Assembly: GCA_905339165.1 (NCBI GenBank)
Contig: CAJPFH010000035.1
Coordinates: 1 to 64,000, forward strand
DNA from: Flavobacteriales bacterium
Lineage (GTDB): Bacteria; Bacteroidota; Bacteroidia; Flavobacteriales_E; Vicingaceae
Length of the DNA: 64,000 nt
Direction of reading: 5' to 3'
A program made the translations under genes and the position numbers. Shown piece by piece: positions 1 through 64,000 of this stretch; the stretch's first letter is position 1; each line of letters begins with the position of its first letter. The notes under the pieces were generated by a model. The model was given only the letters and a program-made list of their open reading frames with translations, was not told where the DNA came from and made no database searches.

Positions 1-1
1 A

Positions 2-487
2 CAAAATCTCGATTCGCTAAACAACAAACAGAACAATAAAATTGACAGTTTAGAAAATGCACTAAACAACCTTGCACAACAGGTACAACAAATGCAAAAT
101 TGCATTAACCAACTTTGCGGAAATAATAATATGAATAACAACAAACAGAACAACGGTGGCAATTCGAATAATCCACAAAACAATGAATTGGGCAACACTA
201 TAAACGTGGAATTAAGCCATGGCGATGCCATTGTGTTAGAACAAAACCTACCTAATCCTTTTGCCGAAAACACCAGTATAAACTATTACATTCCGAAAAA
301 TAATAACTACGCCCAACTTATTTTTACCGATATGCAGGGGCGTATCATCAAAACCGTAGATATTAAACAAAGCGGAAAAGGGCAATTGAAAGTGTATGCC
401 GCCAACTTATCTCAAGGTATTTACCAATACAGCATTGTGGTAGATGGGAAAATAATAGATACAAAAAAGATGCTGGTGGAGAAATAA
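2..487 (+). CDS. C-terminal part of a T9SS-sorted surface protein (5' truncated)
   Basis: The frame is open from base 2 to the TAA ending at 487, so the gene begins before the window. The first ~30 visible residues are a heptad-like N/Q/L-rich coiled coil. An N/G-rich low-complexity linker follows, and the last ~85 residues are a T9SS type A sorting domain: the entry motif NLPNPFAENTSINYYIP and the closing NLSQGIYQYSIVVDG...MLVEK are typical. This arrangement (long N-terminal part, coiled coil, type A tail) is common in Bacteroidota tail-fibre-like or peptidase-S74-like surface proteins, but that N-terminal part is not in the window, so the function is open. The protein would be exported by Sec, then carried across the outer membrane by T9SS. 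A strong hairpin closes the gene. Confidence 0.85.
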   Translation, partial: QNLDSLNNKQNNKIDSLENALNNLAQQVQQMQNCINQLCGNNNMNNNKQNNGGNSNNPQNNELGNTINVELSHGDAIVLEQNLPNPFAENTSINYYIPKNNNYAQLIFTDMQGRIIKTVDIKQSGKGQLKVYAANLSQGIYQYSIVVDGKIIDTKKMLVEK

Positions 488-498
488 TAGCTACTAAT

Positions 499-548
499 CT
501 ACTAAATTAGAAAGGGCTGCTTTAAAGCAGCCCTTTCTAATTTAGTAG
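499..548. terminator. 50-bp perfect palindrome, probable bidirectional terminator
   Basis: Bases 499-523 are the exact reverse complement of 524-548: 25 bp per arm and no spacer, so the tip can only form by breaking the central pairs. The GC core GGGCTGC is flanked by A- and T-rich arms. It begins 11 bases after the stop of the preceding gene. An intrinsic terminator is the likely role. Confidence 0.85.
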
Positions 549-730
549 TAATATAGATATCTTCTTTTTCGGTTTGTTATCCTAAAGTATATGTAAATAT
601 TATGCCATAAAGTTAAAGATTAGATAAGAATACACTATGTTTATAAATACAATTAACTTGTTGGTATTTATTACTCCTTTTATAAACTTCTTCAACTATT
701 ATTCCATTCATTTGTTTTACAAATTCTGCA

Positions 731-1753
731 ATGCAAATTCTGGCAAAAAAATATATGCTTCGGTTTAACCAAACATTTCGAATAGCTGCCGGAAGCAGAA
801 ATACAACCGAAACCGTTTTACTTAGTTTATCGCACAATAAAATTATTGCCTACGGACAAGCCTCTTTACCTCCCTATTTAACCGAAAATGCAGAAAGCGT
901 ATTGGCATTTATAAAATGTGTTGATGATAAATTATTAGAGCAAATGGATTACCCGCATGCCGTTGCATATATTTCTCAACTAAAAGAAAATAATTATGCT
1001 GCAAAAGCTGCATTAAATATGGCATTAACCGACCTCTATGCCAAGCTACACCAAATTCCTGTTTATAAACTGCTAAACCTACCTTGTCCGACATGCAAAA
1101 CTGCTTTTACCATTAGCATTGGCAATTATGATGAAACGCTGAACGAAATAAAAAAACATGCCCCTTCACATTTATTAAAAATAAAAATGGGAAGCCATTT
1201 TGATGATGAAATGCTTCGGGCTATTTCTGAAGCTAGGCATCCTAATTTTTTTGTAGATGTGAATGCCGGTTGGAAATCATATCAAGAAGCATACGATAAA
1301 ACAAACCACTTATACGAAGCGGGATGTATATTAATTGAACAGCCATTACCTGTAAACATGATTGAAGAAACCGCATTACTTAAAGAAACATCGCCCCTTT
1401 GCGTAGTAGCCGATGAATCCGTTAAAACAAGTGTCGATGTAGAACGATTAAAAAATGTATTTAGTGGTATTAACATCAAACTAATGAAATGCGGAAGTTT
1501 TCAGGAAGCAATTGCCATGGCCCATCTTGCCAAAAAGTATAATATGCAGGTATTGTTAGGCTCAATGGCCGAATCTACTTTGGCTGTTACCGCTACTGCA
1601 CATCTTGCCTCTATTGCAGAATGGCATGATTTAGACGCTCCCCTAATGATTCAAAACGATCCGTTTGATGGAATTTCATACACAGAAAATGCTGTTACAC
1701 TCCCCTCTACCTCAGGTATTGGAGCTACCCCCAATTTATTATTTCCGCTTTAA
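731..1753 (+). CDS. Dipeptide epimerase, enolase superfamily (MR/MLE)
   Basis: 340 aa, normal for L-Ala-D/L-Glu epimerase-type enzymes. All landmarks of the enolase-superfamily barrel are visible: the K-x-K pair (K150, K152 in LLKIKMGS), metal ligands D176 (in FFVDVNAGW), E203 (in LIEQPLP) and D228 (in VVADES), and the second catalytic lysine K250 (INIKLMKCG). Dipeptide epimerases have Lys on both faces of the active site, which fits K152 and K250. The likely reaction is epimerisation of a dipeptide alpha-carbon, for example in peptidoglycan peptide recycling; substrate identity cannot be read from sequence. An OSBS or muconate cycloisomerase role is less likely, since no menaquinone gene adjoins it. 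An alternative start is Met9. Monocistronic. Confidence 0.8.
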   Translation: MQILAKKYMLRFNQTFRIAAGSRNTTETVLLSLSHNKIIAYGQASLPPYLTENAESVLAFIKCVDDKLLEQMDYPHAVAYISQLKENNYAAKAALNMALTDLYAKLHQIPVYKLLNLPCPTCKTAFTISIGNYDETLNEIKKHAPSHLLKIKMGSHFDDEMLRAISEARHPNFFVDVNAGWKSYQEAYDKTNHLYEAGCILIEQPLPVNMIEETALLKETSPLCVVADESVKTSVDVERLKNVFSGINIKLMKCGSFQEAIAMAHLAKKYNMQVLLGSMAESTLAVTATAHLASIAEWHDLDAPLMIQNDPFDGISYTENAVTLPSTSGIGATPNLLFPL

Positions 1754-1868
1754 TTTTCACGTTGCAAATACGCTACAATAGCCAGAGAATTGCATTTACA
1801 AAGTATTTATTAAACTCGGCCGGTTAATTACTTTCTACTTTATACTCCCTATAAAGCAAAGCAAAAAA

Positions 1869-1876
1869 TATATTTG
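1869..1876 (+). promoter_or_regulatory. -7 box TAnnTTTG for the PhoH-family gene
   Basis: The sequence is TATATTTG, a full match to the Bacteroidota -7 consensus, 33 bases before the ATG at 1910. Its last three bases are the TTG that would be the start of the longest open frame, which argues against that start. No clear -33 TTTG was seen. Confidence 0.5.
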
Positions 1877-1909
1877 TTCTATACAAACATCAAAAACCAA
1901 ATACATCAC

Positions 1910-3256
1910 ATGGTTGCACGTAAAGAAACTAAAAAAGAAAAAAAAATATTTGTATTCGATACCTCTGTAATACTGCACGACCATCACTCTATTTTTAATT
2001 TCGAAGAACACGATATTGCTATACCCATTACCGTATTGGAAGAATTAGACAACTTTAAACGTGGTAACGACACCAAAAATTTTGAAGCCCGAGAATTTAT
2101 AAGAAAACTCGATAAACTTTCTGAAGGCCATACCATGCAAGATTGGATACCTATAGACGGAAACAGAAAGGGCAAATTTAAAGTCATAATGAGTGCCGAA
2201 AAACTAAAAGTAAATGCCGAATTTGTTTTTCAAGACCGAAAACCCGATCACAAAATTTTAAACGCAGCACTCTCCTTAAAAGAACTGGAACCCAAACGCA
2301 AAGTAATTCTTGTTACCAAAGATATTAACTTGCGACTAAAAGCGAAAGCACTAAATCTTACAGCCGAAGATTACGAAACAGGAAAAATAAAAGACGTTAA
2401 AAACCTTTACACAGGAAGAGATACCATTGAAAATATTGACAGTGAAATTATCAGAAAAATTTTTACCGAAGGTTTTGTAGAAGATTATTCTTTCATGAAA
2501 AATGAAATAGAAAATAATCATTACTACATTTTAAAAAACGGTAAGTCTTCCTCATTAGCTTTTTATAACCCAGTAACCGATAGAATTGAAAGAGTAGATA
2601 AACAATATGTTTATGGAATAAAACCCCGCAATGCAGAGCAAACATTCGCCATACATTCTATTTTAAATCCCGACATTAAACTGGTAACCATACAAGGAGT
2701 AGCAGGAACCGGTAAAACCCTGCTGGCTCTGGCCAGTTCTTTAGAACAAGCCAATAAATTTCATCAAATTATTTTAGCCCGCCCCATTGTGCCATTAAGC
2801 AACAAAGACATTGGTTACCTGCCCGGAGATATTAAAGACAAAATTGGCCCCTATATGGAACCCCTGTGGGATAACCTAAAATTTATTAAAAACCAGTTTG
2901 GTGACAATGAAAAAAAGAGTTTACAAATTCAGGAAATGGAAAAAAATGAAAAAATTATTATTACTCCCTTAGCATACATCAGAGGCCGAAGTTTATCAAA
3001 CATTATTTTTATTGTTGATGAAGCACAAAATTTAACTCCACACGAAGTAAAAACAATCATTACAAGAGCTGGAGAAAACACTAAAATAATATTTACCGGA
3101 GACGTGAGACAGATAGACACCCCTTACCTTGACGAACAAAGTAACGGACTCTCTTACATTATAGATAAATTGAAAGGAAATAAATTGGTGGCACATGTTA
3201 CCCTAGAGAAAGGGGAGCGATCGGAATTAGCCAATTTAGCCAACGAACTTATGTAA
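1910..3256 (+). CDS. PhoH family protein with N-terminal PIN domain
   Basis: 448 aa from the ATG at 1910. Residues ~12-140 form a PIN RNase domain (FVFDTSVILHD with its acidic residue, then VLEELDNFK and later VILVTKDINLRLKA). Residues ~235-445 form a PhoH ATPase domain with Walker A GVAGTGKT and Walker B IIFIVDEAQN, followed by FTGDVRQID. PIN-PhoH proteins (PhoH2/YlaK type) act as ATP-dependent RNA helicase/RNases. The frame extends upstream to a TTG at 1874, but that TTG is the end of a -7 promoter box, so I start at 1910. The stop lies one base from the stop of the convergent gene. Confidence 0.9.
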   Translation: MVARKETKKEKKIFVFDTSVILHDHHSIFNFEEHDIAIPITVLEELDNFKRGNDTKNFEAREFIRKLDKLSEGHTMQDWIPIDGNRKGKFKVIMSAEKLKVNAEFVFQDRKPDHKILNAALSLKELEPKRKVILVTKDINLRLKAKALNLTAEDYETGKIKDVKNLYTGRDTIENIDSEIIRKIFTEGFVEDYSFMKNEIENNHYYILKNGKSSSLAFYNPVTDRIERVDKQYVYGIKPRNAEQTFAIHSILNPDIKLVTIQGVAGTGKTLLALASSLEQANKFHQIILARPIVPLSNKDIGYLPGDIKDKIGPYMEPLWDNLKFIKNQFGDNEKKSLQIQEMEKNEKIIITPLAYIRGRSLSNIIFIVDEAQNLTPHEVKTIITRAGENTKIIFTGDVRQIDTPYLDEQSNGLSYIIDKLKGNKLVAHVTLEKGERSELANLANELM

Positions 3257-3257
3257 T

Positions 3258-3902
3258 TTATTTCAGAGAAGTACTGGTATATTTTTCTTCCAACATCTGA
3301 ACGATTCGTTCTATCATTTCGTCTTCTTCATCGTGCTCCGGATCGAACTGCATTTTTAAGTTTGTACCACAAATGCGGGCGATGCTTTGCCAAAAAAAAG
3401 CAGAAAAACTACCTCGCAACTCTTTAATCAAATCGTACGAAGTATTTTGAGTTTCCCTGTCTATTAAACGAATTAGTATTAAAGCCTGTGTAACGGTAAG
3501 GTTCCTCATTTCTCCATCAAACTCCTCTTTTAAATCGGCCTCTACCTTTTTCATTAACAACTTACGCTCTCTTTCGCTTAACTTCTCCATTAAATCATTA
3601 TAGTAGCGTAATCGCTCTCCAACAACGCGAGCATAAGGATACACTTTCTCTACATGCCATTTCAACCGCAAAAACTTTTTGTCCATTTTTTTATTGTTAT
3701 AAGGCCTATACGATACCACTCGAAAAGGTTCTAAAACAACCATAGGCACTGTATCTCCGTTTATTATAAACGCCCTTACCACCATTCCGTTTTTAACTAT
3801 AGATTCATATTCGGTTGCCTGCTGTGCATACAAAGGGGTATAACTGTGCATCAGCAAACCCATCAGTACCACAATTATGTTAATATGCACTAGCCTTTTC
3901 AT
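3258..3902 (-). CDS. DUF4294 family exported protein
   Basis: 214 aa. The first ~26 residues are a Sec signal peptide (hydrophobic IIVVLMGLLMHSYTPLYA, cleavage before QQATEY). The mature part matches DUF4294, a Bacteroidota family of unknown role, with the recognisable SYRPYNNKKMDKKFLRLKW and VEKVYPYARVVGERLRYYN segments. The C-terminal half is highly charged and helical, rich in E/K, ending with an acidic stretch (DPEHDEEDEM). It probably resides in the periplasm. Convergent with the PhoH gene with no room for a separate terminator. I know no function for this family. Confidence 0.8.
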   Translation of the reverse strand: MKRLVHINIIVVLMGLLMHSYTPLYAQQATEYESIVKNGMVVRAFIINGDTVPMVVLEPFRVVSYRPYNNKKMDKKFLRLKWHVEKVYPYARVVGERLRYYNDLMEKLSERERKLLMKKVEADLKEEFDGEMRNLTVTQALILIRLIDRETQNTSYDLIKELRGSFSAFFWQSIARICGTNLKMQFDPEHDEEDEMIERIVQMLEEKYTSTSLK

Positions 3903-4007
3903 ATTGTTTGAGATAAACAGAACTTTAGCTTCGATTTTTATATGTACATTTCCCGAATAAAGTTACGTTATTATAACACTAAAATTGTTAAATATTCCTT
4001 ATTATTT

Positions 4008-4766
4008 ATGAACGAACAAGATTTATACCAACTATTGGAAGATAAATACGACCAATATAACCGCAAACGTTTTATTGAAACCGACCCTATCTCCGTTCCT
4101 CACCTTTTTTCAAAAAAAGAAGATATTGAAATAGCTGGTTTTTTTGCTGCTACACTCGCTTGGGGGCAACGTTCTACCATTATTAAAAACACCAAAAAGT
4201 TAATGCAGTACATGGACATGACTCCCTATGATTTTATTTTAAACCACAGCAAACCCGAATTAAAACCTTTTCAAAAGTTTGTTCATCGCACTTTTAATGC
4301 CCAAGACACCCTGTTTTTCATCCATTCATTAAAAAATATTTATACTCATCACAAAGGTTTAGAAAATGCATTCTCTCTGACTAATGGTTCTATACCGGAG
4401 AAAATAAATCATTTCCGCAACCTCTTTTTAATAAAAAAACTAGAAAGCAGAACCGCCAAACATATATCGAACCCCCTAATCGGTTCGGCCGCCAAACGCA
4501 TTAATATGTATTTACGGTGGATGGTTAGAAATGATAAACGAGGAGTTGATTTTGGCCTTTGGAAAAAAATAAAACCTTCGGAACTTTTCTGCCCCTTAGA
4601 TGTACACTCCGGAAGAGTAGCCAGAAAACTAGGCCTCCTGCATACCAAACAAAACAACTGGAAGGCGGTAGAAGAACTTACTCTTAAACTAAAAACATTT
4701 CATCCGAACGACCCCATACGCTACGATTTTGCTCTTTTCGGATTAGGTGCTTTTGAAAATTTTTAA
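4008..4766 (+). CDS. TIGR02757 / DUF2400 family protein
   Basis: 252 aa from the ATG at 4008; the open frame reaches back to 3942, but family members begin near the MNEQDLYQLLEDKY segment. Family landmarks are DPISVPHLFSKKEDIEIAGFFAATLAWGQR near the N-terminus and FCPLDVHSGRVARKLGLL plus DPIRYDFALFGLGAFE at the C-terminus. The latter resembles the helix-hairpin-helix/GPD region of endonuclease III-like glycosylases, so a DNA- or nucleic-acid-related role is a reasonable inference, not a demonstrated one. Divergent from the DUF4294 gene. Confidence 0.8.
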   Translation: MNEQDLYQLLEDKYDQYNRKRFIETDPISVPHLFSKKEDIEIAGFFAATLAWGQRSTIIKNTKKLMQYMDMTPYDFILNHSKPELKPFQKFVHRTFNAQDTLFFIHSLKNIYTHHKGLENAFSLTNGSIPEKINHFRNLFLIKKLESRTAKHISNPLIGSAAKRINMYLRWMVRNDKRGVDFGLWKKIKPSELFCPLDVHSGRVARKLGLLHTKQNNWKAVEELTLKLKTFHPNDPIRYDFALFGLGAFENF

Positions 4767-4882
4767 CATTATTTAAGACTTTACCATGCTTAATTAATTC
4801 TAAGAAATAGGAATTTCACGTTCTAAAAAAAGGACCTTTTTTATTTACAAAAATTACAATTGCTTTTAGCCTTAGTAATGTT

Positions 4883-4890
4883 TAACTTTG
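4883..4890 (+). promoter_or_regulatory. guaB promoter, -7 box TAACTTTG with a -33 TTG
   Basis: TAACTTTG matches TAnnTTTG. A TTG at 4860-4862 lies 20 bases upstream, the expected -33/-7 spacing in Bacteroidota. The guaB ATG follows 19 bases after the box. Confidence 0.7.
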
Positions 4891-4909
4891 TCCACTGTAA
4901 AAAAAAGTC

Positions 4910-6379
4910 ATGAATGTCGATTCCAACAAATTTATAGGCGAAGGTTTAACATACGATGATGTATTATTATTACCCGCATATTCCGAAATACTACCTCGGG
5001 AAGTAAGTATTGCAAGCCACTTTACCAAAAACATAAAATTAAATACCCCCATTGTGTCGGCCGCAATGGATACAGTTACCGAATCGGCTCTCGCCATAGC
5101 TCTCGCCCAAGAAGGTGGCATTGGCGTGTTACATAAAAACATGAGCATTGCCGAACAAGCCGAACAGGTTAGGAAAGTAAAGCGTTCTGAAAGCGGAATG
5201 ATACAGGACCCTATCACTCTCAGTATTGAATCGACCATAGGCGATGCCCTGCAAATAATGAAAGAATACAAAATAGGAGGAATACCGGTAATAAACCAAC
5301 AAAACGATTTAGTAGGCATTGTTACCAATCGGGATTTACGCTTTGAAAAAGATATGAAAAAGCCTGTAAAAGAAGTAATGACCTCCGAAAACATAGTTAC
5401 AGCACAAGAAGGAACTGATTTAAAAAAAGCTGAAGAAATTCTTCAGAACCATAAAATAGAAAAATTACCCGTGGTAGATAAGAACAACAAATTGGTAGGT
5501 CTTATCACATTTAAAGATATAATGAAACTTAAGCTTAAACCAAATGCTTGCAAAGATAATTTAGGCCGGCTGAGAGTGGCGGCAGCCGTTGGTATTACTG
5601 CCGATGTTTTAGAACGAGTAGAAGCTCTTGTAAAATCGGGAGTGGACGCAATTGTAATAGACACTGCACACGGACACACCAAAGGAGTGGTTGATACGCT
5701 CAAAAAAGTAAAATCGAAATTTAAGGGATTAGAAGTGGTTGTTGGAAATATAGCTACTGCAGAAGCTGCCAAATATTTAACCGAAGCAGGTGCAGATGCT
5801 GTGAAGGTAGGTATAGGGCCAGGGTCTATCTGTACCACACGCGTTATTGCAGGTGTAGGAGTACCCCAACTTTCGGCCATAATGATGGTAGCAGAAGCAT
5901 TAAAGGGTACTGGCATCCCCATTATAGCAGACGGAGGTATTCGATTTAGTGGAGATGTTGTAAAAGCTTTAGCCGCAGGAGCCGATACCGTAATGATGGG
6001 TTCTGTTTTTGCCGGATTAGAAGAATCTCCGGGAGAGACCATTATTTATGAAGGGCGGAAATTTAAAGGCTATCGAGGCATGGGCTCTATTGACGCTATG
6101 CAGAAAGGCTCGAAAGATCGCTACTTTCAAGACGTTGAAGACGATATTCAAAAACTCGTTCCTGAAGGAATTTCAGGAAGAGTACCCTATAAAGGAAAAT
6201 TAAGCGAAGTGATTTACCAAATGATTGGCGGATTACGAGCAGGTATGGGATACTGCGGTGCTAAAAATATTGATAGCCTTAAAAAAGCCCGCTTTATAAA
6301 AATTTCTCATGCAGGATACGTAGAAAGTCACCCACATAATATTACCATTACACGCGAAGCACCTAATTATTCAAGATAA
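4910..6379 (+). CDS. guaB: IMP dehydrogenase
   Basis: 489 aa, full length. It converts IMP to XMP with NAD+, the committed step of GMP synthesis. The N-terminus has the family motif GLTYDDVLLLPAYSE. Two CBS domains are inserted at about residues 95-210. The catalytic loop GIGPGSICTTR carries the nucleophile Cys308. The substrate-site segment IIADGGIRFSGDVVKALAAGAD and the flap region KGYRGMGS are intact. It has its own promoter and is followed after 10 bases by the parvulin gene, so the two are probably co-transcribed. Nothing odd. Confidence 0.98.
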   Translation: MNVDSNKFIGEGLTYDDVLLLPAYSEILPREVSIASHFTKNIKLNTPIVSAAMDTVTESALAIALAQEGGIGVLHKNMSIAEQAEQVRKVKRSESGMIQDPITLSIESTIGDALQIMKEYKIGGIPVINQQNDLVGIVTNRDLRFEKDMKKPVKEVMTSENIVTAQEGTDLKKAEEILQNHKIEKLPVVDKNNKLVGLITFKDIMKLKLKPNACKDNLGRLRVAAAVGITADVLERVEALVKSGVDAIVIDTAHGHTKGVVDTLKKVKSKFKGLEVVVGNIATAEAAKYLTEAGADAVKVGIGPGSICTTRVIAGVGVPQLSAIMMVAEALKGTGIPIIADGGIRFSGDVVKALAAGADTVMMGSVFAGLEESPGETIIYEGRKFKGYRGMGSIDAMQKGSKDRYFQDVEDDIQKLVPEGISGRVPYKGKLSEVIYQMIGGLRAGMGYCGAKNIDSLKKARFIKISHAGYVESHPHNITITREAPNYSR

Positions 6380-6389
6380 AAAATAACCT

Positions 6390-8336
6390 ATGAAAAAGTT
6401 TAAATTATTTCTATTCCTGTTGCCCTTATCGTTGATTGCACAAAACAACGACCCCGTATTACTAACTATTTCCGGAAAAGAAGTTAAACTCTCCGAGTTT
6501 GAAGCCATTTACAACAAGAATAATTCTAAGGAAGCCAAAAGCCCTCAGGCTTTAATGGAATATATGGATTTATTCATAAATTTTAAACTAAAAGTATTAG
6601 AAGCCGAAAAAGAAGGTATAGACACCACTGTCGCCTTCAAAAACGAACTAATGGGCTATCGTAAACAATTAGCACAACCCTACCTCTCAGATAAAGATGC
6701 CAATGAAGGATTAATGAAAGAAGCATACGAGCGAATGAAATGGGATATAAAAGCAAGCCATATTTTAATTCGTGTTGATGCCGATGCCGCCCCCAAAGAT
6801 ACCTTAGAAGCATACAATAAAATTTCAAAAATCAGAAAAGAAATAATGGCCGGAAAAACCTTTGAAAAAGCAGCCAAAGAATACACCGAAGATCCTTCGG
6901 GCAAAGAAAACGGAGGCGATTTAGGCTACTTTACAGTATTCTACATGGTATACCCGTTTGAATCGGCCGCTTATAATACGAAAGTAGGAGGCGTTTCACA
7001 ACCGGTACGTACAAAATTCGGATACCACCTCATTAATGTAACCGACAAAAGACCCGCAGCAGGAAGCATTAAAGTAGCCCATATTATGATTAAAGCTCCT
7101 GCCGACTTTTCTAATGAAGAAAAAGAGCGGGCTAAGCAAGCTATAAACGATATTTATACAAAATTAAAAGCCGGTGAAAAATTTGAAGATTTAGCGGCCA
7201 AATTTTCCGATGATAAAGCCTCAGCTAATAAAGGCGGAGAATTAGCCCCATTTGGAACAGGTCGCATGGTACCTGAATTTGAAAATGCAGCCTTTGCCTT
7301 GGCTAACAACGGAGATTATTCTGCCCCTGTTCAAACCGACTTTGGCTGGCACATCATTAAACGTATAGAAAAATTTGGAATAAAACCATACGATGAAGTA
7401 AAAAACGAAATCAAAAACAAAGTTACACGCGACTCCAGAGCAGAAGTTTCTAAACAACAATTTGTAAACAAGTTAAAAAAACAATACACTCTCAAAGAAT
7501 ACCCAAAAAACAAAATAGATGTAGAAAAAGCCATCGATAATACATTCTTTGAAGGAAAATGGACGATGCCTGAAATTGCAAGTACTATGGCTAAACCACT
7601 TTTTGATTTAGAAAAGAAAACCTATACCCAACGCGATTTACTTAACTTTATGGGAGCCCGCCAAACCCGAAGGCCCGTTATAAGCAAAACAGAGGTGGTA
7701 AACCAACAATACAATGAATTTTTAGAAGCTAAAATATTGGAATTAGAAGATGAAAATTTAGAAAAAAAATATCCTGAATTCCGCATGTTACTACAAGAAT
7801 ACAAGGACGGAATTATGCTTTTTGAAATTACAGACCAAAAAGTATGGAGCAAAGCTGTTAAAGACTCGGCAGGGTTAGAAAACTTTTATAAAACCATTAA
7901 CCAAAAATATCTGTACGATGAGCGAGCAAATGCTGTAGTATACACTTGTGCCAATCAAACCGTAGCCGATAATGCACGGAAACTGATTTTGAAAAACGAA
8001 AAAAAAGGCATCAATTCTGAACAGGTTTTAAAAATAATAAATAAGAAAAACGCAGAAAACATTAAAGCAGAAAACGGATTATTTGCCAAAGGCGAAAACC
8101 CTTTTTTAAATCATGATGAATGGAAAAAAGGACTTACAAAAAATATTCCTAGCAACAACAAAATTGTGTTTGTTCATATAAAAGAAATTGTTCCCCCCTC
8201 ACCTAAACCCTTAAAAGAGGTAAGAGGTTTGGTAACTTCCGAATATCAAAATCACCTAGAAAAAGAGTGGATACAAAACATTCGCTCCAAATACAAGGTA
8301 ACAGTAAATGCAGAAGTGTTACAAAAAATAAAGTAA
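6390..8336 (+). CDS. Periplasmic peptidylprolyl isomerase, double parvulin (SurA/PpiD-like)
   Basis: 648 aa with a signal peptide (MKKFKLFLFLLPLSLIA, cut before QNND). The N-terminal ~115 residues resemble the SurA/PpiD chaperone region. Two PpiC rotamase domains follow at ~117-225 and ~228-330; each has the ASHILI/VAHIMI opening, the GGDLGYF/GGELAPFGTG loop and the FGYHLI/FGWHII closing strand. The C-terminal ~300 residues are a helical and mixed region common in Bacteroidota homologues. It probably helps outer-membrane protein folding. A hairpin terminator follows the stop. Confidence 0.88.
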   Translation: MKKFKLFLFLLPLSLIAQNNDPVLLTISGKEVKLSEFEAIYNKNNSKEAKSPQALMEYMDLFINFKLKVLEAEKEGIDTTVAFKNELMGYRKQLAQPYLSDKDANEGLMKEAYERMKWDIKASHILIRVDADAAPKDTLEAYNKISKIRKEIMAGKTFEKAAKEYTEDPSGKENGGDLGYFTVFYMVYPFESAAYNTKVGGVSQPVRTKFGYHLINVTDKRPAAGSIKVAHIMIKAPADFSNEEKERAKQAINDIYTKLKAGEKFEDLAAKFSDDKASANKGGELAPFGTGRMVPEFENAAFALANNGDYSAPVQTDFGWHIIKRIEKFGIKPYDEVKNEIKNKVTRDSRAEVSKQQFVNKLKKQYTLKEYPKNKIDVEKAIDNTFFEGKWTMPEIASTMAKPLFDLEKKTYTQRDLLNFMGARQTRRPVISKTEVVNQQYNEFLEAKILELEDENLEKKYPEFRMLLQEYKDGIMLFEITDQKVWSKAVKDSAGLENFYKTINQKYLYDERANAVVYTCANQTVADNARKLILKNEKKGINSEQVLKIINKKNAENIKAENGLFAKGENPFLNHDEWKKGLTKNIPSNNKIVFVHIKEIVPPSPKPLKEVRGLVTSEYQNHLEKEWIQNIRSKYKVTVNAEVLQKIK

Positions 8337-8356
8337 TAACCCAAATAATCTCTCAC

Positions 8357-8386
8357 AAAAAGCAGCATGAATAATGCTGCTTTTTT
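8357..8386 (+). terminator. Intrinsic terminator after the guaB-parvulin pair
   Basis: A 12-bp stem (8357-8368 with 8374-8385) around a 5-base loop, with GC core GCAGC and a run of six T. It lies 20 bases after the parvulin stop and before ubiE. Confidence 0.85.
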
Positions 8387-8399
8387 ATATCAATGAATA

Positions 8400-9122
8400 A
8401 TGAATGTTGTTCCTTACAAAGAAAGCCAAGACAGTAAAAAAGAACAGGTAGCCGACATGTTCAACAACATCTCGCACCGCTACGATATGCTAAATCATTT
8501 GCTCTCATTTGGAATTGATAGGATATGGAGAAAAAAAACCATTAAGCAACTAGAAAAGTTACGTCCTAAAACTATTTTAGATGTAGCCACAGGAACCGGA
8601 GATTTAGCCATCGAAGCACTACATTTAAATCCCGAAAAAATTATAGGTATCGATATTTCAGAAGGCATGCTGCAATTTGCCGAAAAAAAAATTAAAGCAA
8701 AAAAACTAGAAACCAAAATATCCTTTCAGTTGGCCGATTCTGAAAAAATACCTTTTGCAGAAAATAGTTTTGATGCCTGCACTGTAGCCTTTGGAGTAAG
8801 AAACTTCGAAAACCTAGAAACAGGGCTCTCTGAAATGTGCCGGGTTACCAAAAAAAACGGCAAAGTAGTAATACTGGAATTTTCTAAACCTAAAAACTTT
8901 CCGGTAAAAAATATTTACAATTTTTACTTTAAACACATCTGTCCGCTAATAGGAAAAGCCATTTCAAAAGATAGTTTTGCATATACTTACTTGTACGATT
9001 CAGTAAATGCCTTTCCGGAAGGCAAGGACTTTACCAGCATAATGAAAAAATGCCATTTTACCGAAACGCAAACTATTCCGCTTATGTTTGGAATTGCAAC
9101 CATATACATTGGCAAAAAATAA
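8400..9122 (+). CDS. ubiE: Demethylmenaquinone methyltransferase
   Basis: 240 aa. It methylates demethylmenaquinone with SAM, the last step of menaquinone synthesis, the likely respiratory quinone here. Motifs: VADMFNNISHRYDMLNHLLS at the N-terminus, SAM motif I LDVATGTGDLAIEA, and the family signature AFGVRNFENLETGLSEM. The C-terminal YTYLYDSVNAFPEG segment is also typical. It is followed by porT, the neighbour seen in many Bacteroidota. The name menG would be equally right. Confidence 0.96.
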   Translation: MNVVPYKESQDSKKEQVADMFNNISHRYDMLNHLLSFGIDRIWRKKTIKQLEKLRPKTILDVATGTGDLAIEALHLNPEKIIGIDISEGMLQFAEKKIKAKKLETKISFQLADSEKIPFAENSFDACTVAFGVRNFENLETGLSEMCRVTKKNGKVVILEFSKPKNFPVKNIYNFYFKHICPLIGKAISKDSFAYTYLYDSVNAFPEGKDFTSIMKKCHFTETQTIPLMFGIATIYIGKK

Positions 9123-9163
9123 AACCTGATTAAATCCGTTATTTGGGCGACTATAAACTAACA

Positions 9164-9898
9164 TTGAAAATTAACCAACACATAACCCGCCTCATTTTTA
9201 TTTTTTGTTTGGTATTAACAGTAACCTACGCAAAAGCCCAAAAAGAACGTCCCAAAAATTTACCTCGCTTCGATCACAATTTATTTCACTTTGGCTTTAT
9301 TCTAGGAATAAACAACGCAGATTTCACATTGCACAGAAAACCGCCCAATCAGGTTTTTGATTCTTTAATGATATTAGACGTTACCAAACAACCCGGATTT
9401 AATTTAGGAATTGTGTCCGAACTGCATATTACAAAAAATATTAAAATGCGTTTTGTACCCTCTTTATCTTTTGCCCAACGCGATATTAATTACCAATTTC
9501 AAGGTAAAAAATACGTAGCCTTTGTAAAGCAGGTAGAATCTACATACCTTGAATTTCCGGTACTTTTCAAATTAAAATCCGACAGGGTAAACAATTTTAG
9601 TGGGTACGTAATTGCCGGAGGAAAATACTCTTTAGACTTAGCCAGCAACGAAAAAGCTGATAATGCAGGAAACAACTTAAGCGATATTGTAGTTAAAATA
9701 AAGCGAAACGATTATCATTTTGAGGCCGGTTGGGGAATGGAATTTTATCTAGAATATTTTAAGTTTGGACTGGAGCTTAAAATGTCTTACGGTATAAAAA
9801 ATATTTTAGTACCCGATACTCCACCTACTATCTTTTCTTCGCCAATAGAAGTGCTACGTTCTAAAATGTTTTTACTTTCATTTACTTTTGAAGGATAG
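9164..9898 (+). CDS. porT: PorT/SprT-like T9SS outer-membrane protein
   Basis: 244 aa from a TTG at 9164, which gives a compact signal peptide (MKINQHITRLIFIF..., cut after AKA before QKERP). A TTG at 9143 would add seven polar residues. The mature part is a small outer-membrane beta-barrel with alternating strands: FHFGFILGINNADF near the start, a long central segment with AFVKQVESTYLEFPVLFKL, and a final strand LLSFTFEG. PorT (P. gingivalis) and SprT (Flavobacterium) are required for T9SS. Assignment rests on barrel features and on position directly after ubiE, a conserved arrangement. A generic PorT-fold barrel remains possible. Confidence 0.8.
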   Translation: MKINQHITRLIFIFCLVLTVTYAKAQKERPKNLPRFDHNLFHFGFILGINNADFTLHRKPPNQVFDSLMILDVTKQPGFNLGIVSELHITKNIKMRFVPSLSFAQRDINYQFQGKKYVAFVKQVESTYLEFPVLFKLKSDRVNNFSGYVIAGGKYSLDLASNEKADNAGNNLSDIVVKIKRNDYHFEAGWGMEFYLEYFKFGLELKMSYGIKNILVPDTPPTIFSSPIEVLRSKMFLLSFTFEG

Positions 9899-11472
9899 TG
9901 AAAACTGTTGACATACTCGTTTCTCTGAGCGAACTGGAAAACTCAGCTTTGCACAAACGCATCATTGCAGAAAACATAGCCGTAAATATTTCTGAAATTG
10001 AAGCCATAGAATTGGTGAAACGATCTATTGATGCACGCAGTAAAATACCCAAGTTTGCTCTTCGTTATCAGGTTTATTTCAACAACGAATACCCTGTTAA
10101 ACCTGCATTTTATACTCAATATAAAAACGTAGAAAACAAACCCTACGTTGTCGTAGTAGGATTTGGGCCTGCCGGCATCTTTGCCTCTTTACGACTTATA
10201 GAACATGGTATTAAACCCATTATTATTGAGAAGGGAAAAGAGGTAATGAGCCGCAGAAGGGATATTGCTGCCATACACAAAGAAGGAATAATAAACCCCA
10301 CTTCTAATTACTGTTTTGGCGAAGGAGGAGCGGGTACTTTTTCCGATGGAAAACTCTATACCCGCTCTACCAAAAGAGGGGATGTTCAGCACGTATTGGA
10401 AACCATGGTATTTCACGGAGCCTCTCCCGATATTTTAATTGATGCTCACCCACATATTGGCACCAATAGATTACCGAAAGTAGTAATCGCCATGAGGCAA
10501 ACCATAGAAAAATTTGGTGGAAAAATCTATTTTAATTGCTCATTAAACGATATTGAAATTGAAAATAATAAAATAAAATCCGTTTCAACCTTATGCGGAA
10601 AGCATATCATAACCAACCGAATCATTTTAGCTACAGGTCATTCTGCCCGCGATATTTTTGAACTCCTGTACAATAAAAAAATTGAAATAAATTACAAGCC
10701 TTTTGCCATGGGTGTAAGAGTAGAACACCCTCAGGAATTAATTGATAAAATTCAATATCACTCCGCCATTAGACATCCCAGCCTCCCTCCCGCTTCTTAT
10801 AAATTAGTACACCAGCACAACCAAAGAGGAGTGTATTCATTTTGCATGTGCCCCGGAGGTGTAATTGCCCCTTGTGCTACTCAGGCTGGTGAAATTGTAA
10901 CCAACGGATGGTCGCCTTCTAAAAGAAATAATCCTTTTGCCAATTCCGGAATAGTGGCAGAAATTAAAAAAACAGACCTTGAAAAATTTGGAATCGACAA
11001 TCCTCTGGCAGGCATACTCTATCAACAAGAAGTAGAAAAAAAAATGTTTCGTATTGCAGGAAATAACACACAAACTCAAGTAGGGCAAAAAGCCCCGGCA
11101 CAAAGACTTTCTGATTTTGTATTTGGAAAACACTCTGCCACATTAAACAAAACCAGCTATTTTCCTGACACGGTAAGTACCGAATTGCACAAAGAACTTC
11201 CACCAACCATTGCACAAGCTTTACAAGAAAGCTTTAAAATATTTGGAAAAAAAATGAAAGGATTTTTAAGCAACGAAGCAATGATAGTAGCCGTAGAATC
11301 AAGAACCTCCTCGCCTATTCAAATTCCACGAAATCCTATAACACTTGAGCATATACATACAAACGGATTATACCCTTGTGGCGAAGGAGCCGGATATGCT
11401 GGCGGCATTGTTTCGGCTGCCATAGACGGCATAAAATGTGCTGATGCTATTGCTCTAAAACAGAACGCATAA
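9898..11472 (+). CDS. Uncharacterised FAD-dependent dehydrogenase (COG2509 type)
   Basis: 524 aa. Residues ~1-80 are the N-terminal domain usual in this family. The Rossmann FAD motif is VVVVGFGPAGIFAS near residue 85, followed by IIIEKGKEV. The segment NYCFGEGGAGTFSDGKLYTR is a family signature, and the C-terminus has the second FAD-binding element GLYPCGEGAGYAGGIVSAA. Substrate unknown. The GTG start shares its G with the porT TAG stop (TAGTG), so translation is probably coupled. Its 3' end overlaps the convergent methylase gene by 26 bases. Confidence 0.88.
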   Translation: MKTVDILVSLSELENSALHKRIIAENIAVNISEIEAIELVKRSIDARSKIPKFALRYQVYFNNEYPVKPAFYTQYKNVENKPYVVVVGFGPAGIFASLRLIEHGIKPIIIEKGKEVMSRRRDIAAIHKEGIINPTSNYCFGEGGAGTFSDGKLYTRSTKRGDVQHVLETMVFHGASPDILIDAHPHIGTNRLPKVVIAMRQTIEKFGGKIYFNCSLNDIEIENNKIKSVSTLCGKHIITNRIILATGHSARDIFELLYNKKIEINYKPFAMGVRVEHPQELIDKIQYHSAIRHPSLPPASYKLVHQHNQRGVYSFCMCPGGVIAPCATQAGEIVTNGWSPSKRNNPFANSGIVAEIKKTDLEKFGIDNPLAGILYQQEVEKKMFRIAGNNTQTQVGQKAPAQRLSDFVFGKHSATLNKTSYFPDTVSTELHKELPPTIAQALQESFKIFGKKMKGFLSNEAMIVAVESRTSSPIQIPRNPITLEHIHTNGLYPCGEGAGYAGGIVSAAIDGIKCADAIALKQNA

Positions 11473-12205
11473 TTTCTGAACATAAAATTCCTGTAGCAAT
11501 AGCTACATTTAGTGATTCAGCGGTATGCTTCCCAGGTATAGAAACATACTCATTAATGTACCTTTTGCATACCTCATCAATACCATGCGATTCGCTACCC
11601 ATCACCAATACCATTGGGCTCTTAAAAGAATAAGAATAAACCGATGTTCCTTTCATATCTGCACCCAAAATAGTAATCTCATTATTCTTGCATCTCTCTA
11701 AAAATTCTTCGGAATTTACAACGTAAATTTTTACTCTAAACAAAGATCCCATTGCCGATTGTATCACTTTTGAGTTGAATGCATCAGTCGTATGCTCCGA
11801 ACAAAAAATATGCGATACACCAAACCAATCGGCCGTACGTATAATGGTTCCCAAATTACCGGGGTCGTTTACATTCGATAAAAATAGCGATACGCCTTTT
11901 TTTATCTCCAAAAAATTCATTTCGTAATGAGGCGTTTTGGCCACTGCCAACACCTGGTTGGGTGTTTTCAAATGACTGATTTGCTGAAGTTCTTTCTCGC
12001 TTACCACAATCGTTTCAACCTTATTCAACAAATTGTTGTTTTTTTCTACCCATCGATTCAATGCATAAACAGACTTAACTTCTAAATTAGATGATAGTAA
12101 TTCATAAACTACTTTTTCGCCCTCGGCCACAAAATAGCCCTGTTCCCTCCTGTGAATTTTATCATGTAATTGTTTTATATTTTTCTTTTGAGCCTGAGTA
12201 AGCAT
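11447..12205 (-). CDS. TrmH/SpoU-type RNA 2'-O-methyltransferase
   Basis: 252 aa from the ATG at 12205 (MLTQAQKKNIKQLHDK); the frame extends 15 residues further, but family members begin here. Residues ~1-95 are the SpoU substrate-binding domain (GYFVAEGEKVVYELL). Residues ~100-250 are the SPOUT methylase: motif 1 LSNVNDPGNLGTIIRTADWFGV, motif 2 LVMGSESHGI, motif 3 VSIPGKHTAESLNVAIATGI. It 2'-O-methylates a ribose in tRNA or rRNA; target unknown. Position between porT and a BamA-family gene is common in Bacteroidota. Confidence 0.92.
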   Translation of the reverse strand: MLTQAQKKNIKQLHDKIHRREQGYFVAEGEKVVYELLSSNLEVKSVYALNRWVEKNNNLLNKVETIVVSEKELQQISHLKTPNQVLAVAKTPHYEMNFLEIKKGVSLFLSNVNDPGNLGTIIRTADWFGVSHIFCSEHTTDAFNSKVIQSAMGSLFRVKIYVVNSEEFLERCKNNEITILGADMKGTSVYSYSFKSPMVLVMGSESHGIDEVCKRYINEYVSIPGKHTAESLNVAIATGILCSEIMRSVLEQ

Positions 12206-12217
12206 ATCTTTAATTGG

Positions 12218-12225
12218 TAGATTTG
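12218..12225 (+). promoter_or_regulatory. -7 box TAGATTTG close to the tamL start
   Basis: Full match to TAnnTTTG; the box ends 7 bases before the ATG at 12233, so a transcript from it would have almost no leader. No convincing -33 element. Confidence 0.5.
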
Positions 12226-12232
12226 CAAAGGT

Positions 12233-14557
12233 ATGAGAATACATTGGCAATGGACATACAAACTATTTACTTTTGCAATATTTCTATTTTGTATTGTATT
12301 ATTTTCTGCCTGCAACCCTACCAAAAACCTTAAAAACAACGAACTTCTAGTAAATCGAGTAAAAGTGAAAACTGATACTCGAAAAGTCTCAAACGATGAA
12401 CTGTTGGCCATTGTAAAGCAAAAGCCCAATCGAAGAATTTTAGGCCTCTTTCGTTTTCATTTAACCATTTATAATCTTTATAAAAAAGAAAGTGATGACA
12501 TTCTTAGAAAAACGGTTGGTGAACCTCCGGTTATTTATGATTCGCTACTTACCAATAAAACAGAACAACAACTTTACTTGCTAATGAAAAACAGAGGTTT
12601 TTTTGAGGCAGAGGTACAAACAGTAAAAAAAAATCGAAAGAAAAAAGTAAACTTAACCTACCGGATAAGGTCTAAACAAGCCTACATAGTTCAAAATATA
12701 AAAATTGATTGTGCCGATAAAAATATCAAGGATATTATTGACTATTCCGTTGATGAAATAAAACAACTGGAAAAACAAAACTTTAATACGGACAAGTTAA
12801 ATAAACTAAGAGAAACTATTTCAAAGAATATCCGAAACAACGGATATTATTTCTTTTCGAAAGATTATATAAACTATACGGCCGATACAGTAAACAAAGA
12901 GTATGCTGTAGATATTACACTACACATATTACCCTTCCGAGAAAAACAAAAAACCATATCCAATACCGATTCTACTGTTTTTAGTTTACACAAAAACTAT
13001 AAAATCGGAAATATTTATATTAGGCAAGATTTTGAACCTTCTGTTCCCAACCTGGCAGGCGATACACTCATTGACAGAGGAGGAATCTACTTTATACAAA
13101 ACGGAAAGCCCCGTTTTAAACCGGCCATCTTAAGCTACACACTGCTTCTGAACAAGGACGGCTTTTATTCCCAAACCGACCATGAACTAAGCTATAAACG
13201 CTTTAATTCGTTAAAAGTTTTTAAATACACGAACATACAAATAACCAAATCACCAACAACCAGTTCCGAAAATTTATTAGACTGCTATGTGTATCTCTCT
13301 CCATTGCTTACCCGAAGTTTTTCCTTAGAAGCCGAAGGCACCAATACCGGAGGAAACCTTGGAATTGCAGGCAATATTTCTTACCAAAACCGAAATACAT
13401 TCAGAGGAGCCGAATTACTAAATATTAAATTAAAAGGAGGAATAGAGGCTCAACCTCTTATTATTCGCTCAACTGAAAACAGTGAAATAATAAATAATCT
13501 GCCTTTTAATACCATAGAGTTTGGACCCGAAATTACATTTGAAGTTCCAAAGTTTTTAATGCCTATCAGAATTGATAAATTTTCTAAGAGAGCAAACCCA
13601 AAAACCATTTTTCAAACTTCTTATAATTTCCAACAACGCCCCGATTACAACCGCTCCGTTTTCCAAACCGATTTTGGATACTACTGGAATGAATCTGATT
13701 TTAAAAAGCATATTATTTCTCCCATCGATTTAAGTTTAGTAAAATTAAATCCAAGCCCTACCTTTAAACAATTGTTAGACTCCATAAACGACCCCTTTTT
13801 ACTTAACTCTTACCGCGACCATTTAATTTTAGCAGTAAAATACAGTTATATTTTCAATAATCAATCTAAACCAAAACAACTACACTATTACTATTTCCGA
13901 TTTAATTTTGAAACAGCCGGTAATGTGTTAAATACCGTAAGCAAGGTAATGGATTTTCCATTAGATGAACTCGGAAGTTTTGAGTTCTTTGGAATTCGAT
14001 TTTCGCAATACGTGCGTTCTAATATTGATTTTCGCTACTACATAAAACAAAAAAATGCTACTACTGCTTTTCGTGTTGCCACAGGAGCCGGTTTGCCATA
14101 CGGCAATGTAAATGCACTTCCTTTCGAAAAAGGCTTTTACGGAGGAGGAGCAAACGGAATGAGAGCTTGGAGAGTAAGAACATTAGGGCCGGGTTCATTA
14201 TCCGATAGTTTAATCTCCAGTCGCATTGACCAAATTGGCGAAATGCACCTAGAAGGAAACATAGAGTACCGTTTTGATATTTCAAAACTCTTTAAAGGAG
14301 CCTTTTTTATAGATGCCGGAAACATTTGGATGTTAAATAAAAATCAGAACAGACCTAATGCAGAATTTAATATTTCTAGATTTTGGAGAGATATTGCTCT
14401 TGGAACCGGCTTTGGTATGCGATTAGATTTCGGATACTTTTTGCTTCGCTTCGATTTAGGTATTCCATTAAAAATTCCATCATCAGAAAACCCATACTTA
14501 ATAAAACCTCGGTTTAATGCACCTCCTCTAAATTTGGGTATCGGCTATCCGTTCTAA
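12233..14557 (+). CDS. tamL: BamA/TamA-family outer-membrane lipoprotein (TamL-like)
   Basis: 774 aa. The N-terminus is a lipoprotein signal with lipobox LFSAC (Cys27), which separates it from classical BamA/TamA. Residues ~30-330 hold POTRA-like repeats. Residues ~370-774 are an Omp85 16-stranded barrel: the loop-6 region has GGANGMRAWRVRTLGPGSL, matching the VRGF/Y-type motif, and the end is LGIGYPF with a terminal aromatic. Lipidated TamA homologues (TamL) are known from Bacteroidota and work in outer-membrane assembly. Start is fixed by the signal peptide; there is no other Met before the lipobox. Confidence 0.85.
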   Translation: MRIHWQWTYKLFTFAIFLFCIVLFSACNPTKNLKNNELLVNRVKVKTDTRKVSNDELLAIVKQKPNRRILGLFRFHLTIYNLYKKESDDILRKTVGEPPVIYDSLLTNKTEQQLYLLMKNRGFFEAEVQTVKKNRKKKVNLTYRIRSKQAYIVQNIKIDCADKNIKDIIDYSVDEIKQLEKQNFNTDKLNKLRETISKNIRNNGYYFFSKDYINYTADTVNKEYAVDITLHILPFREKQKTISNTDSTVFSLHKNYKIGNIYIRQDFEPSVPNLAGDTLIDRGGIYFIQNGKPRFKPAILSYTLLLNKDGFYSQTDHELSYKRFNSLKVFKYTNIQITKSPTTSSENLLDCYVYLSPLLTRSFSLEAEGTNTGGNLGIAGNISYQNRNTFRGAELLNIKLKGGIEAQPLIIRSTENSEIINNLPFNTIEFGPEITFEVPKFLMPIRIDKFSKRANPKTIFQTSYNFQQRPDYNRSVFQTDFGYYWNESDFKKHIISPIDLSLVKLNPSPTFKQLLDSINDPFLLNSYRDHLILAVKYSYIFNNQSKPKQLHYYYFRFNFETAGNVLNTVSKVMDFPLDELGSFEFFGIRFSQYVRSNIDFRYYIKQKNATTAFRVATGAGLPYGNVNALPFEKGFYGGGANGMRAWRVRTLGPGSLSDSLISSRIDQIGEMHLEGNIEYRFDISKLFKGAFFIDAGNIWMLNKNQNRPNAEFNISRFWRDIALGTGFGMRLDFGYFLLRFDLGIPLKIPSSENPYLIKPRFNAPPLNLGIGYPF

Positions 14558-14578
14558 TAAATCTCTGTAAATCACACG

Positions 14579-14608
14579 TTTGTTTTATTATTAATTTTAT
14601 TAGTTTTG
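14579..14608 (+). promoter_or_regulatory. fbaB promoter, TTTG-N18-TAGTTTTG
   Basis: -33 element TTTG at 14579-14582 and -7 box TAGTTTTG at 14601-14608, 18 bases apart. The box ends 35 bases before the fbaB ATG. One of the two most complete promoters in the window. Confidence 0.7.
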
Positions 14609-14643
14609 TCGTCCGTTTCTACTAGAATTCAAAAACTCATTAT

Positions 14644-15702
14644 ATGTCAATAAACACCATTGAAAAGCTCATTGGAAAAGAAACCGAGCAACTCTTAAAC
14701 CACCGTTGTACAACCATACCGAAAGATTTACTTACTCTACCCGGACCTGATTTTATAGACCAATCCTATGGTTTAAGTAACAGAAGCCCTCAAGTTCTAA
14801 GAAGTTTACACTCTCTTTATCATTCCGGAAGGCTCGCTGGCACAGGATATGTTAGTATTTTACCCGTAGATCAGGGAATAGAACACTCTGCAGGTGCCTC
14901 GTTTGCCCCCAACCCCATTTACTTTAATCCTGAAAATATAGTAAAATTGGCCATTGAAGGAGGATGCAATGGAGTTGCTTCCACATTTGGCGTACTGGCC
15001 TCTTGCTCCAGAAAATATGCACATAAAATCCCTTTTATTGTAAAAATAAACCATAACGAATTTCTCTCTTATCCCAATAAATACGACCAAATACTGTTCG
15101 GAAGCGTAGAAGAAGCATGGAATTTAGGAGCCACTGCAGTGGGAGCTACTATTTACTTCGGTTCACCTGAAAGCGGCCGACAAATTATTGAAATAGCCCA
15201 AGCCTTTGAAAGAGCACACCAACTGGGAATGGCCACTATTTTGTGGTGCTATTTAAGAAATAATGCCTTTAAAAAAGACGGAATAGATTATCATGTTGCC
15301 ACAGATATTACGGCCCAAGCCAACCATCTTGGGGTTACCATTCAGGCCGATATTATAAAACAAAAACTGCCCGAAAACAACGGAGGATACACCGCCATCA
15401 ATTTTGGCAAAACACATAAAAAAGTTTATACTGAACTTACCACCGATAACCCTATAGACCTTTGCCGTTACCAAGTTGCAAACTGTTATATGGGTAAAGC
15501 CGGATTAATAAACTCCGGTGGAGCCTCCTCTGGCGATTCGGACTTAGCCGAAGCCGTGAAAACAGCCATTATAAACAAAAGGGCAGCCGGACACGGATTA
15601 ATTTCGGGAAGAAAAGCATTTCAAAGACCTATGAATGATGGGGTAGCTCTTTTAAATGCCATTCAAGACGTGTATTTAAACAAGGATATTACAATTGCCT
15701 AA
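14644..15702 (+). CDS. fbaB: Class I fructose-bisphosphate aldolase (DhnA/FbaB type)
   Basis: 352 aa, close to the ~350 aa of E. coli FbaB. It cleaves fructose-1,6-bisphosphate through a Schiff-base lysine; Lys239 in [15 protein letters not shown] is the likely residue. Other landmarks are [35 protein letters not shown] and the phosphate-binding [17 protein letters not shown]. Because this enzyme is reversible it serves glycolysis or gluconeogenesis. accD follows after 17 bases, so the two are probably one operon. Confidence 0.95.
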
Positions 15703-15719
15703 TCTAAAATTCTAAATTT

Positions 15720-16565
15720 ATGGGATGGTTTAAGCGAATTAAAGAGGGAATTGTAACCCCCACAAAAGAAAAAAAAGAAACACCCGAAGGATTGTGGTAC
15801 AAATGCCCTAAATGTAAACAGGTGGTTACCAGCATAGACCACGCTAACAACTTATGGGTTTGTGATGCATGTCAGTACCACTCCAGAATAGATTCCGAGC
15901 AATATTTTTCCTTTTTATTTGATGATGGAAAGTACAAAGAATTAAACGAAAACATATCTTCGGCCGACCCATTGAAATTTACCGATACAAAAGGCTACAA
16001 AGAACGTATTGCAGAAACACAAAAGAAATCGGGCTTAACCGATGCCGTAAGAACCGCAACCGGAAAAATAAACAAACATACCGTAGTAATGGCTTGTATG
16101 GACTTCAATTTCATTGGCGGATCTATGGGTTCGGTAGTAGGGGAAAAAATTGCCAGGGCCATAGACCATTCCTTACGTTACAAAATCCCATTTATTATGA
16201 TTTCGAAATCGGGAGGAGCACGAATGATGGAAGCCGCATTCTCGCTTATGCAAATGGCAAAAACATCTGCCAAGTTATCTTTGTTGGCTCAAGCCAAAAT
16301 ACCATACATTTCTATATTAACAGACCCCACAACCGGAGGAATTACCGCTTCATTTGCCATGTTAGGCGATTTAAACATTGCCGAACCTAATGCCCTAATA
16401 GGGTTTGCAGGCCCTCGCGTGGTAAAAGAAACCATTAAAAAAGACCTTCCGGAGGGTTTTCAAACTTCTGAATTTGTGCTAGAACACGGTTTTTTAGACC
16501 TTATTGTAAATAGAAAAGACTTAAAAACAAAACTGTCTCATCTTTTAGAAATATTTAAAAAATAG
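15720..16565 (+). CDS. accD: Acetyl-CoA carboxylase carboxyltransferase subunit beta
   Basis: 281 aa. It transfers the carboxyl group from biotin to acetyl-CoA together with AccA. The N-terminal zinc ribbon is intact: Cys29, Cys32, Cys48 and Cys51 (YKCPKCK ... WVCDACQYH). The crotonase-fold carboxyltransferase core contains [39 protein letters not shown] and the oxyanion-site segment GFAGPRVV. Likely cotranscribed with fbaB. A protein-sized frame at 16094-16390 in another phase is a shadow. Confidence 0.97.
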
Positions 16566-16596
16566 GTCTTAATTAAAAAAGTATTCTAATTTTTCC

Positions 16597-16604
16597 TACC
16601 TTTG
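16597..16604 (+). promoter_or_regulatory. rpsO promoter, -7 box TACCTTTG
   Basis: A match to the strongest Bacteroidota form of the -7 box, ending 32 bases before the rpsO ATG, leaving a short leader. No TTG at the usual -33 distance was seen. Confidence 0.7.
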
Positions 16605-16636
16605 CCGTCCTTAAAAAAATTATATTTGTAGGCATT

Positions 16637-16906
16637 ATGTATTTAACAACCGAAATTAAAAAAACCATTTTCAAGCAGTACGGAGGTTCTGAAGTGAACA
16701 CAGGTTCTACCGAAGGGCAGATTGCGTTGTTTACCCAACGCATTAACCACTTAACCGAACACCTTAAAAAAAACAAAAACGACAAGAATACAGAACGATC
16801 TTTAGTAAGGTTAGTTGGCAAAAGAAGAAGTTTGCTCAATTATCTTAAAGACAGCGATATTGGAAAATATCGTAAACTAATAGAGGAACTAGAACTAAGA
16901 AAATAG
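16637..16906 (+). CDS. rpsO: 30S ribosomal protein S15
   Basis: 89 aa, the standard length. It binds 16S rRNA early in 30S assembly. Landmarks: GSTEGQIALFTQRINHLTEHL, then DKNTERSLVRLVGKRRSLLNYL with the rRNA-contacting basic loop, and the ending DIGKYRKLIEELELRK. A terminator hairpin separates it from pnp, matching the classic rpsO-pnp order in which S15 and PNPase expression are linked. Confidence 0.98.
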   Translation: MYLTTEIKKTIFKQYGGSEVNTGSTEGQIALFTQRINHLTEHLKKNKNDKNTERSLVRLVGKRRSLLNYLKDSDIGKYRKLIEELELRK

Positions 16907-16939
16907 GTTTTCTATAAGAAAGCCATAATATAAAATTTC

Positions 16940-16974
16940 AAAAAGGGGGCAGGTTGAAATAACTCCCCCTTTTT
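16940..16974 (+). terminator. Hairpin between rpsO and pnp
   Basis: Perfect 10-bp stem (A5G5 at 16940-16949 with C5T5 at 16965-16974) around a 15-base loop, followed by a short G and more T. It could terminate rpsO mRNA fully or partly before pnp. Confidence 0.75.
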
Positions 16975-17005
16975 GCATTTTAAATACTAAATAAAAAGAA
17001 AAAAG

Positions 17006-19156
17006 ATGAATCCAATTACAAAAACATTTACACTACCCAATGGGCGTGAAGTTTCCATAGAAACAGGAAAACTAGCTAAACAAGCAGATGGATCGGTTGT
17101 AGTAAAAATGGGTAACACCATGTTACTGGCAACCGTAGTATCTAACAAAACAGCCGGAGAGAATATCGATTTTTTACCCCTCACCGTAGATTATAGAGAA
17201 AAATTCTCGGCCACCGGAAAATTTCCGGGAGGCTTCCTAAAAAGAGAAAATAGACTTTCTGATTCAGAAATATTAGTATCTCGCTTAATTGATAGAGCTC
17301 TACGCCCACTCTTTCCGGAAGATTATCATGCCGAAACGCAAGTCCAGGTAATGCTTATTTCGGCAGATGTAGCTACTCCTCCCGATGCACTTGCTTGTTT
17401 AGCAGCCTCTGCAGCCATTATGGTTTCGGATGTTCCCTTTAACGGGCCCGTTTCGGAAGTTCGTGTAGCAAGAATAAATGGCAAATTAGAAATTAACCCC
17501 GATTTTGCTGAACTCCCAACTGCAGATATTGACCTTATTGTAGCCGGAACAACTGATAGTATTATGATGGTTGAAGGAGAAATGAAAGAAGTTTCAGAAA
17601 ATGAAATGATGGAAGCCATAAATTATGCACACGAAGAAATAAAAAAACAATGTGCTGTTCAAAAAGAGTTAGAAAGTTTAGTACAAAAAGCCCTTACTAA
17701 AAGAGAATACTGCCACGAAAAAAGCAATGAAGAACTGAAAAGCAAAATACACACTTTTGCCTACGAAAAATGCTATGAAATTGCAAAGAAAGGCTTGGCC
17801 GACAAGCACAAAAGAGCCCAACTTTTTAACGAGGTAAAAGAGGCTTTTATTGCTTCTCTTAACCCAGATGAAGCCTCTGAAAATGCATTTTTAATTAACC
17901 AGTATTTTCATGCTACCGAAAAAGAAGCCGTAAGAAATGTGATTCTAAGCGAACGGACTCGACTAGATGGACGTAAACTCAATGAAATTCGCCCTATTTG
18001 GTCTGAAGTAGATTATTTACCTGGCGCACATGGTTCAGCCATTTTTACTCGTGGTGAAACTCAATCACTTACCACAGTAACTCTCGGAACAAAAAGGGAC
18101 GAACAATCTATTGACGGTGCCGTTGTAGAAGGCTCCGAGAAATTTATTTTACATTATAATTTCCCTTCTTTTTCTACCGGAGAAGCTAGACCCAACAGAG
18201 GTCCTGGAAGAAGAGAAATTGGTCATGGTAATCTAGCTCTCAGAGCCTTAAAACCAGTTGTGCCTTTTGGAGTTTTAAACCCTTATACAGTACGCATTGT
18301 TTCCGATATCTTAGAATCGAATGGTTCTTCCTCTATGGCCACTGTTTGTGCCGGAACCCTTGCTCTAATGGATGCCGGAGTACAAATATCGGCCCCTGTT
18401 TCGGGTATTGCCATGGGCTTAATTACGGATGAAAACTCAGGTAAATATGCCGTTCTCTCCGACATTTTAGGAGATGAGGACCATTTAGGCGATATGGATT
18501 TTAAAGTTACCGGCACAGAAAAAGGAATTACGGCTTGCCAAATGGATATTAAAGTAAAAGGCCTTTCTTCTGAAATTATGAGCGAAGCATTAAAACAAGC
18601 CAAAGAAGGAAGATTACATATACTGAACGAGATTTGCAAAACCATGAAAACACCCAACAGTGATTACAAACCACATGTGCCACGAATTATTCAGTTAACC
18701 ATTCCAAAAGATATGATTGGTGCTGTAATTGGTCCAGGCGGAAAAGTAATTCAAGGAATTCAAGAAGAAACGCAAACTACTATTGTAATAGAAGAAGTAA
18801 ATGGTATGGGTGTAATAGACATTGTTTCTGCCAACAAAGAAAACAGCGATGCTGCATTAGCCAGAATTAAAGGTATTGTAGCTGTGCCCGAAGTAGGTGA
18901 AGTTTATAGAGGTAAAGTTAAAAACATTGCGGCTTTTGGTGCATTCGTAGAAATTCTGCCAGGAAAAGACGGGCTTCTTCATATTTCCGAAATAGAATGG
19001 AGAAGATTAGATAAAGTAGAAGAAGTGCTGAAAGAAGGAGATGTAATTGATGTTAAATTAATTGGTGTTGATCCAAAAACGGGAAAGTTTAAACTCTCGA
19101 GAAAAGTTTTATTAGAAAAACCAAGCAACCATAACGATTCGGTTGCAAGCAATTAA
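17006..19156 (+). CDS. pnp: Polyribonucleotide nucleotidyltransferase (PNPase)
   Basis: 716 aa, full length. A phosphorolytic 3'-5' exoribonuclease of RNA turnover. Domains: first RNase PH core ~10-145 ([21 protein letters not shown]), helical linker ~150-300, second RNase PH core ~315-530 with the catalytic acidic motif [20 protein letters not shown] domain ~555-615 ([20 protein letters not shown]) and S1 domain ~625-695 ([20 protein letters not shown]). Preceded by the rpsO hairpin. The stop codon overlaps the stem of the following terminator. Confidence 0.98.
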
Positions 19157-19187
19157 AAAAAGGGTACCTAATGGGTTCCCTTTTTTT
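19155..19187. terminator. Terminator between convergent pnp and the DUF3352 gene
   Basis: A7GGG pairs with CCCT7, continued by a mismatch and three more pairs around a 5-base loop (19155-19168 with 19174-19187). Long A and T tracts on both sides would let it work for both strands. Confidence 0.75.
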
Positions 19188-21903
19188 ATTCTACATTCAT
19201 TGCTCTTACTGTTTTTCCGGAAACAGTAATAATGTTTAAAATACCATCATTATTCATATCTCCTGCAATGTAGGTTTCTTTTATCGATATCGGAAATCCT
19301 TGTAAAAGTTCACCTTTTGAATGATACATATATAATTCTTCGGTTGCTTCGTATAAAACACCAATGATATTATTTTTGTTAAAATAAAATACATCCACCT
19401 TACCGGGAGCCTGTCCCGGAAAAATTTGTCTTATCATTTCCTCGTTTTTTTCCGACACCACTTTCAACTCTCCCTGTTTAAAAAAAATAAGTTCATTTAT
19501 CTTATCCTTGTTTAAATCTCTGTATGCAAAAGAAGCTTCTGTCGAACCCGAAAACAACTGAAACGTATCTAATCTATCAGTAAAGCTGAGGGAAAAAAAG
19601 AGTCCGCTTGAATCAAGTGCAACAATTCTGGAGTTTTCGAATGAAATAGAAGGTTCTACTTTAAAAAAAAGCAAACCACTTTTCGCAATTTTATTTTTAA
19701 AAGAAAGCCTCAGTTGCCCTTTTCTATCGAGTGCATATACTTTTCCGTTGTTTTCGGCAACCACCACATAGTCTTTTCCTTGGGTAGCAAAATGAAAAAC
19801 AGGAAACAAAACAATATTTTCTGTTACTGGCGATTGCCAACCATCAACGGGTTTTCCTGCCATATCGTAATTATATATTTTATTATCGTTACAGGCTATT
19901 ATAAAACGATAGGTTTTATTTTTTTCGTAATCAAGGGCGGCTACTGAACTTGTTGCCAGTGCAGGAAGTTTAATCGGAAATCCATTATAAAAATTGCCTT
20001 TTCTATCAATAATATATACTGAAGTATTCGTATTCAAGAGCATTTGTAATTTACCGTTATTGAGCATATCCACTTCGGTAATATTTCCTTTTATTGGACC
20101 GTCTAACTGTTTTTTCCAAAAAATTTTTCCGGTATTGCTAATTAAATACAAATGATTTTGTTCGTCTTGTACCACAATATCTTTAGCATTGGTCGTATGA
20201 TTACTGAAAAAATAAGGCCCATAAGTAAGCTCTGCATCTATCTCTACATTCCACAATCCGCTTTTCTTTTCTTTATTAGTAGGATTATATTTTACATAGA
20301 TGCTGTTGTAGTATAAATTCTTTTTGGTATAAGAAATTTGCCAAGAAAAGGCTTGAAATTTTTTAATCGTTTCGGCATTTTCTAGAAACCGATTTTTAAG
20401 TTCATCATTTAATATATTGATTATTGAAGGAAAGCTGTGTGGCACGGCACAGTAAAAAAACAGGTTTGATTCAGAAGCAATATTTTCGGCAAATTGCCTA
20501 TAATCGGTATTTGTGTTTAGTGTACGCGATGAATGATATGCATGAATAATACTTTTTACAACTTCTATCGTATTAGCCATTACCACATATTCTGAAACAA
20601 AGGCAAAATAGGGTTTAGATATAGAAGCATAGGGTTTGCCTAGTAAATAATAAAAGGGGCTATCTATGGGTAATCGCTGAATTTCATATTCCAGATATTG
20701 TTCCGTGTACCATCCTTCGGCTGAAGATGCCAGATGCCGCAGGCGCTTCACAGCATCACGTTCTTCGGTTGTACGAAAAAGTATGAAAACATTGCCTGCG
20801 GCAGAGTCTGGCTTTTGATTAAGAGCTCCTATCACTATTTCCTTATTAATCCAACCCAACAATTCTTCTTCAACATCACATTCAAACATTTTATTCCACT
20901 CTTCTATTTTAGAATTAAAAAAAACGGACTTGTATTTTCTATGTTTAAATTTTTGCAAGTTGGTTTTCCATGTAATAAAATTGCTAAAAGACATGTGCCA
21001 AAACCACGCTGTATTTTCTGGCATAACAGAAATAGCCTCAATTTCTGAGGGTTTTTGGCTAGAAAATAAACTAAGAAAGTGCTTGGCGGAATCGGAAGAA
21101 TGAGCAAAACCATTTAAAAGAAGTGTATTCGGTTTTATGGAGGCATCAATATTTACCCATCCCATAAAATCAGAAAGTTCCAATACATATTCTCGTTTTT
21201 CTTCATTTAAATAGTGTCCGAGTGTTTTTATAAAATCATCTACCTTAATAAACACAGAGGCATCGGCACTATTCCCGGAAGTTTCTATAATGGTTTGCAG
21301 TTCTGTATTTTGGGTAATTATTTTGCCCGATTTAAACTGCCTTATGCTTTCTTCTACTAATGATATAGAAGCAGAGGCTATTCCTACATTTTCGATTATT
21401 GTAAAATAACTCTTCTCTTTATTTTTCCGTTTTATTTCAAAAATCTCAAACCCTTCAAACATTTTATTTTGCTTGGTAATGCTTATTTTTTCTATTTCCG
21501 ACATAACCCTACTTCCCGAAACATTTTTGTTGAAAGGAAGTATTAAAAGAATTTGCCATTTGTTTTGAGAGGTAGTGTGAATAGATGCAACAACATCGTT
21601 GTGTTTTATGGTTTCTGAAAAAAAAGAACTAGTAACAAGTAGCGAATCTATCCATTCGCCTTCAGTATTTAACTCATCAAAAAAAGGAGTATTCTTTAAT
21701 TCTTGCCAAATAACATTATTTGTACTTAGTTTAGAAAAAAAATGGTGGAAAGAGTGGGTTTTAACCACCATAAGAGTATTCTCCGGAATTAACCTCCAAT
21801 AATCTACCCCATTGTATTTTCTTTGTTTGTAATACACATAACCTATAATAGATAGTGACACTATGGTTAAAACAAGAACAAAGACTATAATTTTTCTTAT
21901 CAT
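19186..21903 (-). CDS. DUF3352-like membrane-anchored protein with C-terminal beta-propeller
   Basis: 905 aa. One N-terminal membrane segment (IIVFVLVLTIVSLSIIGYVYY), then a DUF3352-like region (~35-560) opening with YWRLIPENTLMVVKT and containing two related halves (compare IPENTLMVVKT with MPENTAWFWHM at ~300). The last ~330 residues look like a beta-propeller built of repeats of the type DEQNHLYLISNTGKIFWKK / RKGNFYNGFPI / YDMAGKPVDGW, similar to PQQ- or VCBS-type blades. Probably anchored in the inner membrane and facing the periplasm, or surface exposed. Function unknown. A -7 box lies 14 bases before the ATG. Confidence 0.75.
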   Translation of the reverse strand: MIRKIIVFVLVLTIVSLSIIGYVYYKQRKYNGVDYWRLIPENTLMVVKTHSFHHFFSKLSTNNVIWQELKNTPFFDELNTEGEWIDSLLVTSSFFSETIKHNDVVASIHTTSQNKWQILLILPFNKNVSGSRVMSEIEKISITKQNKMFEGFEIFEIKRKNKEKSYFTIIENVGIASASISLVEESIRQFKSGKIITQNTELQTIIETSGNSADASVFIKVDDFIKTLGHYLNEEKREYVLELSDFMGWVNIDASIKPNTLLLNGFAHSSDSAKHFLSLFSSQKPSEIEAISVMPENTAWFWHMSFSNFITWKTNLQKFKHRKYKSVFFNSKIEEWNKMFECDVEEELLGWINKEIVIGALNQKPDSAAGNVFILFRTTEERDAVKRLRHLASSAEGWYTEQYLEYEIQRLPIDSPFYYLLGKPYASISKPYFAFVSEYVVMANTIEVVKSIIHAYHSSRTLNTNTDYRQFAENIASESNLFFYCAVPHSFPSIINILNDELKNRFLENAETIKKFQAFSWQISYTKKNLYYNSIYVKYNPTNKEKKSGLWNVEIDAELTYGPYFFSNHTTNAKDIVVQDEQNHLYLISNTGKIFWKKQLDGPIKGNITEVDMLNNGKLQMLLNTNTSVYIIDRKGNFYNGFPIKLPALATSSVAALDYEKNKTYRFIIACNDNKIYNYDMAGKPVDGWQSPVTENIVLFPVFHFATQGKDYVVVAENNGKVYALDRKGQLRLSFKNKIAKSGLLFFKVEPSISFENSRIVALDSSGLFFSLSFTDRLDTFQLFSGSTEASFAYRDLNKDKINELIFFKQGELKVVSEKNEEMIRQIFPGQAPGKVDVFYFNKNNIIGVLYEATEELYMYHSKGELLQGFPISIKETYIAGDMNNDGILNIITVSGKTVRAMNVE

Positions 21904-21917
21904 AGATTTACTAGAAC

Positions 21918-21925
21918 CAAAAGTA
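21918..21925 (-). promoter_or_regulatory. -7 box TACTTTTG for the DUF3352 gene
   Basis: On the minus strand this reads TACTTTTG, a full match to the consensus, ending 14 bases before the ATG. Confidence 0.55.
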
Positions 21926-22020
21926 ATTTTATAATACCATTAGTGTGGTTGTTCAAGATTGAAACAATTAACACAGAGAAGTTAATTGACACATTATTTT
22001 CCTCCAGGAGGCTTGATAAC

Positions 22021-22073
22021 TCTCTAAAAAAATAAATCCTGCCCTTTTACGGCAGGATTTATTTTTTTAGAGA
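22021..22073. terminator. Perfect 23-bp hairpin after the lipoprotein gene
   Basis: Bases 22021-22043 are the exact reverse complement of 22051-22073, with a 7-base loop. The GC-rich part CCTGCC sits next to the loop and the A7/T7 tracts lie outside it, as in an intrinsic terminator. It lies 11 bases beyond the stop of the minus-strand lipoprotein gene. Confidence 0.85.
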
Positions 22074-22084
22074 GAGAAATTGTT

Positions 22085-22855
22085 TTATTGTTCGAAAGTG
22101 GCAGTACGATTAAACTCTGAGTTAACTGTATTGGTAGATACTGTAGGAGTACCGGCAAAAGAAGTTGTCGTTGTACTTTTCTCTGTACTCTTTCCGGAAG
22201 TAGATACTTCCATTAATTTATTTTTTAAAGTACTTAAAATCCATGTTTCGGTGTTCTCTCCAGCCAAATACACATTGTCTTTCTCTTCTGTGCTTGTAAC
22301 AGTTCCCATAAGTGGAATTGTTGCAGTTGTATTATTTTTTTCTTTTTCGGCTAAGGTATTTAGTAATAACCGCTCTTTGTTTTTAAAGTCTTTTTCTACT
22401 CCTGTAAGGAATGTCCATGTTCCGGAAGAACTGCCATCACTGGTTAATTGCACATCGGTGCTAAAGCCTGCATTTACAGCAGTGCCATTGCCACTAAAGT
22501 TTCGGGTATTGGAAAATGTACCATCTTTTTCAAATTTTAGAACTAATGTGCCCGTTCCTGTTACATTAATGGTTGTAACATCTCCATTTTCATTAGTCTC
22601 CGTCATTGAAACGGTAAACTTATCTCCTTCTAACTTAATGGTTCCGCTCGAAGAAGAAGTGGTGGTATTTCCCGCAGAGGTAGAGGTGGTTGTTTCACTG
22701 TTTTTTTCTTCAAACTTAGTGGCTTTCCACTCACCCGTAACTCTCGCTTTACGCGAACGAAGACTTAAAAAGGAATCACCATCGCCTTTTTTACACGATG
22801 TACTTACAGCCGACAACACAAGCAGTGTGGCTATTGATAAAATTATTTTTTTCAT
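22085..22855 (-). CDS. Putative outer-membrane lipoprotein, lipocalin-like
   Basis: 256 aa. Signal peptide ending in the lipobox SAVSTSC (Cys21), followed by KKGDGDS. Residues ~35-100 have the opening of lipocalin-like Bacteroidota lipoproteins (VTGEWKATKFEEK ... FEKDGTFSN), interrupted by a Ser/Thr-rich insert (ETTTSTSAGNTTTSSSSG). Composition is strongly Ser/Thr/Asn. The C-terminal part has no domain I recognise. Function unknown; a small ligand carrier or structural surface protein is possible. It has its own -7 box and terminator, so it is a single-gene unit. The opposite strand is also open over this length by composition. Confidence 0.75.
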   Translation of the reverse strand: MKKIILSIATLLVLSAVSTSCKKGDGDSFLSLRSRKARVTGEWKATKFEEKNSETTTSTSAGNTTTSSSSGTIKLEGDKFTVSMTETNENGDVTTINVTGTGTLVLKFEKDGTFSNTRNFSGNGTAVNAGFSTDVQLTSDGSSSGTWTFLTGVEKDFKNKERLLLNTLAEKEKNNTTATIPLMGTVTSTEEKDNVYLAGENTETWILSTLKNKLMEVSTSGKSTEKSTTTTSFAGTPTVSTNTVNSEFNRTATFEQ

Positions 22856-22874
22856 AGTTGTAAATTTATTTATA

Positions 22875-22882
22875 CAAAAGTA
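22875..22882 (-). promoter_or_regulatory. -7 box TACTTTTG for the lipoprotein gene
   Basis: Full consensus match on the minus strand, ending 19 bases before the ATG at 22855; the same octamer serves the DUF3352 gene at 21918-21925. Confidence 0.6.
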
Positions 22883-22891
22883 ATAAGATTC

Positions 22892-23293
22892 CTAATAACA
22901 ATGTTTATTCTGTTGCTGTGCATTTTCTGTGCTTACCCACATTACGGTACTAATGGAATCGCACATTTCTACCTTTACAAATATTTCTTTTTCTTCTTTT
23001 CCTTTGATATAGTACACCGGACAAGGTTTTCGTTTGGTATCGCTTTTTGAAAAAAATACAGAACCTTTTTTTGAAATAAGGCTTTTCACTTCAGTTTCGT
23101 TTACATTAAGTGCCTCCATGCTGCATAGGGCTTTATCAGTAAAACGAATTTCGGATGAGGCTATTTGCTCTAGTATTCTACCTTGTGGTAGCCAACTAGG
23201 GCGTTCTCTTTTGTGCAGCAGCATAAAATAGACTATTATAACACCTATAACAACACCCAAAAGGTATAATCGTAATCTGCGAAAGAAAGTCAT
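22892..23293 (-). CDS. Small single-TM protein, DUF4258-like
   Basis: 133 aa. One N-terminal membrane segment (LYLLGVVIGVIIVYFMLL) anchors a ~100-residue soluble part. The segment VFFSKSDTKRKPCPVYYIKG resembles the conserved core of DUF4258-like proteins in Bacteroidota; this is recognition from memory and only moderately sure. Two Cys (PCP, EMC) and a Cys near the C-terminus are present. It begins one base after the ald stop, so it is the last gene of the porX-tsaE-ald operon. Function unknown. Confidence 0.65.
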   Translation of the reverse strand: MTFFRRLRLYLLGVVIGVIIVYFMLLHKRERPSWLPQGRILEQIASSEIRFTDKALCSMEALNVNETEVKSLISKKGSVFFSKSDTKRKPCPVYYIKGKEEKEIFVKVEMCDSISTVMWVSTENAQQQNKHCY

Positions 23294-23294
23294 T

Positions 23295-24512
23295 CTATTT
23301 ATAGGCTGCTATTAGTAAATCAATATCTTTATAAGGCAGGTTAAAGGTTTCTCCCAGGTATTTATTGGATAAAATTCCTTTAAATAAGTAGATGCCTTGC
23401 CTAATTCCAAAATCTTTTTTTAGGCACTCTTCTACTCCTCCGTCATCGGCAATATCTAACAACATAGGTGAAAAAACGTGGCTGAGTGCAGAAGAAGCTG
23501 TTTTAGCCACACGAGAAGCAATATTGGGTACCCCATAATGAATAACTCCGTACTTTTTAAAGGTGGGTTTCTCGTGCGAGGTTACTTCCGAAGTTTCAAA
23601 ACAGCCACCTTGATCTATACTCACATCAACTACAATGGCACCGTTTTTCATATCTTTTACCATATCTTCTGTAACAATACAAGGTGTTCTGCCTTGTGGT
23701 GCCCGAATGGCTCCTATGGCAACATCGGCTGTTTGCAGAGCCTTTTTAAGTACATGTGGGGAAACCACAGAGGTGTAAACACGTTGGTTTACCACATTTT
23801 GAAGCCTGCGTAATTTATAAATATTATTATCGAATACTTTTACGGAAGCTCCTAAACCAATAGCGGCCCGGGTGGCATATTCTCCTACTGTTCCTGCCCC
23901 TAATATTACCACTTCAATAGGGGGAACTCCTGAAATTCCGCCCAACATTAATCCTTGCCCGGAGTTGACATTGCTTAAATATTCGGCTGCTATTAAAATA
24001 GAGGTGGTTCCGGCAATTTCGCTCATGCTTCGTATTACCGGAAAAGTTTTTTCTTCGTCCATAATATAATCGAAAGCGATGGCTGTGATTTTTTTCTCAA
24101 TCAGTTTTTTTAAGAAGTTTTTAGGCTGTATAGGGAGTTGCAGAGCCGAAATGAGTGTTTGCCCCATTTGCATCATTTCTATTTCTGTGTGTGAGGGAGG
24201 TTCTACTTTTAGTATAATATTAGCTTTATACACGTCTTCGGGCGAATAGGTTATTCTAGCTCCTGCTTCGCTATAGTCGTGGTCTTCGAAGTTGGCTCCC
24301 TTGCCGGCTTGCGTTTCTATCACTACTTCGTGGCCTCTGTTTACCAATAGGGCTACGGCAGAAGGGGTGAGGGCTACTCTCTTTTCCTGAAATGAGGTTT
24401 CTTTGGGAATTCCGATATACAAATCGCTTTTTTTACGAGCTACTTCCAGCATTTCGGGCTGTGGCATAAAACTTTTAGCCAAAGATTTAAGGACATCATC
24501 ATTGGGGGTCAT
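23295..24512 (-). CDS. ald: Alanine dehydrogenase
   Basis: 405 aa. Catalyses NAD-dependent alanine-pyruvate interconversion. The N-terminal domain has IGIPKETSFQEKRVALTPSAV, the substrate-binding opening of the Ald/PNT family; the NAD Rossmann motif is VVILGAGTVGEYATRAAIG near residue 206; the later DVSIDQGGCFETSE is also typical. It has ~30 extra N-terminal residues compared with the classic ~370 aa enzyme, as in the Bacteroidota form. The start codon overlaps the tsaE stop by 4 bases, so expression is coupled to tsaE and porX. Confidence 0.92.
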   Translation of the reverse strand: MTPNDDVLKSLAKSFMPQPEMLEVARKKSDLYIGIPKETSFQEKRVALTPSAVALLVNRGHEVVIETQAGKGANFEDHDYSEAGARITYSPEDVYKANIILKVEPPSHTEIEMMQMGQTLISALQLPIQPKNFLKKLIEKKITAIAFDYIMDEEKTFPVIRSMSEIAGTTSILIAAEYLSNVNSGQGLMLGGISGVPPIEVVILGAGTVGEYATRAAIGLGASVKVFDNNIYKLRRLQNVVNQRVYTSVVSPHVLKKALQTADVAIGAIRAPQGRTPCIVTEDMVKDMKNGAIVVDVSIDQGGCFETSEVTSHEKPTFKKYGVIHYGVPNIASRVAKTASSALSHVFSPMLLDIADDGGVEECLKKDFGIRQGIYLFKGILSNKYLGETFNLPYKDIDLLIAAYK

Positions 24513-24925
24513 ACATTCTCAGTTTTAATAATTCTATTTTCGTTTTCAGATTCAATCATCACCCTTACGTAATTTGTGGGCAAAAGGTTATTTATTTTCT
24601 CTGGCCATTCTATAAAGCAATATGAGTTACTAAATAAATATTCTTCTATTCCCATATCAAGTGCTTCGACTTCGTTTACTATTCTGTAAAAATCGAAATG
24701 ATACAGTGTTTTTTCATCTTTTGTTCGGTATTCATTTACTAAAGAAAAAGTGGGGCTTGAGGCTTCATCTATACTTTGCAAAGCAATGCATATATTTTTA
24801 ATGAGGGTGGTTTTTCCGGCCCCCATTTCGCCCTGAAAAATAAATATCTTTTGCTGGTTGTATTGTTTCAGAATTTCTTGTGCAATGGGCAACAGTTCCG
24901 ACTCTTGTTTACAAACAAACTCCAT
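24509..24925 (-). CDS. tsaE: tRNA threonylcarbamoyladenosine biosynthesis ATPase TsaE
   Basis: 138 aa. Partner of TsaB/TsaD in t6A37 tRNA modification. Walker A GEMGAGKTTLIKNIC is followed by the family signatures SSPTFSLVNEY and LYHFDFYRI, with IEWPEKI as the W-x-E element near the C-terminus. It lies 4 bases after porX and overlaps ald by 4 bases, placing it in the middle of a tight operon. Confidence 0.96.
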   Translation of the reverse strand: MEFVCKQESELLPIAQEILKQYNQQKIFIFQGEMGAGKTTLIKNICIALQSIDEASSPTFSLVNEYRTKDEKTLYHFDFYRIVNEVEALDMGIEEYLFSNSYCFIEWPEKINNLLPTNYVRVMIESENENRIIKTENV

Positions 24926-24929
24926 TGGT

Positions 24930-26480
24930 TTACTTTGGTTGAAGATGCACTATAGGAATAATTATTTCTTCTAATGAAATACCTCCATGTTGAAATGTAT
25001 CGGCATAATATTTTACGTAATGGTTATAATTATTGGGGTATGCAAAAAAACTATATTCGCGGGCAAAAACGTATGCCTGACTAACATTAACTTTTGGCAA
25101 AAAAGCCTCGGCCGGGTTTTTTATTTCGAATACATCTTTGGCAGAGTAACTTAAATTTTTTCCTTGTTTGTATCGCAAATTAGAATTTACCGTTTTGTCG
25201 CCCACAATTTTAACGGGGTCTTTTACTCTTACCGAGCCATGGTCGGTGGTAATAATTACTCGGCCTTTGCGGGCTGCAATATTTTTTAATGCTTCAAAAA
25301 GAGGGGATCGTTCAAACCAGTTGAGAGTTAAAGAACGATAGGCCGGCTCGTCTTCTGCCAATTCGCGAACAATATCGGTATCGGTAAGAGCATGAGAAAG
25401 CATATCAATAAAATTGTATACGATTACATTCAAAGGTCGCTGCATCATATTGGGGATATCGTTTATTAACTTACGCCCATACGATTGGTTTAACACCTTA
25501 TTGTACGAGGGTTTTATATCTTTACCTAGTCGTTTTAGCTGAGATTCTAGTAACTCGGGCTCGTACATATTTTTTCTGCCTTCGTCTTCGTCATTCAACC
25601 ACAAATCGGGGTATTTTTTTTCAATTTCAGAAGGCAACAAACCGGCAAAAAAGGAATTGCGAGCATATTGTGTAGTAGTGGGCAATATACTGTAGTATGC
25701 TTCTTCCGTGCCAATCCAAAAATGTTCGCAAATGAGTGGCTTAATGGCATGCCACTGGTCTAAACGCAAGTTATCGATAACTACCAAAAAAAGGGGGGAG
25801 TCGTTGCTTATTCTAGGAGCAATTTTTTTTCGAAAAACCGTATGCGACATAATAGGGGCATTTTCTGCATCTTTGAGCCATTGGATATAGTTTTTCTCTA
25901 AAAAACTACAGAATACATGATTGGCCTCGTTTTTCTGCATTTTTAGAATCTCTTCCATACCACGGTCTTTTAGCTTTTCTAGCTCAAGTTCCCAGTATAG
26001 TAATTTGTTATAAACATCTACCCACTCGTTAAAATCTAAACGATTGCTTATACTCATTCCTATATTGCGAAATTCCTGTTGGTAATTCATGGTTGTTTTT
26101 TCCGAAACCAATCTTCCCGAATCTAAATTCTTCTTAATAGAAAGAAGTATTTGCTTAGGATTTACGGGCTTAATAAGATAATCGGAAATTTTTGAGCCTA
26201 TGGCACCTTCCATAATCGATTCTTCTTCGCTTTTTGTAATCATAACCACCGGTACGGAGGGCGATTTTTCTTTAATCTGTTGCAAGGTTTCTAAGCCACT
26301 TAGCCCGGGCATATTTTCATCTAAGAAAACGATATCAAATTTTTGTTCGCCAATTTTTTCAATGGCTTCGTTTCCACTAAGCACAGCAGTAACATCATAT
26401 CCTTTTTCTTCTAAAAAAATAATATGTGGTTTTAGCAAATCGATTTCATCATCGGCCCAAAGAATCTTTATTTTATTCAT
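24930..26480 (-). CDS. porX: PorX-type response regulator with PglZ domain (T9SS control)
   Basis: 516 aa. Residues ~1-120 are a receiver domain with the acidic pair in LWADDEID, phospho-acceptor Asp54 (VFLDENMPG), Thr in MITKSEE and the conserved Lys in DYLIKPVNP. After a helical linker, residues ~195-516 form an alkaline-phosphatase-superfamily PglZ domain (LFLVVIDNLRLDQW with metal-binding Asp, SILPTTTQYARNSFFAG with the active-site Thr, IITTDHGSVRV). This architecture defines PorX, which with PorY controls T9SS genes in Porphyromonas; the PglZ domain hydrolyses oligonucleotides. First gene of a four-gene operon and divergent from the HD gene. Confidence 0.94.
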   Translation of the reverse strand: MNKIKILWADDEIDLLKPHIIFLEEKGYDVTAVLSGNEAIEKIGEQKFDIVFLDENMPGLSGLETLQQIKEKSPSVPVVMITKSEEESIMEGAIGSKISDYLIKPVNPKQILLSIKKNLDSGRLVSEKTTMNYQQEFRNIGMSISNRLDFNEWVDVYNKLLYWELELEKLKDRGMEEILKMQKNEANHVFCSFLEKNYIQWLKDAENAPIMSHTVFRKKIAPRISNDSPLFLVVIDNLRLDQWHAIKPLICEHFWIGTEEAYYSILPTTTQYARNSFFAGLLPSEIEKKYPDLWLNDEDEGRKNMYEPELLESQLKRLGKDIKPSYNKVLNQSYGRKLINDIPNMMQRPLNVIVYNFIDMLSHALTDTDIVRELAEDEPAYRSLTLNWFERSPLFEALKNIAARKGRVIITTDHGSVRVKDPVKIVGDKTVNSNLRYKQGKNLSYSAKDVFEIKNPAEAFLPKVNVSQAYVFAREYSFFAYPNNYNHYVKYYADTFQHGGISLEEIIIPIVHLQPK

Positions 26481-26519
26481 AAAATTGAGTATTTCGAGTG
26501 TGGTGTACTTTGCTTATTG

Positions 26520-26527
26520 TAATTTTG
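26520..26527 (+). promoter_or_regulatory. -7 box TAATTTTG for the HD hydrolase gene
   Basis: Full consensus match 35 bases before the GTG at 26563, in the gap between divergent porX and the HD gene. Confidence 0.5.
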
Positions 26528-26562
26528 GCCAAGTTCGGAACAATAAAATTATAATTCGTAAG

Positions 26563-27798
26563 GTGAATATTCAAAACATTAACAAAAGAAAAATATTTAA
26601 CGACCCAATTTATGGTTTCGTATCTATTCCCTACGATATTGTTTTCGACTTAATAGAACACCCCTTTTTTCAGCGACTTAGAAGAATAAAGCAGTTAGGC
26701 ATGACTCACCTTGTGTATCCGGGTGCACTACACACTCGTTTTCATCATGCTTTAGGGGCTATGCATCTTATGGCAAAGGCTATTGAAGTACTCCGCTCTA
26801 AGGGGCATACCATTACCCACGATGAAGCCAAAGGAGTTATCATTGCTATTCTATTGCACGATATAGGACATGGACCTTTCTCTCATGCGTTAGAGCATAG
26901 TTTGGTACACGGCATCTCGCACGAAAAAATTTCTGATGCCTTTATGGATAAGCTAAACAAACAGTTTAATAATGAACTAGGCTTAGCCATAAAAATTTTC
27001 AGAAATAAATACCCTAAACATTTTCTGCACCAAATGGTATCGAGCCAATTAGATATGGATAGACTTGATTACCTGAGACGAGACAGTTTTTACACCGGTG
27101 TTTCCGAGGGTGTTATAAGTACCGATAGAATTATCACTATGCTCAATGTAAAAAATGATGAATTAGTGGTAGAAGAAAAAGGAATTTATTCTATCGAAAA
27201 ATTTATTATTGCACGCAGATTGATGTACTGGCAGGTTTATCTTCATAAAACCGTACTCTCGGCCGAAAATCTTATTATTAATATTTTAAAAAGGGCCAAA
27301 GAACTTGCCCAAAATAAACAAGAACTATTTTGCACTCCGGCATTAAAACATTTTTTATATAACCATATTGATAAAGAAAAGTTTTTCAATCAATCTGCCC
27401 ATCTCGAAACCTTTTCTTTGTTAGACGATTATGATATTTTTACCTCTATAAAAGTGTGGGTAAACCACGAAGATAAAATATTAAGTACGCTCTGCAATAA
27501 TCTTATTAACAGAAAATTATATAAAATTGAATTAAGTAATAAACCTTTTTCAAAAAGCGATGTAAACAAGCATAAACAAAAAGTTTGCAAAAAACTGAAA
27601 CTAAAAAATGATGAAATAAACTACTTTGTTTTTAATTCTGAAATTATAAATAACGCCTATAATCCCACGCACGACAGCATAAAACTGCTAAACAAAAACG
27701 GAAGTGTAACCGACATTGCTTCTGCAGCCGACCAACTTAATATATCGGTTTTATCTAAGCCGGTAAAAAAATACTTTATATGCTATCCTAAACAATAA
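26563..27798 (+). CDS. HD domain phosphohydrolase (COG1078 type)
   Basis: 411 aa from a GTG at 26563. The open frame runs back to 26200, but the extra ~120 residues are antisense to porX and have no family likeness. HD metal ligands are visible: His57/His61 (ALHTRFHHALG), His99-Asp100 (ILLHDIGHGPFSHALEH), and a later Asp in DMDRLDYLRRDSFYTG. These proteins resemble dNTP triphosphohydrolases; the natural substrate is uncertain. The gene sits directly before lpxD, a common Bacteroidota order, 60 bases apart. Confidence 0.88.
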   Translation: MNIQNINKRKIFNDPIYGFVSIPYDIVFDLIEHPFFQRLRRIKQLGMTHLVYPGALHTRFHHALGAMHLMAKAIEVLRSKGHTITHDEAKGVIIAILLHDIGHGPFSHALEHSLVHGISHEKISDAFMDKLNKQFNNELGLAIKIFRNKYPKHFLHQMVSSQLDMDRLDYLRRDSFYTGVSEGVISTDRIITMLNVKNDELVVEEKGIYSIEKFIIARRLMYWQVYLHKTVLSAENLIINILKRAKELAQNKQELFCTPALKHFLYNHIDKEKFFNQSAHLETFSLLDDYDIFTSIKVWVNHEDKILSTLCNNLINRKLYKIELSNKPFSKSDVNKHKQKVCKKLKLKNDEINYFVFNSEIINNAYNPTHDSIKLLNKNGSVTDIASAADQLNISVLSKPVKKYFICYPKQ

Positions 27799-27846
27799 TC
27801 CGTTAATAACATTTGCACTTATCTTATTAAATAAACAAATTATTTT

Positions 27847-27854
27847 TACCTTTG
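27847..27854 (+). promoter_or_regulatory. -7 box TACCTTTG four bases before lpxD
   Basis: Same octamer as the rpsO box. It ends only 4 bases before the lpxD ATG, so transcription would begin at or next to the start codon. Confidence 0.55.
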
Positions 27855-27858
27855 AGTA

Positions 27859-28899
27859 ATGGAATTTACAGCAAAAAATATAGCGGAATTATTGCAGGGA
27901 GAAATCGAAGGAAATCCTAATGTATCGGTAAGCTCGCTATCAAAGATTGAAGAAGGCTGCGAAGGTGCTATTACTTTCTTATCAAACCCAAAATACGAGC
28001 CCTACATTTACACCACAAAAGCATCGGTGGTTATAGTAAATAAAAGCTTTATTGCCGAAAGTAAACTACCTCAAAATTGCACTCTCATTAGAGTTTCCGA
28101 TTCTTACATCGCATTTACCAAATTGCTCGAAGCTTACAATCATTACAAAAACAACAAAAAAGGAATAGAACAACCCTGCTATATCAGCAAAACAGCAATA
28201 ATTGGCGAAAATGTTTACATTGGAGCTTTTACACACATAGGCGAAAATGTAAAAATAGGAGGTTACACCAAAATTTATCCGAACTGCACCATTGGTGAAA
28301 ATACCACCATAGAAGAAAACACCACACTATACAGCAATGTTACAGTGTACCACGATTGTAAAATAGGAAAAAATTGTACCCTCCATTCGGGAGTAATTAT
28401 TGGAGCTGATGGCTTTGGATTTGCCCCCGACCAACAGAATCATTATAACAAAGTGCCCCAAATAGGCAATGTTATTATTGAAGATAATGTAGAAATTGGA
28501 GCAAACACCTGCATTGATAGAGCCACTCTGGGCTCTACCCTTATTAAAAAGGGAGTAAAAATTGATAATCTAGTGCAAATTGCCCACAACGTAGTAATAG
28601 GCGAAAATACCGTAATTGTTTCACAAACCGGAATTGCCGGCTCAACCAAAATAGGTAAAAATTGTTTAATTGGCGGACAAGTTGGAATTGTGGGGCATTT
28701 AACCATTGCCGATGGCGTTAAAATAGCCGCACAATCCGGTATTGGTTCAAACATACCACAAGAAAATGCAATTGTTCAGGGCTCTCCTGCATTTGCGGTA
28801 GGCGATTATAAAAGGGCTTATGTAGGTTTCAAAAAATTGCCCGAAATATTAGAAAGATTAAATAAAATAGAAAGATTAATAATAAAAGCAGATAAATAG
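27859..28899 (+). CDS. lpxD: UDP-3-O-(3-hydroxyacyl)glucosamine N-acyltransferase
   Basis: 346 aa. Third step of lipid A synthesis. The N-terminal ~95 residues are the uridine-binding domain; residues ~105-320 are left-handed beta-helix hexapeptide repeats ([20 protein letters not shown] ...), with the catalytic His in [11 protein letters not shown] and the [10 protein letters not shown] motif. The start is fixed by family alignment ([18 protein letters not shown]). lpxC/fabZ follows after one base. Confidence 0.96.
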
Positions 28900-28900
28900 T

Positions 28901-30325
28901 ATGGCTAAACAAAATACCATAAACGAAGCATTTTCTGTAGTAGGCATAGGGTTACATACCGGTAAAAAAGCGAAATTAACGGTACATCCGGCTCCCGAAA
29001 ACCATGGATTCAAGTTCAAACGAACCGATGTAAAAGACCAACCTATTATACACGCAGATTGCGATTTGGTAGTAGATACATCGAGAGGAACCACCTTAGA
29101 ATACAACGGAATAAGGGTACATACTACCGAACACATATTAGCTGCTTTATATGGATTAGAAATTGATAATGCCCTCATCGAAGTTGACGGACCGGAAATT
29201 CCTATTATGGATGGAAGTGCCTATCCCTTTGTAGAATTAATTCAACAAGTGGGAATAAAACCACAAGAAGCCGATAAAGATTTCTTTGTGGTTACAGAAA
29301 ATATAACCTACGAAGATGCAGAACGGCAAACAGAGATGCTTATGGTTCCTCAAGATACTTTTAGAGTAACCGTAATGGTTGATTACAATTCTCCGCTGCT
29401 TGGCACACAACACGCCCAAATGTATAAAATAAATGAATTTGCATCCGAAATATCAAAGTGCAGAACATTTGTTTTTTTACGCGAACTGGAAGTATTAGCT
29501 AAAAACGGCTTAATAAAAGGGGGCGATTTAGATAATGCCATCATTTTAGTAGATAAAGTTTTACCACAAGAAAAACTCAACGAAATTGCCGACTTACTTG
29601 GAAAACCACACGTAAAAGTAGAAAAAGCAGGTATACTAAATAACCTTACATTACACTTTCAGAATGAACCGGCACGCCACAAATTGCTTGATATCGTAGG
29701 CGATATAGCCCTTGCAGGAAAACCCATTAAAGGCCATATCTTAGCAGCACGCCCTGGTCACAAAGGAAATGTAGATTTTGCACGCATTATAAAAAAAGAA
29801 ATAAAAAAATCTCAAAAACAACAAACTGTATTTTTCGATTTAACGAAAGAGGCCATTTACGATATTACCGATATTGAAAAACTCTTGCCGCATCGTTATC
29901 CCTTTTTATTGGTAGATAAAATAATTGAAATCGATGATCATTCTATTGTTGGAATTAAAAACATTACCTTTAACGAACCTCAGTTTACAGGTCATTTTCC
30001 GGGTAATCCGGTAATGCCCGGAGTATTACAAATAGAAGCTATGGCACAAGTAGGCGGCATTTTTGCACTAAGTACAGTAAAAAACCCCGAAGATTATTTA
30101 ACCTTTTTCTTAAAAATAGACAAGGTCCGTTTCAAAAGAAAAGTAGTACCCGGAGATACACTGGTATTTAAGCTGGAACTATTAACTCCAATCCGAAGAG
30201 GTATCGTACACATGTTTGGAAAAGGCTATGTAAACGGGCAAATTGCAGTTGAAGCAGAACTTATGGCTCAGATAATAAAGGAAGAAAAAAAAGAAGTAAA
30301 AAAAGAAGAGATGGTAAAAAATTAA
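28901..30325 (+). CDS. lpxC/fabZ: Fused UDP-3-O-acyl-GlcNAc deacetylase and 3-hydroxyacyl-ACP dehydratase
   Basis: 474 aa bifunctional protein. Residues ~1-310 are LpxC: zinc ligands His78 (HTTEHILAAL), His260 and Asp264 (ARHKLLDIVGD), and the catalytic His279 (IKGHILAA). Residues ~325-465 are FabZ: LLPHRYPFLLVD, then His365 (FTGHFPGNPVMPG) and Glu379 (LQIEAMAQ) as the dehydratase pair. The fusion is typical of Bacteroidota and joins lipid A commitment to supply of fatty acyl chains. The C-terminus is a Lys/Glu tail. Middle gene of the lpx operon. Confidence 0.97.
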   Translation: MAKQNTINEAFSVVGIGLHTGKKAKLTVHPAPENHGFKFKRTDVKDQPIIHADCDLVVDTSRGTTLEYNGIRVHTTEHILAALYGLEIDNALIEVDGPEIPIMDGSAYPFVELIQQVGIKPQEADKDFFVVTENITYEDAERQTEMLMVPQDTFRVTVMVDYNSPLLGTQHAQMYKINEFASEISKCRTFVFLRELEVLAKNGLIKGGDLDNAIILVDKVLPQEKLNEIADLLGKPHVKVEKAGILNNLTLHFQNEPARHKLLDIVGDIALAGKPIKGHILAARPGHKGNVDFARIIKKEIKKSQKQQTVFFDLTKEAIYDITDIEKLLPHRYPFLLVDKIIEIDDHSIVGIKNITFNEPQFTGHFPGNPVMPGVLQIEAMAQVGGIFALSTVKNPEDYLTFFLKIDKVRFKRKVVPGDTLVFKLELLTPIRRGIVHMFGKGYVNGQIAVEAELMAQIIKEEKKEVKKEEMVKN

Positions 30326-30362
30326 ACACGTAATTTACTCTTCACTATTGTTATTACTGTAT

Positions 30363-31145
30363 ATGGAAAAATATCCTTTAACAAACATTCACCCTAAAGC
30401 AAAAATTGCTGAAAACGTAATCGTTGAATCTTTTTCTACTATTTACGCAGATGTTGAAATTGGAGAAGGGACATGGATAGGCCCCAATGTTACCATTTTT
30501 GACGGAGCCCGAATCGGAAAAAATTGCAAAATTTTTCCGGGTGCTGTAATTTCTGCTATACCACAAGATTTAAAATTTGGAGGCGAAATTACCACCACCG
30601 AAATTGGCGATAATACCATTATAAGAGAATGTGTAACCATCAATCGGGGTACTGTAGACCGCAATAAAACCGTAGTAGGCAGCAATACATTACTAATGGC
30701 ATACGTTCATGTAGCTCACGATTGTATTATTGGAAACAATGTGGTTTTAGCCAATTGTGTTAATGTAGCCGGACACGTTATTATTCAAGATTACGTAGTA
30801 ATAGAAGGAGTGGTTGGCTTACAACAATTTGTAAAAGTGGGGCAACATGCCTTTATTGCAGCAGGTTCTAATGTACGAAAAAGCGTACCTCCTTACGTAA
30901 AGGCAGCACGCGAACCTCTTTCTTATGCAGGAGTAAATTCAGTGGGTCTCCGCAGAAGAGGGTTTAACAACGAAACCATCTTACAAATTGAAGATATTTA
31001 CAGAAGTTTATACGTTAGAGGGCTCAATGTTTCCAACGCACTTAGTGTAATAGAAAAAGAAGCTCCCAACAGCCCCGAAAAAAAAATAATACTCGATTTT
31101 ATTAAAGAAGCCGATAAAGGAATTATCCGAGGACCTATTGTTTAA
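30363..31145 (+). CDS. lpxA: UDP-N-acetylglucosamine acyltransferase
   Basis: 260 aa from the ATG at 30363, matching the ~262 aa of E. coli LpxA; a TTG at 30348 adds five residues with no family support. First step of lipid A synthesis. Hexapeptide repeats fill residues ~8-190, with the catalytic His in VHVAHDCIIGNNV and the LpxA signature INRGTVD. The C-terminal helical domain has NSVGLRRRGF. The following ABC gene begins 4 bases after its stop. Confidence 0.96.
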   Translation: MEKYPLTNIHPKAKIAENVIVESFSTIYADVEIGEGTWIGPNVTIFDGARIGKNCKIFPGAVISAIPQDLKFGGEITTTEIGDNTIIRECVTINRGTVDRNKTVVGSNTLLMAYVHVAHDCIIGNNVVLANCVNVAGHVIIQDYVVIEGVVGLQQFVKVGQHAFIAAGSNVRKSVPPYVKAAREPLSYAGVNSVGLRRRGFNNETILQIEDIYRSLYVRGLNVSNALSVIEKEAPNSPEKKIILDFIKEADKGIIRGPIV

Positions 31146-31149
31146 CCAC

Positions 31150-31773
31150 ATGAAGGTGGCGTTAGATAATATTGGAAAAAGATTTAATCAAGAGTGGATT
31201 TTTAGAGGAGTATCTTTAAACTTTACAACGCCAAACTCTTATGTAATTACAGGCACCAACGGCTCCGGCAAATCAACCTTGCTGCAAGTCATCTCTTCTG
31301 CATCTCACTTATCAGAAGGAAAAATAATATATTCTATTGAAGACAAAGAGGTAAATACCGAAGAAATCTATAAATATGTGAGTATTGCCGCACCTTACAT
31401 GGAATTAATAGAAGAGTATCGTTTAGAAGAGCTTGTTCACTTTCATTCGCGCTTTAAACCCTACTTAAAAAATAAAACACCAAACGAAGTAATTGAAATA
31501 ATGCAACTAGAAAAAGTTAAAAAGAGATATATCAAACAATATTCGTCCGGCATGAAACAACGCGTAAAGCTGGCATTGGCCATTTTATCCGACACCCCTC
31601 TTTTATTGTTAGATGAGCCCTGCAGCAATTTAGATAAGCAAGGTATAGAATGGTATAAAAATATGATTACCCAATACGCAAATAACCGAATTGTTATTGT
31701 TTGCTCCAACTTAATAAAAGACGAATATTACTTTTGTAATCACTCCATTGAATTGAGTACTTATAAAATATAA
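31150..31773 (+). CDS. ABC transporter ATP-binding protein
   Basis: 207 aa from the ATG at 31150; an upstream TTG at 31138 would overlap lpxA and adds only four residues. It is a single nucleotide-binding domain: Walker A GTNGSGKST, signature SSGMKQR, Walker B LLLLDEPCSNLD and H-loop position replaced (VCSNLIKDE, no obvious His). No permease gene is adjacent. Its place at the end of the lpx operon suggests a role in envelope lipid handling, but that is inference. Many Bacteroidota have a small ATPase in this spot. Confidence 0.88.
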   Translation: MKVALDNIGKRFNQEWIFRGVSLNFTTPNSYVITGTNGSGKSTLLQVISSASHLSEGKIIYSIEDKEVNTEEIYKYVSIAAPYMELIEEYRLEELVHFHSRFKPYLKNKTPNEVIEIMQLEKVKKRYIKQYSSGMKQRVKLALAILSDTPLLLLDEPCSNLDKQGIEWYKNMITQYANNRIVIVCSNLIKDEYYFCNHSIELSTYKI

Positions 31774-31799
31774 AACAAGAAAACTCTAATCTTTATAAA

Positions 31800-32666
31800 A
31801 TGAAAAACATATTAGTTCCCACCGACTTTTCGTCTTGTGCAACATTAGCAGCCCACCAAGCCATACTCATTGCACAACAAACAAAATCTTCCATAAGTTT
31901 TATTCATTCTATAAACACACCTGTAGAGTGGATTCGCTACAATCCCTCTGTACCCACCAAGAGAGCTGCATCACTCAATGCGGAACTGGATCAATTTCCT
32001 GAATTTAAAAAACAAATGGCAAGTGCCAAATTGAATTTAGAAATATTAAAAAAAGAAGCCGAAAAGAAAAAAGTTTCTGCTAGCACCGATATTGCTTTCA
32101 ATCAGGTTTATTCCGATATCATTGAATATGCAAAGGCAAAAAAAGCCGATTTAATTGTAATGGGAACCGTAGGTAACAGTGGTTTAAAAGCAGCTCTGAT
32201 TGGCTCTAATACCTCTAAAATAATTCGTATCTCTACCCTTCCTGTTCTTGCCATAAGCCCAAAACATCAAGTAACTCCTATTACAGGAATTACTTATACA
32301 TCAGACTTTGAAGAAGAAAACTTAAATAAAAATATTATTGAGATTAAAAACTTAGCCCTCTCTACAAAAGCAAGCTTAAAGTTATTGTATATCAATACGC
32401 CTACTTTTTTTGAATCTACAAAATACTCTATACAAAAACTCAATAATATTATGTTGAAATATAAATTAGCAAAATGCGACTATGCTGTTTATAATGATTT
32501 TACAGTAGAAGAAGGGATAAGCAATTATATACAAAGCCACCCTACAAACCTCGTTGCTATTAGTACACACAACAGAAAAGGAATAGCCCGTTTATTCTAC
32601 GATAATATTACCGAACTACTGTTAGGCAAACTAGACAAGCCCCTCCTGATTTTTCCGAGAAAATAA
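31800..32666 (+). CDS. Universal stress protein, two tandem Usp domains
   Basis: 288 aa. Residues ~1-150 and ~160-288 are two UspA folds. The first has the complete ATP-binding pattern (NILVPTDFSSCA ... VMGTVGNSGLKAALIGSNTSKII). The second is degenerate, with AISTHNRKGIARLF in place of the G-x-x-G-x9-G motif. It lies 16 bases before the histidine kinase gene, so it is the first gene of a stress-signalling cassette. Confidence 0.9.
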   Translation: MKNILVPTDFSSCATLAAHQAILIAQQTKSSISFIHSINTPVEWIRYNPSVPTKRAASLNAELDQFPEFKKQMASAKLNLEILKKEAEKKKVSASTDIAFNQVYSDIIEYAKAKKADLIVMGTVGNSGLKAALIGSNTSKIIRISTLPVLAISPKHQVTPITGITYTSDFEEENLNKNIIEIKNLALSTKASLKLLYINTPTFFESTKYSIQKLNNIMLKYKLAKCDYAVYNDFTVEEGISNYIQSHPTNLVAISTHNRKGIARLFYDNITELLLGKLDKPLLIFPRK

Positions 32667-32682
32667 TTCCCTCATTTCATCT

Positions 32683-34242
32683 ATGACTTCATTATCCGAA
32701 ATTCAGTATAACATCTTACATGCACTCATCGAAACCGCGGCAGAAGGGTACTTGGTAACAGATGAAAAAGGAACCATTATTTTTTCAAACTCGCAAATTG
32801 AATCATTATTCGGATACACTAAAAAAGAGGTAATAGGACAGAATATTGACGTACTACTACCTAAGGAATACAGAAACAAACACAAAGAACACCGAAAAGA
32901 GTTTAATCAAAATCCTAAAAAAAGAAATATGGGAGCCAACATCGATTTATGGGCTCTAAAAAAAGACCAAACCAAATTTAGGGTTCAGGTTAGTTTAAAT
33001 CATTACCACTCTCAAGGTAAAATGTTTATTCTGGCTCTCGTTTCCGATATTACCGAACGGGTTGAAGCGGCAATAAAAATAAATATACTTAACCAAGAAT
33101 TAGAAGAAAAAGTAGAACACCGAACCAAAGAATTAGACAAAGCACTAGAAGCAATAAAAGAAAGTCAACTCTTATATAGTGCCATTGCCCGTAATTTCCC
33201 CAAAGGAACCATCAATGTATTTGATACAGATTTAAACTACATTTTTGTAGAAGGACAAGAACTATTCCGATACGGAGTAACCAGTAAAATGCTCGTTGGA
33301 ACCAACTATTTAGAAAGACTTGCCCCGGAAATACGCCCTCAAATTGAAAAAAATTTAAAAAAAGTATTTAAAGGGAAAAGCATTTCATTTGAAGTTGAAC
33401 ACAAAAAAAACTATTACCTGCTTAATGCCGTACCTCTGGCCGACTCTAACGGCAGAATAAAACAAATTCTGGTGGTAGAAAAAAATGTTACTCAAGAAAA
33501 AAAATCGGAAGAAGAAATAAAAAAAATGTTGGAAAAAGAAATTCAATTAAACGAATTAAAATCCCGTTTTGTGTCCATGGCCTCTCACGAATTCAGAACC
33601 CCGCTCAGCACCATTTTATCTTCCACCACTCTCATCGAAAAATATGACGAAAACGGAGAACACGAAAAAAAGAAAAAACACCTCTATCGCATTCGTTCTT
33701 CTGTAAATAACTTAACGGGAATACTCAACGACTTTTTATCGCTAGATAAAATTGAAGAAGGAAAAGTAACCTGTACACCTAGCGAATTTGATTTAATCTC
33801 TATTTGCAAAGAATTAAAAGAAGAAATGCAGGCCCTCGCAAAACAAAATCAGGTCATTAATTGTTCGTTCCAAACAGAAACCATAGTAGTTTATTTAGAC
33901 AAGCAACTTCTAAAAAATATTATGATTAATTTAATTTCAAATGCCATTAAATACTCGCCTGAAAACTCAACTATTCATATAAAAATAGCGATGGGAAATA
34001 ACCTTACCATACATGTAACAGACTCCGGCATTGGTATTCCGGAAAGCGAACAAAAACATCTTTTTGAAAGGTTTTTTAGAGCAAAAAATTCAACCAATAT
34101 ACAAGGTACCGGACTAGGGCTGCACATTGTAAAAAAATATGCCGAAATGATGAACGGCACCGTTACTTTTAACAGCAAAGAAAATGAAGGCACCACATTT
34201 ACTGTAACCTTACCCATTAATATCAACTCCTATGCAAACTAA
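32683..34242 (+). CDS. PAS-domain sensor histidine kinase, soluble
   Basis: 519 aa with no membrane segment or signal peptide, so a cytoplasmic sensor. Residues ~8-130 are a PAS domain (EGYLVTDEKGTIIFSNSQIESLFGY), a short coiled coil ~135-160, and a second PAS-like domain ~165-275. HisKA has the phospho-acceptor His302 (SMASHEFRTPLS). The HATPase region (~400-515) has the N box NLISNAIKYS, DSGIGIPE and GTGLGLHIVKKY. Its stop overlaps the following regulator gene by 11 bases, so the two are an operon pair. Confidence 0.94.
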   Translation: MTSLSEIQYNILHALIETAAEGYLVTDEKGTIIFSNSQIESLFGYTKKEVIGQNIDVLLPKEYRNKHKEHRKEFNQNPKKRNMGANIDLWALKKDQTKFRVQVSLNHYHSQGKMFILALVSDITERVEAAIKINILNQELEEKVEHRTKELDKALEAIKESQLLYSAIARNFPKGTINVFDTDLNYIFVEGQELFRYGVTSKMLVGTNYLERLAPEIRPQIEKNLKKVFKGKSISFEVEHKKNYYLLNAVPLADSNGRIKQILVVEKNVTQEKKSEEEIKKMLEKEIQLNELKSRFVSMASHEFRTPLSTILSSTTLIEKYDENGEHEKKKKHLYRIRSSVNNLTGILNDFLSLDKIEEGKVTCTPSEFDLISICKELKEEMQALAKQNQVINCSFQTETIVVYLDKQLLKNIMINLISNAIKYSPENSTIHIKIAMGNNLTIHVTDSGIGIPESEQKHLFERFFRAKNSTNIQGTGLGLHIVKKYAEMMNGTVTFNSKENEGTTFTVTLPININSYAN

Positions 34243-35293
34243 AATACTGCTCATTGAAGACAACCTCGAAATGCGCGAAAACACCGCAGAAATTCTTGAA
34301 CTCTCAGGGTACAAAGTAGAAACAGCCGAAAACGGTAAAGAAGGTGTGGAAAAAGCCAAAAGCACCTTGCCAGACTTAATCATTTGCGATATTATGATGC
34401 CTGAACTAGATGGATATGGTGTACTTTATCGCCTAAACAAAGATACCGACACCGCCTCTATTCCCTTCATATTCCTCTCGGCTAAAGCAGAAAAAACTGA
34501 TGTAAGAAAAGGAATGAATATGGGTGCCGATGATTACTTAACCAAACCCTTCGAAGAATCGGATCTTATAAATGCCATACAAAGCCGTTTGAAAAAAAAT
34601 GAAATTGTTAAAAAAGATTTTTCAAAAGACGAAGCAGGAATTAATTCCTTTCTAAATGCAATAAGTGGTTTAGACGAACTTAAAAAAATTGCTGAAAATA
34701 AAAAAAGAAAAATTTTCAGAAAAAAAGACACTATTTTCTATGAAGGGGATTCTGCTCAATACTTATTCTTTATTGCAAAAGGAAAAGTTAAAACCGTGCG
34801 CACCAATACCGATGGAAAAGAATTTACCAGCGAGCTTTATAATCAAGGCGATTTTTTAGGCTATACCACTTTGCTAGAGAACTGCATTTACAAAGATACG
34901 GCCACCGTATTAGAAGATACCGAAGTATTACTTATTCCTAAAGACGATTTTCTTACACTCATCTATTCCAACCGCGATGTAGCTGTTAAATTTATTAAAA
35001 TGCTCACCAACAGTATTCAGGAAAAAGAAGAGCAAATGCTTAACCTTGCTTACAATTCAGTTCGTAAAAGAGTGGCCGAAGCATTGGTAACACTCAACAA
35101 TAAATACAATACAAAAAACGAAGAACATTTTACCATAAATATTACACGCGAAGACCTTGCAAGTATTGTAGGAACAGCTACTGAAACAGTGATAAGAACA
35201 TTATCTGAATTCAAAGACGATAAGTTTATAGATATTCAAGGAAGAACCATCACCTTACTAAATTTAGATAAACTCAAAAAAATGCCATATTAA
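34232..35293 (+). CDS. Response regulator: receiver fused to CRP/FNR DNA-binding module
   Basis: 353 aa. Receiver domain ~1-120 with ED pair (LLIEDN), phospho-acceptor Asp52 (IICDIMMPELDG) and Lys in DYLTKPFEESD. Residues ~145-265 are a cyclic-nucleotide-binding-type beta-roll (FYEGDSAQYLFFIAKGKVKTVR). Residues ~280-350 are a CRP-type winged helix-turn-helix (TREDLASIVGTATETVIRTL), whose recognition helix resembles FNR family members. No Cys cluster for an iron-sulphur centre is visible. A receiver on a CRP/FNR effector domain is uncommon; it should answer to the adjoining kinase. A hairpin terminator follows. Confidence 0.93.
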   Translation: MQTKILLIEDNLEMRENTAEILELSGYKVETAENGKEGVEKAKSTLPDLIICDIMMPELDGYGVLYRLNKDTDTASIPFIFLSAKAEKTDVRKGMNMGADDYLTKPFEESDLINAIQSRLKKNEIVKKDFSKDEAGINSFLNAISGLDELKKIAENKKRKIFRKKDTIFYEGDSAQYLFFIAKGKVKTVRTNTDGKEFTSELYNQGDFLGYTTLLENCIYKDTATVLEDTEVLLIPKDDFLTLIYSNRDVAVKFIKMLTNSIQEKEEQMLNLAYNSVRKRVAEALVTLNNKYNTKNEEHFTINITREDLASIVGTATETVIRTLSEFKDDKFIDIQGRTITLLNLDKLKKMPY

Positions 35294-35309
35294 TTGTAGC
35301 ATTTGTACA

Positions 35310-35347
35310 AAACAAAAAGAGAAGCCAAATGGCTCCTCTTTTTGTTT
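35310..35347. terminator. Bidirectional terminator between the regulator and the subtilase
   Basis: Stem 35310-35326 with 35331-35347 with one mismatch and a 4-base loop; symmetric AAACAAAAAG/CTTTTTGTTT arms would serve both convergent genes. Confidence 0.8.
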
Positions 35348-35363
35348 ATTAATTGATAAGTTG

Positions 35364-38300
35364 CTAGAACTTTACAAACTTATTAGTGTACATATCTTCA
35401 TTTCCAACAATTACTACATGGTATGCCCCATTGCTTAAATTACCTATATTCACATGCTTTACCATCGTTGAGTTATCAATAGATAAAACCGTAGAAACTA
35501 CCAACTGCCCCATGCTATTCATTAGATTAACAGTATAATTTCCGGCTAATGCATTATTAAAACGAATAACCAATTCTCCTTGTTGATTGTAAAAAGATGT
35601 AATCGCATTATTCACATTCCATTCGTTTACACCTACACACGAAACCACGTTTACTGAGCCGGAAGCTGTGTCATTACCACAATTATTCGATGTTACTAAT
35701 GTGTAATTATATGTACCCACGGTCGCATACGTTACCGATTCAAAAGGTAACGATGAAGTGGCGGGTGAACCTCCACTGAAAACCCAACTAAAAGTGTTGG
35801 CATCAACAGAATTACTACCATCAAATACCACCGGTTGATTTTCACAAATATTGGTTGGATTATATGAGGCTGCTGCCTGAGGAACATCTTGTACCGTAAT
35901 GGTTACCGATGAAGAATTTTTACAACCCTGCCCATTTGTTCCGGTTACCGTATAAGTAGTAGAATTTGTGGGTGAAACCGTATGAGGTCCTACACCATTT
36001 GGCAAACCATTATCCCAAGTATATGTACTTGCATTTCCACTGGCAGAAAGAGTAGTTGATAAACCCTTGCATATAGTATCGTTTGCAGCACTTACATTCA
36101 CAGTTGGTTTTGGGTTTACTGTTACCGTAGAAGAATCGAGTTGACCAAACCCACAACTATTGTAAGCAATTAAATACTGTTTGTGTGTTCCCGGAATGTT
36201 GTATGTAACTGCCGGGCTCATTTGCGTAGACTGAGTTTGAAAAGTAGAACCATTGAAATACCACTTATACGTTGCCGCATTCACCGAAGTGCTTCCGCTT
36301 AAGGTTAAAGTAGAATCCTGACAAACGGTAGCGGTTACAGGAGTAATATTTGCTGTAACAGGTAATGTGGTTCCTAAAATGTACACATGCATATTCCATT
36401 TGGGAGCTCCTCCAAAAACTAATTCCGCATTTTGCCATGTAGCATTTCCGCCCAAATTGTACATCCATAACGTATTGGGTCTTGGGCCTGGATTTAGATT
36501 TTGCGTTAATGCGGTTGTTATTGTGTCTCCAGAAGCATTCACTATTTCATATCCAATATAAAAACTATTCGGCACAGCAACAGGTGCGTTAAAATGAACA
36601 TAGGTTGGATAAAAACCATTTTGTGTGATATTAGGTACAATATCTGCTATTGCCATTACCTTTGTAGCTATGGTTGTTCCTGGAGCTCCTCCGGGTCCAT
36701 TATTATTATATAACCTAAAAGTTACGTTACCTACTCCATTAACTTTTGCTTTAGGAATATAAAAGTAGGCTCCTTGCACATGTGTGTTTGGAGAAAATCC
36801 TGTTATGTATTCAGCCCAACGCGTTACACTTTGATTGTTATGTCCACCAATATATCCACCATTACCCGAAAAACTCCAAATATAAATGTTATCACCGGGC
36901 TGTATGTTGGTAACGGTATCGCAGCCTGTATTTGGGGTTACGGTAATATAGTTCGTTTTAGTTTCTACATCGTTTCCGTTGCCATTTGTTGCAGTAAGTG
37001 TAACGGTGTATGTGCCCGGAGTGTTAAATTGTATCGTTGGATTTTTTTGTGAAGAAGTATTGGGCGTGCCTCCCCCTCCAAAATTCCAACTCCACGTTGT
37101 TGGATTATTGTACGATAAATCGGTGAAGTTTACACTTCCACCTGCGGTTACCGTTGTTACATTCGATGTAAAATCTGCTACCGGAGGTTGGTTTAATGTT
37201 CCTGATACACATTGCATGGCAGCAAATGCATTGATTCTTCCTGCTCCTAATTTGCCTGCATAACCCGGATTAAGGCCATCTATGTTAACGGCTGTGCTGG
37301 TTACACAATTTAATACATCGGTTTTGCTCATACCCGGATTGTAAGAATACATTAAGCCCAATAAACCGGATACTAATGGCGATGCCATAGAAGTTCCCGA
37401 CATATACGCATAGTTTCCGAATGGTACTGTACTTAAAATATTGCTTCCGGGAGCTGAAATATCAACCCAAGTACCATAGTTCGAAAAACCCGATTTGGTA
37501 TCGGTAGAAGTAGTAGAAGCTACAGAAAAACAGTTAGTGTATGCCGCAGGATAAAATTGAGTTTGTACATTATTGTTTCCGGCAGCAGCAACTACAATGC
37601 AACCATTATTCCATGCATTATTGATTACATTTTGGCCGGTTTGTGAAAATCCGGTACCTCCCCAAGAGCAATTGATTACCTTACATCCGGCTGCTACTGC
37701 GTATGTAATACCTGCATACCCATCGGTTACCGAAGAGGGACTACTGCTATTTTTTGTTGCTTTAACTGCTACAATAGATATTCCGTATCCAATTGAGGCT
37801 ACCCCTGTTCCGTTATTCGATTTTGCTCCGGTGGTTCCTGCCACATGTGTGCCATGATCCCACGAAGAATTAAGCGGGTTAGGATTGTTGTCGTTATCAG
37901 CTACATCATACCCATTCACATCATCAATATATCCATTACCATCATCATCAATACCATTTCCCGCGGTTTCGCCCGGATTTACCCACATGGCAGGTTGTAA
38001 ATCGGCATGATTGGTTTGAATGGCATTATCAACCGTTGCAACTTTTATGCTTGCACTTCCTGTAGAAATATCCCAAGCCTGCCCTGCTAATATTTTAAAC
38101 AAACCCCACTGATTGGAACCATTGTATTGAGGATCGTTGGGAGTTAAAAACAACTGATCGTTGGGTACTTTTTCTGCATACTCAACAGCTCCTGTTTTTA
38201 TTAAATCTTTAATAATCGTTTCTACATTTTGATAATCGGCAAAATGCAACTCGTAGGTTCTTTGTAATTCGGGTGAATTTTTAGCCGCAAAAAACGGACG

Positions 38301-38558
38301 CTGAAGCAGAGTTATTTGGTAGGTACTGGCTAAATTTTGCACAAATGGTAATGTGTTTAAAGGAACATTCCAGGGATTTTCTACTACCGATTCTCCTATT
38401 ACCGCATGCTTCACTAAGAGGTAGTTATCTTTTAGTTTAAACCAAATTTTACCATCTTGGTAATCTTTGTGAAATTGTTGGCTATGGGCAGCAAAAGCCG
38501 AAAGCACAAACAGAACGGCAAGCATAACCTTACCGATAAAGGATATTGTTTTTTTCAT
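35364..38558 (-). CDS. Secreted S8 subtilase with PKD-type domains and T9SS tail
   Basis: 1064 aa. Signal peptide ~1-26 (cut near AHSQ). Residues ~40-135 look like a propeptide. The S8 catalytic domain spans ~150-460 with Asp177, His235 (WDHGTHVAG) and Ser390 (MSGTSMASP). The Asp motif reads VDNAI instead of the usual D-T/S-G. A Ca-binding-like DDDGNGYIDD segment follows at ~204. Then come a PKD domain (PPVADFTSN ... PGTYTVTLTATNG, ~465-550), a ~200-residue region of unknown fold, two Ig/PKD-like repeats, and a type A T9SS sorting domain at the end (LSNGAYHVVIVG ... NKFVKF). An extracellular protease. Confidence 0.93.
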   Translation of the reverse strand: MKKTISFIGKVMLAVLFVLSAFAAHSQQFHKDYQDGKIWFKLKDNYLLVKHAVIGESVVENPWNVPLNTLPFVQNLASTYQITLLQRPFFAAKNSPELQRTYELHFADYQNVETIIKDLIKTGAVEYAEKVPNDQLFLTPNDPQYNGSNQWGLFKILAGQAWDISTGSASIKVATVDNAIQTNHADLQPAMWVNPGETAGNGIDDDGNGYIDDVNGYDVADNDNNPNPLNSSWDHGTHVAGTTGAKSNNGTGVASIGYGISIVAVKATKNSSSPSSVTDGYAGITYAVAAGCKVINCSWGGTGFSQTGQNVINNAWNNGCIVVAAAGNNNVQTQFYPAAYTNCFSVASTTSTDTKSGFSNYGTWVDISAPGSNILSTVPFGNYAYMSGTSMASPLVSGLLGLMYSYNPGMSKTDVLNCVTSTAVNIDGLNPGYAGKLGAGRINAFAAMQCVSGTLNQPPVADFTSNVTTVTAGGSVNFTDLSYNNPTTWSWNFGGGGTPNTSSQKNPTIQFNTPGTYTVTLTATNGNGNDVETKTNYITVTPNTGCDTVTNIQPGDNIYIWSFSGNGGYIGGHNNQSVTRWAEYITGFSPNTHVQGAYFYIPKAKVNGVGNVTFRLYNNNGPGGAPGTTIATKVMAIADIVPNITQNGFYPTYVHFNAPVAVPNSFYIGYEIVNASGDTITTALTQNLNPGPRPNTLWMYNLGGNATWQNAELVFGGAPKWNMHVYILGTTLPVTANITPVTATVCQDSTLTLSGSTSVNAATYKWYFNGSTFQTQSTQMSPAVTYNIPGTHKQYLIAYNSCGFGQLDSSTVTVNPKPTVNVSAANDTICKGLSTTLSASGNASTYTWDNGLPNGVGPHTVSPTNSTTYTVTGTNGQGCKNSSSVTITVQDVPQAAASYNPTNICENQPVVFDGSNSVDANTFSWVFSGGSPATSSLPFESVTYATVGTYNYTLVTSNNCGNDTASGSVNVVSCVGVNEWNVNNAITSFYNQQGELVIRFNNALAGNYTVNLMNSMGQLVVSTVLSIDNSTMVKHVNIGNLSNGAYHVVIVGNEDMYTNKFVKF

Positions 38559-38637
38559 ACGTATTGGTTTTGAAATAATTGAACCGAAAATTAATAAAAA
38601 AAATACTCTAACACACTTTTTTCTATTTTTTTCTTCT

Positions 38638-39681
38638 TTACCTGAAATAAAAATCGCTTGGAATAATTCCGGCTTTAAAAGTATTTATAAGACTTCCGGA
38701 AGACGTATATCTATATATCTGTCCTTTTTGAACATAATCGATGGCATCGGACACATAGATTTCAGAATTTTCGGGGTTTATACCTAGTCCGTAAAAATTA
38801 CTCCCGGAGGAAGAAATAAATGGCTGTGAAGGAATAGTGTTTTCTAAAATAGACATTTTATATACGCCTTTATTTAAGAAATAAAGAGTATCTGCACTGC
38901 CATTCAGTTTAAGTCGCCAAGGGGCATCGTTGATACTTGAAAACTGAAAAGATTGTTCTACCAAATGGTTAGCAGGGTTTATTCTGTGCAACGAAGGATA
39001 AATGGAATTGGTTTGATTGCCATCGCAAAGTACCCACAGCTTTGCATTCTTATCTTGCACAATAGAATTAGATGAAAAACCAATCTGAATACTGTCTATT
39101 AATAAATCATTTATGGCATCGGCTACATATAGATAATTACCTTCTTTAGAGGTAATAAATACTTTTCCGTACACCATAGTCATCTCTTCGCACCAACCTC
39201 CCACAGGAATATTTCCCGAAATTTGATTGGTGGTTAAATCTACTACGTAAATTTTATTTGCATATAAATCGGTAACAAATGCTTTTGCGTTGCTAATCGG
39301 CAAGAAATAGCGAGGAGAAACGAACCCGTTGATGATAGCCGTTGAAACAAAAGTTTTCTCATTTACTACTTCAATCTTACCTGAGTTATTAACTACCACA
39401 TATGCTTTACTATTGTAAAAATAGACCGATTGGCAAACATCTCCCAGCGGCCTGTTGTTAGCCGTTTCAAACACATCTTCGGAAACCGTATTTTCAGACG
39501 GATTGTAATAGGATATTTTTGCATTACCAAACTGAAAATTTCCTTCGTTTGATATAAATACCCCTCCCTGTTGTATCGTTATGTTTGGTTTTATCTTATC
39601 AGCCGGTTTGTCTTTCCGGCAAGATAAAAAAACAATCATTACCAGAAAAATAAATAGGTTATGCCCTCTTTTATTACTCAT
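38638..39681 (-). CDS. DUF5074-like beta-propeller lipoprotein, BtuG-like candidate
   Basis: 347 aa. Lipoprotein signal with lipobox VFLSC (Cys21) followed by RKDKPADK. The mature part is a YncE/DUF5074-like propeller with blades such as GGVFISNEGNFQFGNAKISYY, KIEVVNEKTFVSTAIIN, KIYVVDLTTNQISGNIPVGG and YLYVADAINDLLIDSIQIG. Surface propeller lipoproteins of this type (BtuG in Bacteroides) bind B12 with high affinity and cap BtuB. Here it is the distal gene of a cobalamin-riboswitch operon and overlaps the preceding gene by 8 bases, so B12 capture is a reasoned inference. Other YncE proteins have other ligands. Confidence 0.8.
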   Translation of the reverse strand: MSNKRGHNLFIFLVMIVFLSCRKDKPADKIKPNITIQQGGVFISNEGNFQFGNAKISYYNPSENTVSEDVFETANNRPLGDVCQSVYFYNSKAYVVVNNSGKIEVVNEKTFVSTAIINGFVSPRYFLPISNAKAFVTDLYANKIYVVDLTTNQISGNIPVGGWCEEMTMVYGKVFITSKEGNYLYVADAINDLLIDSIQIGFSSNSIVQDKNAKLWVLCDGNQTNSIYPSLHRINPANHLVEQSFQFSSINDAPWRLKLNGSADTLYFLNKGVYKMSILENTIPSQPFISSSGSNFYGLGINPENSEIYVSDAIDYVQKGQIYRYTSSGSLINTFKAGIIPSDFYFR

Positions 39682-40663
39682 GATTTACTATAATTTTTTG
39701 ATTAAATATTTTATTGTCAGAAATTAGATTTAGATAATATAAGCCATTTTTAAGTGTAGAGATATCTACTAGCACCTCTCTTTTATCTTGTTTTATAATA
39801 AAAATATTTTCTACTCTACCCATGTTATCAATTACCTCAATGTATTCTATCTCATTGGCCATATTGAGTTTAATGGTTATATAATGCGATGCGGGATTCG
39901 GATACATTTGTACAAGAAACAAAGGGGCTGTTTCCTTTATTTCTGTAGAAAGATGATGAATGACACCGACTGCATCTAAATCAAAACCACCCGATGGAAA
40001 AGGGGTATTCCATGGGTCGTTCACTTTATTTCCATACTGGTCGTAGGTTGCAAATAATGATTGAATACTTCCTACTACATCAATAATTTTTATATGTGTA
40101 ATGGCATTTACATTTAATCCGGGAGTATTGTGTAATTCCTGTAAATCGAAAGGAGTGCCGTACAATGCTCTATACTTTCCTGCCAGATTATTTATTTTTT
40201 CGGGATTTAACGTGTCAAAAGTACCCACCTGCACATCGGTTTGAGTGAAAGAGGTAGCAGGAAAGCGAAAAAAATTGATGCCATCGGAACTTACTTCTAC
40301 AAATGCTAATTCCAAAAAATAATCGCTAAAGGAATTTTCGAATACCGCAAAATCCCAACCGGGGCCGTTTGTAATGGGAGTATCGAATAAAAGCACCGCT
40401 TCTCCTCCATCGCCTAAACTTACTACTGCATTCATTCCGGCTTTACCAACAGCCGAAGAGGAATCTCCAACCGTGGTGTAACCGAGCGTTTGATTGGACA
40501 CATCTTGCCACCCCCTTTTAACATAACAGACACTGGCCCACGCCACAAACACACTGCTATCGGCATGTATGGCGGTAGAACCCGGTTTTCCGGCAGCCGG
40601 AGGAAATTGAGCCATTGACTGTATAGAAAGCAAGCCAGTAAAGAAAATCAGAAATTGTTTCAT
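39674..40663 (-). CDS. T9SS-sorted surface protein of the cobalamin locus
   Basis: 329 aa. Signal peptide (MKQFLIFFTGLLSIQSMA, cut before QFPPAAG). Residues ~20-235 form a conserved but uncharacterised domain with GPGWDFAVFENSFSDYFLELA, FVEVSSDGINFFRFPA, AGKYRALYGTPFDL and FPSGGFDLDAVGVI; I have seen this type beside Bacteroidota B12 receptors but know no function. The last ~80 residues are a type A T9SS tail (MYPNPASHYITIKLN ... LKNGLYYLNLIS). It is packed between the DUF4465 and propeller genes, 4 and -8 bases away, so all three are co-transcribed. A surface B12-handling role is inferred only from context. Confidence 0.8.
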   Translation of the reverse strand: MKQFLIFFTGLLSIQSMAQFPPAAGKPGSTAIHADSSVFVAWASVCYVKRGWQDVSNQTLGYTTVGDSSSAVGKAGMNAVVSLGDGGEAVLLFDTPITNGPGWDFAVFENSFSDYFLELAFVEVSSDGINFFRFPATSFTQTDVQVGTFDTLNPEKINNLAGKYRALYGTPFDLQELHNTPGLNVNAITHIKIIDVVGSIQSLFATYDQYGNKVNDPWNTPFPSGGFDLDAVGVIHHLSTEIKETAPLFLVQMYPNPASHYITIKLNMANEIEYIEVIDNMGRVENIFIIKQDKREVLVDISTLKNGLYYLNLISDNKIFNQKIIVNHE

Positions 40664-40667
40664 AGTA

Positions 40668-41654
40668 TCATTGTTTCAGAAATTTTTCATTGTACACATT
40701 TTCGCCATTGAATATTTTAAGAAAATACAAGCCACTATTTAATTTGTTTAAATAGACAGTGGCACCTTTCCCCTCTATTTTTTCTTCATAAATTAATTTT
40801 CCTTCGTTATTAAGAATTTGTAAAATGAATTTCGTTTTTTGAGGAAGATCAATAGTTAGGTAATCGGTAACCGGATTAGGAAAAAATGTAATCTGTGCTT
40901 TGTTTTTCCATTCGGCAACACCTACTCCGGCATCGGCTGTGGTAAAATTATCCATGCAAAAGAAGGCCGGTGTATTCATTCCCCACTGCCCTACATCACT
41001 CGATGATAGAGTGAATACTAAACTATCGGCATTGCCAAGAGAGGTTAAATCTACCCATTCCCATGTAGTTAAAATGTAATCTTGTGCATTATTCGAGAAA
41101 CGATAATCGGCTAAATAAAATTCTACGCTGTCGGATCCCAAGTTACCTCCATAGTATTTACGTACTACTAATTTAAACCAATCGGAATCGTTGCCGGAAA
41201 CTCCTCCAAATTTTTTAGAGAACATATCTCCATCTCTCATACTTAAAGCGGCATACGTAGAGTTGGTAACAAAAAAGCCGTTAACTACTTTTCCTGCCGC
41301 ATTGCCGTTTAATTTTATAATGGCATTTTGCTGAGCAATAGCGTAATGTTCCGAACCGTTATAACCGCCTGCTGTTCTGGCTGCATACAAATTGGCGAAT
41401 CCGGGAGTAACACTGTCCTTCATATTACTATAAGCAAATCCGCTGGCCCAAAATCCCCCCCAACTGGTATCGTACATATTTGGAAATATTGCGTTTCCAC
41501 TGGTAAATGTTGCACCCATTGGATTAGAAGAACCATTCCAATACGAATTGGGAGCAAGAGAATTTTCCTCAAACGTAGAAACGGTTTGAGATTGAGTAAA
41601 GGTTGTGCAAATAAGCAACATCGAGGTAAGTGTAATTTTTGTTAATGTTTTCAT
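40668..41654 (-). CDS. DUF4465 protein with T9SS tail
   Basis: 328 aa. Signal peptide (MKTLTKITLTSMLLICTTFTQS, cut before QTV). Residues ~25-245 match DUF4465, with TSGNAIFPNMYDTSWGGFWASG, FFVTNSTYAALSMRDGD and WEWVDLTSLGNADSLVFTLSS. This is a jelly-roll-like domain found in surface proteins encoded near cobalamin transporters in Bacteroidota. A type A T9SS tail follows (FFPNPVTDYLTIDL ... LNSGLYFLKIFNG). It comes right after the TonB receptor in the riboswitch operon. It may help bind or pass on cobamides; a relation to Bacteroides BtuH-type proteins should be tested, not assumed. Confidence 0.83.
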   Translation of the reverse strand: MKTLTKITLTSMLLICTTFTQSQTVSTFEENSLAPNSYWNGSSNPMGATFTSGNAIFPNMYDTSWGGFWASGFAYSNMKDSVTPGFANLYAARTAGGYNGSEHYAIAQQNAIIKLNGNAAGKVVNGFFVTNSTYAALSMRDGDMFSKKFGGVSGNDSDWFKLVVRKYYGGNLGSDSVEFYLADYRFSNNAQDYILTTWEWVDLTSLGNADSLVFTLSSSDVGQWGMNTPAFFCMDNFTTADAGVGVAEWKNKAQITFFPNPVTDYLTIDLPQKTKFILQILNNEGKLIYEEKIEGKGATVYLNKLNSGLYFLKIFNGENVYNEKFLKQ

Positions 41655-41668
41655 ATTTTTTTTGATTT

Positions 41669-43588
41669 TTATTTTTTTGACTTATGGTATTTAATAATTA
41701 TTCCGGTATTGTAATTTCTCAATGGCATGGCATAACTCTGCACCAACTGGTAGGAGGTATTAAAAATATTCTCTACAGAAAAAAACAAAGAAAGAGAGAT
41801 TTCTTTCAATGGTAAAATGTAAGAAAACCTTGCATGAGTATTATAAAAAGGCAATAAATATTCGGAATTATCCGAACTAATATATCGGTATCCTGTATAT
41901 TGATTGGCAACAGAAATTTCAAAAAAACGATTCGATACGGAAAGCCTTGCACTGCCACTATACATCGGAACATATATAAGCTGCTTATCAAACGATGCAT
42001 CATTTTCCGATTTTATTTTTTGATTGGTTGAAACTACATAGTTGGTAAGCAAAAACAAAGAAATGTTAGTTTTACCCGCCAAGTATATAAGAGAAGAATG
42101 GGTTTCTACTCCTCTGCTCCATACCTCCATTATATTTTGAGGAGCCCAGAAACTTCCTTGCGGTAGCCATATAATCCAATTGTGCATCACTCGGCTGAAA
42201 TAGGTTTGTTCCGTTTTGAAATGCCAGCTTTTGAATCTTTCTTTGGTATCTATCAAGAAACCTATTTCGCTAGAATATCCGTTCTCCGGTAAAAGCTGTT
42301 TATTGCCTCCGGGCTGCCAGTATAAGTCGTTAAATGTGGGTAATCTAAAAACGTTGGAATAGGCGGCTTTCCATTCCATTTCCTCAAAAAGCAAATACGA
42401 TATTCCTGCAGCATAGGTAAAGGGAATGTTTTGATGTTGCAAAAATTCCTTTCGTCCCGAAATGGTGGTTTTTAGTTTTTCTTTAAAATATTTCGTGCCG
42501 TGCGAAATAAAAAAAGCGGTTTTGTTCTGATGGTGTTTATCTTCAAAACCCGATGAATGAAGAGAAATAAAGGTATGGTTACTACCTACGTTTAAGCATT
42601 GGTTTGGTAAAAAAAACCAACGTGTTTCTGTTTCGGCAATTACTGTATTTGTTTTGTTTCTGGATTGAATAGTTGAAGTTTCGTTTACATAAAGCATTTG
42701 TTCATTAAAATAAGCTGTTCTAATAAAATAATTAAATGCATTTCTAAAATATTTCCACTCGGAACTACACCTAACTACCTCGTCTTTCTGATAGGCTTTA
42801 TTTGTTATCTGATTAATGGCGACAGGAATGTTTCGGTTATTTTGTTGATACCATGCAGAAAAATTCAGCCACATATTTTCTTTCATTGTAAACGAATGAT
42901 CGGTAATAAAACCTGTTCCCTGTTGCTCGGCATTTGCCTGGATTTGCTTTTCGCTGGTGTATGGATTTATAAAAGAAAAATTATTTTTTGCTTTAGTATT
43001 AAAAATACTCACTGAGCTTGCCCATCTTTTTCTGCTTAAAATAAAGGAGGTTTGTTTCGAGAATTTCCCAAAACTTCCGGCTGTTAAACAGGCTGAAGCC
43101 TCTATCCCTTTGTAAAAAGAAAGTTTATTCTGCAAATGAATACTTCCGCCAACAGCACCACTTCCCCAAAGCGTGCCGCCACCACCGTGTTGTACGGTAA
43201 CTGTATTTACGGCAAAAAGTGGTATTAAAGAAAAATCTACCTGTCCGTTAGCTGCATTATTAATATTAAATCCATTCCATAGCACCGCTGTGTGTGCAGC
43301 GCTACCACCCCTAAATGAAGAAGTAGCCAGATTTCCCGATCCGTAAGATTTTATATAAAGCGAGGTTTCGTACCTTAATAATTCGGCCAAACTAGAGGAT
43401 AAATGTTTTGCTAAATCTGCGCTGTCTATCGAAATCATTTTATTTCCGGCAGAAAATTGAAATAAACGATTCGATTTTACTTCGAAGGTGGCAAGAGGTA
43501 TGATGGTATCGGTATGCGTACTATCTGCCTTGCACCAGTAGGTGAAGACCAAACAAAACCATATTCCCGTACCTATTTTTTTTAGCAT
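41669..43588 (-). CDS. btuB: TonB-dependent outer-membrane receptor, probable cobalamin transporter
   Basis: 639 aa from the ATG at 43588. The open frame runs to 43678, but that extension holds no signal peptide and would place translation just beside the riboswitch. The ATG at 43588 gives a signal-like MLKKIGTGIWFCLVFTYW. The plug domain (~35-140) has LLRYETSLYIKSYGSGNLATSSFRGG and the GSGAVGGSIHL end; the barrel fills the rest and ends with a short YNTGIIIKYH strand. BtuB identity rests on the B12 riboswitch in its leader and on receptor size (~600 aa, no SusC-type extension). First gene of the cobalamin operon. Confidence 0.87.
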   Translation of the reverse strand: MLKKIGTGIWFCLVFTYWCKADSTHTDTIIPLATFEVKSNRLFQFSAGNKMISIDSADLAKHLSSSLAELLRYETSLYIKSYGSGNLATSSFRGGSAAHTAVLWNGFNINNAANGQVDFSLIPLFAVNTVTVQHGGGGTLWGSGAVGGSIHLQNKLSFYKGIEASACLTAGSFGKFSKQTSFILSRKRWASSVSIFNTKAKNNFSFINPYTSEKQIQANAEQQGTGFITDHSFTMKENMWLNFSAWYQQNNRNIPVAINQITNKAYQKDEVVRCSSEWKYFRNAFNYFIRTAYFNEQMLYVNETSTIQSRNKTNTVIAETETRWFFLPNQCLNVGSNHTFISLHSSGFEDKHHQNKTAFFISHGTKYFKEKLKTTISGRKEFLQHQNIPFTYAAGISYLLFEEMEWKAAYSNVFRLPTFNDLYWQPGGNKQLLPENGYSSEIGFLIDTKERFKSWHFKTEQTYFSRVMHNWIIWLPQGSFWAPQNIMEVWSRGVETHSSLIYLAGKTNISLFLLTNYVVSTNQKIKSENDASFDKQLIYVPMYSGSARLSVSNRFFEISVANQYTGYRYISSDNSEYLLPFYNTHARFSYILPLKEISLSLFFSVENIFNTSYQLVQSYAMPLRNYNTGIIIKYHKSKK

Positions 43589-43691
43589 AAACGTACTTGT
43601 TGTCGTAAATGCTACGGAAAATGGGGTATAAAAACAGTTGAACTTCAAAAGTTTTGCGAGCCTTTTCTCCGAAAGCATCTACTAAAAATTG

Positions 43692-43868
43692 GATAATGGC
43701 AGGTCTTCTGACTTACACCCTGTTACCTGTCTTCCCACTCCCTATAAAGGGGCAGTGACTTTGAAGTGGCAACGCTTGACGGTGCTTACAGCAGCGGGAA
43801 CTGTTCGGGATTTACACCCGATTCCCTTTTCATCTTATTACTCAAATGAATAATAAAGAACCGTTATC
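43692..43868 (-). promoter_or_regulatory. Cobalamin riboswitch
   Basis: On the minus strand the RNA opens with GATAACGG (43868-43861) which pairs with CCATTATC (43699-43692) as stem P1 with one mismatch. Inside are the conserved pieces in the right order: AAGGGAA, GGGTGTAAATCCC, the strongly conserved CAGTTCCCGCTGCTGTAAGC, GCCACT, and the B12 box GTCAGAAGACCTGCC just before the 3' P1 strand. This is an AdoCbl-type cobalamin riboswitch. It ends about 100 bases before the receptor ATG; cobalamin binding should lower expression of the operon. A -7 box lies directly upstream. Confidence 0.97.
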
Positions 43869-43873
43869 GGGGG

Positions 43874-43881
43874 CAAATATA
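43874..43881 (-). promoter_or_regulatory. -7 box TATATTTG for the riboswitch operon
   Basis: On the minus strand TATATTTG matches the consensus and ends 5 bases before the riboswitch P1 stem, so the predicted transcript starts at the aptamer's first bases. Confidence 0.7.
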
Positions 43882-43986
43882 CATAAAAGAAATACCCGTT
43901 GTGCATTTAGAACATTTTTTAATAAAAAAGGTGTCTGTTCGAGTTTTTTTTGAAAGAAAGAGTATCGAGGACACACTTTTTTATTG

Positions 43987-44045
43987 AAAATTTGAATTCT
44001 CGATATATTCCGCAGGATTGCGGAATACTCGAATTGACAAATTTT
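43987..44045. repeat. Nested inverted repeat, possible terminator of the thioredoxin-like gene
   Basis: Three mirrored blocks share one centre: an 8-bp perfect stem ATTCCGCA/TGCGGAAT with loop GGAT, then TCGA/TCGA, then AAAATTT/AAATTTT, separated by short unpaired bases. It follows the stop of the minus-strand thioredoxin-like gene by 30 bases, so terminator action is possible, but there is no clean T tract next to the core stem. The rest of the 43882-44074 gap shows nothing else. Confidence 0.45.
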
Positions 44046-44074
44046 CTTACAAATGCAATAAGGGTAAAAGAAAT

Positions 44075-44587
44075 TTATTCGTCTATTAATTTTTCAATAA
44101 ATTTTTGAACGGCTTCACTTTGCCAATCTAGTGCACCATTTGCAATCATTCTTACTTCTCCTTTTTTAGAAATAATGTATGAAACCGGAATCGTTTCGGA
44201 GAAGTACATTTTTGGCAGATGCTGATTTTTTCCACCCACCGTGTAATAAGGTAAATGGGTTTTATTTTTTTCTTTATAGTTTTTTAAGCGTTTTGTATTT
44301 TCTTCTGAAATCATAAAAAGGGCTATTTCATTCTGGTATTCGTTATAAAAATTCTGAAGCGAAGGTTCTTCCTTTTTGCACGGACTACACCATGTGGCCC
44401 ATTGATGTATAATAATCACTTTTCCTTTGCTTTGTTGTAAATTATTTTTTTTGTTTTGCAAATCGGTTAATACAAAATTTAACTCTGCACTCATTCCCAC
44501 CGGAAATCGAACCTGAGAAATTGCCAGATGACAAATCATAAATGAGAGAATAAACAAGGCTAAAAGGGGTTTTGATATAACGGGCAT
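44075..44587 (-). CDS. TlpA-like periplasmic thiol-disulfide reductase
   Basis: 170 aa. Signal peptide or single anchor at ~1-24 (LALFILSFMICHLAIS). The thioredoxin fold holds the active-site pair Cys67/Cys70 in ATWCSPCKKEEPSL, and the cis-Pro loop is ETIPVSYIIS. These proteins reduce or protect exported thiols, often for cytochrome c maturation; the partner cannot be named here. Last gene of a five-gene minus-strand run, 17 bases after the methyltransferase gene. Confidence 0.9.
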   Translation of the reverse strand: MPVISKPLLALFILSFMICHLAISQVRFPVGMSAELNFVLTDLQNKKNNLQQSKGKVIIIHQWATWCSPCKKEEPSLQNFYNEYQNEIALFMISEENTKRLKNYKEKNKTHLPYYTVGGKNQHLPKMYFSETIPVSYIISKKGEVRMIANGALDWQSEAVQKFIEKLIDE

Positions 44588-44604
44588 TTTTCAATAAAGG
44601 TTTA

Positions 44605-45411
44605 CTACATTTTTTTGGCCGAGAGATGAAGCGTAAAAAATTTATTGGGTTTTGCAAAAGGTGTTAAAAATTCTGATTTTACATTTTTAGTAGTATAAAT
44701 AGCACAAAGTGTATTAGAAACACGATATACGTTTTTTAATTTATGGGGAGGTGTTCCATCTAAAATGCCTTTTAACACATCCCAGCGAACATCGGTCGGA
44801 GTACGTCCATAATCGTGCCACACAATAATGGAATTTTCGTTTTTAAGTAATTTAAAAGCGTTTTGAGTGTCGCTCTTTACGCTTTCGTAATGGTGGTCTC
44901 CGTCAATAAAAATCAAATCGAATTTTGTATTTAGCCCGGCAAAATGGTAGGTAAGCGAATTTCCCTGTAAATGGGTAATATTTTCAATTCCATTAGAAAA
45001 CATTCGGTGTTGCATAACATAGTTTTCCTGCAAACCCATTTCTTTCATTTCTTCATCCGGTAAATTTAAAGTATACACTTTCTCTGCTACACTTGAAACA
45101 ATGGCTGCACTTTCGCCTCTCCAGGTGCCAATCTCAAAATAATGGCACGAAGGAAAAGATTTTGCTAAGGCTTTTAGCAGGGCTAAATCTAAAGGAGTAG
45201 AACCTCCATCGGAAAAACTAATGGGTTCTAGTTGAAGTGTAAAATCAGGTATAAGTTCCAAAATATCTATGCTGGGTAAACCCTTGGGTAAATTATATTT
45301 TTTAATTACTTCTTCTTTGTTTATATGCTCATCGTACAAAATGTGATTGAGCAGATAAGGATTTTTACTAATTAAAAAAACTGCTTTAAAAAACTTTTTT
45401 ATTTTGCTCAT
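44605..45411 (-). CDS. Class I SAM-dependent methyltransferase
   Basis: 268 aa. The Rossmann core at ~85-235 has motif I YFEIGTWRGESAA, an acidic end of strand 2 (VYTLNLPDEEM) and FDLIFIDGDHHYESVKSDTQ, characteristic of the Methyltransf_24 family; IIVWHDYG follows. Substrate unknown: relatives methylate sugars, small molecules or cephalosporin-like compounds. It begins 5 bases after the holA stop and is in the vWA-amn-holA run. Confidence 0.88.
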   Translation of the reverse strand: MSKIKKFFKAVFLISKNPYLLNHILYDEHINKEEVIKKYNLPKGLPSIDILELIPDFTLQLEPISFSDGGSTPLDLALLKALAKSFPSCHYFEIGTWRGESAAIVSSVAEKVYTLNLPDEEMKEMGLQENYVMQHRMFSNGIENITHLQGNSLTYHFAGLNTKFDLIFIDGDHHYESVKSDTQNAFKLLKNENSIIVWHDYGRTPTDVRWDVLKGILDGTPPHKLKNVYRVSNTLCAIYTTKNVKSEFLTPFAKPNKFFTLHLSAKKM

Positions 45412-45416
45412 ACGTT

Positions 45417-46421
45417 TTAATGCATCAATTTATAAACTAACTCTTTCAGTAGTTCGCCTTCGGTGGCCGAAACATTCCCAACCCCTTTCGAACGCATATC
45501 GAACTCGCGAATTAAGGCAATGTTTTCTACACATTTTCGGGGAGTATAATTTTTTGCTGCTGTATGGTAATCTTTCAGAAAAAAAGGATTTACACCTATT
45601 GCAGAAGCTAAACCGGCATTGGATTTATCGGGGGAGGAATGAAACAATAATACCTTTACAAAAAAAGAAAACAATGATGAAATGGTAAGCACAAAAGGAT
45701 TTGAACGAGGGTTGGAGGCAAAATAATTTACTATTTGATAGGCTTTAAAAACATCTTTCTCGCCTATTGCTTTATTTAATTCAAACACGTTAAAATCTTT
45801 GCTTATCCCTATATTTTCTTCAATATGTTTGGTATTTATTGTAGTTCCTGAGGGTAATAAAATAAAAAGTTTTTCGAGTGCATTTACAATTTTTGTCAAT
45901 TCATTTCCTAAAAATTCCGAAAGTAATACCGAGGCTTTCGGCTCTATTTTATATCCTTTGTTTTTAAGAAAATCGCTAATCCAGGCAGGAATTTTATCGG
46001 AATATATCTTTTTCGATTCAAACAGCACATGATGTTTATCGAGTTTCTTTGAAAAAGATTTTCGTTTATCGATGTTTTTGTATTTGTAACAAAATACCAA
46101 TGTGGTGGTAGGCAAAAAATGATCGAGGTAGGCTTCTATTTCCTCTATTTTTTCCAGCATTTGTGCTTCTTTTACAATGACAACGGTTCGTTCGGCCATT
46201 AAAGGAAAGCGTTTGGCTTCGGAGAGTATCGTTTGCACATCAGTTTCTTTTCCGTATAAAACGGAAAGATTAAAATCTCTTTCCGTTTCGCTCAATATAT
46301 TTTTTTCTATATAGTCTGTAAGTTCATCAATAAAATAAGGTTCTTCTCCCATAAAAAAATAGATGGGTGCGTACTTTTTATTTTTAAGGTTGCTTAGTAT
46401 TTTTTCGAAAGCTAAATTCAT
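45417..46421 (-). CDS. holA: DNA polymerase III subunit delta
   Basis: 334 aa. The clamp-loader delta subunit opens the beta ring. The N-terminus has FFMGEEPYFIDELTDYIEKN, then RFPLMAERTVVIVKEAQML, both family signatures; the middle domain has LGNELTKIVNALEKL, and the C-terminal collar domain continues with NPFVLTISSLFSFFVKVLL and the ending GELLKELVYKLMH. Length fits the family. Tight gap (12 bases) to amn. Confidence 0.93.
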   Translation of the reverse strand: MNLAFEKILSNLKNKKYAPIYFFMGEEPYFIDELTDYIEKNILSETERDFNLSVLYGKETDVQTILSEAKRFPLMAERTVVIVKEAQMLEKIEEIEAYLDHFLPTTTLVFCYKYKNIDKRKSFSKKLDKHHVLFESKKIYSDKIPAWISDFLKNKGYKIEPKASVLLSEFLGNELTKIVNALEKLFILLPSGTTINTKHIEENIGISKDFNVFELNKAIGEKDVFKAYQIVNYFASNPRSNPFVLTISSLFSFFVKVLLFHSSPDKSNAGLASAIGVNPFFLKDYHTAAKNYTPRKCVENIALIREFDMRSKGVGNVSATEGELLKELVYKLMH

Positions 46422-46433
46422 TCACACTCTGTT

Positions 46434-47207
46434 TTAATCAAAACGAAGATGGCGAACGCTGGTGCCTTTATCGCGTATTTCTTTGAGCGAATCGATGCCA
46501 ATTTTAATGTGTTCAATGGCAAAATCGGTGGTAACCTGCTCATCACTTTTAGAGGTTTTTACTCCTTCCGGAATCATGGGTTGGTCGGAAACTAATAACA
46601 GCGAACCGCTGGGGATATGATTTTTAAACCCCACGGTAAAAATGGTAGCGGTTTCCATATCTATGGCCATGCATCGTATTTTTCGTAGGTATTCTTTAAA
46701 TTCTTCATCGTATTCCCATACCCTTCGGTTGGTAGAATAAACGGTTCCTGTCCAATAATCTCGTTCGTAATTTCTGATGGTGGTAGAAACGGCTCTTTGT
46801 AATGTAAAAGCAGGTAGTGCGGGCACTTCGGGAGGCAAATAATCACCCGATGTGCCTTCGCCCCGAATGGCTGCAATGGGTAGAATGTAATCGCCAATTT
46901 TATTTTTCTTTTTTAATCCACCGCATTTCCCAAGCAATAAGCAGGCATCGATGTTTATAGCAGAGAGTAAATCCATGATGGTAGCTGCATTGGGACTTCC
47001 CATGGTAAAGTTAATCATGGTAATGCCTTCTGAAGTTGCACAAGGCATGGGTTTTTCGGCATTTTTAATTTGAGCTCCTGTTATTTCGCAAAATAGTTTA
47101 AGGTAGTTTCCGAAGTTCGTTAAAAGAATATAGTTTCCAAATTCTTCCAAAGCCATACCGGTATAGCGAGGAAGCCAATCTTGTACAATTTCTTCTTTGG
47201 TTATCAT
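46434..47207 (-). CDS. amn: AMP nucleosidase
   Basis: 257 aa, the short Bacteroidota form. It cleaves AMP to adenine and ribose-5-phosphate. The nucleoside phosphorylase-like fold shows ITMINFTMGSPNAATIMDLL, LLLGKCGGLKKKNKIGDYILP and the active-site segment CMAIDMETATIFTVGF followed by LLLVSDQPM with the catalytic Asp. It overlaps the preceding vWA gene by 4 bases (ATGA), so translation is coupled. Confidence 0.92.
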   Translation of the reverse strand: MITKEEIVQDWLPRYTGMALEEFGNYILLTNFGNYLKLFCEITGAQIKNAEKPMPCATSEGITMINFTMGSPNAATIMDLLSAINIDACLLLGKCGGLKKKNKIGDYILPIAAIRGEGTSGDYLPPEVPALPAFTLQRAVSTTIRNYERDYWTGTVYSTNRRVWEYDEEFKEYLRKIRCMAIDMETATIFTVGFKNHIPSGSLLLVSDQPMIPEGVKTSKSDEQVTTDFAIEHIKIGIDSLKEIRDKGTSVRHLRFD

Positions 47208-48844
47208 GGATTTCTTTTTTTTAATACCTGCTCGAATTTATTTTGTTGCAATATGTAATACATTCCCTCTATTTCTATCTCATCTCCATTGGCTAATTTA
47301 TGCAAGTTTACAATATCTTGATTTGCGGTATGCACACTTCCTTTTGTAGCCCTCGCCAAATTTAGATAGTGTGTATTGATTCCAAAATGAGTACCGCACA
47401 ATAATATATGTACAGGGTGGATAACTTGATTGGTCAACGATAAATCGCGAGGGGTGGCAAAATTATCGGCTATCATTAAAATATTTGTACAATCGGGGCA
47501 CTTCGCAGTTGCATTTAAAATGGCTTCAATGTTGTTTTCTTCTCTGTCGCCCCCTCCTCCATGAGCCATGGCAAATTTCATATTGTTTTTTAGCGTTTCA
47601 TAGCCTAAATAATTTCCGGTATAAACTCCACCTACATTGCCTGTTTTCTTTTCTCTGTCGGGCTTATTATCTCCATCGTTGAAAAACGCAACCATTTTTA
47701 CTTTAGGTGAAAATGGTTTTTCGTTTTCTTTATACCACAATAAAACCTGTGCTAAATAAGGGTACATACTTCCGGTTACATCTACGGCTACAAGCAAATG
47801 ATTCCATTCTGTATTTCGTTCTAAAATGCGGAAAACCGAAGAATCTGGCAAGGTAAGTTTTACTTCCTTTGCTGTAATCACAGGAGTTTCTTTTATGGGC
47901 ACCATCGTTAATCCCTGATTAAGCATCAGGTATTCTGCATAATCAAATCCATCGTTTTCTTTTAGTAAACTTTGAGCTACTTCTACTTTTCCGCTTTCGT
48001 AAAATTTAAGGGGCAGCACAAAGGTTGAAGAAGTATTTCTTCCGTTTAATAATGCAGGTTTCCATAATGGCATTTTTTTTATCATTTCTACTACTACGCT
48101 ATCGTAATGGGTGTTGCTTCCGTTTACCAATTGCACATCGCTTATTTTGCCGTTTTCATTTACCGTAAAAGAAGTGAGGATAATGCCTTTTATTCTGGTG
48201 TTACTGTTTTTTTCAGGATAGTTTATATTTTCTTTTATATGATTGTTTAAGGCCGTTTTTCCGCCATTAAATTCGGCCAACATATCTACATGAGCCATTT
48301 TAAATTTGCCTTGTTTTACAAAAACATCTTCAGTAACCTGAGAAGTTTTTTCTCCAAGCAGCCTCTCTAAATATTCTACTTCCCTCTTTGCTTCTTCTAA
48401 GGTGGCTTCAGATCGAAAATGAATAACAAATCCATGAAAATAATTTTTTCCATCGGCCGGAGAAACGCAGGCTGTTTGAGCCGTAAACACCCATTCAATA
48501 GTATTTTCTGTAAACAGAAAAGGGGCTGCTTTTCTTAACTTTTCAAGCCGGTTGTAATTTAATTCTGTTTGATTAAATTTTTCGGATAACTTGTAAGTAG
48601 TATAAACTAATTCTATTTGAGTAATGGTTTTCTTTTTAAGTATATCTTTGTTTACAGAACTAATGATTACAGGTGATGCAAATGGGGTTTGAATGTATAT
48701 TTTGTTTCCATTTTTTTTATCCTGCACTAATTGAGGTATAAATTGTTGATGAGCATTTTCTATGATAAACGAAGACGGAATAGTGAATGCAAACATCTGT
48801 TCGGATAAAACAAAAATAAAAACACTGATAAAAAAATAGTTCAT
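47204..48844 (-). CDS. Exported protein joining a TonB C-terminal domain to a vWA domain
   Basis: 546 aa. Signal peptide ~1-20 (MNYFFISVFIFVLSEQMFA, cut before FTIPS). Residues ~100-165 are an unrecognised region, ~200-290 a TonB/TolA C-terminal-type domain (INYPEKNSNTRIKGIILTSFTVNENGKISDV ... LWKPALLNGR pattern), and ~345-530 a von Willebrand A fold with an intact MIDAS start Asp355 (VDVTGSMYPYL) and later ADNFATPRD. TonB-C domains in Bacteroidota also occur in proteins unrelated to receptor energising. Function unknown. First gene of the minus-strand run with amn and holA; its start codon shares bases with that of the divergent gene. Confidence 0.82.
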   Translation of the reverse strand: MNYFFISVFIFVLSEQMFAFTIPSSFIIENAHQQFIPQLVQDKKNGNKIYIQTPFASPVIISSVNKDILKKKTITQIELVYTTYKLSEKFNQTELNYNRLEKLRKAAPFLFTENTIEWVFTAQTACVSPADGKNYFHGFVIHFRSEATLEEAKREVEYLERLLGEKTSQVTEDVFVKQGKFKMAHVDMLAEFNGGKTALNNHIKENINYPEKNSNTRIKGIILTSFTVNENGKISDVQLVNGSNTHYDSVVVEMIKKMPLWKPALLNGRNTSSTFVLPLKFYESGKVEVAQSLLKENDGFDYAEYLMLNQGLTMVPIKETPVITAKEVKLTLPDSSVFRILERNTEWNHLLVAVDVTGSMYPYLAQVLLWYKENEKPFSPKVKMVAFFNDGDNKPDREKKTGNVGGVYTGNYLGYETLKNNMKFAMAHGGGGDREENNIEAILNATAKCPDCTNILMIADNFATPRDLSLTNQVIHPVHILLCGTHFGINTHYLNLARATKGSVHTANQDIVNLHKLANGDEIEIEGMYYILQQNKFEQVLKKRNP

Positions 48845-49298
48845 GCTGCAATTAAATTTTCCTTCATATAATTTTCAATTAACCAACACTCAAGAGGGAC
48901 TAAAAATTTTTGATCGTACTAGAAAAAAACAGGTATTACTTACCCCCGAAGAATGGGTAAGGCAACACTTAATAGAATTTCTTGTAAACGAAAAAAAAAT
49001 TCCACGAACACTTATTGGTGTTGAAATCGGGCTAAAGTTAAACACTTTATACAAAAGGGCTGATGTAATTGCATATAATCGAAATAAAACACCCCTTTTA
49101 ATCGTAGAGTGTAAGGCCCCTTTTGTAGAAATTTCGCAACAAACATTCGATCAAATTGCTACTTACAATATGGTTTTAAATGTTCCGTACTTAATGGTGA
49201 GTAACGGCCTGTCTCATTTCTGCTGTATAATGGATCATAAAAACAAGAAATATACTTTTTTAGAAGAAATTCCAAACTACTCCCAACTTTGTTTATAG
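48843..49298 (+). CDS. HsdR-N-like (type I restriction N-terminal-like) small protein
   Basis: 151 aa. Family landmarks: a short N-terminal LNFPSYNFQLTNTQEGLKIFD, then RKKQVLLTPEEWVRQHLIEFLV, and the PD-(D/E)xK-type nuclease core RADVIAYNRNKTPLLIVECKAP, with Asp and Glu-x-Lys. It is a stand-alone relative of the HsdR N-terminal nuclease domain common in Bacteroidota and not part of a restriction system here (no hsdM or hsdS nearby). Role unknown. The ATG overlaps the start of the divergent vWA gene. Confidence 0.87.
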   Translation: MLQLNFPSYNFQLTNTQEGLKIFDRTRKKQVLLTPEEWVRQHLIEFLVNEKKIPRTLIGVEIGLKLNTLYKRADVIAYNRNKTPLLIVECKAPFVEISQQTFDQIATYNMVLNVPYLMVSNGLSHFCCIMDHKNKKYTFLEEIPNYSQLCL

Positions 49299-49333
49299 AA
49301 ATACTATGTTTAACTTAGTGTAAAGTTTTTAGC

Positions 49334-51685
49334 ATGCCCTCGTTTCTATTTTTTCTTTTTTTGATTTTTTGCAGCAACATTTTGTTTTCTCAAACATGCG
49401 AGAAAATAAACTTATCGTTACACTATTTTATTCGTTCCCATTCGCCCGAAAAAATGGTAACTATTCCCGTAAAACTATCTCACTCTTCGCTTTTAAACGA
49501 ACTTCCTCTTTACGATGCAAAAGCCGGGATTTCGGCTCAAGGCTGGCATTATATTCATCTTCCTACCGGAAAAATTGAAGCCCTTGCCAAAGACCCTAGA
49601 ATTGAAAAAATATATTTTACTTCTGCCCAAGGAAGCGTGTTGAACGATACCATGGTAATTAATAATAACGTATTAGCCGTACACAACGGAAACGCCCCGC
49701 TCAATAAAACGTACAAAGGGAAAGATATTGTAATGGGTATGATAGATACCGGCATAGAAATAAATCACCCCGATTTTAAAAACACTGATGGCTCTACGCG
49801 TATTGTTAAGTTATGGGATCATACACAAGCCTATGATGGAATAAACCCTTACGGATACGGACGTATATGGGATTCTACCGAAATCAATTCGGGCTTATGC
49901 ACCCACGATGACCAAGCCCAATACTACGGACATGGATCTATCGTTACAGGAATTGCTGCAGGAAACGGAAATGCTGTTGGAAAATTTGGAGGCGTAGCTC
50001 CACAAGCGGATATTGTAGCCGTAGCCCTCGATTTTAATTCGCCCAATTGGGAAATGAATGTTGCCGAAGCCACTCACTTTATATACGCTACAGCCGATTC
50101 CCTGCAAAAGCCCTGTGCAATTAATGCCAGCGTGGGCACCTATTCCGGTTCGCACGATGGTACTGACCCGGGAGCACTCGTTATTGACAGTTTAATAAAG
50201 GCTGCTAACGGCAGAGCTTTTGTATGTGCGGCCGGAAATGCCGGACATGTTTTTTACCATCTTGGTTACTCCGTTACTTCCGATACTAATTTTACCTGGT
50301 TTCAGGTTAACAATGGTTCTACCGTAATGGGTGTACCCGGGGTTGCATTTGAACTTTGGGCCGATACGCTCGATTTTAATAATGTGCAATTCGCGTTGGG
50401 TGCCGATCAAGTCTCGCCCACGTATAGTTTTAGGGGAAGAACAAATTTCGATAACATTAAAAACCGCTTAAACATTACGTATAACGATACCATTAAAAAT
50501 AATATGGGGCAAAAAATAGCTCACCTACAAACCTGGGCTGAAACTTTTGGAGATAAATATTTTTTACAAGTTTTTATTCCACAGCCCGATTCGAATCAAT
50601 ATGCTTTCCGCTTAGAACTTACGGGCAACGGCCAATTCGATATTTGGTCGGACAATTGGTTGGGCTTTGCCAAAATGACCAAAAGCGGATTACCTAATCC
50701 CGGACAGTTTCCGCCCATTGTTTATTACAAAGAGCCCGATACACTCAAAACCATTGTGGGAAGTTTTAGCTGCTTGCCCTCTACCATTACGGTTGCCAAT
50801 TATACTAACCGGAGCACCTATTTAGACTATAATAACACGCTGCAAACAATGGCTTATACTCCCGGTGCAAAATCGGCTACTTCCAGCATTGGACCTAGTC
50901 GTATAGGTTTACAAAAACCCGACATTGCGGCTTCGGGCGATATTACCCTTAGCAGCAGCCGACTGGCAACAGTAGCAGCAATGATAATTGCCGAACCTTT
51001 TAAAGTAGCACAAGGCGGAATGCATAACCGCAATGGTGGAACCTCGCTGGCATCACCTGTGGTAGCCGGAACAGCCGCACTGTATTTAGAAAAATGCCCT
51101 CATGCAAACTGGCTGGAAATAAAACAAGCTATTACCGGAACAGCCAAAACAGATGGTTTTACAGGCTTTGTTCCCAATTACTCTTGGGGTGCAGGAAAAA
51201 TAGATGCGATGGCCACTTTAAGCAGTTCGCTGTTCAATATAAATATTACTCTTTCTAACGATACGCTTTATGCCACACAGGGCTATGTTTCTTACCAATG
51301 GTATATAAACGGCAATTTTATTCCGGGTGCCACCCAAGTTTTTTATAAATTTTCTCAACCTGGTTTTTATACCGTAGAAGCCATTAATAACAGTGGTTGC
51401 AGCAGCTCTTCGGCAAGTTTTCCGGTTGGATTAAATGAAAATAAAGCCCATTCGAGCATTAAAATATTTCCGAATCCGGCAAACAATACCTTACTGATAG
51501 ATGTTGAAGATAAAACAAATTATCTGTTCGAAATGTACGATTTACTCGGAAACATACAATTAAAAACATCTTTTAATGCTTCTGTAAGTATTGATATATC
51601 GGCACTGGCAGAAGGGGTTTATTTTGTAAAAGTGTTTTCTGAGAACAAAAAAATAGATTTCACCTACAAAATAATGAAAGAATAA
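49334..51685 (+). CDS. Secreted S8 subtilase with T9SS tail
   Basis: 783 aa. Signal peptide ~1-20 (cut before TCEKIN). Residues ~25-120 act as propeptide. The catalytic domain holds Asp138 (MGMIDTGIEINHP), His200 (YYGHGSIVTGIAAG) and Ser571 (NGGTSLASPVVAG); the ~250 residues between the oxyanion-hole region (VCAAGNAGHVFYH, ~290) and the Ser carry a large beta-rich insertion. A C-terminal Ig-like unit (YQWYINGNFIPGATQ) precedes a type A T9SS tail (KIFPNPANNTLLIDV ... LAEGVYFVKVF). Extracellular protease, unrelated in detail to the other subtilase of this window. Confidence 0.93.
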   Translation: MPSFLFFLFLIFCSNILFSQTCEKINLSLHYFIRSHSPEKMVTIPVKLSHSSLLNELPLYDAKAGISAQGWHYIHLPTGKIEALAKDPRIEKIYFTSAQGSVLNDTMVINNNVLAVHNGNAPLNKTYKGKDIVMGMIDTGIEINHPDFKNTDGSTRIVKLWDHTQAYDGINPYGYGRIWDSTEINSGLCTHDDQAQYYGHGSIVTGIAAGNGNAVGKFGGVAPQADIVAVALDFNSPNWEMNVAEATHFIYATADSLQKPCAINASVGTYSGSHDGTDPGALVIDSLIKAANGRAFVCAAGNAGHVFYHLGYSVTSDTNFTWFQVNNGSTVMGVPGVAFELWADTLDFNNVQFALGADQVSPTYSFRGRTNFDNIKNRLNITYNDTIKNNMGQKIAHLQTWAETFGDKYFLQVFIPQPDSNQYAFRLELTGNGQFDIWSDNWLGFAKMTKSGLPNPGQFPPIVYYKEPDTLKTIVGSFSCLPSTITVANYTNRSTYLDYNNTLQTMAYTPGAKSATSSIGPSRIGLQKPDIAASGDITLSSSRLATVAAMIIAEPFKVAQGGMHNRNGGTSLASPVVAGTAALYLEKCPHANWLEIKQAITGTAKTDGFTGFVPNYSWGAGKIDAMATLSSSLFNINITLSNDTLYATQGYVSYQWYINGNFIPGATQVFYKFSQPGFYTVEAINNSGCSSSSASFPVGLNENKAHSSIKIFPNPANNTLLIDVEDKTNYLFEMYDLLGNIQLKTSFNASVSIDISALAEGVYFVKVFSENKKIDFTYKIMKE

Positions 51686-51686
51686 A

Positions 51687-51914
51687 ATGCGAGTTCTTGC
51701 CTCGGTTCCTCACCCACACTGCCTTGTAAGTATTTTCAGTTTCAACGAAAAATACATTGTAAAATTAGAGTTTGGAAACTGTGCCATAGAATATAAAATA
51801 AAAAACAGCGAGGTAAGCGGACTTGATGAAATAAAGAAAAAATTAACTCCCGAATTTATCGATTCCTTTGCCGATGTTTTTATGACTATTGGCAAGAAAT
51901 TTAAAAATGGTTAA
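51687..51914 (+). CDS. Small conserved Bacteroidota protein of unknown function
   Basis: 75 aa, starting one base after the subtilase stop. It opens with MRVLASVPHPHCLVSIFSFNE and continues with KYIVKLEFGNCAIEYKI and a C-terminal helix (LDEIKKKLTPEFIDSFADVFMTI). I recognise the pattern as a small, conserved, cytoplasmic Bacteroidota family with no known role. No signal peptide or TM segment. It may be cotranscribed with the protease by position only. Confidence 0.72.
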   Translation: MRVLASVPHPHCLVSIFSFNEKYIVKLEFGNCAIEYKIKNSEVSGLDEIKKKLTPEFIDSFADVFMTIGKKFKNG

Positions 51915-52086
51915 ACTGCTCTTTAATCAAAAATAATTGATGTATATTTCTCGTATTGAAAACGATTTTGGAATTGCAAGAAAAAATGAGCACGATAAAA
52001 ACGTATTTTACCTTAAATTAGATTTTTCATAAAAATAAGATATTAAAATGTATGGTACGAATTACGGATGGTTTTTTCATTTTTTT

Positions 52087-52191
52087 TGTAACACTTTTTT
52101 CAATTTGTTACACCAACATGGGGTATATTTTCGATAAAACAATTTGTTAATCGTCATAAATACAATTAATTATATTCTAAAAAGTGTTACA
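52087..52191. mobile_element. MITE-like element with 13-bp perfect terminal inverted repeats
   Basis: TGTAACACTTTTT at 52087-52099 is the exact reverse complement of 52179-52191, bounding 105 bp without coding capacity. The decamer GTTACACCAA also occurs twice in direct orientation, just inside the left end and across the right end. No clear target-site duplication was seen, so it may be a small non-autonomous transposon or a large regulatory fold. Confidence 0.45.
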
Positions 52192-52196
52192 CCAAA

Positions 52197-52340
52197 ATTT
52201 ATGAAAGAGTTGCAGAAGATTGTGCAATCCTTATCAATAAAGGGAATGCAGAAGATTTAAAATGCCAAAACAGAGATGATAAAATAACGAAAGCATTGAA
52301 AACACTGCGTTTTTTTAATCCATTTTCAGGGGTTTGAAAA
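52197..52340 (+). pseudogene. Possible decayed gene fragment
   Basis: An open stretch of about 47 codons beginning IYERVAEDCAILINKGNAED and continuing through DDKITKALKTLRFFNPF to a TGA has protein-like composition but no proper start; a stop lies shortly upstream. It may be the remnant of a gene disrupted next to the inverted-repeat element. I do not recognise a family. Confidence 0.25.
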
Positions 52341-52451
52341 AGGTAGAAATATTTTAAAGAGCTCTCCTCTATGAGTACGTATATTATATGCTTAAATTAA
52401 TTAATTTTTTATTTCAAATAAGTGAAATGGTTTAAAATTCACACTTTTTAT

Positions 52452-52459
52452 TATCTTTG
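52452..52459 (+). promoter_or_regulatory. -7 box TATCTTTG for the DUF5606 gene
   Basis: Full consensus match ending 21 bases before the ATG at 52481. The TTG inside it is in frame with the gene and would falsely look like the start. Confidence 0.65.
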
Positions 52460-52480
52460 ACCCTCTTAAAAAAAAGCATA

Positions 52481-53035
52481 ATGGACATTAGTGGTATTAT
52501 TTCAATTACCGGAAAACCCGGCTTATACAAGGTAATTTCTCAAACCAAAAACGGATTGCTTGTGGAATCTATTGATGACGGAAAACGCTATCCGGTTTTC
52601 GCTTCCGAAAAAGTTAGCTCACTCGAAGACATTAGTCTTTACACCAAAGGCGATGATATGCCCTTGAAAGAAGTATTTGAAAAAATATACGAAAAAACAG
52701 GAGGCAAAGAAGCCATCAATGCTAAATCTGAGCCCAATGAATTACGCAATTTCTTAGCCTCTGTGGTAGATTACGACCAAGAAAGAGTTTACAACTCCGA
52801 TGTAAAAAAACTACTGCAATGGTTCAACACCCTTATTTCTAAAGGCCTTTTAGATAAAAAAGTAGAACCAACAGCCGAAAACAGCGAAGAAACCAAAGCT
52901 GTAAAAGACCTCGTTAAAAAAGAAAATACCAAAAAAACGGTTGTAAAAAAAACAAGCGATAATGCCAAAATAAAAACATCAACCGCTAAAAAAGGCGGAT
53001 CTGTTAAATCTGTTACTCCTCGTAAGGCAGGTTGA
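52481..53035 (+). CDS. DUF5606 family protein
   Basis: 184 aa from the ATG at 52481; a TTG eight codons upstream lies inside the promoter box. Residues ~1-75 match DUF5606 (MDISGIISITGKPGLYKVIS, KRYPVFASEKVSSLEDISLY), residues ~75-125 a helical segment (LRNFLASVVDYDQERVYNSD), followed by a Lys/Thr-rich basic tail (KKENTKKTVVKKTSDNAK) that could bind nucleic acid or be disordered. Function unknown; found widely in Bacteroidota. The M3 peptidase gene follows after 33 bases. Confidence 0.88.
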   Translation: MDISGIISITGKPGLYKVISQTKNGLLVESIDDGKRYPVFASEKVSSLEDISLYTKGDDMPLKEVFEKIYEKTGGKEAINAKSEPNELRNFLASVVDYDQERVYNSDVKKLLQWFNTLISKGLLDKKVEPTAENSEETKAVKDLVKKENTKKTVVKKTSDNAKIKTSTAKKGGSVKSVTPRKAG

Positions 53036-53068
53036 AATATTGCTTAGATTTTTAAAAAATAATTTTAT

Positions 53069-54787
53069 ATGAAAACGATAGCTATTCCTACAAGAAAGCA
53101 TAGAATATTTTTGCCTGATACATTGGAAATAGACAGTTGGCAAAAACTAGAAACCTATTTTCTTGATTTAGAAAAAAGAGAAATTAATAATCTAAACGAA
53201 TTAGAAATTTGGCTACAACATCGCAGTGAATTGGAAGCTGTACTGGAAGAAGACTTAGGGTGGCGGTACATAAAAATGAATATTGATACTACCAATAAGG
53301 AACTAGAAAACTCATTTCTCTTTTTTATAAACGAAATTCAACCCCACATTGCTCCGTACGAAGATAAATTTAACCGTAAACTTATCGACTCTCCGTTTAT
53401 TAAAAATTTAGATCAAAACCAGTATCGTATCTATCTGAGAAATGTAAAAAAAGAAATAGAAATTTTTCGCGATGAAAATATACCCCTATTAACCAAACTA
53501 CAAACCGAATCGCAAAAATTCGGTAGTATTTCGGCTGCAATGACGGTTACTCTTGATGAGGAAGAAATGACTCTGCAAAAAGCAGCCCGTTACCTAAAAC
53601 TAAACGAAAGAACAAAACGCGAAGAGGCTTATAGAAAAATTCAACAGAGAAGATTGCAAGACAAAACAGCCCTGAACCATTTATACACCGATTTAATTTC
53701 CATTCGCCATCAGGTAGCACAAAATGCCGGTTTTAAAAATTTCCGCGATTATATGTTTACCTCAATGGGGCGGTTCGATTATACAGTGCAAGACTGCTTT
53801 AACTTTCACTCAGCAGTAAAACAAAATATTATTCCAATAACCAACCAATTTGATGCAGAAAGAAAAGAAAAATTAAAACTAGAATCGCTACGCCCATGGG
53901 ATTTAGAAGTAGATACTTCCGGCAAAGAACCTCTTAAACCTTTTGAAAATGGAAACGATTTGTTAGAAAAAACCATACAATGTTTTACCAAACTTCGCCC
54001 CTACTTTGGCGAATGTTTGAGCATTATGAAAGAAATGGGGCATCTCGATTTAGAATCGAAAAAAGGAAAAGCTCCCGGAGGCTTTAACTATCCTCTCTAC
54101 GAAATTGGGGTTCCGTTTATATACATGAATGCCGTTGGTACGCATCGCGATTTGGTTACGATGGTTCACGAAGGCGGGCATGCCATTCATTCTTTTCTTA
54201 CTAAAGATTTAGAATTAACTCCTTTTAAAAGTTTTCCATCGGAAGTAGCTGAGCTGGCTTCTATGAGTATGGAATTACTCAGTATGGAACACTGGGATAT
54301 ATTCTTTGAAGATGAAGAAGAGTTAAAACGTGCAAAACGCGAACAATTACAAAAAGTATTAGAAACATTGCCTTGGGTTGCCACCATTGATAAATTTCAA
54401 CACTGGATTTACGAGAATCCAACACATTCGGTTGAAGAAAGGTACGCCACATGGAAAAACCTGATGAATGATTTTGGTAGTAACATCGTTGATTATTCCG
54501 GATTAGAAGAAGAATATGCCAATACCTGGCAAAAACAATTACATCTTTTCGAAGTACCTTTTTATTACATAGAATACGGCTTTGCTCAGTTGGGAGCTAT
54601 TGCCGTTTGGAGAAACTTTAAACAAAATAAAGAAAAAGCCTTAGACCAGTACATGGCCGCATTAAGTTTAGGTTACACAAAATCTATCGGAGAAATTTAT
54701 CAAACAGCCGGAATTCGATTTGACTTTTCGCCCGAATACGTGAAAGAACTTGCCGATTTTGTTAAAGCAGAACTCATAAAAATATAA
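53069..54787 (+). CDS. M3 family oligoendopeptidase
   Basis: 572 aa, without a signal peptide, so cytoplasmic. Zinc site HEGGH with His367, Glu368 and His371, and the second Glu in SEVAELASMSMELLS ~28 residues later, as in the M3/PepF family. The N-terminal part is helical, including RYIKMNIDTTNKELENS. It degrades short peptides. It is followed after 7 bases by the lipase-like gene and probably shares its transcript. Confidence 0.93.
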   Translation: MKTIAIPTRKHRIFLPDTLEIDSWQKLETYFLDLEKREINNLNELEIWLQHRSELEAVLEEDLGWRYIKMNIDTTNKELENSFLFFINEIQPHIAPYEDKFNRKLIDSPFIKNLDQNQYRIYLRNVKKEIEIFRDENIPLLTKLQTESQKFGSISAAMTVTLDEEEMTLQKAARYLKLNERTKREEAYRKIQQRRLQDKTALNHLYTDLISIRHQVAQNAGFKNFRDYMFTSMGRFDYTVQDCFNFHSAVKQNIIPITNQFDAERKEKLKLESLRPWDLEVDTSGKEPLKPFENGNDLLEKTIQCFTKLRPYFGECLSIMKEMGHLDLESKKGKAPGGFNYPLYEIGVPFIYMNAVGTHRDLVTMVHEGGHAIHSFLTKDLELTPFKSFPSEVAELASMSMELLSMEHWDIFFEDEEELKRAKREQLQKVLETLPWVATIDKFQHWIYENPTHSVEERYATWKNLMNDFGSNIVDYSGLEEEYANTWQKQLHLFEVPFYYIEYGFAQLGAIAVWRNFKQNKEKALDQYMAALSLGYTKSIGEIYQTAGIRFDFSPEYVKELADFVKAELIKI

Positions 54788-54794
54788 ACAAGCC

Positions 54795-55913
54795 ATGCAG
54801 GAAAAAGGCACCGCTGTTGTTATTATTCACGGTATAGGGCAGCAAAATCCTTTTGAAACATTAGATAGTTTTGGTCGTGGTTTAGCCACACACCTAGGAG
54901 CAAAATTAAAACACATAGAGCATGTGCTGGCTCCTTTTTCAAATAACAAAGGTGAGAAATACATCGATAGTTTTATTCGATTACACCTTTCCGAAAAAAT
55001 GGGCGAAGCCACTTTTATTGATATTCACGAATACTACTGGGCCAACTTAACCGAGAGGCAAATTACAACAGCCGAAATTGGCGAATGGATTTCTACCACC
55101 CTAAAGGGTGCGAAAAATGCCTTTAAACATACACCCGAATTAAATTCCATTGTAGCCAACCAAAAAAAAGATTATTGGTATAAACTTACCGATTTACTGT
55201 ATAAAGGAATGTTGATTTATCGCCTTTTGCGTTTTATCAATTTTCTTATCCCAAAATGGCTAACCGGTTTAAAAAACTTTATACAGCAACAATCGGAATA
55301 TATTTTAATTGGCTACGTAGGCGATATTGCCATCTATACCGGCATGGATGTTAAATCAAAAAATTTTAATGTGCGTTCTTCCATTCTTAAGGGCTCTGTT
55401 AATTTGCTGAAAGAAATTATTTCAAACGAACATTACCAAAAAGTAATTGTTGCCGGGCACTCGTTGGGGAGCGTTATTGCTTATGATACCTTAAACAAGA
55501 TACAAACAGAAGCTACATTAAAAGAAAATGTAAAACAAAACGCTAAAAAAATTGGTGGACTTTTAACCTTTGGTTCGCCTTTGGATAAAATTTATTTCTT
55601 CTTTAATGAACGAACTTCAAAAGAGCAATATATTCGTGGTCAAATAACCGAAAATTTACACTCGTTTAGAATTCATAACCGTAGCAATTGGCCTTTTGGA
55701 ATTAAAAATCCTATAACACCTTTTATAGACGAAAATATCGTTTGGCTCAACCTTTATCATAGCAACGACCCGGTAAGTGGCCGACTTGATTTCTACACCG
55801 TAAATGAAAATATTAAATGCATTTTCAGAAATAAATATGATAAATGGGGTATTGCGCACGTTGGTTATTGGGAACATAAAGGACTGTACACAAATTTGGA
55901 AAAACTATTATAA
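54795..55913 (+). CDS. Alpha/beta-hydrolase, lipase-like
   Basis: 372 aa. The fold shows a strand-turn HGIGQQ near residue 11 (VVIIHGIGQQNP, oxyanion region) and a nucleophile elbow VAGHSLGSVIAYD with Ser223. The acid/His partners are uncertain: the C-terminus has NLYHSNDPVSG and IAHVGYWEHKG, which would fit Asp and His. A weakly hydrophobic helix lies at ~139-152 (YRLLRFINFLIPKW). Substrate unknown. No signal peptide. It is the second gene of the M3 peptidase pair. Confidence 0.8.
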   Translation: MQEKGTAVVIIHGIGQQNPFETLDSFGRGLATHLGAKLKHIEHVLAPFSNNKGEKYIDSFIRLHLSEKMGEATFIDIHEYYWANLTERQITTAEIGEWISTTLKGAKNAFKHTPELNSIVANQKKDYWYKLTDLLYKGMLIYRLLRFINFLIPKWLTGLKNFIQQQSEYILIGYVGDIAIYTGMDVKSKNFNVRSSILKGSVNLLKEIISNEHYQKVIVAGHSLGSVIAYDTLNKIQTEATLKENVKQNAKKIGGLLTFGSPLDKIYFFFNERTSKEQYIRGQITENLHSFRIHNRSNWPFGIKNPITPFIDENIVWLNLYHSNDPVSGRLDFYTVNENIKCIFRNKYDKWGIAHVGYWEHKGLYTNLEKLL

Positions 55914-56035
55914 TTTTTCTCCTTACAAGTAAATGAAATTAAAAACATCGTTTATTTATTTCTACCCTTATAAGAATATATCAAAAAATAAACTTTTTTA
56001 TGATGATAGTATTTTTTGACATACACAAGTATTTA

Positions 56036-56043
56036 TAGGTTTG
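56036..56043 (+). promoter_or_regulatory. -7 box TAGGTTTG for the His-rich membrane protein gene
   Basis: Full consensus match, with TTTG at 56015-56018 as a possible -33 element 17 bases upstream. It ends 21 bases before the ATG at 56065, and its last bases are an in-frame TTG that is not the start. Confidence 0.6.
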
Positions 56044-56064
56044 CTGTTTACCATTTTAGGTGTC

Positions 56065-57324
56065 ATGGATAGTTTTATAGATAAAAAGTTTATTCGTATT
56101 TCTTTATTAAACCTACTAATAGTTGCTTTATTAGGTGTGTTAATGCGATATAAAATTGGTTTCGAGTTTAATTATTTCGACCAAAAGAATTTACAACATG
56201 CACACTCTCACTTTGCTTTTACCGGATGGATTTCCCAAACCATTATGATACTTATGGTTTTGTTAATTAGTAAAGAATTAACAAAACACAGACTCAAACT
56301 CTTTAAATTACTTCTCTTTTCAAACTTAATGGCTGCATACGGAATGCTCATATCATTTGCCATTAGTGGATACAGTTTATCTTCGATTATTTTTTCCAGT
56401 ATTTCTATTCTAACTTCATTTTTATTTTCGTACTGTTATTTTAAAAATTTAAACCTGATAAAAAGTAAACAAATTCGAAGATGGTTTGGTGCTGCTTTAT
56501 TTTTTAATATTATTTCTTCTTTGGGCACTTTTGCTTTGGTATATATGATGATTACTAAAAAAATTCCACAACATAACTATTTAGCCTCTGTGTATTGGTA
56601 TCTGCATTTTCAGTATAATGGGTGGTATTTGTTTGCATGCATAGGTTTGTTTTTAGGATATGTTCAATCTGTAGTAAAACAATTCAAAGTATCTATGGTT
56701 GTATTTTGGCTTTTTGCAACAAGTTGTATTCCTGCTTACGGGCTTTCTGTTCTTTGGCTTAAAATATCTCCCGTACTGTATATTCTTATAATTTTAGCCG
56801 CTATTGCCCAATATCTTGGAGGCATAATTATGTTAATTCGCTTAAGAAAATATAAATTTTTAGAAAATATTCGCACCAATAAATTAAGTGTATTGCTATT
56901 TATCATCTTAGGAATAGCCCTAGCTATTAAATTAAGTTTGCAATTAGGATCAACGATTCCCGCTATTAGTAAACTGGCCTTTGGGTTTAGGCCAATTGTT
57001 ATTGCGTATCTGCATTTGGCTTTATTAGCCATTACATCTGTATTTCTTATAACATATATCTATGCTACTCAAAAAATTAAAATCAACTATTTAAGCATAA
57101 GTGGTATTATACTTTTTGTTATTGGTGTTTATTTAAATGAAATAATGCTAGCAGTTCAAGGAATTGCCTCTTTTAGCTACACCGTTATACCTGGCGTCAA
57201 TGGAATGCTGTTGGGCATTTCTCTTCTTATTTTGTTTGGAATATTTTTAATATATTTTTCTCAATTGAAAAAACTACTATTAAATAATTTTAAACATGAT
57301 GATAATCATTTATTGAAATCGTAG
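56065..57324 (+). CDS. Polytopic membrane protein with conserved histidines (heme-copper oxidase/NnrS-like pattern)
   Basis: 419 aa from the ATG at 56065, with about 12 hydrophobic helices. Histidine-bearing motifs recall heme or metal sites: NLQHAHSHFAFTGWISQ near residue 40, YWYLHFQYNGWYLF near 175, and RPIVIAYLHLALLAI near 315. This resembles subunit-I-like or NnrS-like membrane proteins that occur near denitrification genes in Bacteroidota, but I cannot assign a family with certainty. Its neighbours (fasciclin, nos cluster) support a link to nitrogen-oxide metabolism or redox stress. No signal peptide. Confidence 0.7.
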   Translation: MDSFIDKKFIRISLLNLLIVALLGVLMRYKIGFEFNYFDQKNLQHAHSHFAFTGWISQTIMILMVLLISKELTKHRLKLFKLLLFSNLMAAYGMLISFAISGYSLSSIIFSSISILTSFLFSYCYFKNLNLIKSKQIRRWFGAALFFNIISSLGTFALVYMMITKKIPQHNYLASVYWYLHFQYNGWYLFACIGLFLGYVQSVVKQFKVSMVVFWLFATSCIPAYGLSVLWLKISPVLYILIILAAIAQYLGGIIMLIRLRKYKFLENIRTNKLSVLLFIILGIALAIKLSLQLGSTIPAISKLAFGFRPIVIAYLHLALLAITSVFLITYIYATQKIKINYLSISGIILFVIGVYLNEIMLAVQGIASFSYTVIPGVNGMLLGISLLILFGIFLIYFSQLKKLLLNNFKHDDNHLLKS

Positions 57325-57355
57325 ATAAAAAGTACTTTGGTTAAAACAATTTATT

Positions 57356-57925
57356 ATGAAAAACAAACTAATATACCCGGCAGCAATCATCTTACTACAA
57401 GCTATGGCATGTGGAGGGTCTGGTTCTGAAAATAGTAATGAAAATAATCCTATTGAGAACACTCCAACCGAGACAGTTGGTCAATCGGGGGTTAAAGATG
57501 ATGTTTCAAATCCAAATATTGTTCAGGTTGCCGTAGGAAGTAAAGACCATACTACACTTGTTACAGCAGTAAAAGCCGCCAGTTTAGTAGACGCGCTAAG
57601 TAATGCAGGCCCTTTTACTGTTTTTGCCCCTGTAAATGCGGCATTCGATAAACTGCCCGCAGGAACCGTAGAAGGCTTACTTAAGCCTGAGAAGAAAGCC
57701 GATTTACAACATATTCTAGAATACCATACTTATGTAGGCGTACTTAAAATTGAGTACATGAATGATGGGCAAGAATATGAGCAAGTGAGTGGTCAAAAAA
57801 TAAAAATTACGAAAAAAGACGGAAAAGTTTTTGTGAACGATGTTGCTGAAATTGTGGCCTCTATTCCAACCTCTAATGGCATAATTCACGTAATTAACGA
57901 AGTGCTTTTACCTCCAGCTAAATAA
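57356..57925 (+). CDS. Fasciclin-domain lipoprotein
   Basis: 189 aa. Lipoprotein signal with lipobox QAMAC (Cys19), then a low-complexity N/E/T-rich linker (~22-52). Residues ~55-187 form a fasciclin (FAS1) domain: TTLVTAVKAASLVDALSNAGPFTVFAPVNAAFDKLP and the closing NGIIHVINEVLLP. FAS1 domains are adhesion or surface-binding modules. A fasciclin lipoprotein beside nos genes recurs in Bacteroidota; the functional reason is unknown. A terminator follows. Confidence 0.9.
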   Translation: MKNKLIYPAAIILLQAMACGGSGSENSNENNPIENTPTETVGQSGVKDDVSNPNIVQVAVGSKDHTTLVTAVKAASLVDALSNAGPFTVFAPVNAAFDKLPAGTVEGLLKPEKKADLQHILEYHTYVGVLKIEYMNDGQEYEQVSGQKIKITKKDGKVFVNDVAEIVASIPTSNGIIHVINEVLLPPAK

Positions 57926-57945
57926 ATGATATGTTCAATAATACT

Positions 57946-57975
57946 AAAAAAGCCGACAACTTGTCGGCTTTTTTT
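57946..57975. terminator. Bidirectional terminator between the fasciclin gene and nosY
   Basis: A6GCCGAC pairs with GTCGGCT6 around a 5-base tip, 21 bases after the fasciclin stop and 10 bases from the convergent nosY stop. A and T tracts on both flanks suit both directions. Confidence 0.88.
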
Positions 57976-57984
57976 ATTATTCAT

Positions 57985-58752
57985 TTACAAGTCTTTTTTA
58001 TTGAAAATTTTAAGTGATAGGAGAAAAGGAAATAGAATCCAACATATTAATAACATAAAGGCAATAAAAAGCCCAAGATTTGAACCAAAAAAATCTTTAA
58101 AAATTGCTCCGGAGTATCCCATCATTGCAGACACATTTAAATGCAACAAGATAAGAATCCTTGCTAAATCAATAGGACTACTGGCTGTAATACCTACCAT
58201 CATTTTTTCTATTGGGTAATCGGAAAATTGAAATAAAAGAAACAAAACTAATCCATCAAATAATAAAGCAAAATATAACCATAATAGAATCGAAATACCA
58301 ATGCCCTTGGCTTTATCGCGACTAAGAATGGAGCTAAGGAATGCGATAGCAATAAATACAGTAGAAATTAAGCATCCTACCACAATCATCATAAAACCAA
58401 CTAAAGATTCTGCAAATAATATTAAAGGAATTCCTGCTGCTATTAAAAAAGCACTTAGTAAACTAATCGATAATCCAATGAATAAACTCAGCCATATTTT
58501 ATTGCGATGTATGGGTTGACTTAATAATAGTTCTATAAATTCAGAGCTATTATATATATAGATTGTAGCGAATAGAATAGAGACTAAAGGTACAATTAGT
58601 AAAATAATATTTAATATGGTAAGTACCCCTTTGGTAGAGCCGTCTTCTAAACTAAAGGCACTCCATGAAAATGCAGCCAATAGAATGGTATAGGCTAATA
58701 CAATTTTATTTTTTAAAATATCAAGAATTATGAATTTAATAATTCTGTTCAT
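57985..58752 (-). CDS. nosY: NosY-type ABC permease for nitrous oxide reductase maturation
   Basis: 255 aa with about six membrane segments (e.g. ILNIILLIVPLVSILFATIYIY, GFMMIVVGCLISTVFIAIAFL). It carries the type seen in NosY: an ABC-2-like permease with SEFIELLLSQPIHRNKIWLS near residue 70. It shares one base with nosF (TAATG), so the two are translationally coupled. With NosF and NosD it forms the transporter needed for assembling the copper-sulphur centre of NosZ. Confidence 0.92.
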   Translation of the reverse strand: MNRIIKFIILDILKNKIVLAYTILLAAFSWSAFSLEDGSTKGVLTILNIILLIVPLVSILFATIYIYNSSEFIELLLSQPIHRNKIWLSLFIGLSISLLSAFLIAAGIPLILFAESLVGFMMIVVGCLISTVFIAIAFLSSILSRDKAKGIGISILLWLYFALLFDGLVLFLLFQFSDYPIEKMMVGITASSPIDLARILILLHLNVSAMMGYSGAIFKDFFGSNLGLFIAFMLLICWILFPFLLSLKIFNKKDL

Positions 58753-59459
58753 TAATTTTGTTGTTTTAAAATTTTAGAAATAACTTTTGAGATTTTATCT
58801 TCGCCAGTTTCTCTTTTAAGTGTTTCAATACTCTGATAAAAATTTATTTTCCCTTCTTGCATAAAAATAAGGTGAGAAACCAACTCATCTAACTCACTTA
58901 ATAAATGTGAAGTGATGAGTATTAATTTTCCATTTTGTTTTTCTTTTAGAATTTTTTCTTTCAAAATTTCTGAAGATAGTGGATCTAAACCGGCCGTGGG
59001 TTCATCTAAAATAAGCACATCAGGATTAAATAAAAATGCAAGAGTGGCACTTACTTTTTGAGTAGTTCCACCGCTAAGTGTACGCATTTGTTTATAAAAC
59101 ATTTGATTCAACTGGAATTGATTAAGGAGGTCTTCATCAATATTGTTATTAGATTGACGTATATTTTTAATCATTTCTATTACTTGACCAATACTCATAT
59201 TTTCGGGGTATCTTCCAATTTGAGGCATATACCCTATATTTTTTCGGTATTCAAAATCATTTTTAATATTTTTTTCTTTAAATATAATATCGCCACCATC
59301 TGGCAACACCATACCTAATATTGATTTAATTAATGTTGTTTTACCACAGCCGTTAGGCCCTATTAATGCCACACATTGTCCTTCTTCAAATAAAAGATTG
59401 ATGTTATTCAAAACACTTAAACGACCAAATTTTTTAGAAACATTTATTAACTCAATCAT
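58752..59459 (-). CDS. nosF: NosF-type ABC ATPase
   Basis: 235 aa. Walker A GPNGCGKTTLIKS, signature LSGGTTQKVS, Walker B VLILDEPTAGLDP and switch His in ITSHLLSELDEL are intact. It energises NosY. It overlaps nosD by 4 bases and nosY by 1, so the D-F-Y triplet is tightly coupled. Confidence 0.94.
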   Translation of the reverse strand: MIELINVSKKFGRLSVLNNINLLFEEGQCVALIGPNGCGKTTLIKSILGMVLPDGGDIIFKEKNIKNDFEYRKNIGYMPQIGRYPENMSIGQVIEMIKNIRQSNNNIDEDLLNQFQLNQMFYKQMRTLSGGTTQKVSATLAFLFNPDVLILDEPTAGLDPLSSEILKEKILKEKQNGKLILITSHLLSELDELVSHLIFMQEGKINFYQSIETLKRETGEDKISKVISKILKQQN

Positions 59460-60688
59460 AACTTTATTGCTCTCATTAACGGTTTATTATCAATAAAATT
59501 TTCGGGTGTTAAACTTGGTAATATTTTTTCTGATTTATCTAATAGTGTTACAATAAAACTTCTATAAATTAGCATGGCCGGTGGACAATTTTCTACTATA
59601 ACAGAGAATAAACTAAGAGGATGATAAGGAACATCTCCAACATTATCTTTATTCAGATCATACCCTTCATACTTATCCCAATAATTTTCATTGAATGTAT
59701 TTAAAACCAGCGTTCCATTCGTGCTAACATCAAATGTATTTCCAATAAAATTATTTTTTTCAATATAATTATCCATACAACTAGCTTGTATTTTCATACC
59801 CCATCCATTCGCTTCAAAAATATTTTTTTCAATCAGTAGCCTATTTGAACCCTCTATATAAATTCCTGATGTATTATTATAAAATTTATTTGTAGCTATA
59901 TAACTATCAGAAATATCTTTTAATAAAAGACCATAAGAGGAATCGCCCCAGTTGTTTTCAAATGTATTATTCATCATGGTTACTTTTTTGGTAAACATAA
60001 CAGCAACACCGGCACCATTGTTTTTAAAAATATTAGTAATGTAGGAATCATTATGAGAAAACATAAAGTGCAAACCGTACCGAAGGTTATTACAAGAAAT
60101 ATTTCTCCAAATGATTGAATTCGTTACAAACTCAAAATAAATCCCGTCTCTATTACCTGAAATATTATTTCCTATAATTTGCAAACTATCGCTTTTCCAA
60201 CAATGCACCCCATTTCCTATTTCTTGTTCTGTTTTTATTAAAGCACTTATTTTATTATCTTTTACTATGCAATGTTTACTTTCCTGAATATATATTCCAA
60301 AAAAATTATCGAATAATTGATTGTTTTGAATGGTAACATAACTGGAGTTATAAATTTTTATACCACCAGGGTCATCTAATACAGCATAACTTGAATGTTG
60401 TATAATAAAGCCCTTAATGGTAACATAATTTGCTTTAACGGTAAGTACTTCAAATTTTTTTTCTCCGTCTAAAACCGGAAAATCTTTTCCTAATAAGAAA
60501 ACGGATTTATCAATAACAATATTTCCTTCCTTATAAAAACCTTTTTCAACAATAATAGTATCTCCATTTACTGCATCATTTAAGGCTAATTTAATTTTTT
60601 TATAAAAATAATTATTGCCAATAAGAAGAGTTTTTGCATCTATTATGAAAGAGGAAAAGAGAAATATAGAAAATAATAATACCCTCAT
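59456..60688 (-). CDS. nosD: NosD, periplasmic copper-centre maturation protein
   Basis: 410 aa. Signal peptide (MRVLLFSIFLFSSFIIDA, cut before KTLLIG). The body is a right-handed beta-helix of ~22-residue repeats, as in the NosD/CASH family (INDAVNGDTIIVEKG..., NNQLFDNFFGIYIQES, GNGVHCWKSDSLQIIGNNIS). It helps insert the CuZ cluster into NosZ with NosF and NosY. The last ~60 residues are less regular (EKILPSLTPENF). Confidence 0.93.
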   Translation of the reverse strand: MRVLLFSIFLFSSFIIDAKTLLIGNNYFYKKIKLALNDAVNGDTIIVEKGFYKEGNIVIDKSVFLLGKDFPVLDGEKKFEVLTVKANYVTIKGFIIQHSSYAVLDDPGGIKIYNSSYVTIQNNQLFDNFFGIYIQESKHCIVKDNKISALIKTEQEIGNGVHCWKSDSLQIIGNNISGNRDGIYFEFVTNSIIWRNISCNNLRYGLHFMFSHNDSYITNIFKNNGAGVAVMFTKKVTMMNNTFENNWGDSSYGLLLKDISDSYIATNKFYNNTSGIYIEGSNRLLIEKNIFEANGWGMKIQASCMDNYIEKNNFIGNTFDVSTNGTLVLNTFNENYWDKYEGYDLNKDNVGDVPYHPLSLFSVIVENCPPAMLIYRSFIVTLLDKSEKILPSLTPENFIDNKPLMRAIKL

Positions 60689-60697
60689 TAAAAGAAA

Positions 60698-61726
60698 TTA
60701 TTGATTGATTTCTTTCCACGTTTTAAGAGATGTTTTTCTCTCTTTAGCAAATTTTTGGGCTTTTGTATTTTCAGAAAATGCGGCAATGTTTCCTCCCATA
60801 GGACTTCTTATAGACTCAGAAAGAACAAAGAATGCATTTTCTGCAGGGATTAACAGATTGTTAGATGTGAATTCATTTACAAAATGTATTTTACATTCTA
60901 CATTATTGTTATCGCTTTTATAATTAATCATACATCTTAAATCATCAAACTTATATACACGCCCTTTTTTGGTTATAAGTTCTGAAGCAAATCTTCCATC
61001 TGTTATGGTCATTTTACAATATTCGCAATTATCCTTGTTTAATTTTATTGGTTCAGAATCTAAATTTGAACATGCAATGAATGATATTAAGAAAAAAAGA
61101 GAAAGAGTAATTGCTGTTGGTTTCGACATTCTGAAACGATTCAATACCCCCGTTTCAAACAAAACGACAAACAGCAATAACAATCCGCAAATAATAAAGA
61201 GCCATCCACCTAAATCGGGAACAGAATAGGCTCCGAAGTTTAGAAGTTGTTTAAAGCCAACTAATGGTGGTTGGTAAGCCATTCCAGGAACTATAATTGC
61301 AGCATTGGGATCGAGGTTATGCCCGTAATTATATTCCCAACGCCAAAAATCAACCATTGCTATAATGCCAAACAACACAAATGCTGCAAAGGTAAAGTAT
61401 AAAACTTTTTTTCTGGCAATTAATATATTTATTAGAAACAAGAGTGCATATCCGGCAATGATGTATGGTAATAGAGTAAACTCAATGAAGTTTTCAGTAT
61501 GAAGTGTTTGCATCCCTATATAGTGATTTAGACCATTTATAATATCCACATCTCCTCCTATTTCATTTGCATAAATAAGTAAACCTAGTCCTTCAGGGTA
61601 TTGTGGTGCATCTAATTCTATTCTCCATATTGGAACAAAAATGGATACTACTAAAATAATACTTGCTATAATAAGTAATACTTTAGATAACAAAGATATT
61701 CTATTCGTTTTCATAAGCATATTCAT
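60698..61726 (-). CDS. nosL: NosL-type copper chaperone fused to an N-terminal membrane module
   Basis: 342 aa. Residues ~1-195 form four membrane segments (KVLLIIASIILVVSIFVPIW, LLPYIIAGYALLFLINILI, TFAAFVLFGIIAMVDFW, LFIICGLLLLFVVLF). The rest is a NosL domain: NCEYCKMTITDGRFASELIT with the Cys-x2-Cys-x-Met copper site, then RVYKFDDLRCM. The NosL part begins at Met200 with a segment that looks like a full lipoprotein signal ending in Cys219 (FLISFIAC), so this may be a gene fusion or two overlapping products. NosL hands copper to NosZ. A hairpin separates it from nosZ. Confidence 0.88.
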   Translation of the reverse strand: MNMLMKTNRISLLSKVLLIIASIILVVSIFVPIWRIELDAPQYPEGLGLLIYANEIGGDVDIINGLNHYIGMQTLHTENFIEFTLLPYIIAGYALLFLINILIARKKVLYFTFAAFVLFGIIAMVDFWRWEYNYGHNLDPNAAIIVPGMAYQPPLVGFKQLLNFGAYSVPDLGGWLFIICGLLLLFVVLFETGVLNRFRMSKPTAITLSLFFLISFIACSNLDSEPIKLNKDNCEYCKMTITDGRFASELITKKGRVYKFDDLRCMINYKSDNNNVECKIHFVNEFTSNNLLIPAENAFFVLSESIRSPMGGNIAAFSENTKAQKFAKERKTSLKTWKEINQ

Positions 61727-61731
61727 TTACA

Positions 61732-61764
61732 AAAAAGGGGCGAACCTTTTGGTTGCCCCTTTTT
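61732..61764 (-). terminator. Hairpin between nosZ and nosL
   Basis: A5G4C pairs with GC4T5 and AACC with GGTT around a TTTT loop, with one bulged base (stem 61732-61746 with 61751-61764). On the minus strand it is followed by a T tract. It lies 21 bases after the nosZ stop, so it may partly end nosZ mRNA before nosL. Confidence 0.75.
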
Positions 61765-61785
61765 AATCTAAAAAGACAACTCTAA

Positions 61786-63765
61786 CTATTTTAATGACCC
61801 CGGTGTATTATTTCCTAAACTAAAAGAAATAGGCACATTACTATTTGCTGAAGAAACTCTTGCATATCCCTGCATTTCCTGATGTAATGCACTACAAAAA
61901 TCGGTGCAATAGAATGGGGTAATACCAACTCTATCGGCTGTCCATTTTAATGTTGCGGTTTCACCCGGCATAATAAGTAACTCTGCATTTTGAGCCCCTT
62001 TTACAGAAAATCCATGTGGTACATCCCAATCTTGTTCAAGGTTAGTAACATGAAAATAGACTTCATCACCCTTTTTTATTCCTTCAATATTATCTGGAGC
62101 AAAATGCGAACGAACACAAGTCATATAAACGTGTACTTTATTCCCTTCTCGAACTACTTTAGATTCTTGTTCGCCTTTGGCTGCATAAGGGTGTTTATTG
62201 TCTTCTATTTTATAGAACTTTAATTGACCGTTATTTCTAATCAAATCTGCCGGTGCGGCTTGTGCATAATGCGGTTCTCCAATAGTTGGAAAATCTAATA
62301 TCAGTTGCATTTTACCGCCACTGATATCGTACAACTGTGCTGATTGTGTTAATTCTGGTCCCGTAGGTAAATATCTATCTTTAGTTATTTTATTATATGC
62401 TACTAAATATTTTCCAAAAGGCTTTTTAGTATCTCCCCCAGGAATCATTAAGTGTCCAACTGAGTAATAGGTAGGAACCCGATCTAAAACTTCTAGTGTT
62501 TTTAAACTCCATTTTACAATTTCTGATGATACGAAGAAACTAGTATATGCATTTCCTTCTCCATCAAACTCAGTATGTAAAGGTCCTAATCCTGGCTTTT
62601 TAACTTCTCCGTGTAGGGCCGATTCGTACTTAATAACATGTACGCCTTCATAGTCTGTTTCAAATTCATTGTTTTCTATAGCCTTAATCATCTTTGAAAA
62701 ACTAAAAACAGGAATAAGTGCTGCTAATTTACCACTTCCGCAAATGTATTCACCTGAAGGGTCTACATCTGTTCCGTGAGGAGACTTTGGACAAGGTAAA
62801 AAATAGCAGATATCTTTGAACTCAGTTGCATCTAAAACTAAAACCTCATTTTTTAATACAGAATTACCTGTGTGAGTACTTTCATTCCATGTGTTATGAG
62901 CGTAACTAACGGTTTCTTTTTTTCCTTTTCCGGCTTTAATATACTCCTCGGCTTTTTTCCAATTTACTGCCATTATAAAGTCTTTATCTTTTTGCGAAGC
63001 ATTTACTTCTAATAAGGTATGGGCTTGCTCTACATTATAACAAGAAAAGAAAAACCAACCATGCGAAGGACCTTTACCTCCGTGTGCCTTATCAAAATCA
63101 ATTCCTGGCAACCTCAATTGAAAGGCTATATCCATTTCACCTTCTTTTCCAACAGAAATAAAACTCATGTGCGATTTGAATGTTTCTTTATATGTATTAA
63201 TTGGAACATCACCATTCTCATAATCGCCAGGAACAGCAAAACGAGTACCTGCTACAACATACTCGCTATTCTCTGTAATAAAAGGAGAAGAGTGATTTCC
63301 AGCACTGTTTGGCAATTCGATTATTTCTGCAGTTTTAAATGTTTTTAAATCAATGCGAGCAACTCTAGGCGTATTATTGGCATTTATAAACACCCACCTT
63401 CCATCAACCTCGCCATTGGTTTGTGACAATTCAGGATGATGAGCATCATCCCAAGGAATAAAACCATGCGAGGTATTTAGCATAGGCTTGGACTCCTCAC
63501 TAAAACCCCAACCTTTTTCAGGATCAACAGAGAAAACGGGAATTGAACGAAATAATCGTCCGCTAGGTAAACCATAAACACTTAACTGACCATTAAATCC
63601 GCCCGATACGAAATTATAAAACTCATCATACTTTCCGGGGGCAACATACGCCTTCGAGGAGGCATCTCCTGATACCGCATTGCTTGTGTTTTTTGGCTTA
63701 CAGGCAACAAATGCTAACAAGCCAAAGAACACTGAAATTAATATTGTTTTAGATACAATTTTCAT
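61786..63765 (-). CDS. nosZ: Nitrous oxide reductase (clade II type), lipoprotein
   Basis: 659 aa. Reduces N2O to N2. The N-terminus is a Sec lipoprotein signal with lipobox LAFVAC (Cys22), not a Tat signal, which together with the NosL/D/F/Y set fits clade II. The beta-propeller contributes CuZ His residues, e.g. the DDAHHPEL pair near 110 and later SAGNHSSPF, KSPHGTDVD and HGEVKK-region His. The CuA cupredoxin domain holds His584 (DWDVPHGFS), Cys620, Cys624, His628 and Met631 (CTDFCSALHQEM). Preceded in the same operon by a cytochrome c, the likely electron donor. Confidence 0.96.
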   Translation of the reverse strand: MKIVSKTILISVFFGLLAFVACKPKNTSNAVSGDASSKAYVAPGKYDEFYNFVSGGFNGQLSVYGLPSGRLFRSIPVFSVDPEKGWGFSEESKPMLNTSHGFIPWDDAHHPELSQTNGEVDGRWVFINANNTPRVARIDLKTFKTAEIIELPNSAGNHSSPFITENSEYVVAGTRFAVPGDYENGDVPINTYKETFKSHMSFISVGKEGEMDIAFQLRLPGIDFDKAHGGKGPSHGWFFFSCYNVEQAHTLLEVNASQKDKDFIMAVNWKKAEEYIKAGKGKKETVSYAHNTWNESTHTGNSVLKNEVLVLDATEFKDICYFLPCPKSPHGTDVDPSGEYICGSGKLAALIPVFSFSKMIKAIENNEFETDYEGVHVIKYESALHGEVKKPGLGPLHTEFDGEGNAYTSFFVSSEIVKWSLKTLEVLDRVPTYYSVGHLMIPGGDTKKPFGKYLVAYNKITKDRYLPTGPELTQSAQLYDISGGKMQLILDFPTIGEPHYAQAAPADLIRNNGQLKFYKIEDNKHPYAAKGEQESKVVREGNKVHVYMTCVRSHFAPDNIEGIKKGDEVYFHVTNLEQDWDVPHGFSVKGAQNAELLIMPGETATLKWTADRVGITPFYCTDFCSALHQEMQGYARVSSANSNVPISFSLGNNTPGSLK

Positions 63766-63784
63766 AATATATTATTTTTAAAGG

Positions 63785-64000
63785 TTATTTTGCTTCATCG
63801 TTTTTTCTCATAAACTCTACTATGCTTCTTGCCTCTTCATCACTTAAATTTTGATTAGGCATTCTGACTAAACATAGTTCCAACTGGGCTTGTATTTCTG
63901 GGTCCTTTTCAATCATCGGATCTGGATTGGTTATAAAATTCATAATCCAATACAATTCTCTTTTTTTGGTTACCCCTTTCCAACCAGGACCTACTAATTT
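63785..64000 (-). CDS. Monohaem c-type cytochrome, C-terminal part (5' end beyond the window)
   Basis: Reading the minus strand, 71 residues are visible up to a TAA at 63785: LVGPGWKGVTKKRELYWIMN ... LVRMPNQNLSDEEARSIVEFM. The Gly-Pro-x-Trp-x-Gly region and the Met of LVRMPNQ (axial ligand candidate) with the final helix SDEEARSIVEFMR are typical of small cytochromes c; the CxxCH motif should lie just beyond the edge. It is 19 bases upstream of nosZ and co-directional, so it is the probable electron donor to NosZ or part of the nos operon. Confidence 0.85.
   Translation of the reverse strand, partial: KLVGPGWKGVTKKRELYWIMNFITNPDPMIEKDPEIQAQLELCLVRMPNQNLSDEEARSIVEFMRKNDEAK

Follow-up and report, generated by a model that had tools for sequence, protein, structure and literature searches.

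The open frame described here lies on the minus strand at 60698..61726 of the window, which is the whole stretch of 64,000 nucleotides that was analysed. The frame begins with ATG, contains no internal stop and encodes 342 residues. It was found in a clade II nos cluster with the order of a frame at 63785-64000, NosZ, the 342-residue frame, NosD, an ABC ATPase and an ABC permease. In particular, NosZ (61786..63765, minus strand) is a clade II, Sec-dependent nitrous-oxide reductase that matched TIGR04246 with 914.7 bits (cut-off 625), and NosD (59456..60688, minus strand) matched TIGR04247 with 420.6 bits (cut-off 300). The NosF-type ATPase (58752..59459, minus strand) and the NosY-type permease (57985..58752, minus strand) were assigned from PF00005 and PF12679, respectively, together with their places in the cluster. 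The frame at 63785-64000 is cut by the window end and gave a cytochrome c match only at an E-value of 0.22. A 427-residue protein with many hydrophobic segments, encoded at 56041-57324 on the plus strand, had no Pfam or NCBIfam match. Genes for LspA (PF01252) and Lgt (PF01790) were present in the source genome. A species of the same genus carried the identical fusion arrangement at 96% identity with the lipobox Cys kept, which excludes a sequencing slip.

Two proteins are fused in the 342-residue frame: NosB, which belongs to clade II clusters and spans the membrane with four helices, and the copper chaperone NosL. The NosB module spans residues 1-196 (61139..61726; this and the following features are on the minus strand) and contains four transmembrane helices and periplasmic strands in the AlphaFold2 models. 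No Pfam family exceeded its cut-off on residues 1-200. Both motifs given for NosB in the available part of PMC9697520, LNHYIGM and YGHN, were found in the translation, and the gene sits between nosZ and nosD; the same source cites NosB as needed for N2O respiration in Wolinella. The AlphaFold2 model (mean pLDDT 84.9, falling to 61-79 in the blocks that surround the signal) showed helices at residues 12-28, 82-103, 106-136 and 172-192, followed by a short helix at 202-215, and none of these reached Cys219. The predicted NosB fold of four helices and a periplasmic sheet resembled mostly claudin/TARP-type proteins, including the designed claudin fold 8oyv_A (Z-score of 9.4, rmsd of 4.8, 146 aligned residues) and TARP gamma 7, 9s41_I (Z-score of 9.3, rmsd of 4.7, 148 aligned residues), and the best Foldseek E-value was 0.0045. 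These Z-scores are middling for a helical protein, and the likeness between models and structures may be taken as a lead only.

The NosL domain spans residues 219-342 (60701..61072). PF05573 matched residues 230-341 with an E-value of 1.7e-14 and 54.7 bits against a cut-off of 24, and the same family was matched by 55 of the 55 members of set A1 at an E-value of 0.01 or better. The clade II copper motif CxxCxM is present as CEYCKM at residues 234-239. Structure comparison also supported the NosL fold, with 7og7 showing a Z-score of 16.4 and an rmsd of 2.3 over 122 aligned residues, and 7osg_H a Z-score of 15.3. In a profile of the joined proteins, Cys219 aligned with Cys24 of NosL in the solved NosDFYL complex (chain 7osf_H).

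The junction of the two domains consists of a cytoplasmic loop or n-region at residues 193-202 (61121..61150) with Met200 and basic residues, a hydrophobic core at residues 203-218 (61073..61120) and the lipobox F216-I217-A218-C219 (61070..61081). A previous sequence-only reading had described a four-helix module followed in the same frame by a complete lipoprotein signal, and Met200, Lys202, FLISFIAC and Cys219 were all at the positions it gave. The segment has the traits of a lipoprotein precursor, namely a lipobox with Cys, a small -1 residue, a hydrophobic -3 residue and a basic n-region, but it lies at about residues 198-219, after four helices, and not at the N-terminus of the chain. As in a polyprotein, a single frame encodes two proteins with an inner signal, and the two are separate genes elsewhere.

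The NosB-NosL fusion is neither new nor rare. The available part of PMC9697520 cites others for a NosB-NosL fusion in Dyadobacter fermentans, and some flavobacteria are proposed there to have a NosB-L fusion as well. Matches were found in 22 of 60 relatives and in 133 of 395 genomes of the phylum; 130 of these 133 genomes were read, the other three being G063 and G220, for which no place was listed, and one further genome. The 130 loci of this phylum sample comprised 90 separate pairs, 30 joined frames and 10 NosB genes without a nearby NosL frame, and joined frames thus occupied 30 of the 120 loci having both domains. At L218, L220, L221, L228, L231 and L233-L237, NosB stood without a NosL frame within the fetched sequence, which covered at most about 2.5 kb on either side. 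For all sources combined, dropping eight second-match loci (L023-L030) and ten NosB-only loci and merging six identical copies reduced 238 loci to 214 distinct loci with both domains. These were divided into 108 joined and 106 separate loci, and the kin of the window protein are over-represented, as 74 of the 108 joined rows were fetched by similarity to it. An assembly or annotation artefact was ruled out by the 108 distinct joined proteins, which came from many genomes, some of them single-contig, and a NosB module that is always joined was ruled out by the 106 separate pairs. A true fusion, one of the options of the sequence-only reading, was borne out, and the comparison it had proposed with other Bacteroidota found the membrane module as a separate gene in about half of the distinct loci (106/214). 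Its view that such a fusion would be unusual did not hold, given the frequency in the phylum sample and the fusion already in print.

The separate genes nearly touch, so joining needs little: the median distance from the NosB stop to the NosL ATG was 8 bases, and 31 of 100 pairs overlapped (the 100 of the 106 with a Met in range). Trees of all 214 rows showed 18-20 switches between the joined and separate states, at least 11 of which were forced by supported branches, and a tree of 76 rows selected to cover the mixed regions showed 18 switches, at least 13 of them forced. A single fusion event without reversals was ruled out by the forced switches on both trees; the trees were unrooted, and gain and loss of the fusion are not separable on them. 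The separate pairs L122/L131, L088 and L123, which fall among joined ones, may be re-splits.

The lipobox Cys was present in all 108 distinct joined proteins and all 106 separate NosL proteins, and its retention in 108 of 108 joined proteins goes beyond chance; the search patterns used to fetch loci similar to the window protein did not include the lipobox. In the phylum sample alone, the Cys was found in 30 of 30 joined proteins (29 rows and one identical copy). With at least 11-13 forced switches, the Cys has survived in lineages that were joined separately or later re-split. The -1 residue was Ser, Gly or Ala in 106 of 108 joined and 103 of 106 separate proteins (Fisher p 0.68), the joined exceptions being L064 (Cys) and L128 (Asn), and the -3 residue was hydrophobic in 99 of 108 joined proteins. 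The same-genus species has Ser at -1 where the window protein has Ala, with the Cys unchanged. On the joined-only tree, which had a length of 42.9 substitutions per site, the Cys underwent 0 changes, compared with 22 at the -1 site and 45-71 at each of the sites from -2 to -16. A plain helix would let the Cys and the -1 residue decay like their neighbours; no such decay was found. Invariance equal to that of the Cys was observed in 30 of 281 well-filled columns of both domains, and the Cys and Met of the NosL copper motif were also invariant. NosL being a copper protein, the lipobox Cys could conceivably be held because it binds copper or forms a disulfide in NosL, and not as a lipid site. We regard this as very improbable, because, in the available part of PMC6530538, lipid attachment is predicted at the lipobox Cys and copper is assigned to the CxM motif (CxxCxM in clade II), and because a small -1 residue with a hydrophobic -3 residue is the pattern of a lipobox.

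Met200 (ATG, 61127..61129) is a candidate internal start, and its use would yield a second, separate lipidated NosL alongside the full-length fusion. Its position at -19 from the Cys falls in the nearest-Met range of separate NosL proteins (13-25 in 97 of 106), and it is shared by the window protein and the same-genus species. However, no ATG occurred at -32 to -14 in 68 of 108 joined proteins, with 61.3 expected from the NosB Met rate, and 44 of 108 had no ATG, GTG or TTG in this region. Met was not enriched there (a rate of 0.023, compared with 0.030 in NosB), and the close relatives L032, L033, L035 and L036, at about 60% identity, also lacked an ATG. No constraint on a start codon was thus evident. 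Wider regions left fewer joined proteins without any start codon (30/108 at -34 to -12 and 13/108 at -40 to -10), and an internal start may hold in some lineages; as the explanation of the joined frame, it is very unlikely. Slight ATG peaks were observed in the joined proteins at -22 (8 rows) and -19 (6 rows), which may be remnants of former start codons, with Met200 among those at -19.

Compared with the four real helices, the internal segment is short and of low hydrophobicity. The median of the best 19-residue hydropathy was 1.63 for the internal signal, 2.22-2.49 for TM1-TM4 and 1.82 for the signals of separate NosL, and the loop before the internal signal was basic, with a median net charge of +3 in the joined proteins. 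These values bear on an uncut fusion, in which the old signal would act as a fifth membrane helix tethering NosL to NosB and the Cys may be lipidated as a second anchor. The topology of four helices and then an in-to-out segment fits such a protein, as does the AlphaFold2 helix at 202-215, although this helix is only 14 residues long and its hydropathy is far under that of TM1-TM4. Additionally, the uncharged run before the Cys had a median of 16 residues in joined and 13 in separate proteins, compared with 18-21.5 in the four helices; the slightly longer run in the joined proteins could hint at an anchor and counts against cutting. The small -1 residue in nearly all joined proteins is a requirement of a lipobox and not of a helix, and we consider the uncut fusion unlikely.

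As judged from sequence, the joined frame probably encodes a polyprotein, in which Lgt would lipidate the internal signal and LspA would cut there, giving NosB and lipidated NosL. The Cys and the -1 residue are constrained and the start codon is not, which would be most simply explained if the joined chain is itself the substrate of Lgt and LspA. One chain would be translated from the joined frame, and NosB would insert as four helices, both of its ends lying on the cytoplasmic side. The four helices would leave the basic loop inside, so that the signal could enter in the right direction; the loop and the short signal would next be threaded in as a type II signal, which would place Cys219 on the periplasmic side. 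Diacylglycerol would be added to Cys219 by Lgt, and LspA would cut before this residue. The predicted products are NosB, whose short C-terminal membrane tail would be the former signal, and a mature, lipidated NosL located in the periplasm beside NosDFY and NosZ. The fusion would fix equal amounts and a shared insertion, while the end products would be the same as those from separate genes. Against the polyprotein, the lipobox might be lipidated without cutting, and sequence by itself does not separate cutting by LspA from a whole chain bearing lipid; the Cys is also slow-changing generally, and a copper or disulfide role would hold it too. The two options of the sequence-only reading, an extra helix and an internal start, omitted LspA cutting of the joined chain, which is the best-supported one. 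The extra helix fails to explain the strong lipobox constraint in joined proteins, and the internal start, although Met200 is kept in the sister species, found no support as a general mechanism, an ATG being absent there from most joined homologues.

The cytochrome b/c1 polyprotein encoded by fbcH in Bradyrhizobium japonicum joins a polytopic protein and a periplasmic protein, and its inner signal is kept and cut by signal peptidase I. The present frame has the same joined layout with an inner signal, which is here a type II lipoprotein signal with putative cutting. In OpuA-type transporters, the substrate-binding domain is fused to the permease and the former signal is taken as an anchor; a former lipoprotein is joined to a membrane protein in both systems, with the anchor role belonging to the OpuA signal. 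The separate NosL proteins of Paracoccus, Pseudomonas and Achromobacter have the lipobox, copper motif and fold found here, but their signal is at the N-terminus of their own gene, whereas here it is mid-chain. The NosB-L of Dyadobacter fermentans and Flavobacterium in PMC9697520 has the same two domains, order, place between nosZ and nosD, and LNHYIGM and YGHN motifs; the word "lipoprotein" occurs 0 times in that paper, and a retained lipobox is not discussed in its available part. That the lipobox is retained throughout the NosB-NosL fusions examined seems to be unreported: among open-licence papers, our search found neither a retained lipobox or polyprotein reading of NosB-NosL nor anything on point for internal lipoboxes and polyproteins, and no multi-span protein with an internal lipobox was described in the available parts of PMC10924467 and PMC9360617.

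On balance, it is likely that Bacteroidota repeatedly made a polyprotein gene from nosB and nosL, with Lgt and LspA acting on a mid-chain signal to release two proteins. If true, lipoprotein predictors that consider only the N-terminus miss a class of lipoproteins made from inside larger proteins. NosZ is the biological sink of the greenhouse gas N2O, whose destruction needs both NosB and NosL, and NosL supplies the copper of NosZ, and the route of NosL to the membrane in joined proteins decides NosZ assembly in many N2O-reducing Bacteroidota. The fusion would also offer a natural setting in which to test Lgt and LspA action on a signal located midway through a membrane protein, an activity for which we found no description among open-licence papers.

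The joined open frame of L139 had 511 residues, with about 150 extra residues ahead of NosB, and its true start may be further in. At L157, L159, L178, L184, L197, L200, L202, L204 and L205, the NosL-like frame beside NosB had C-x-x-T/S/N and not CxxCxM, and a second NosL-like frame was found nearby at the same nine loci.
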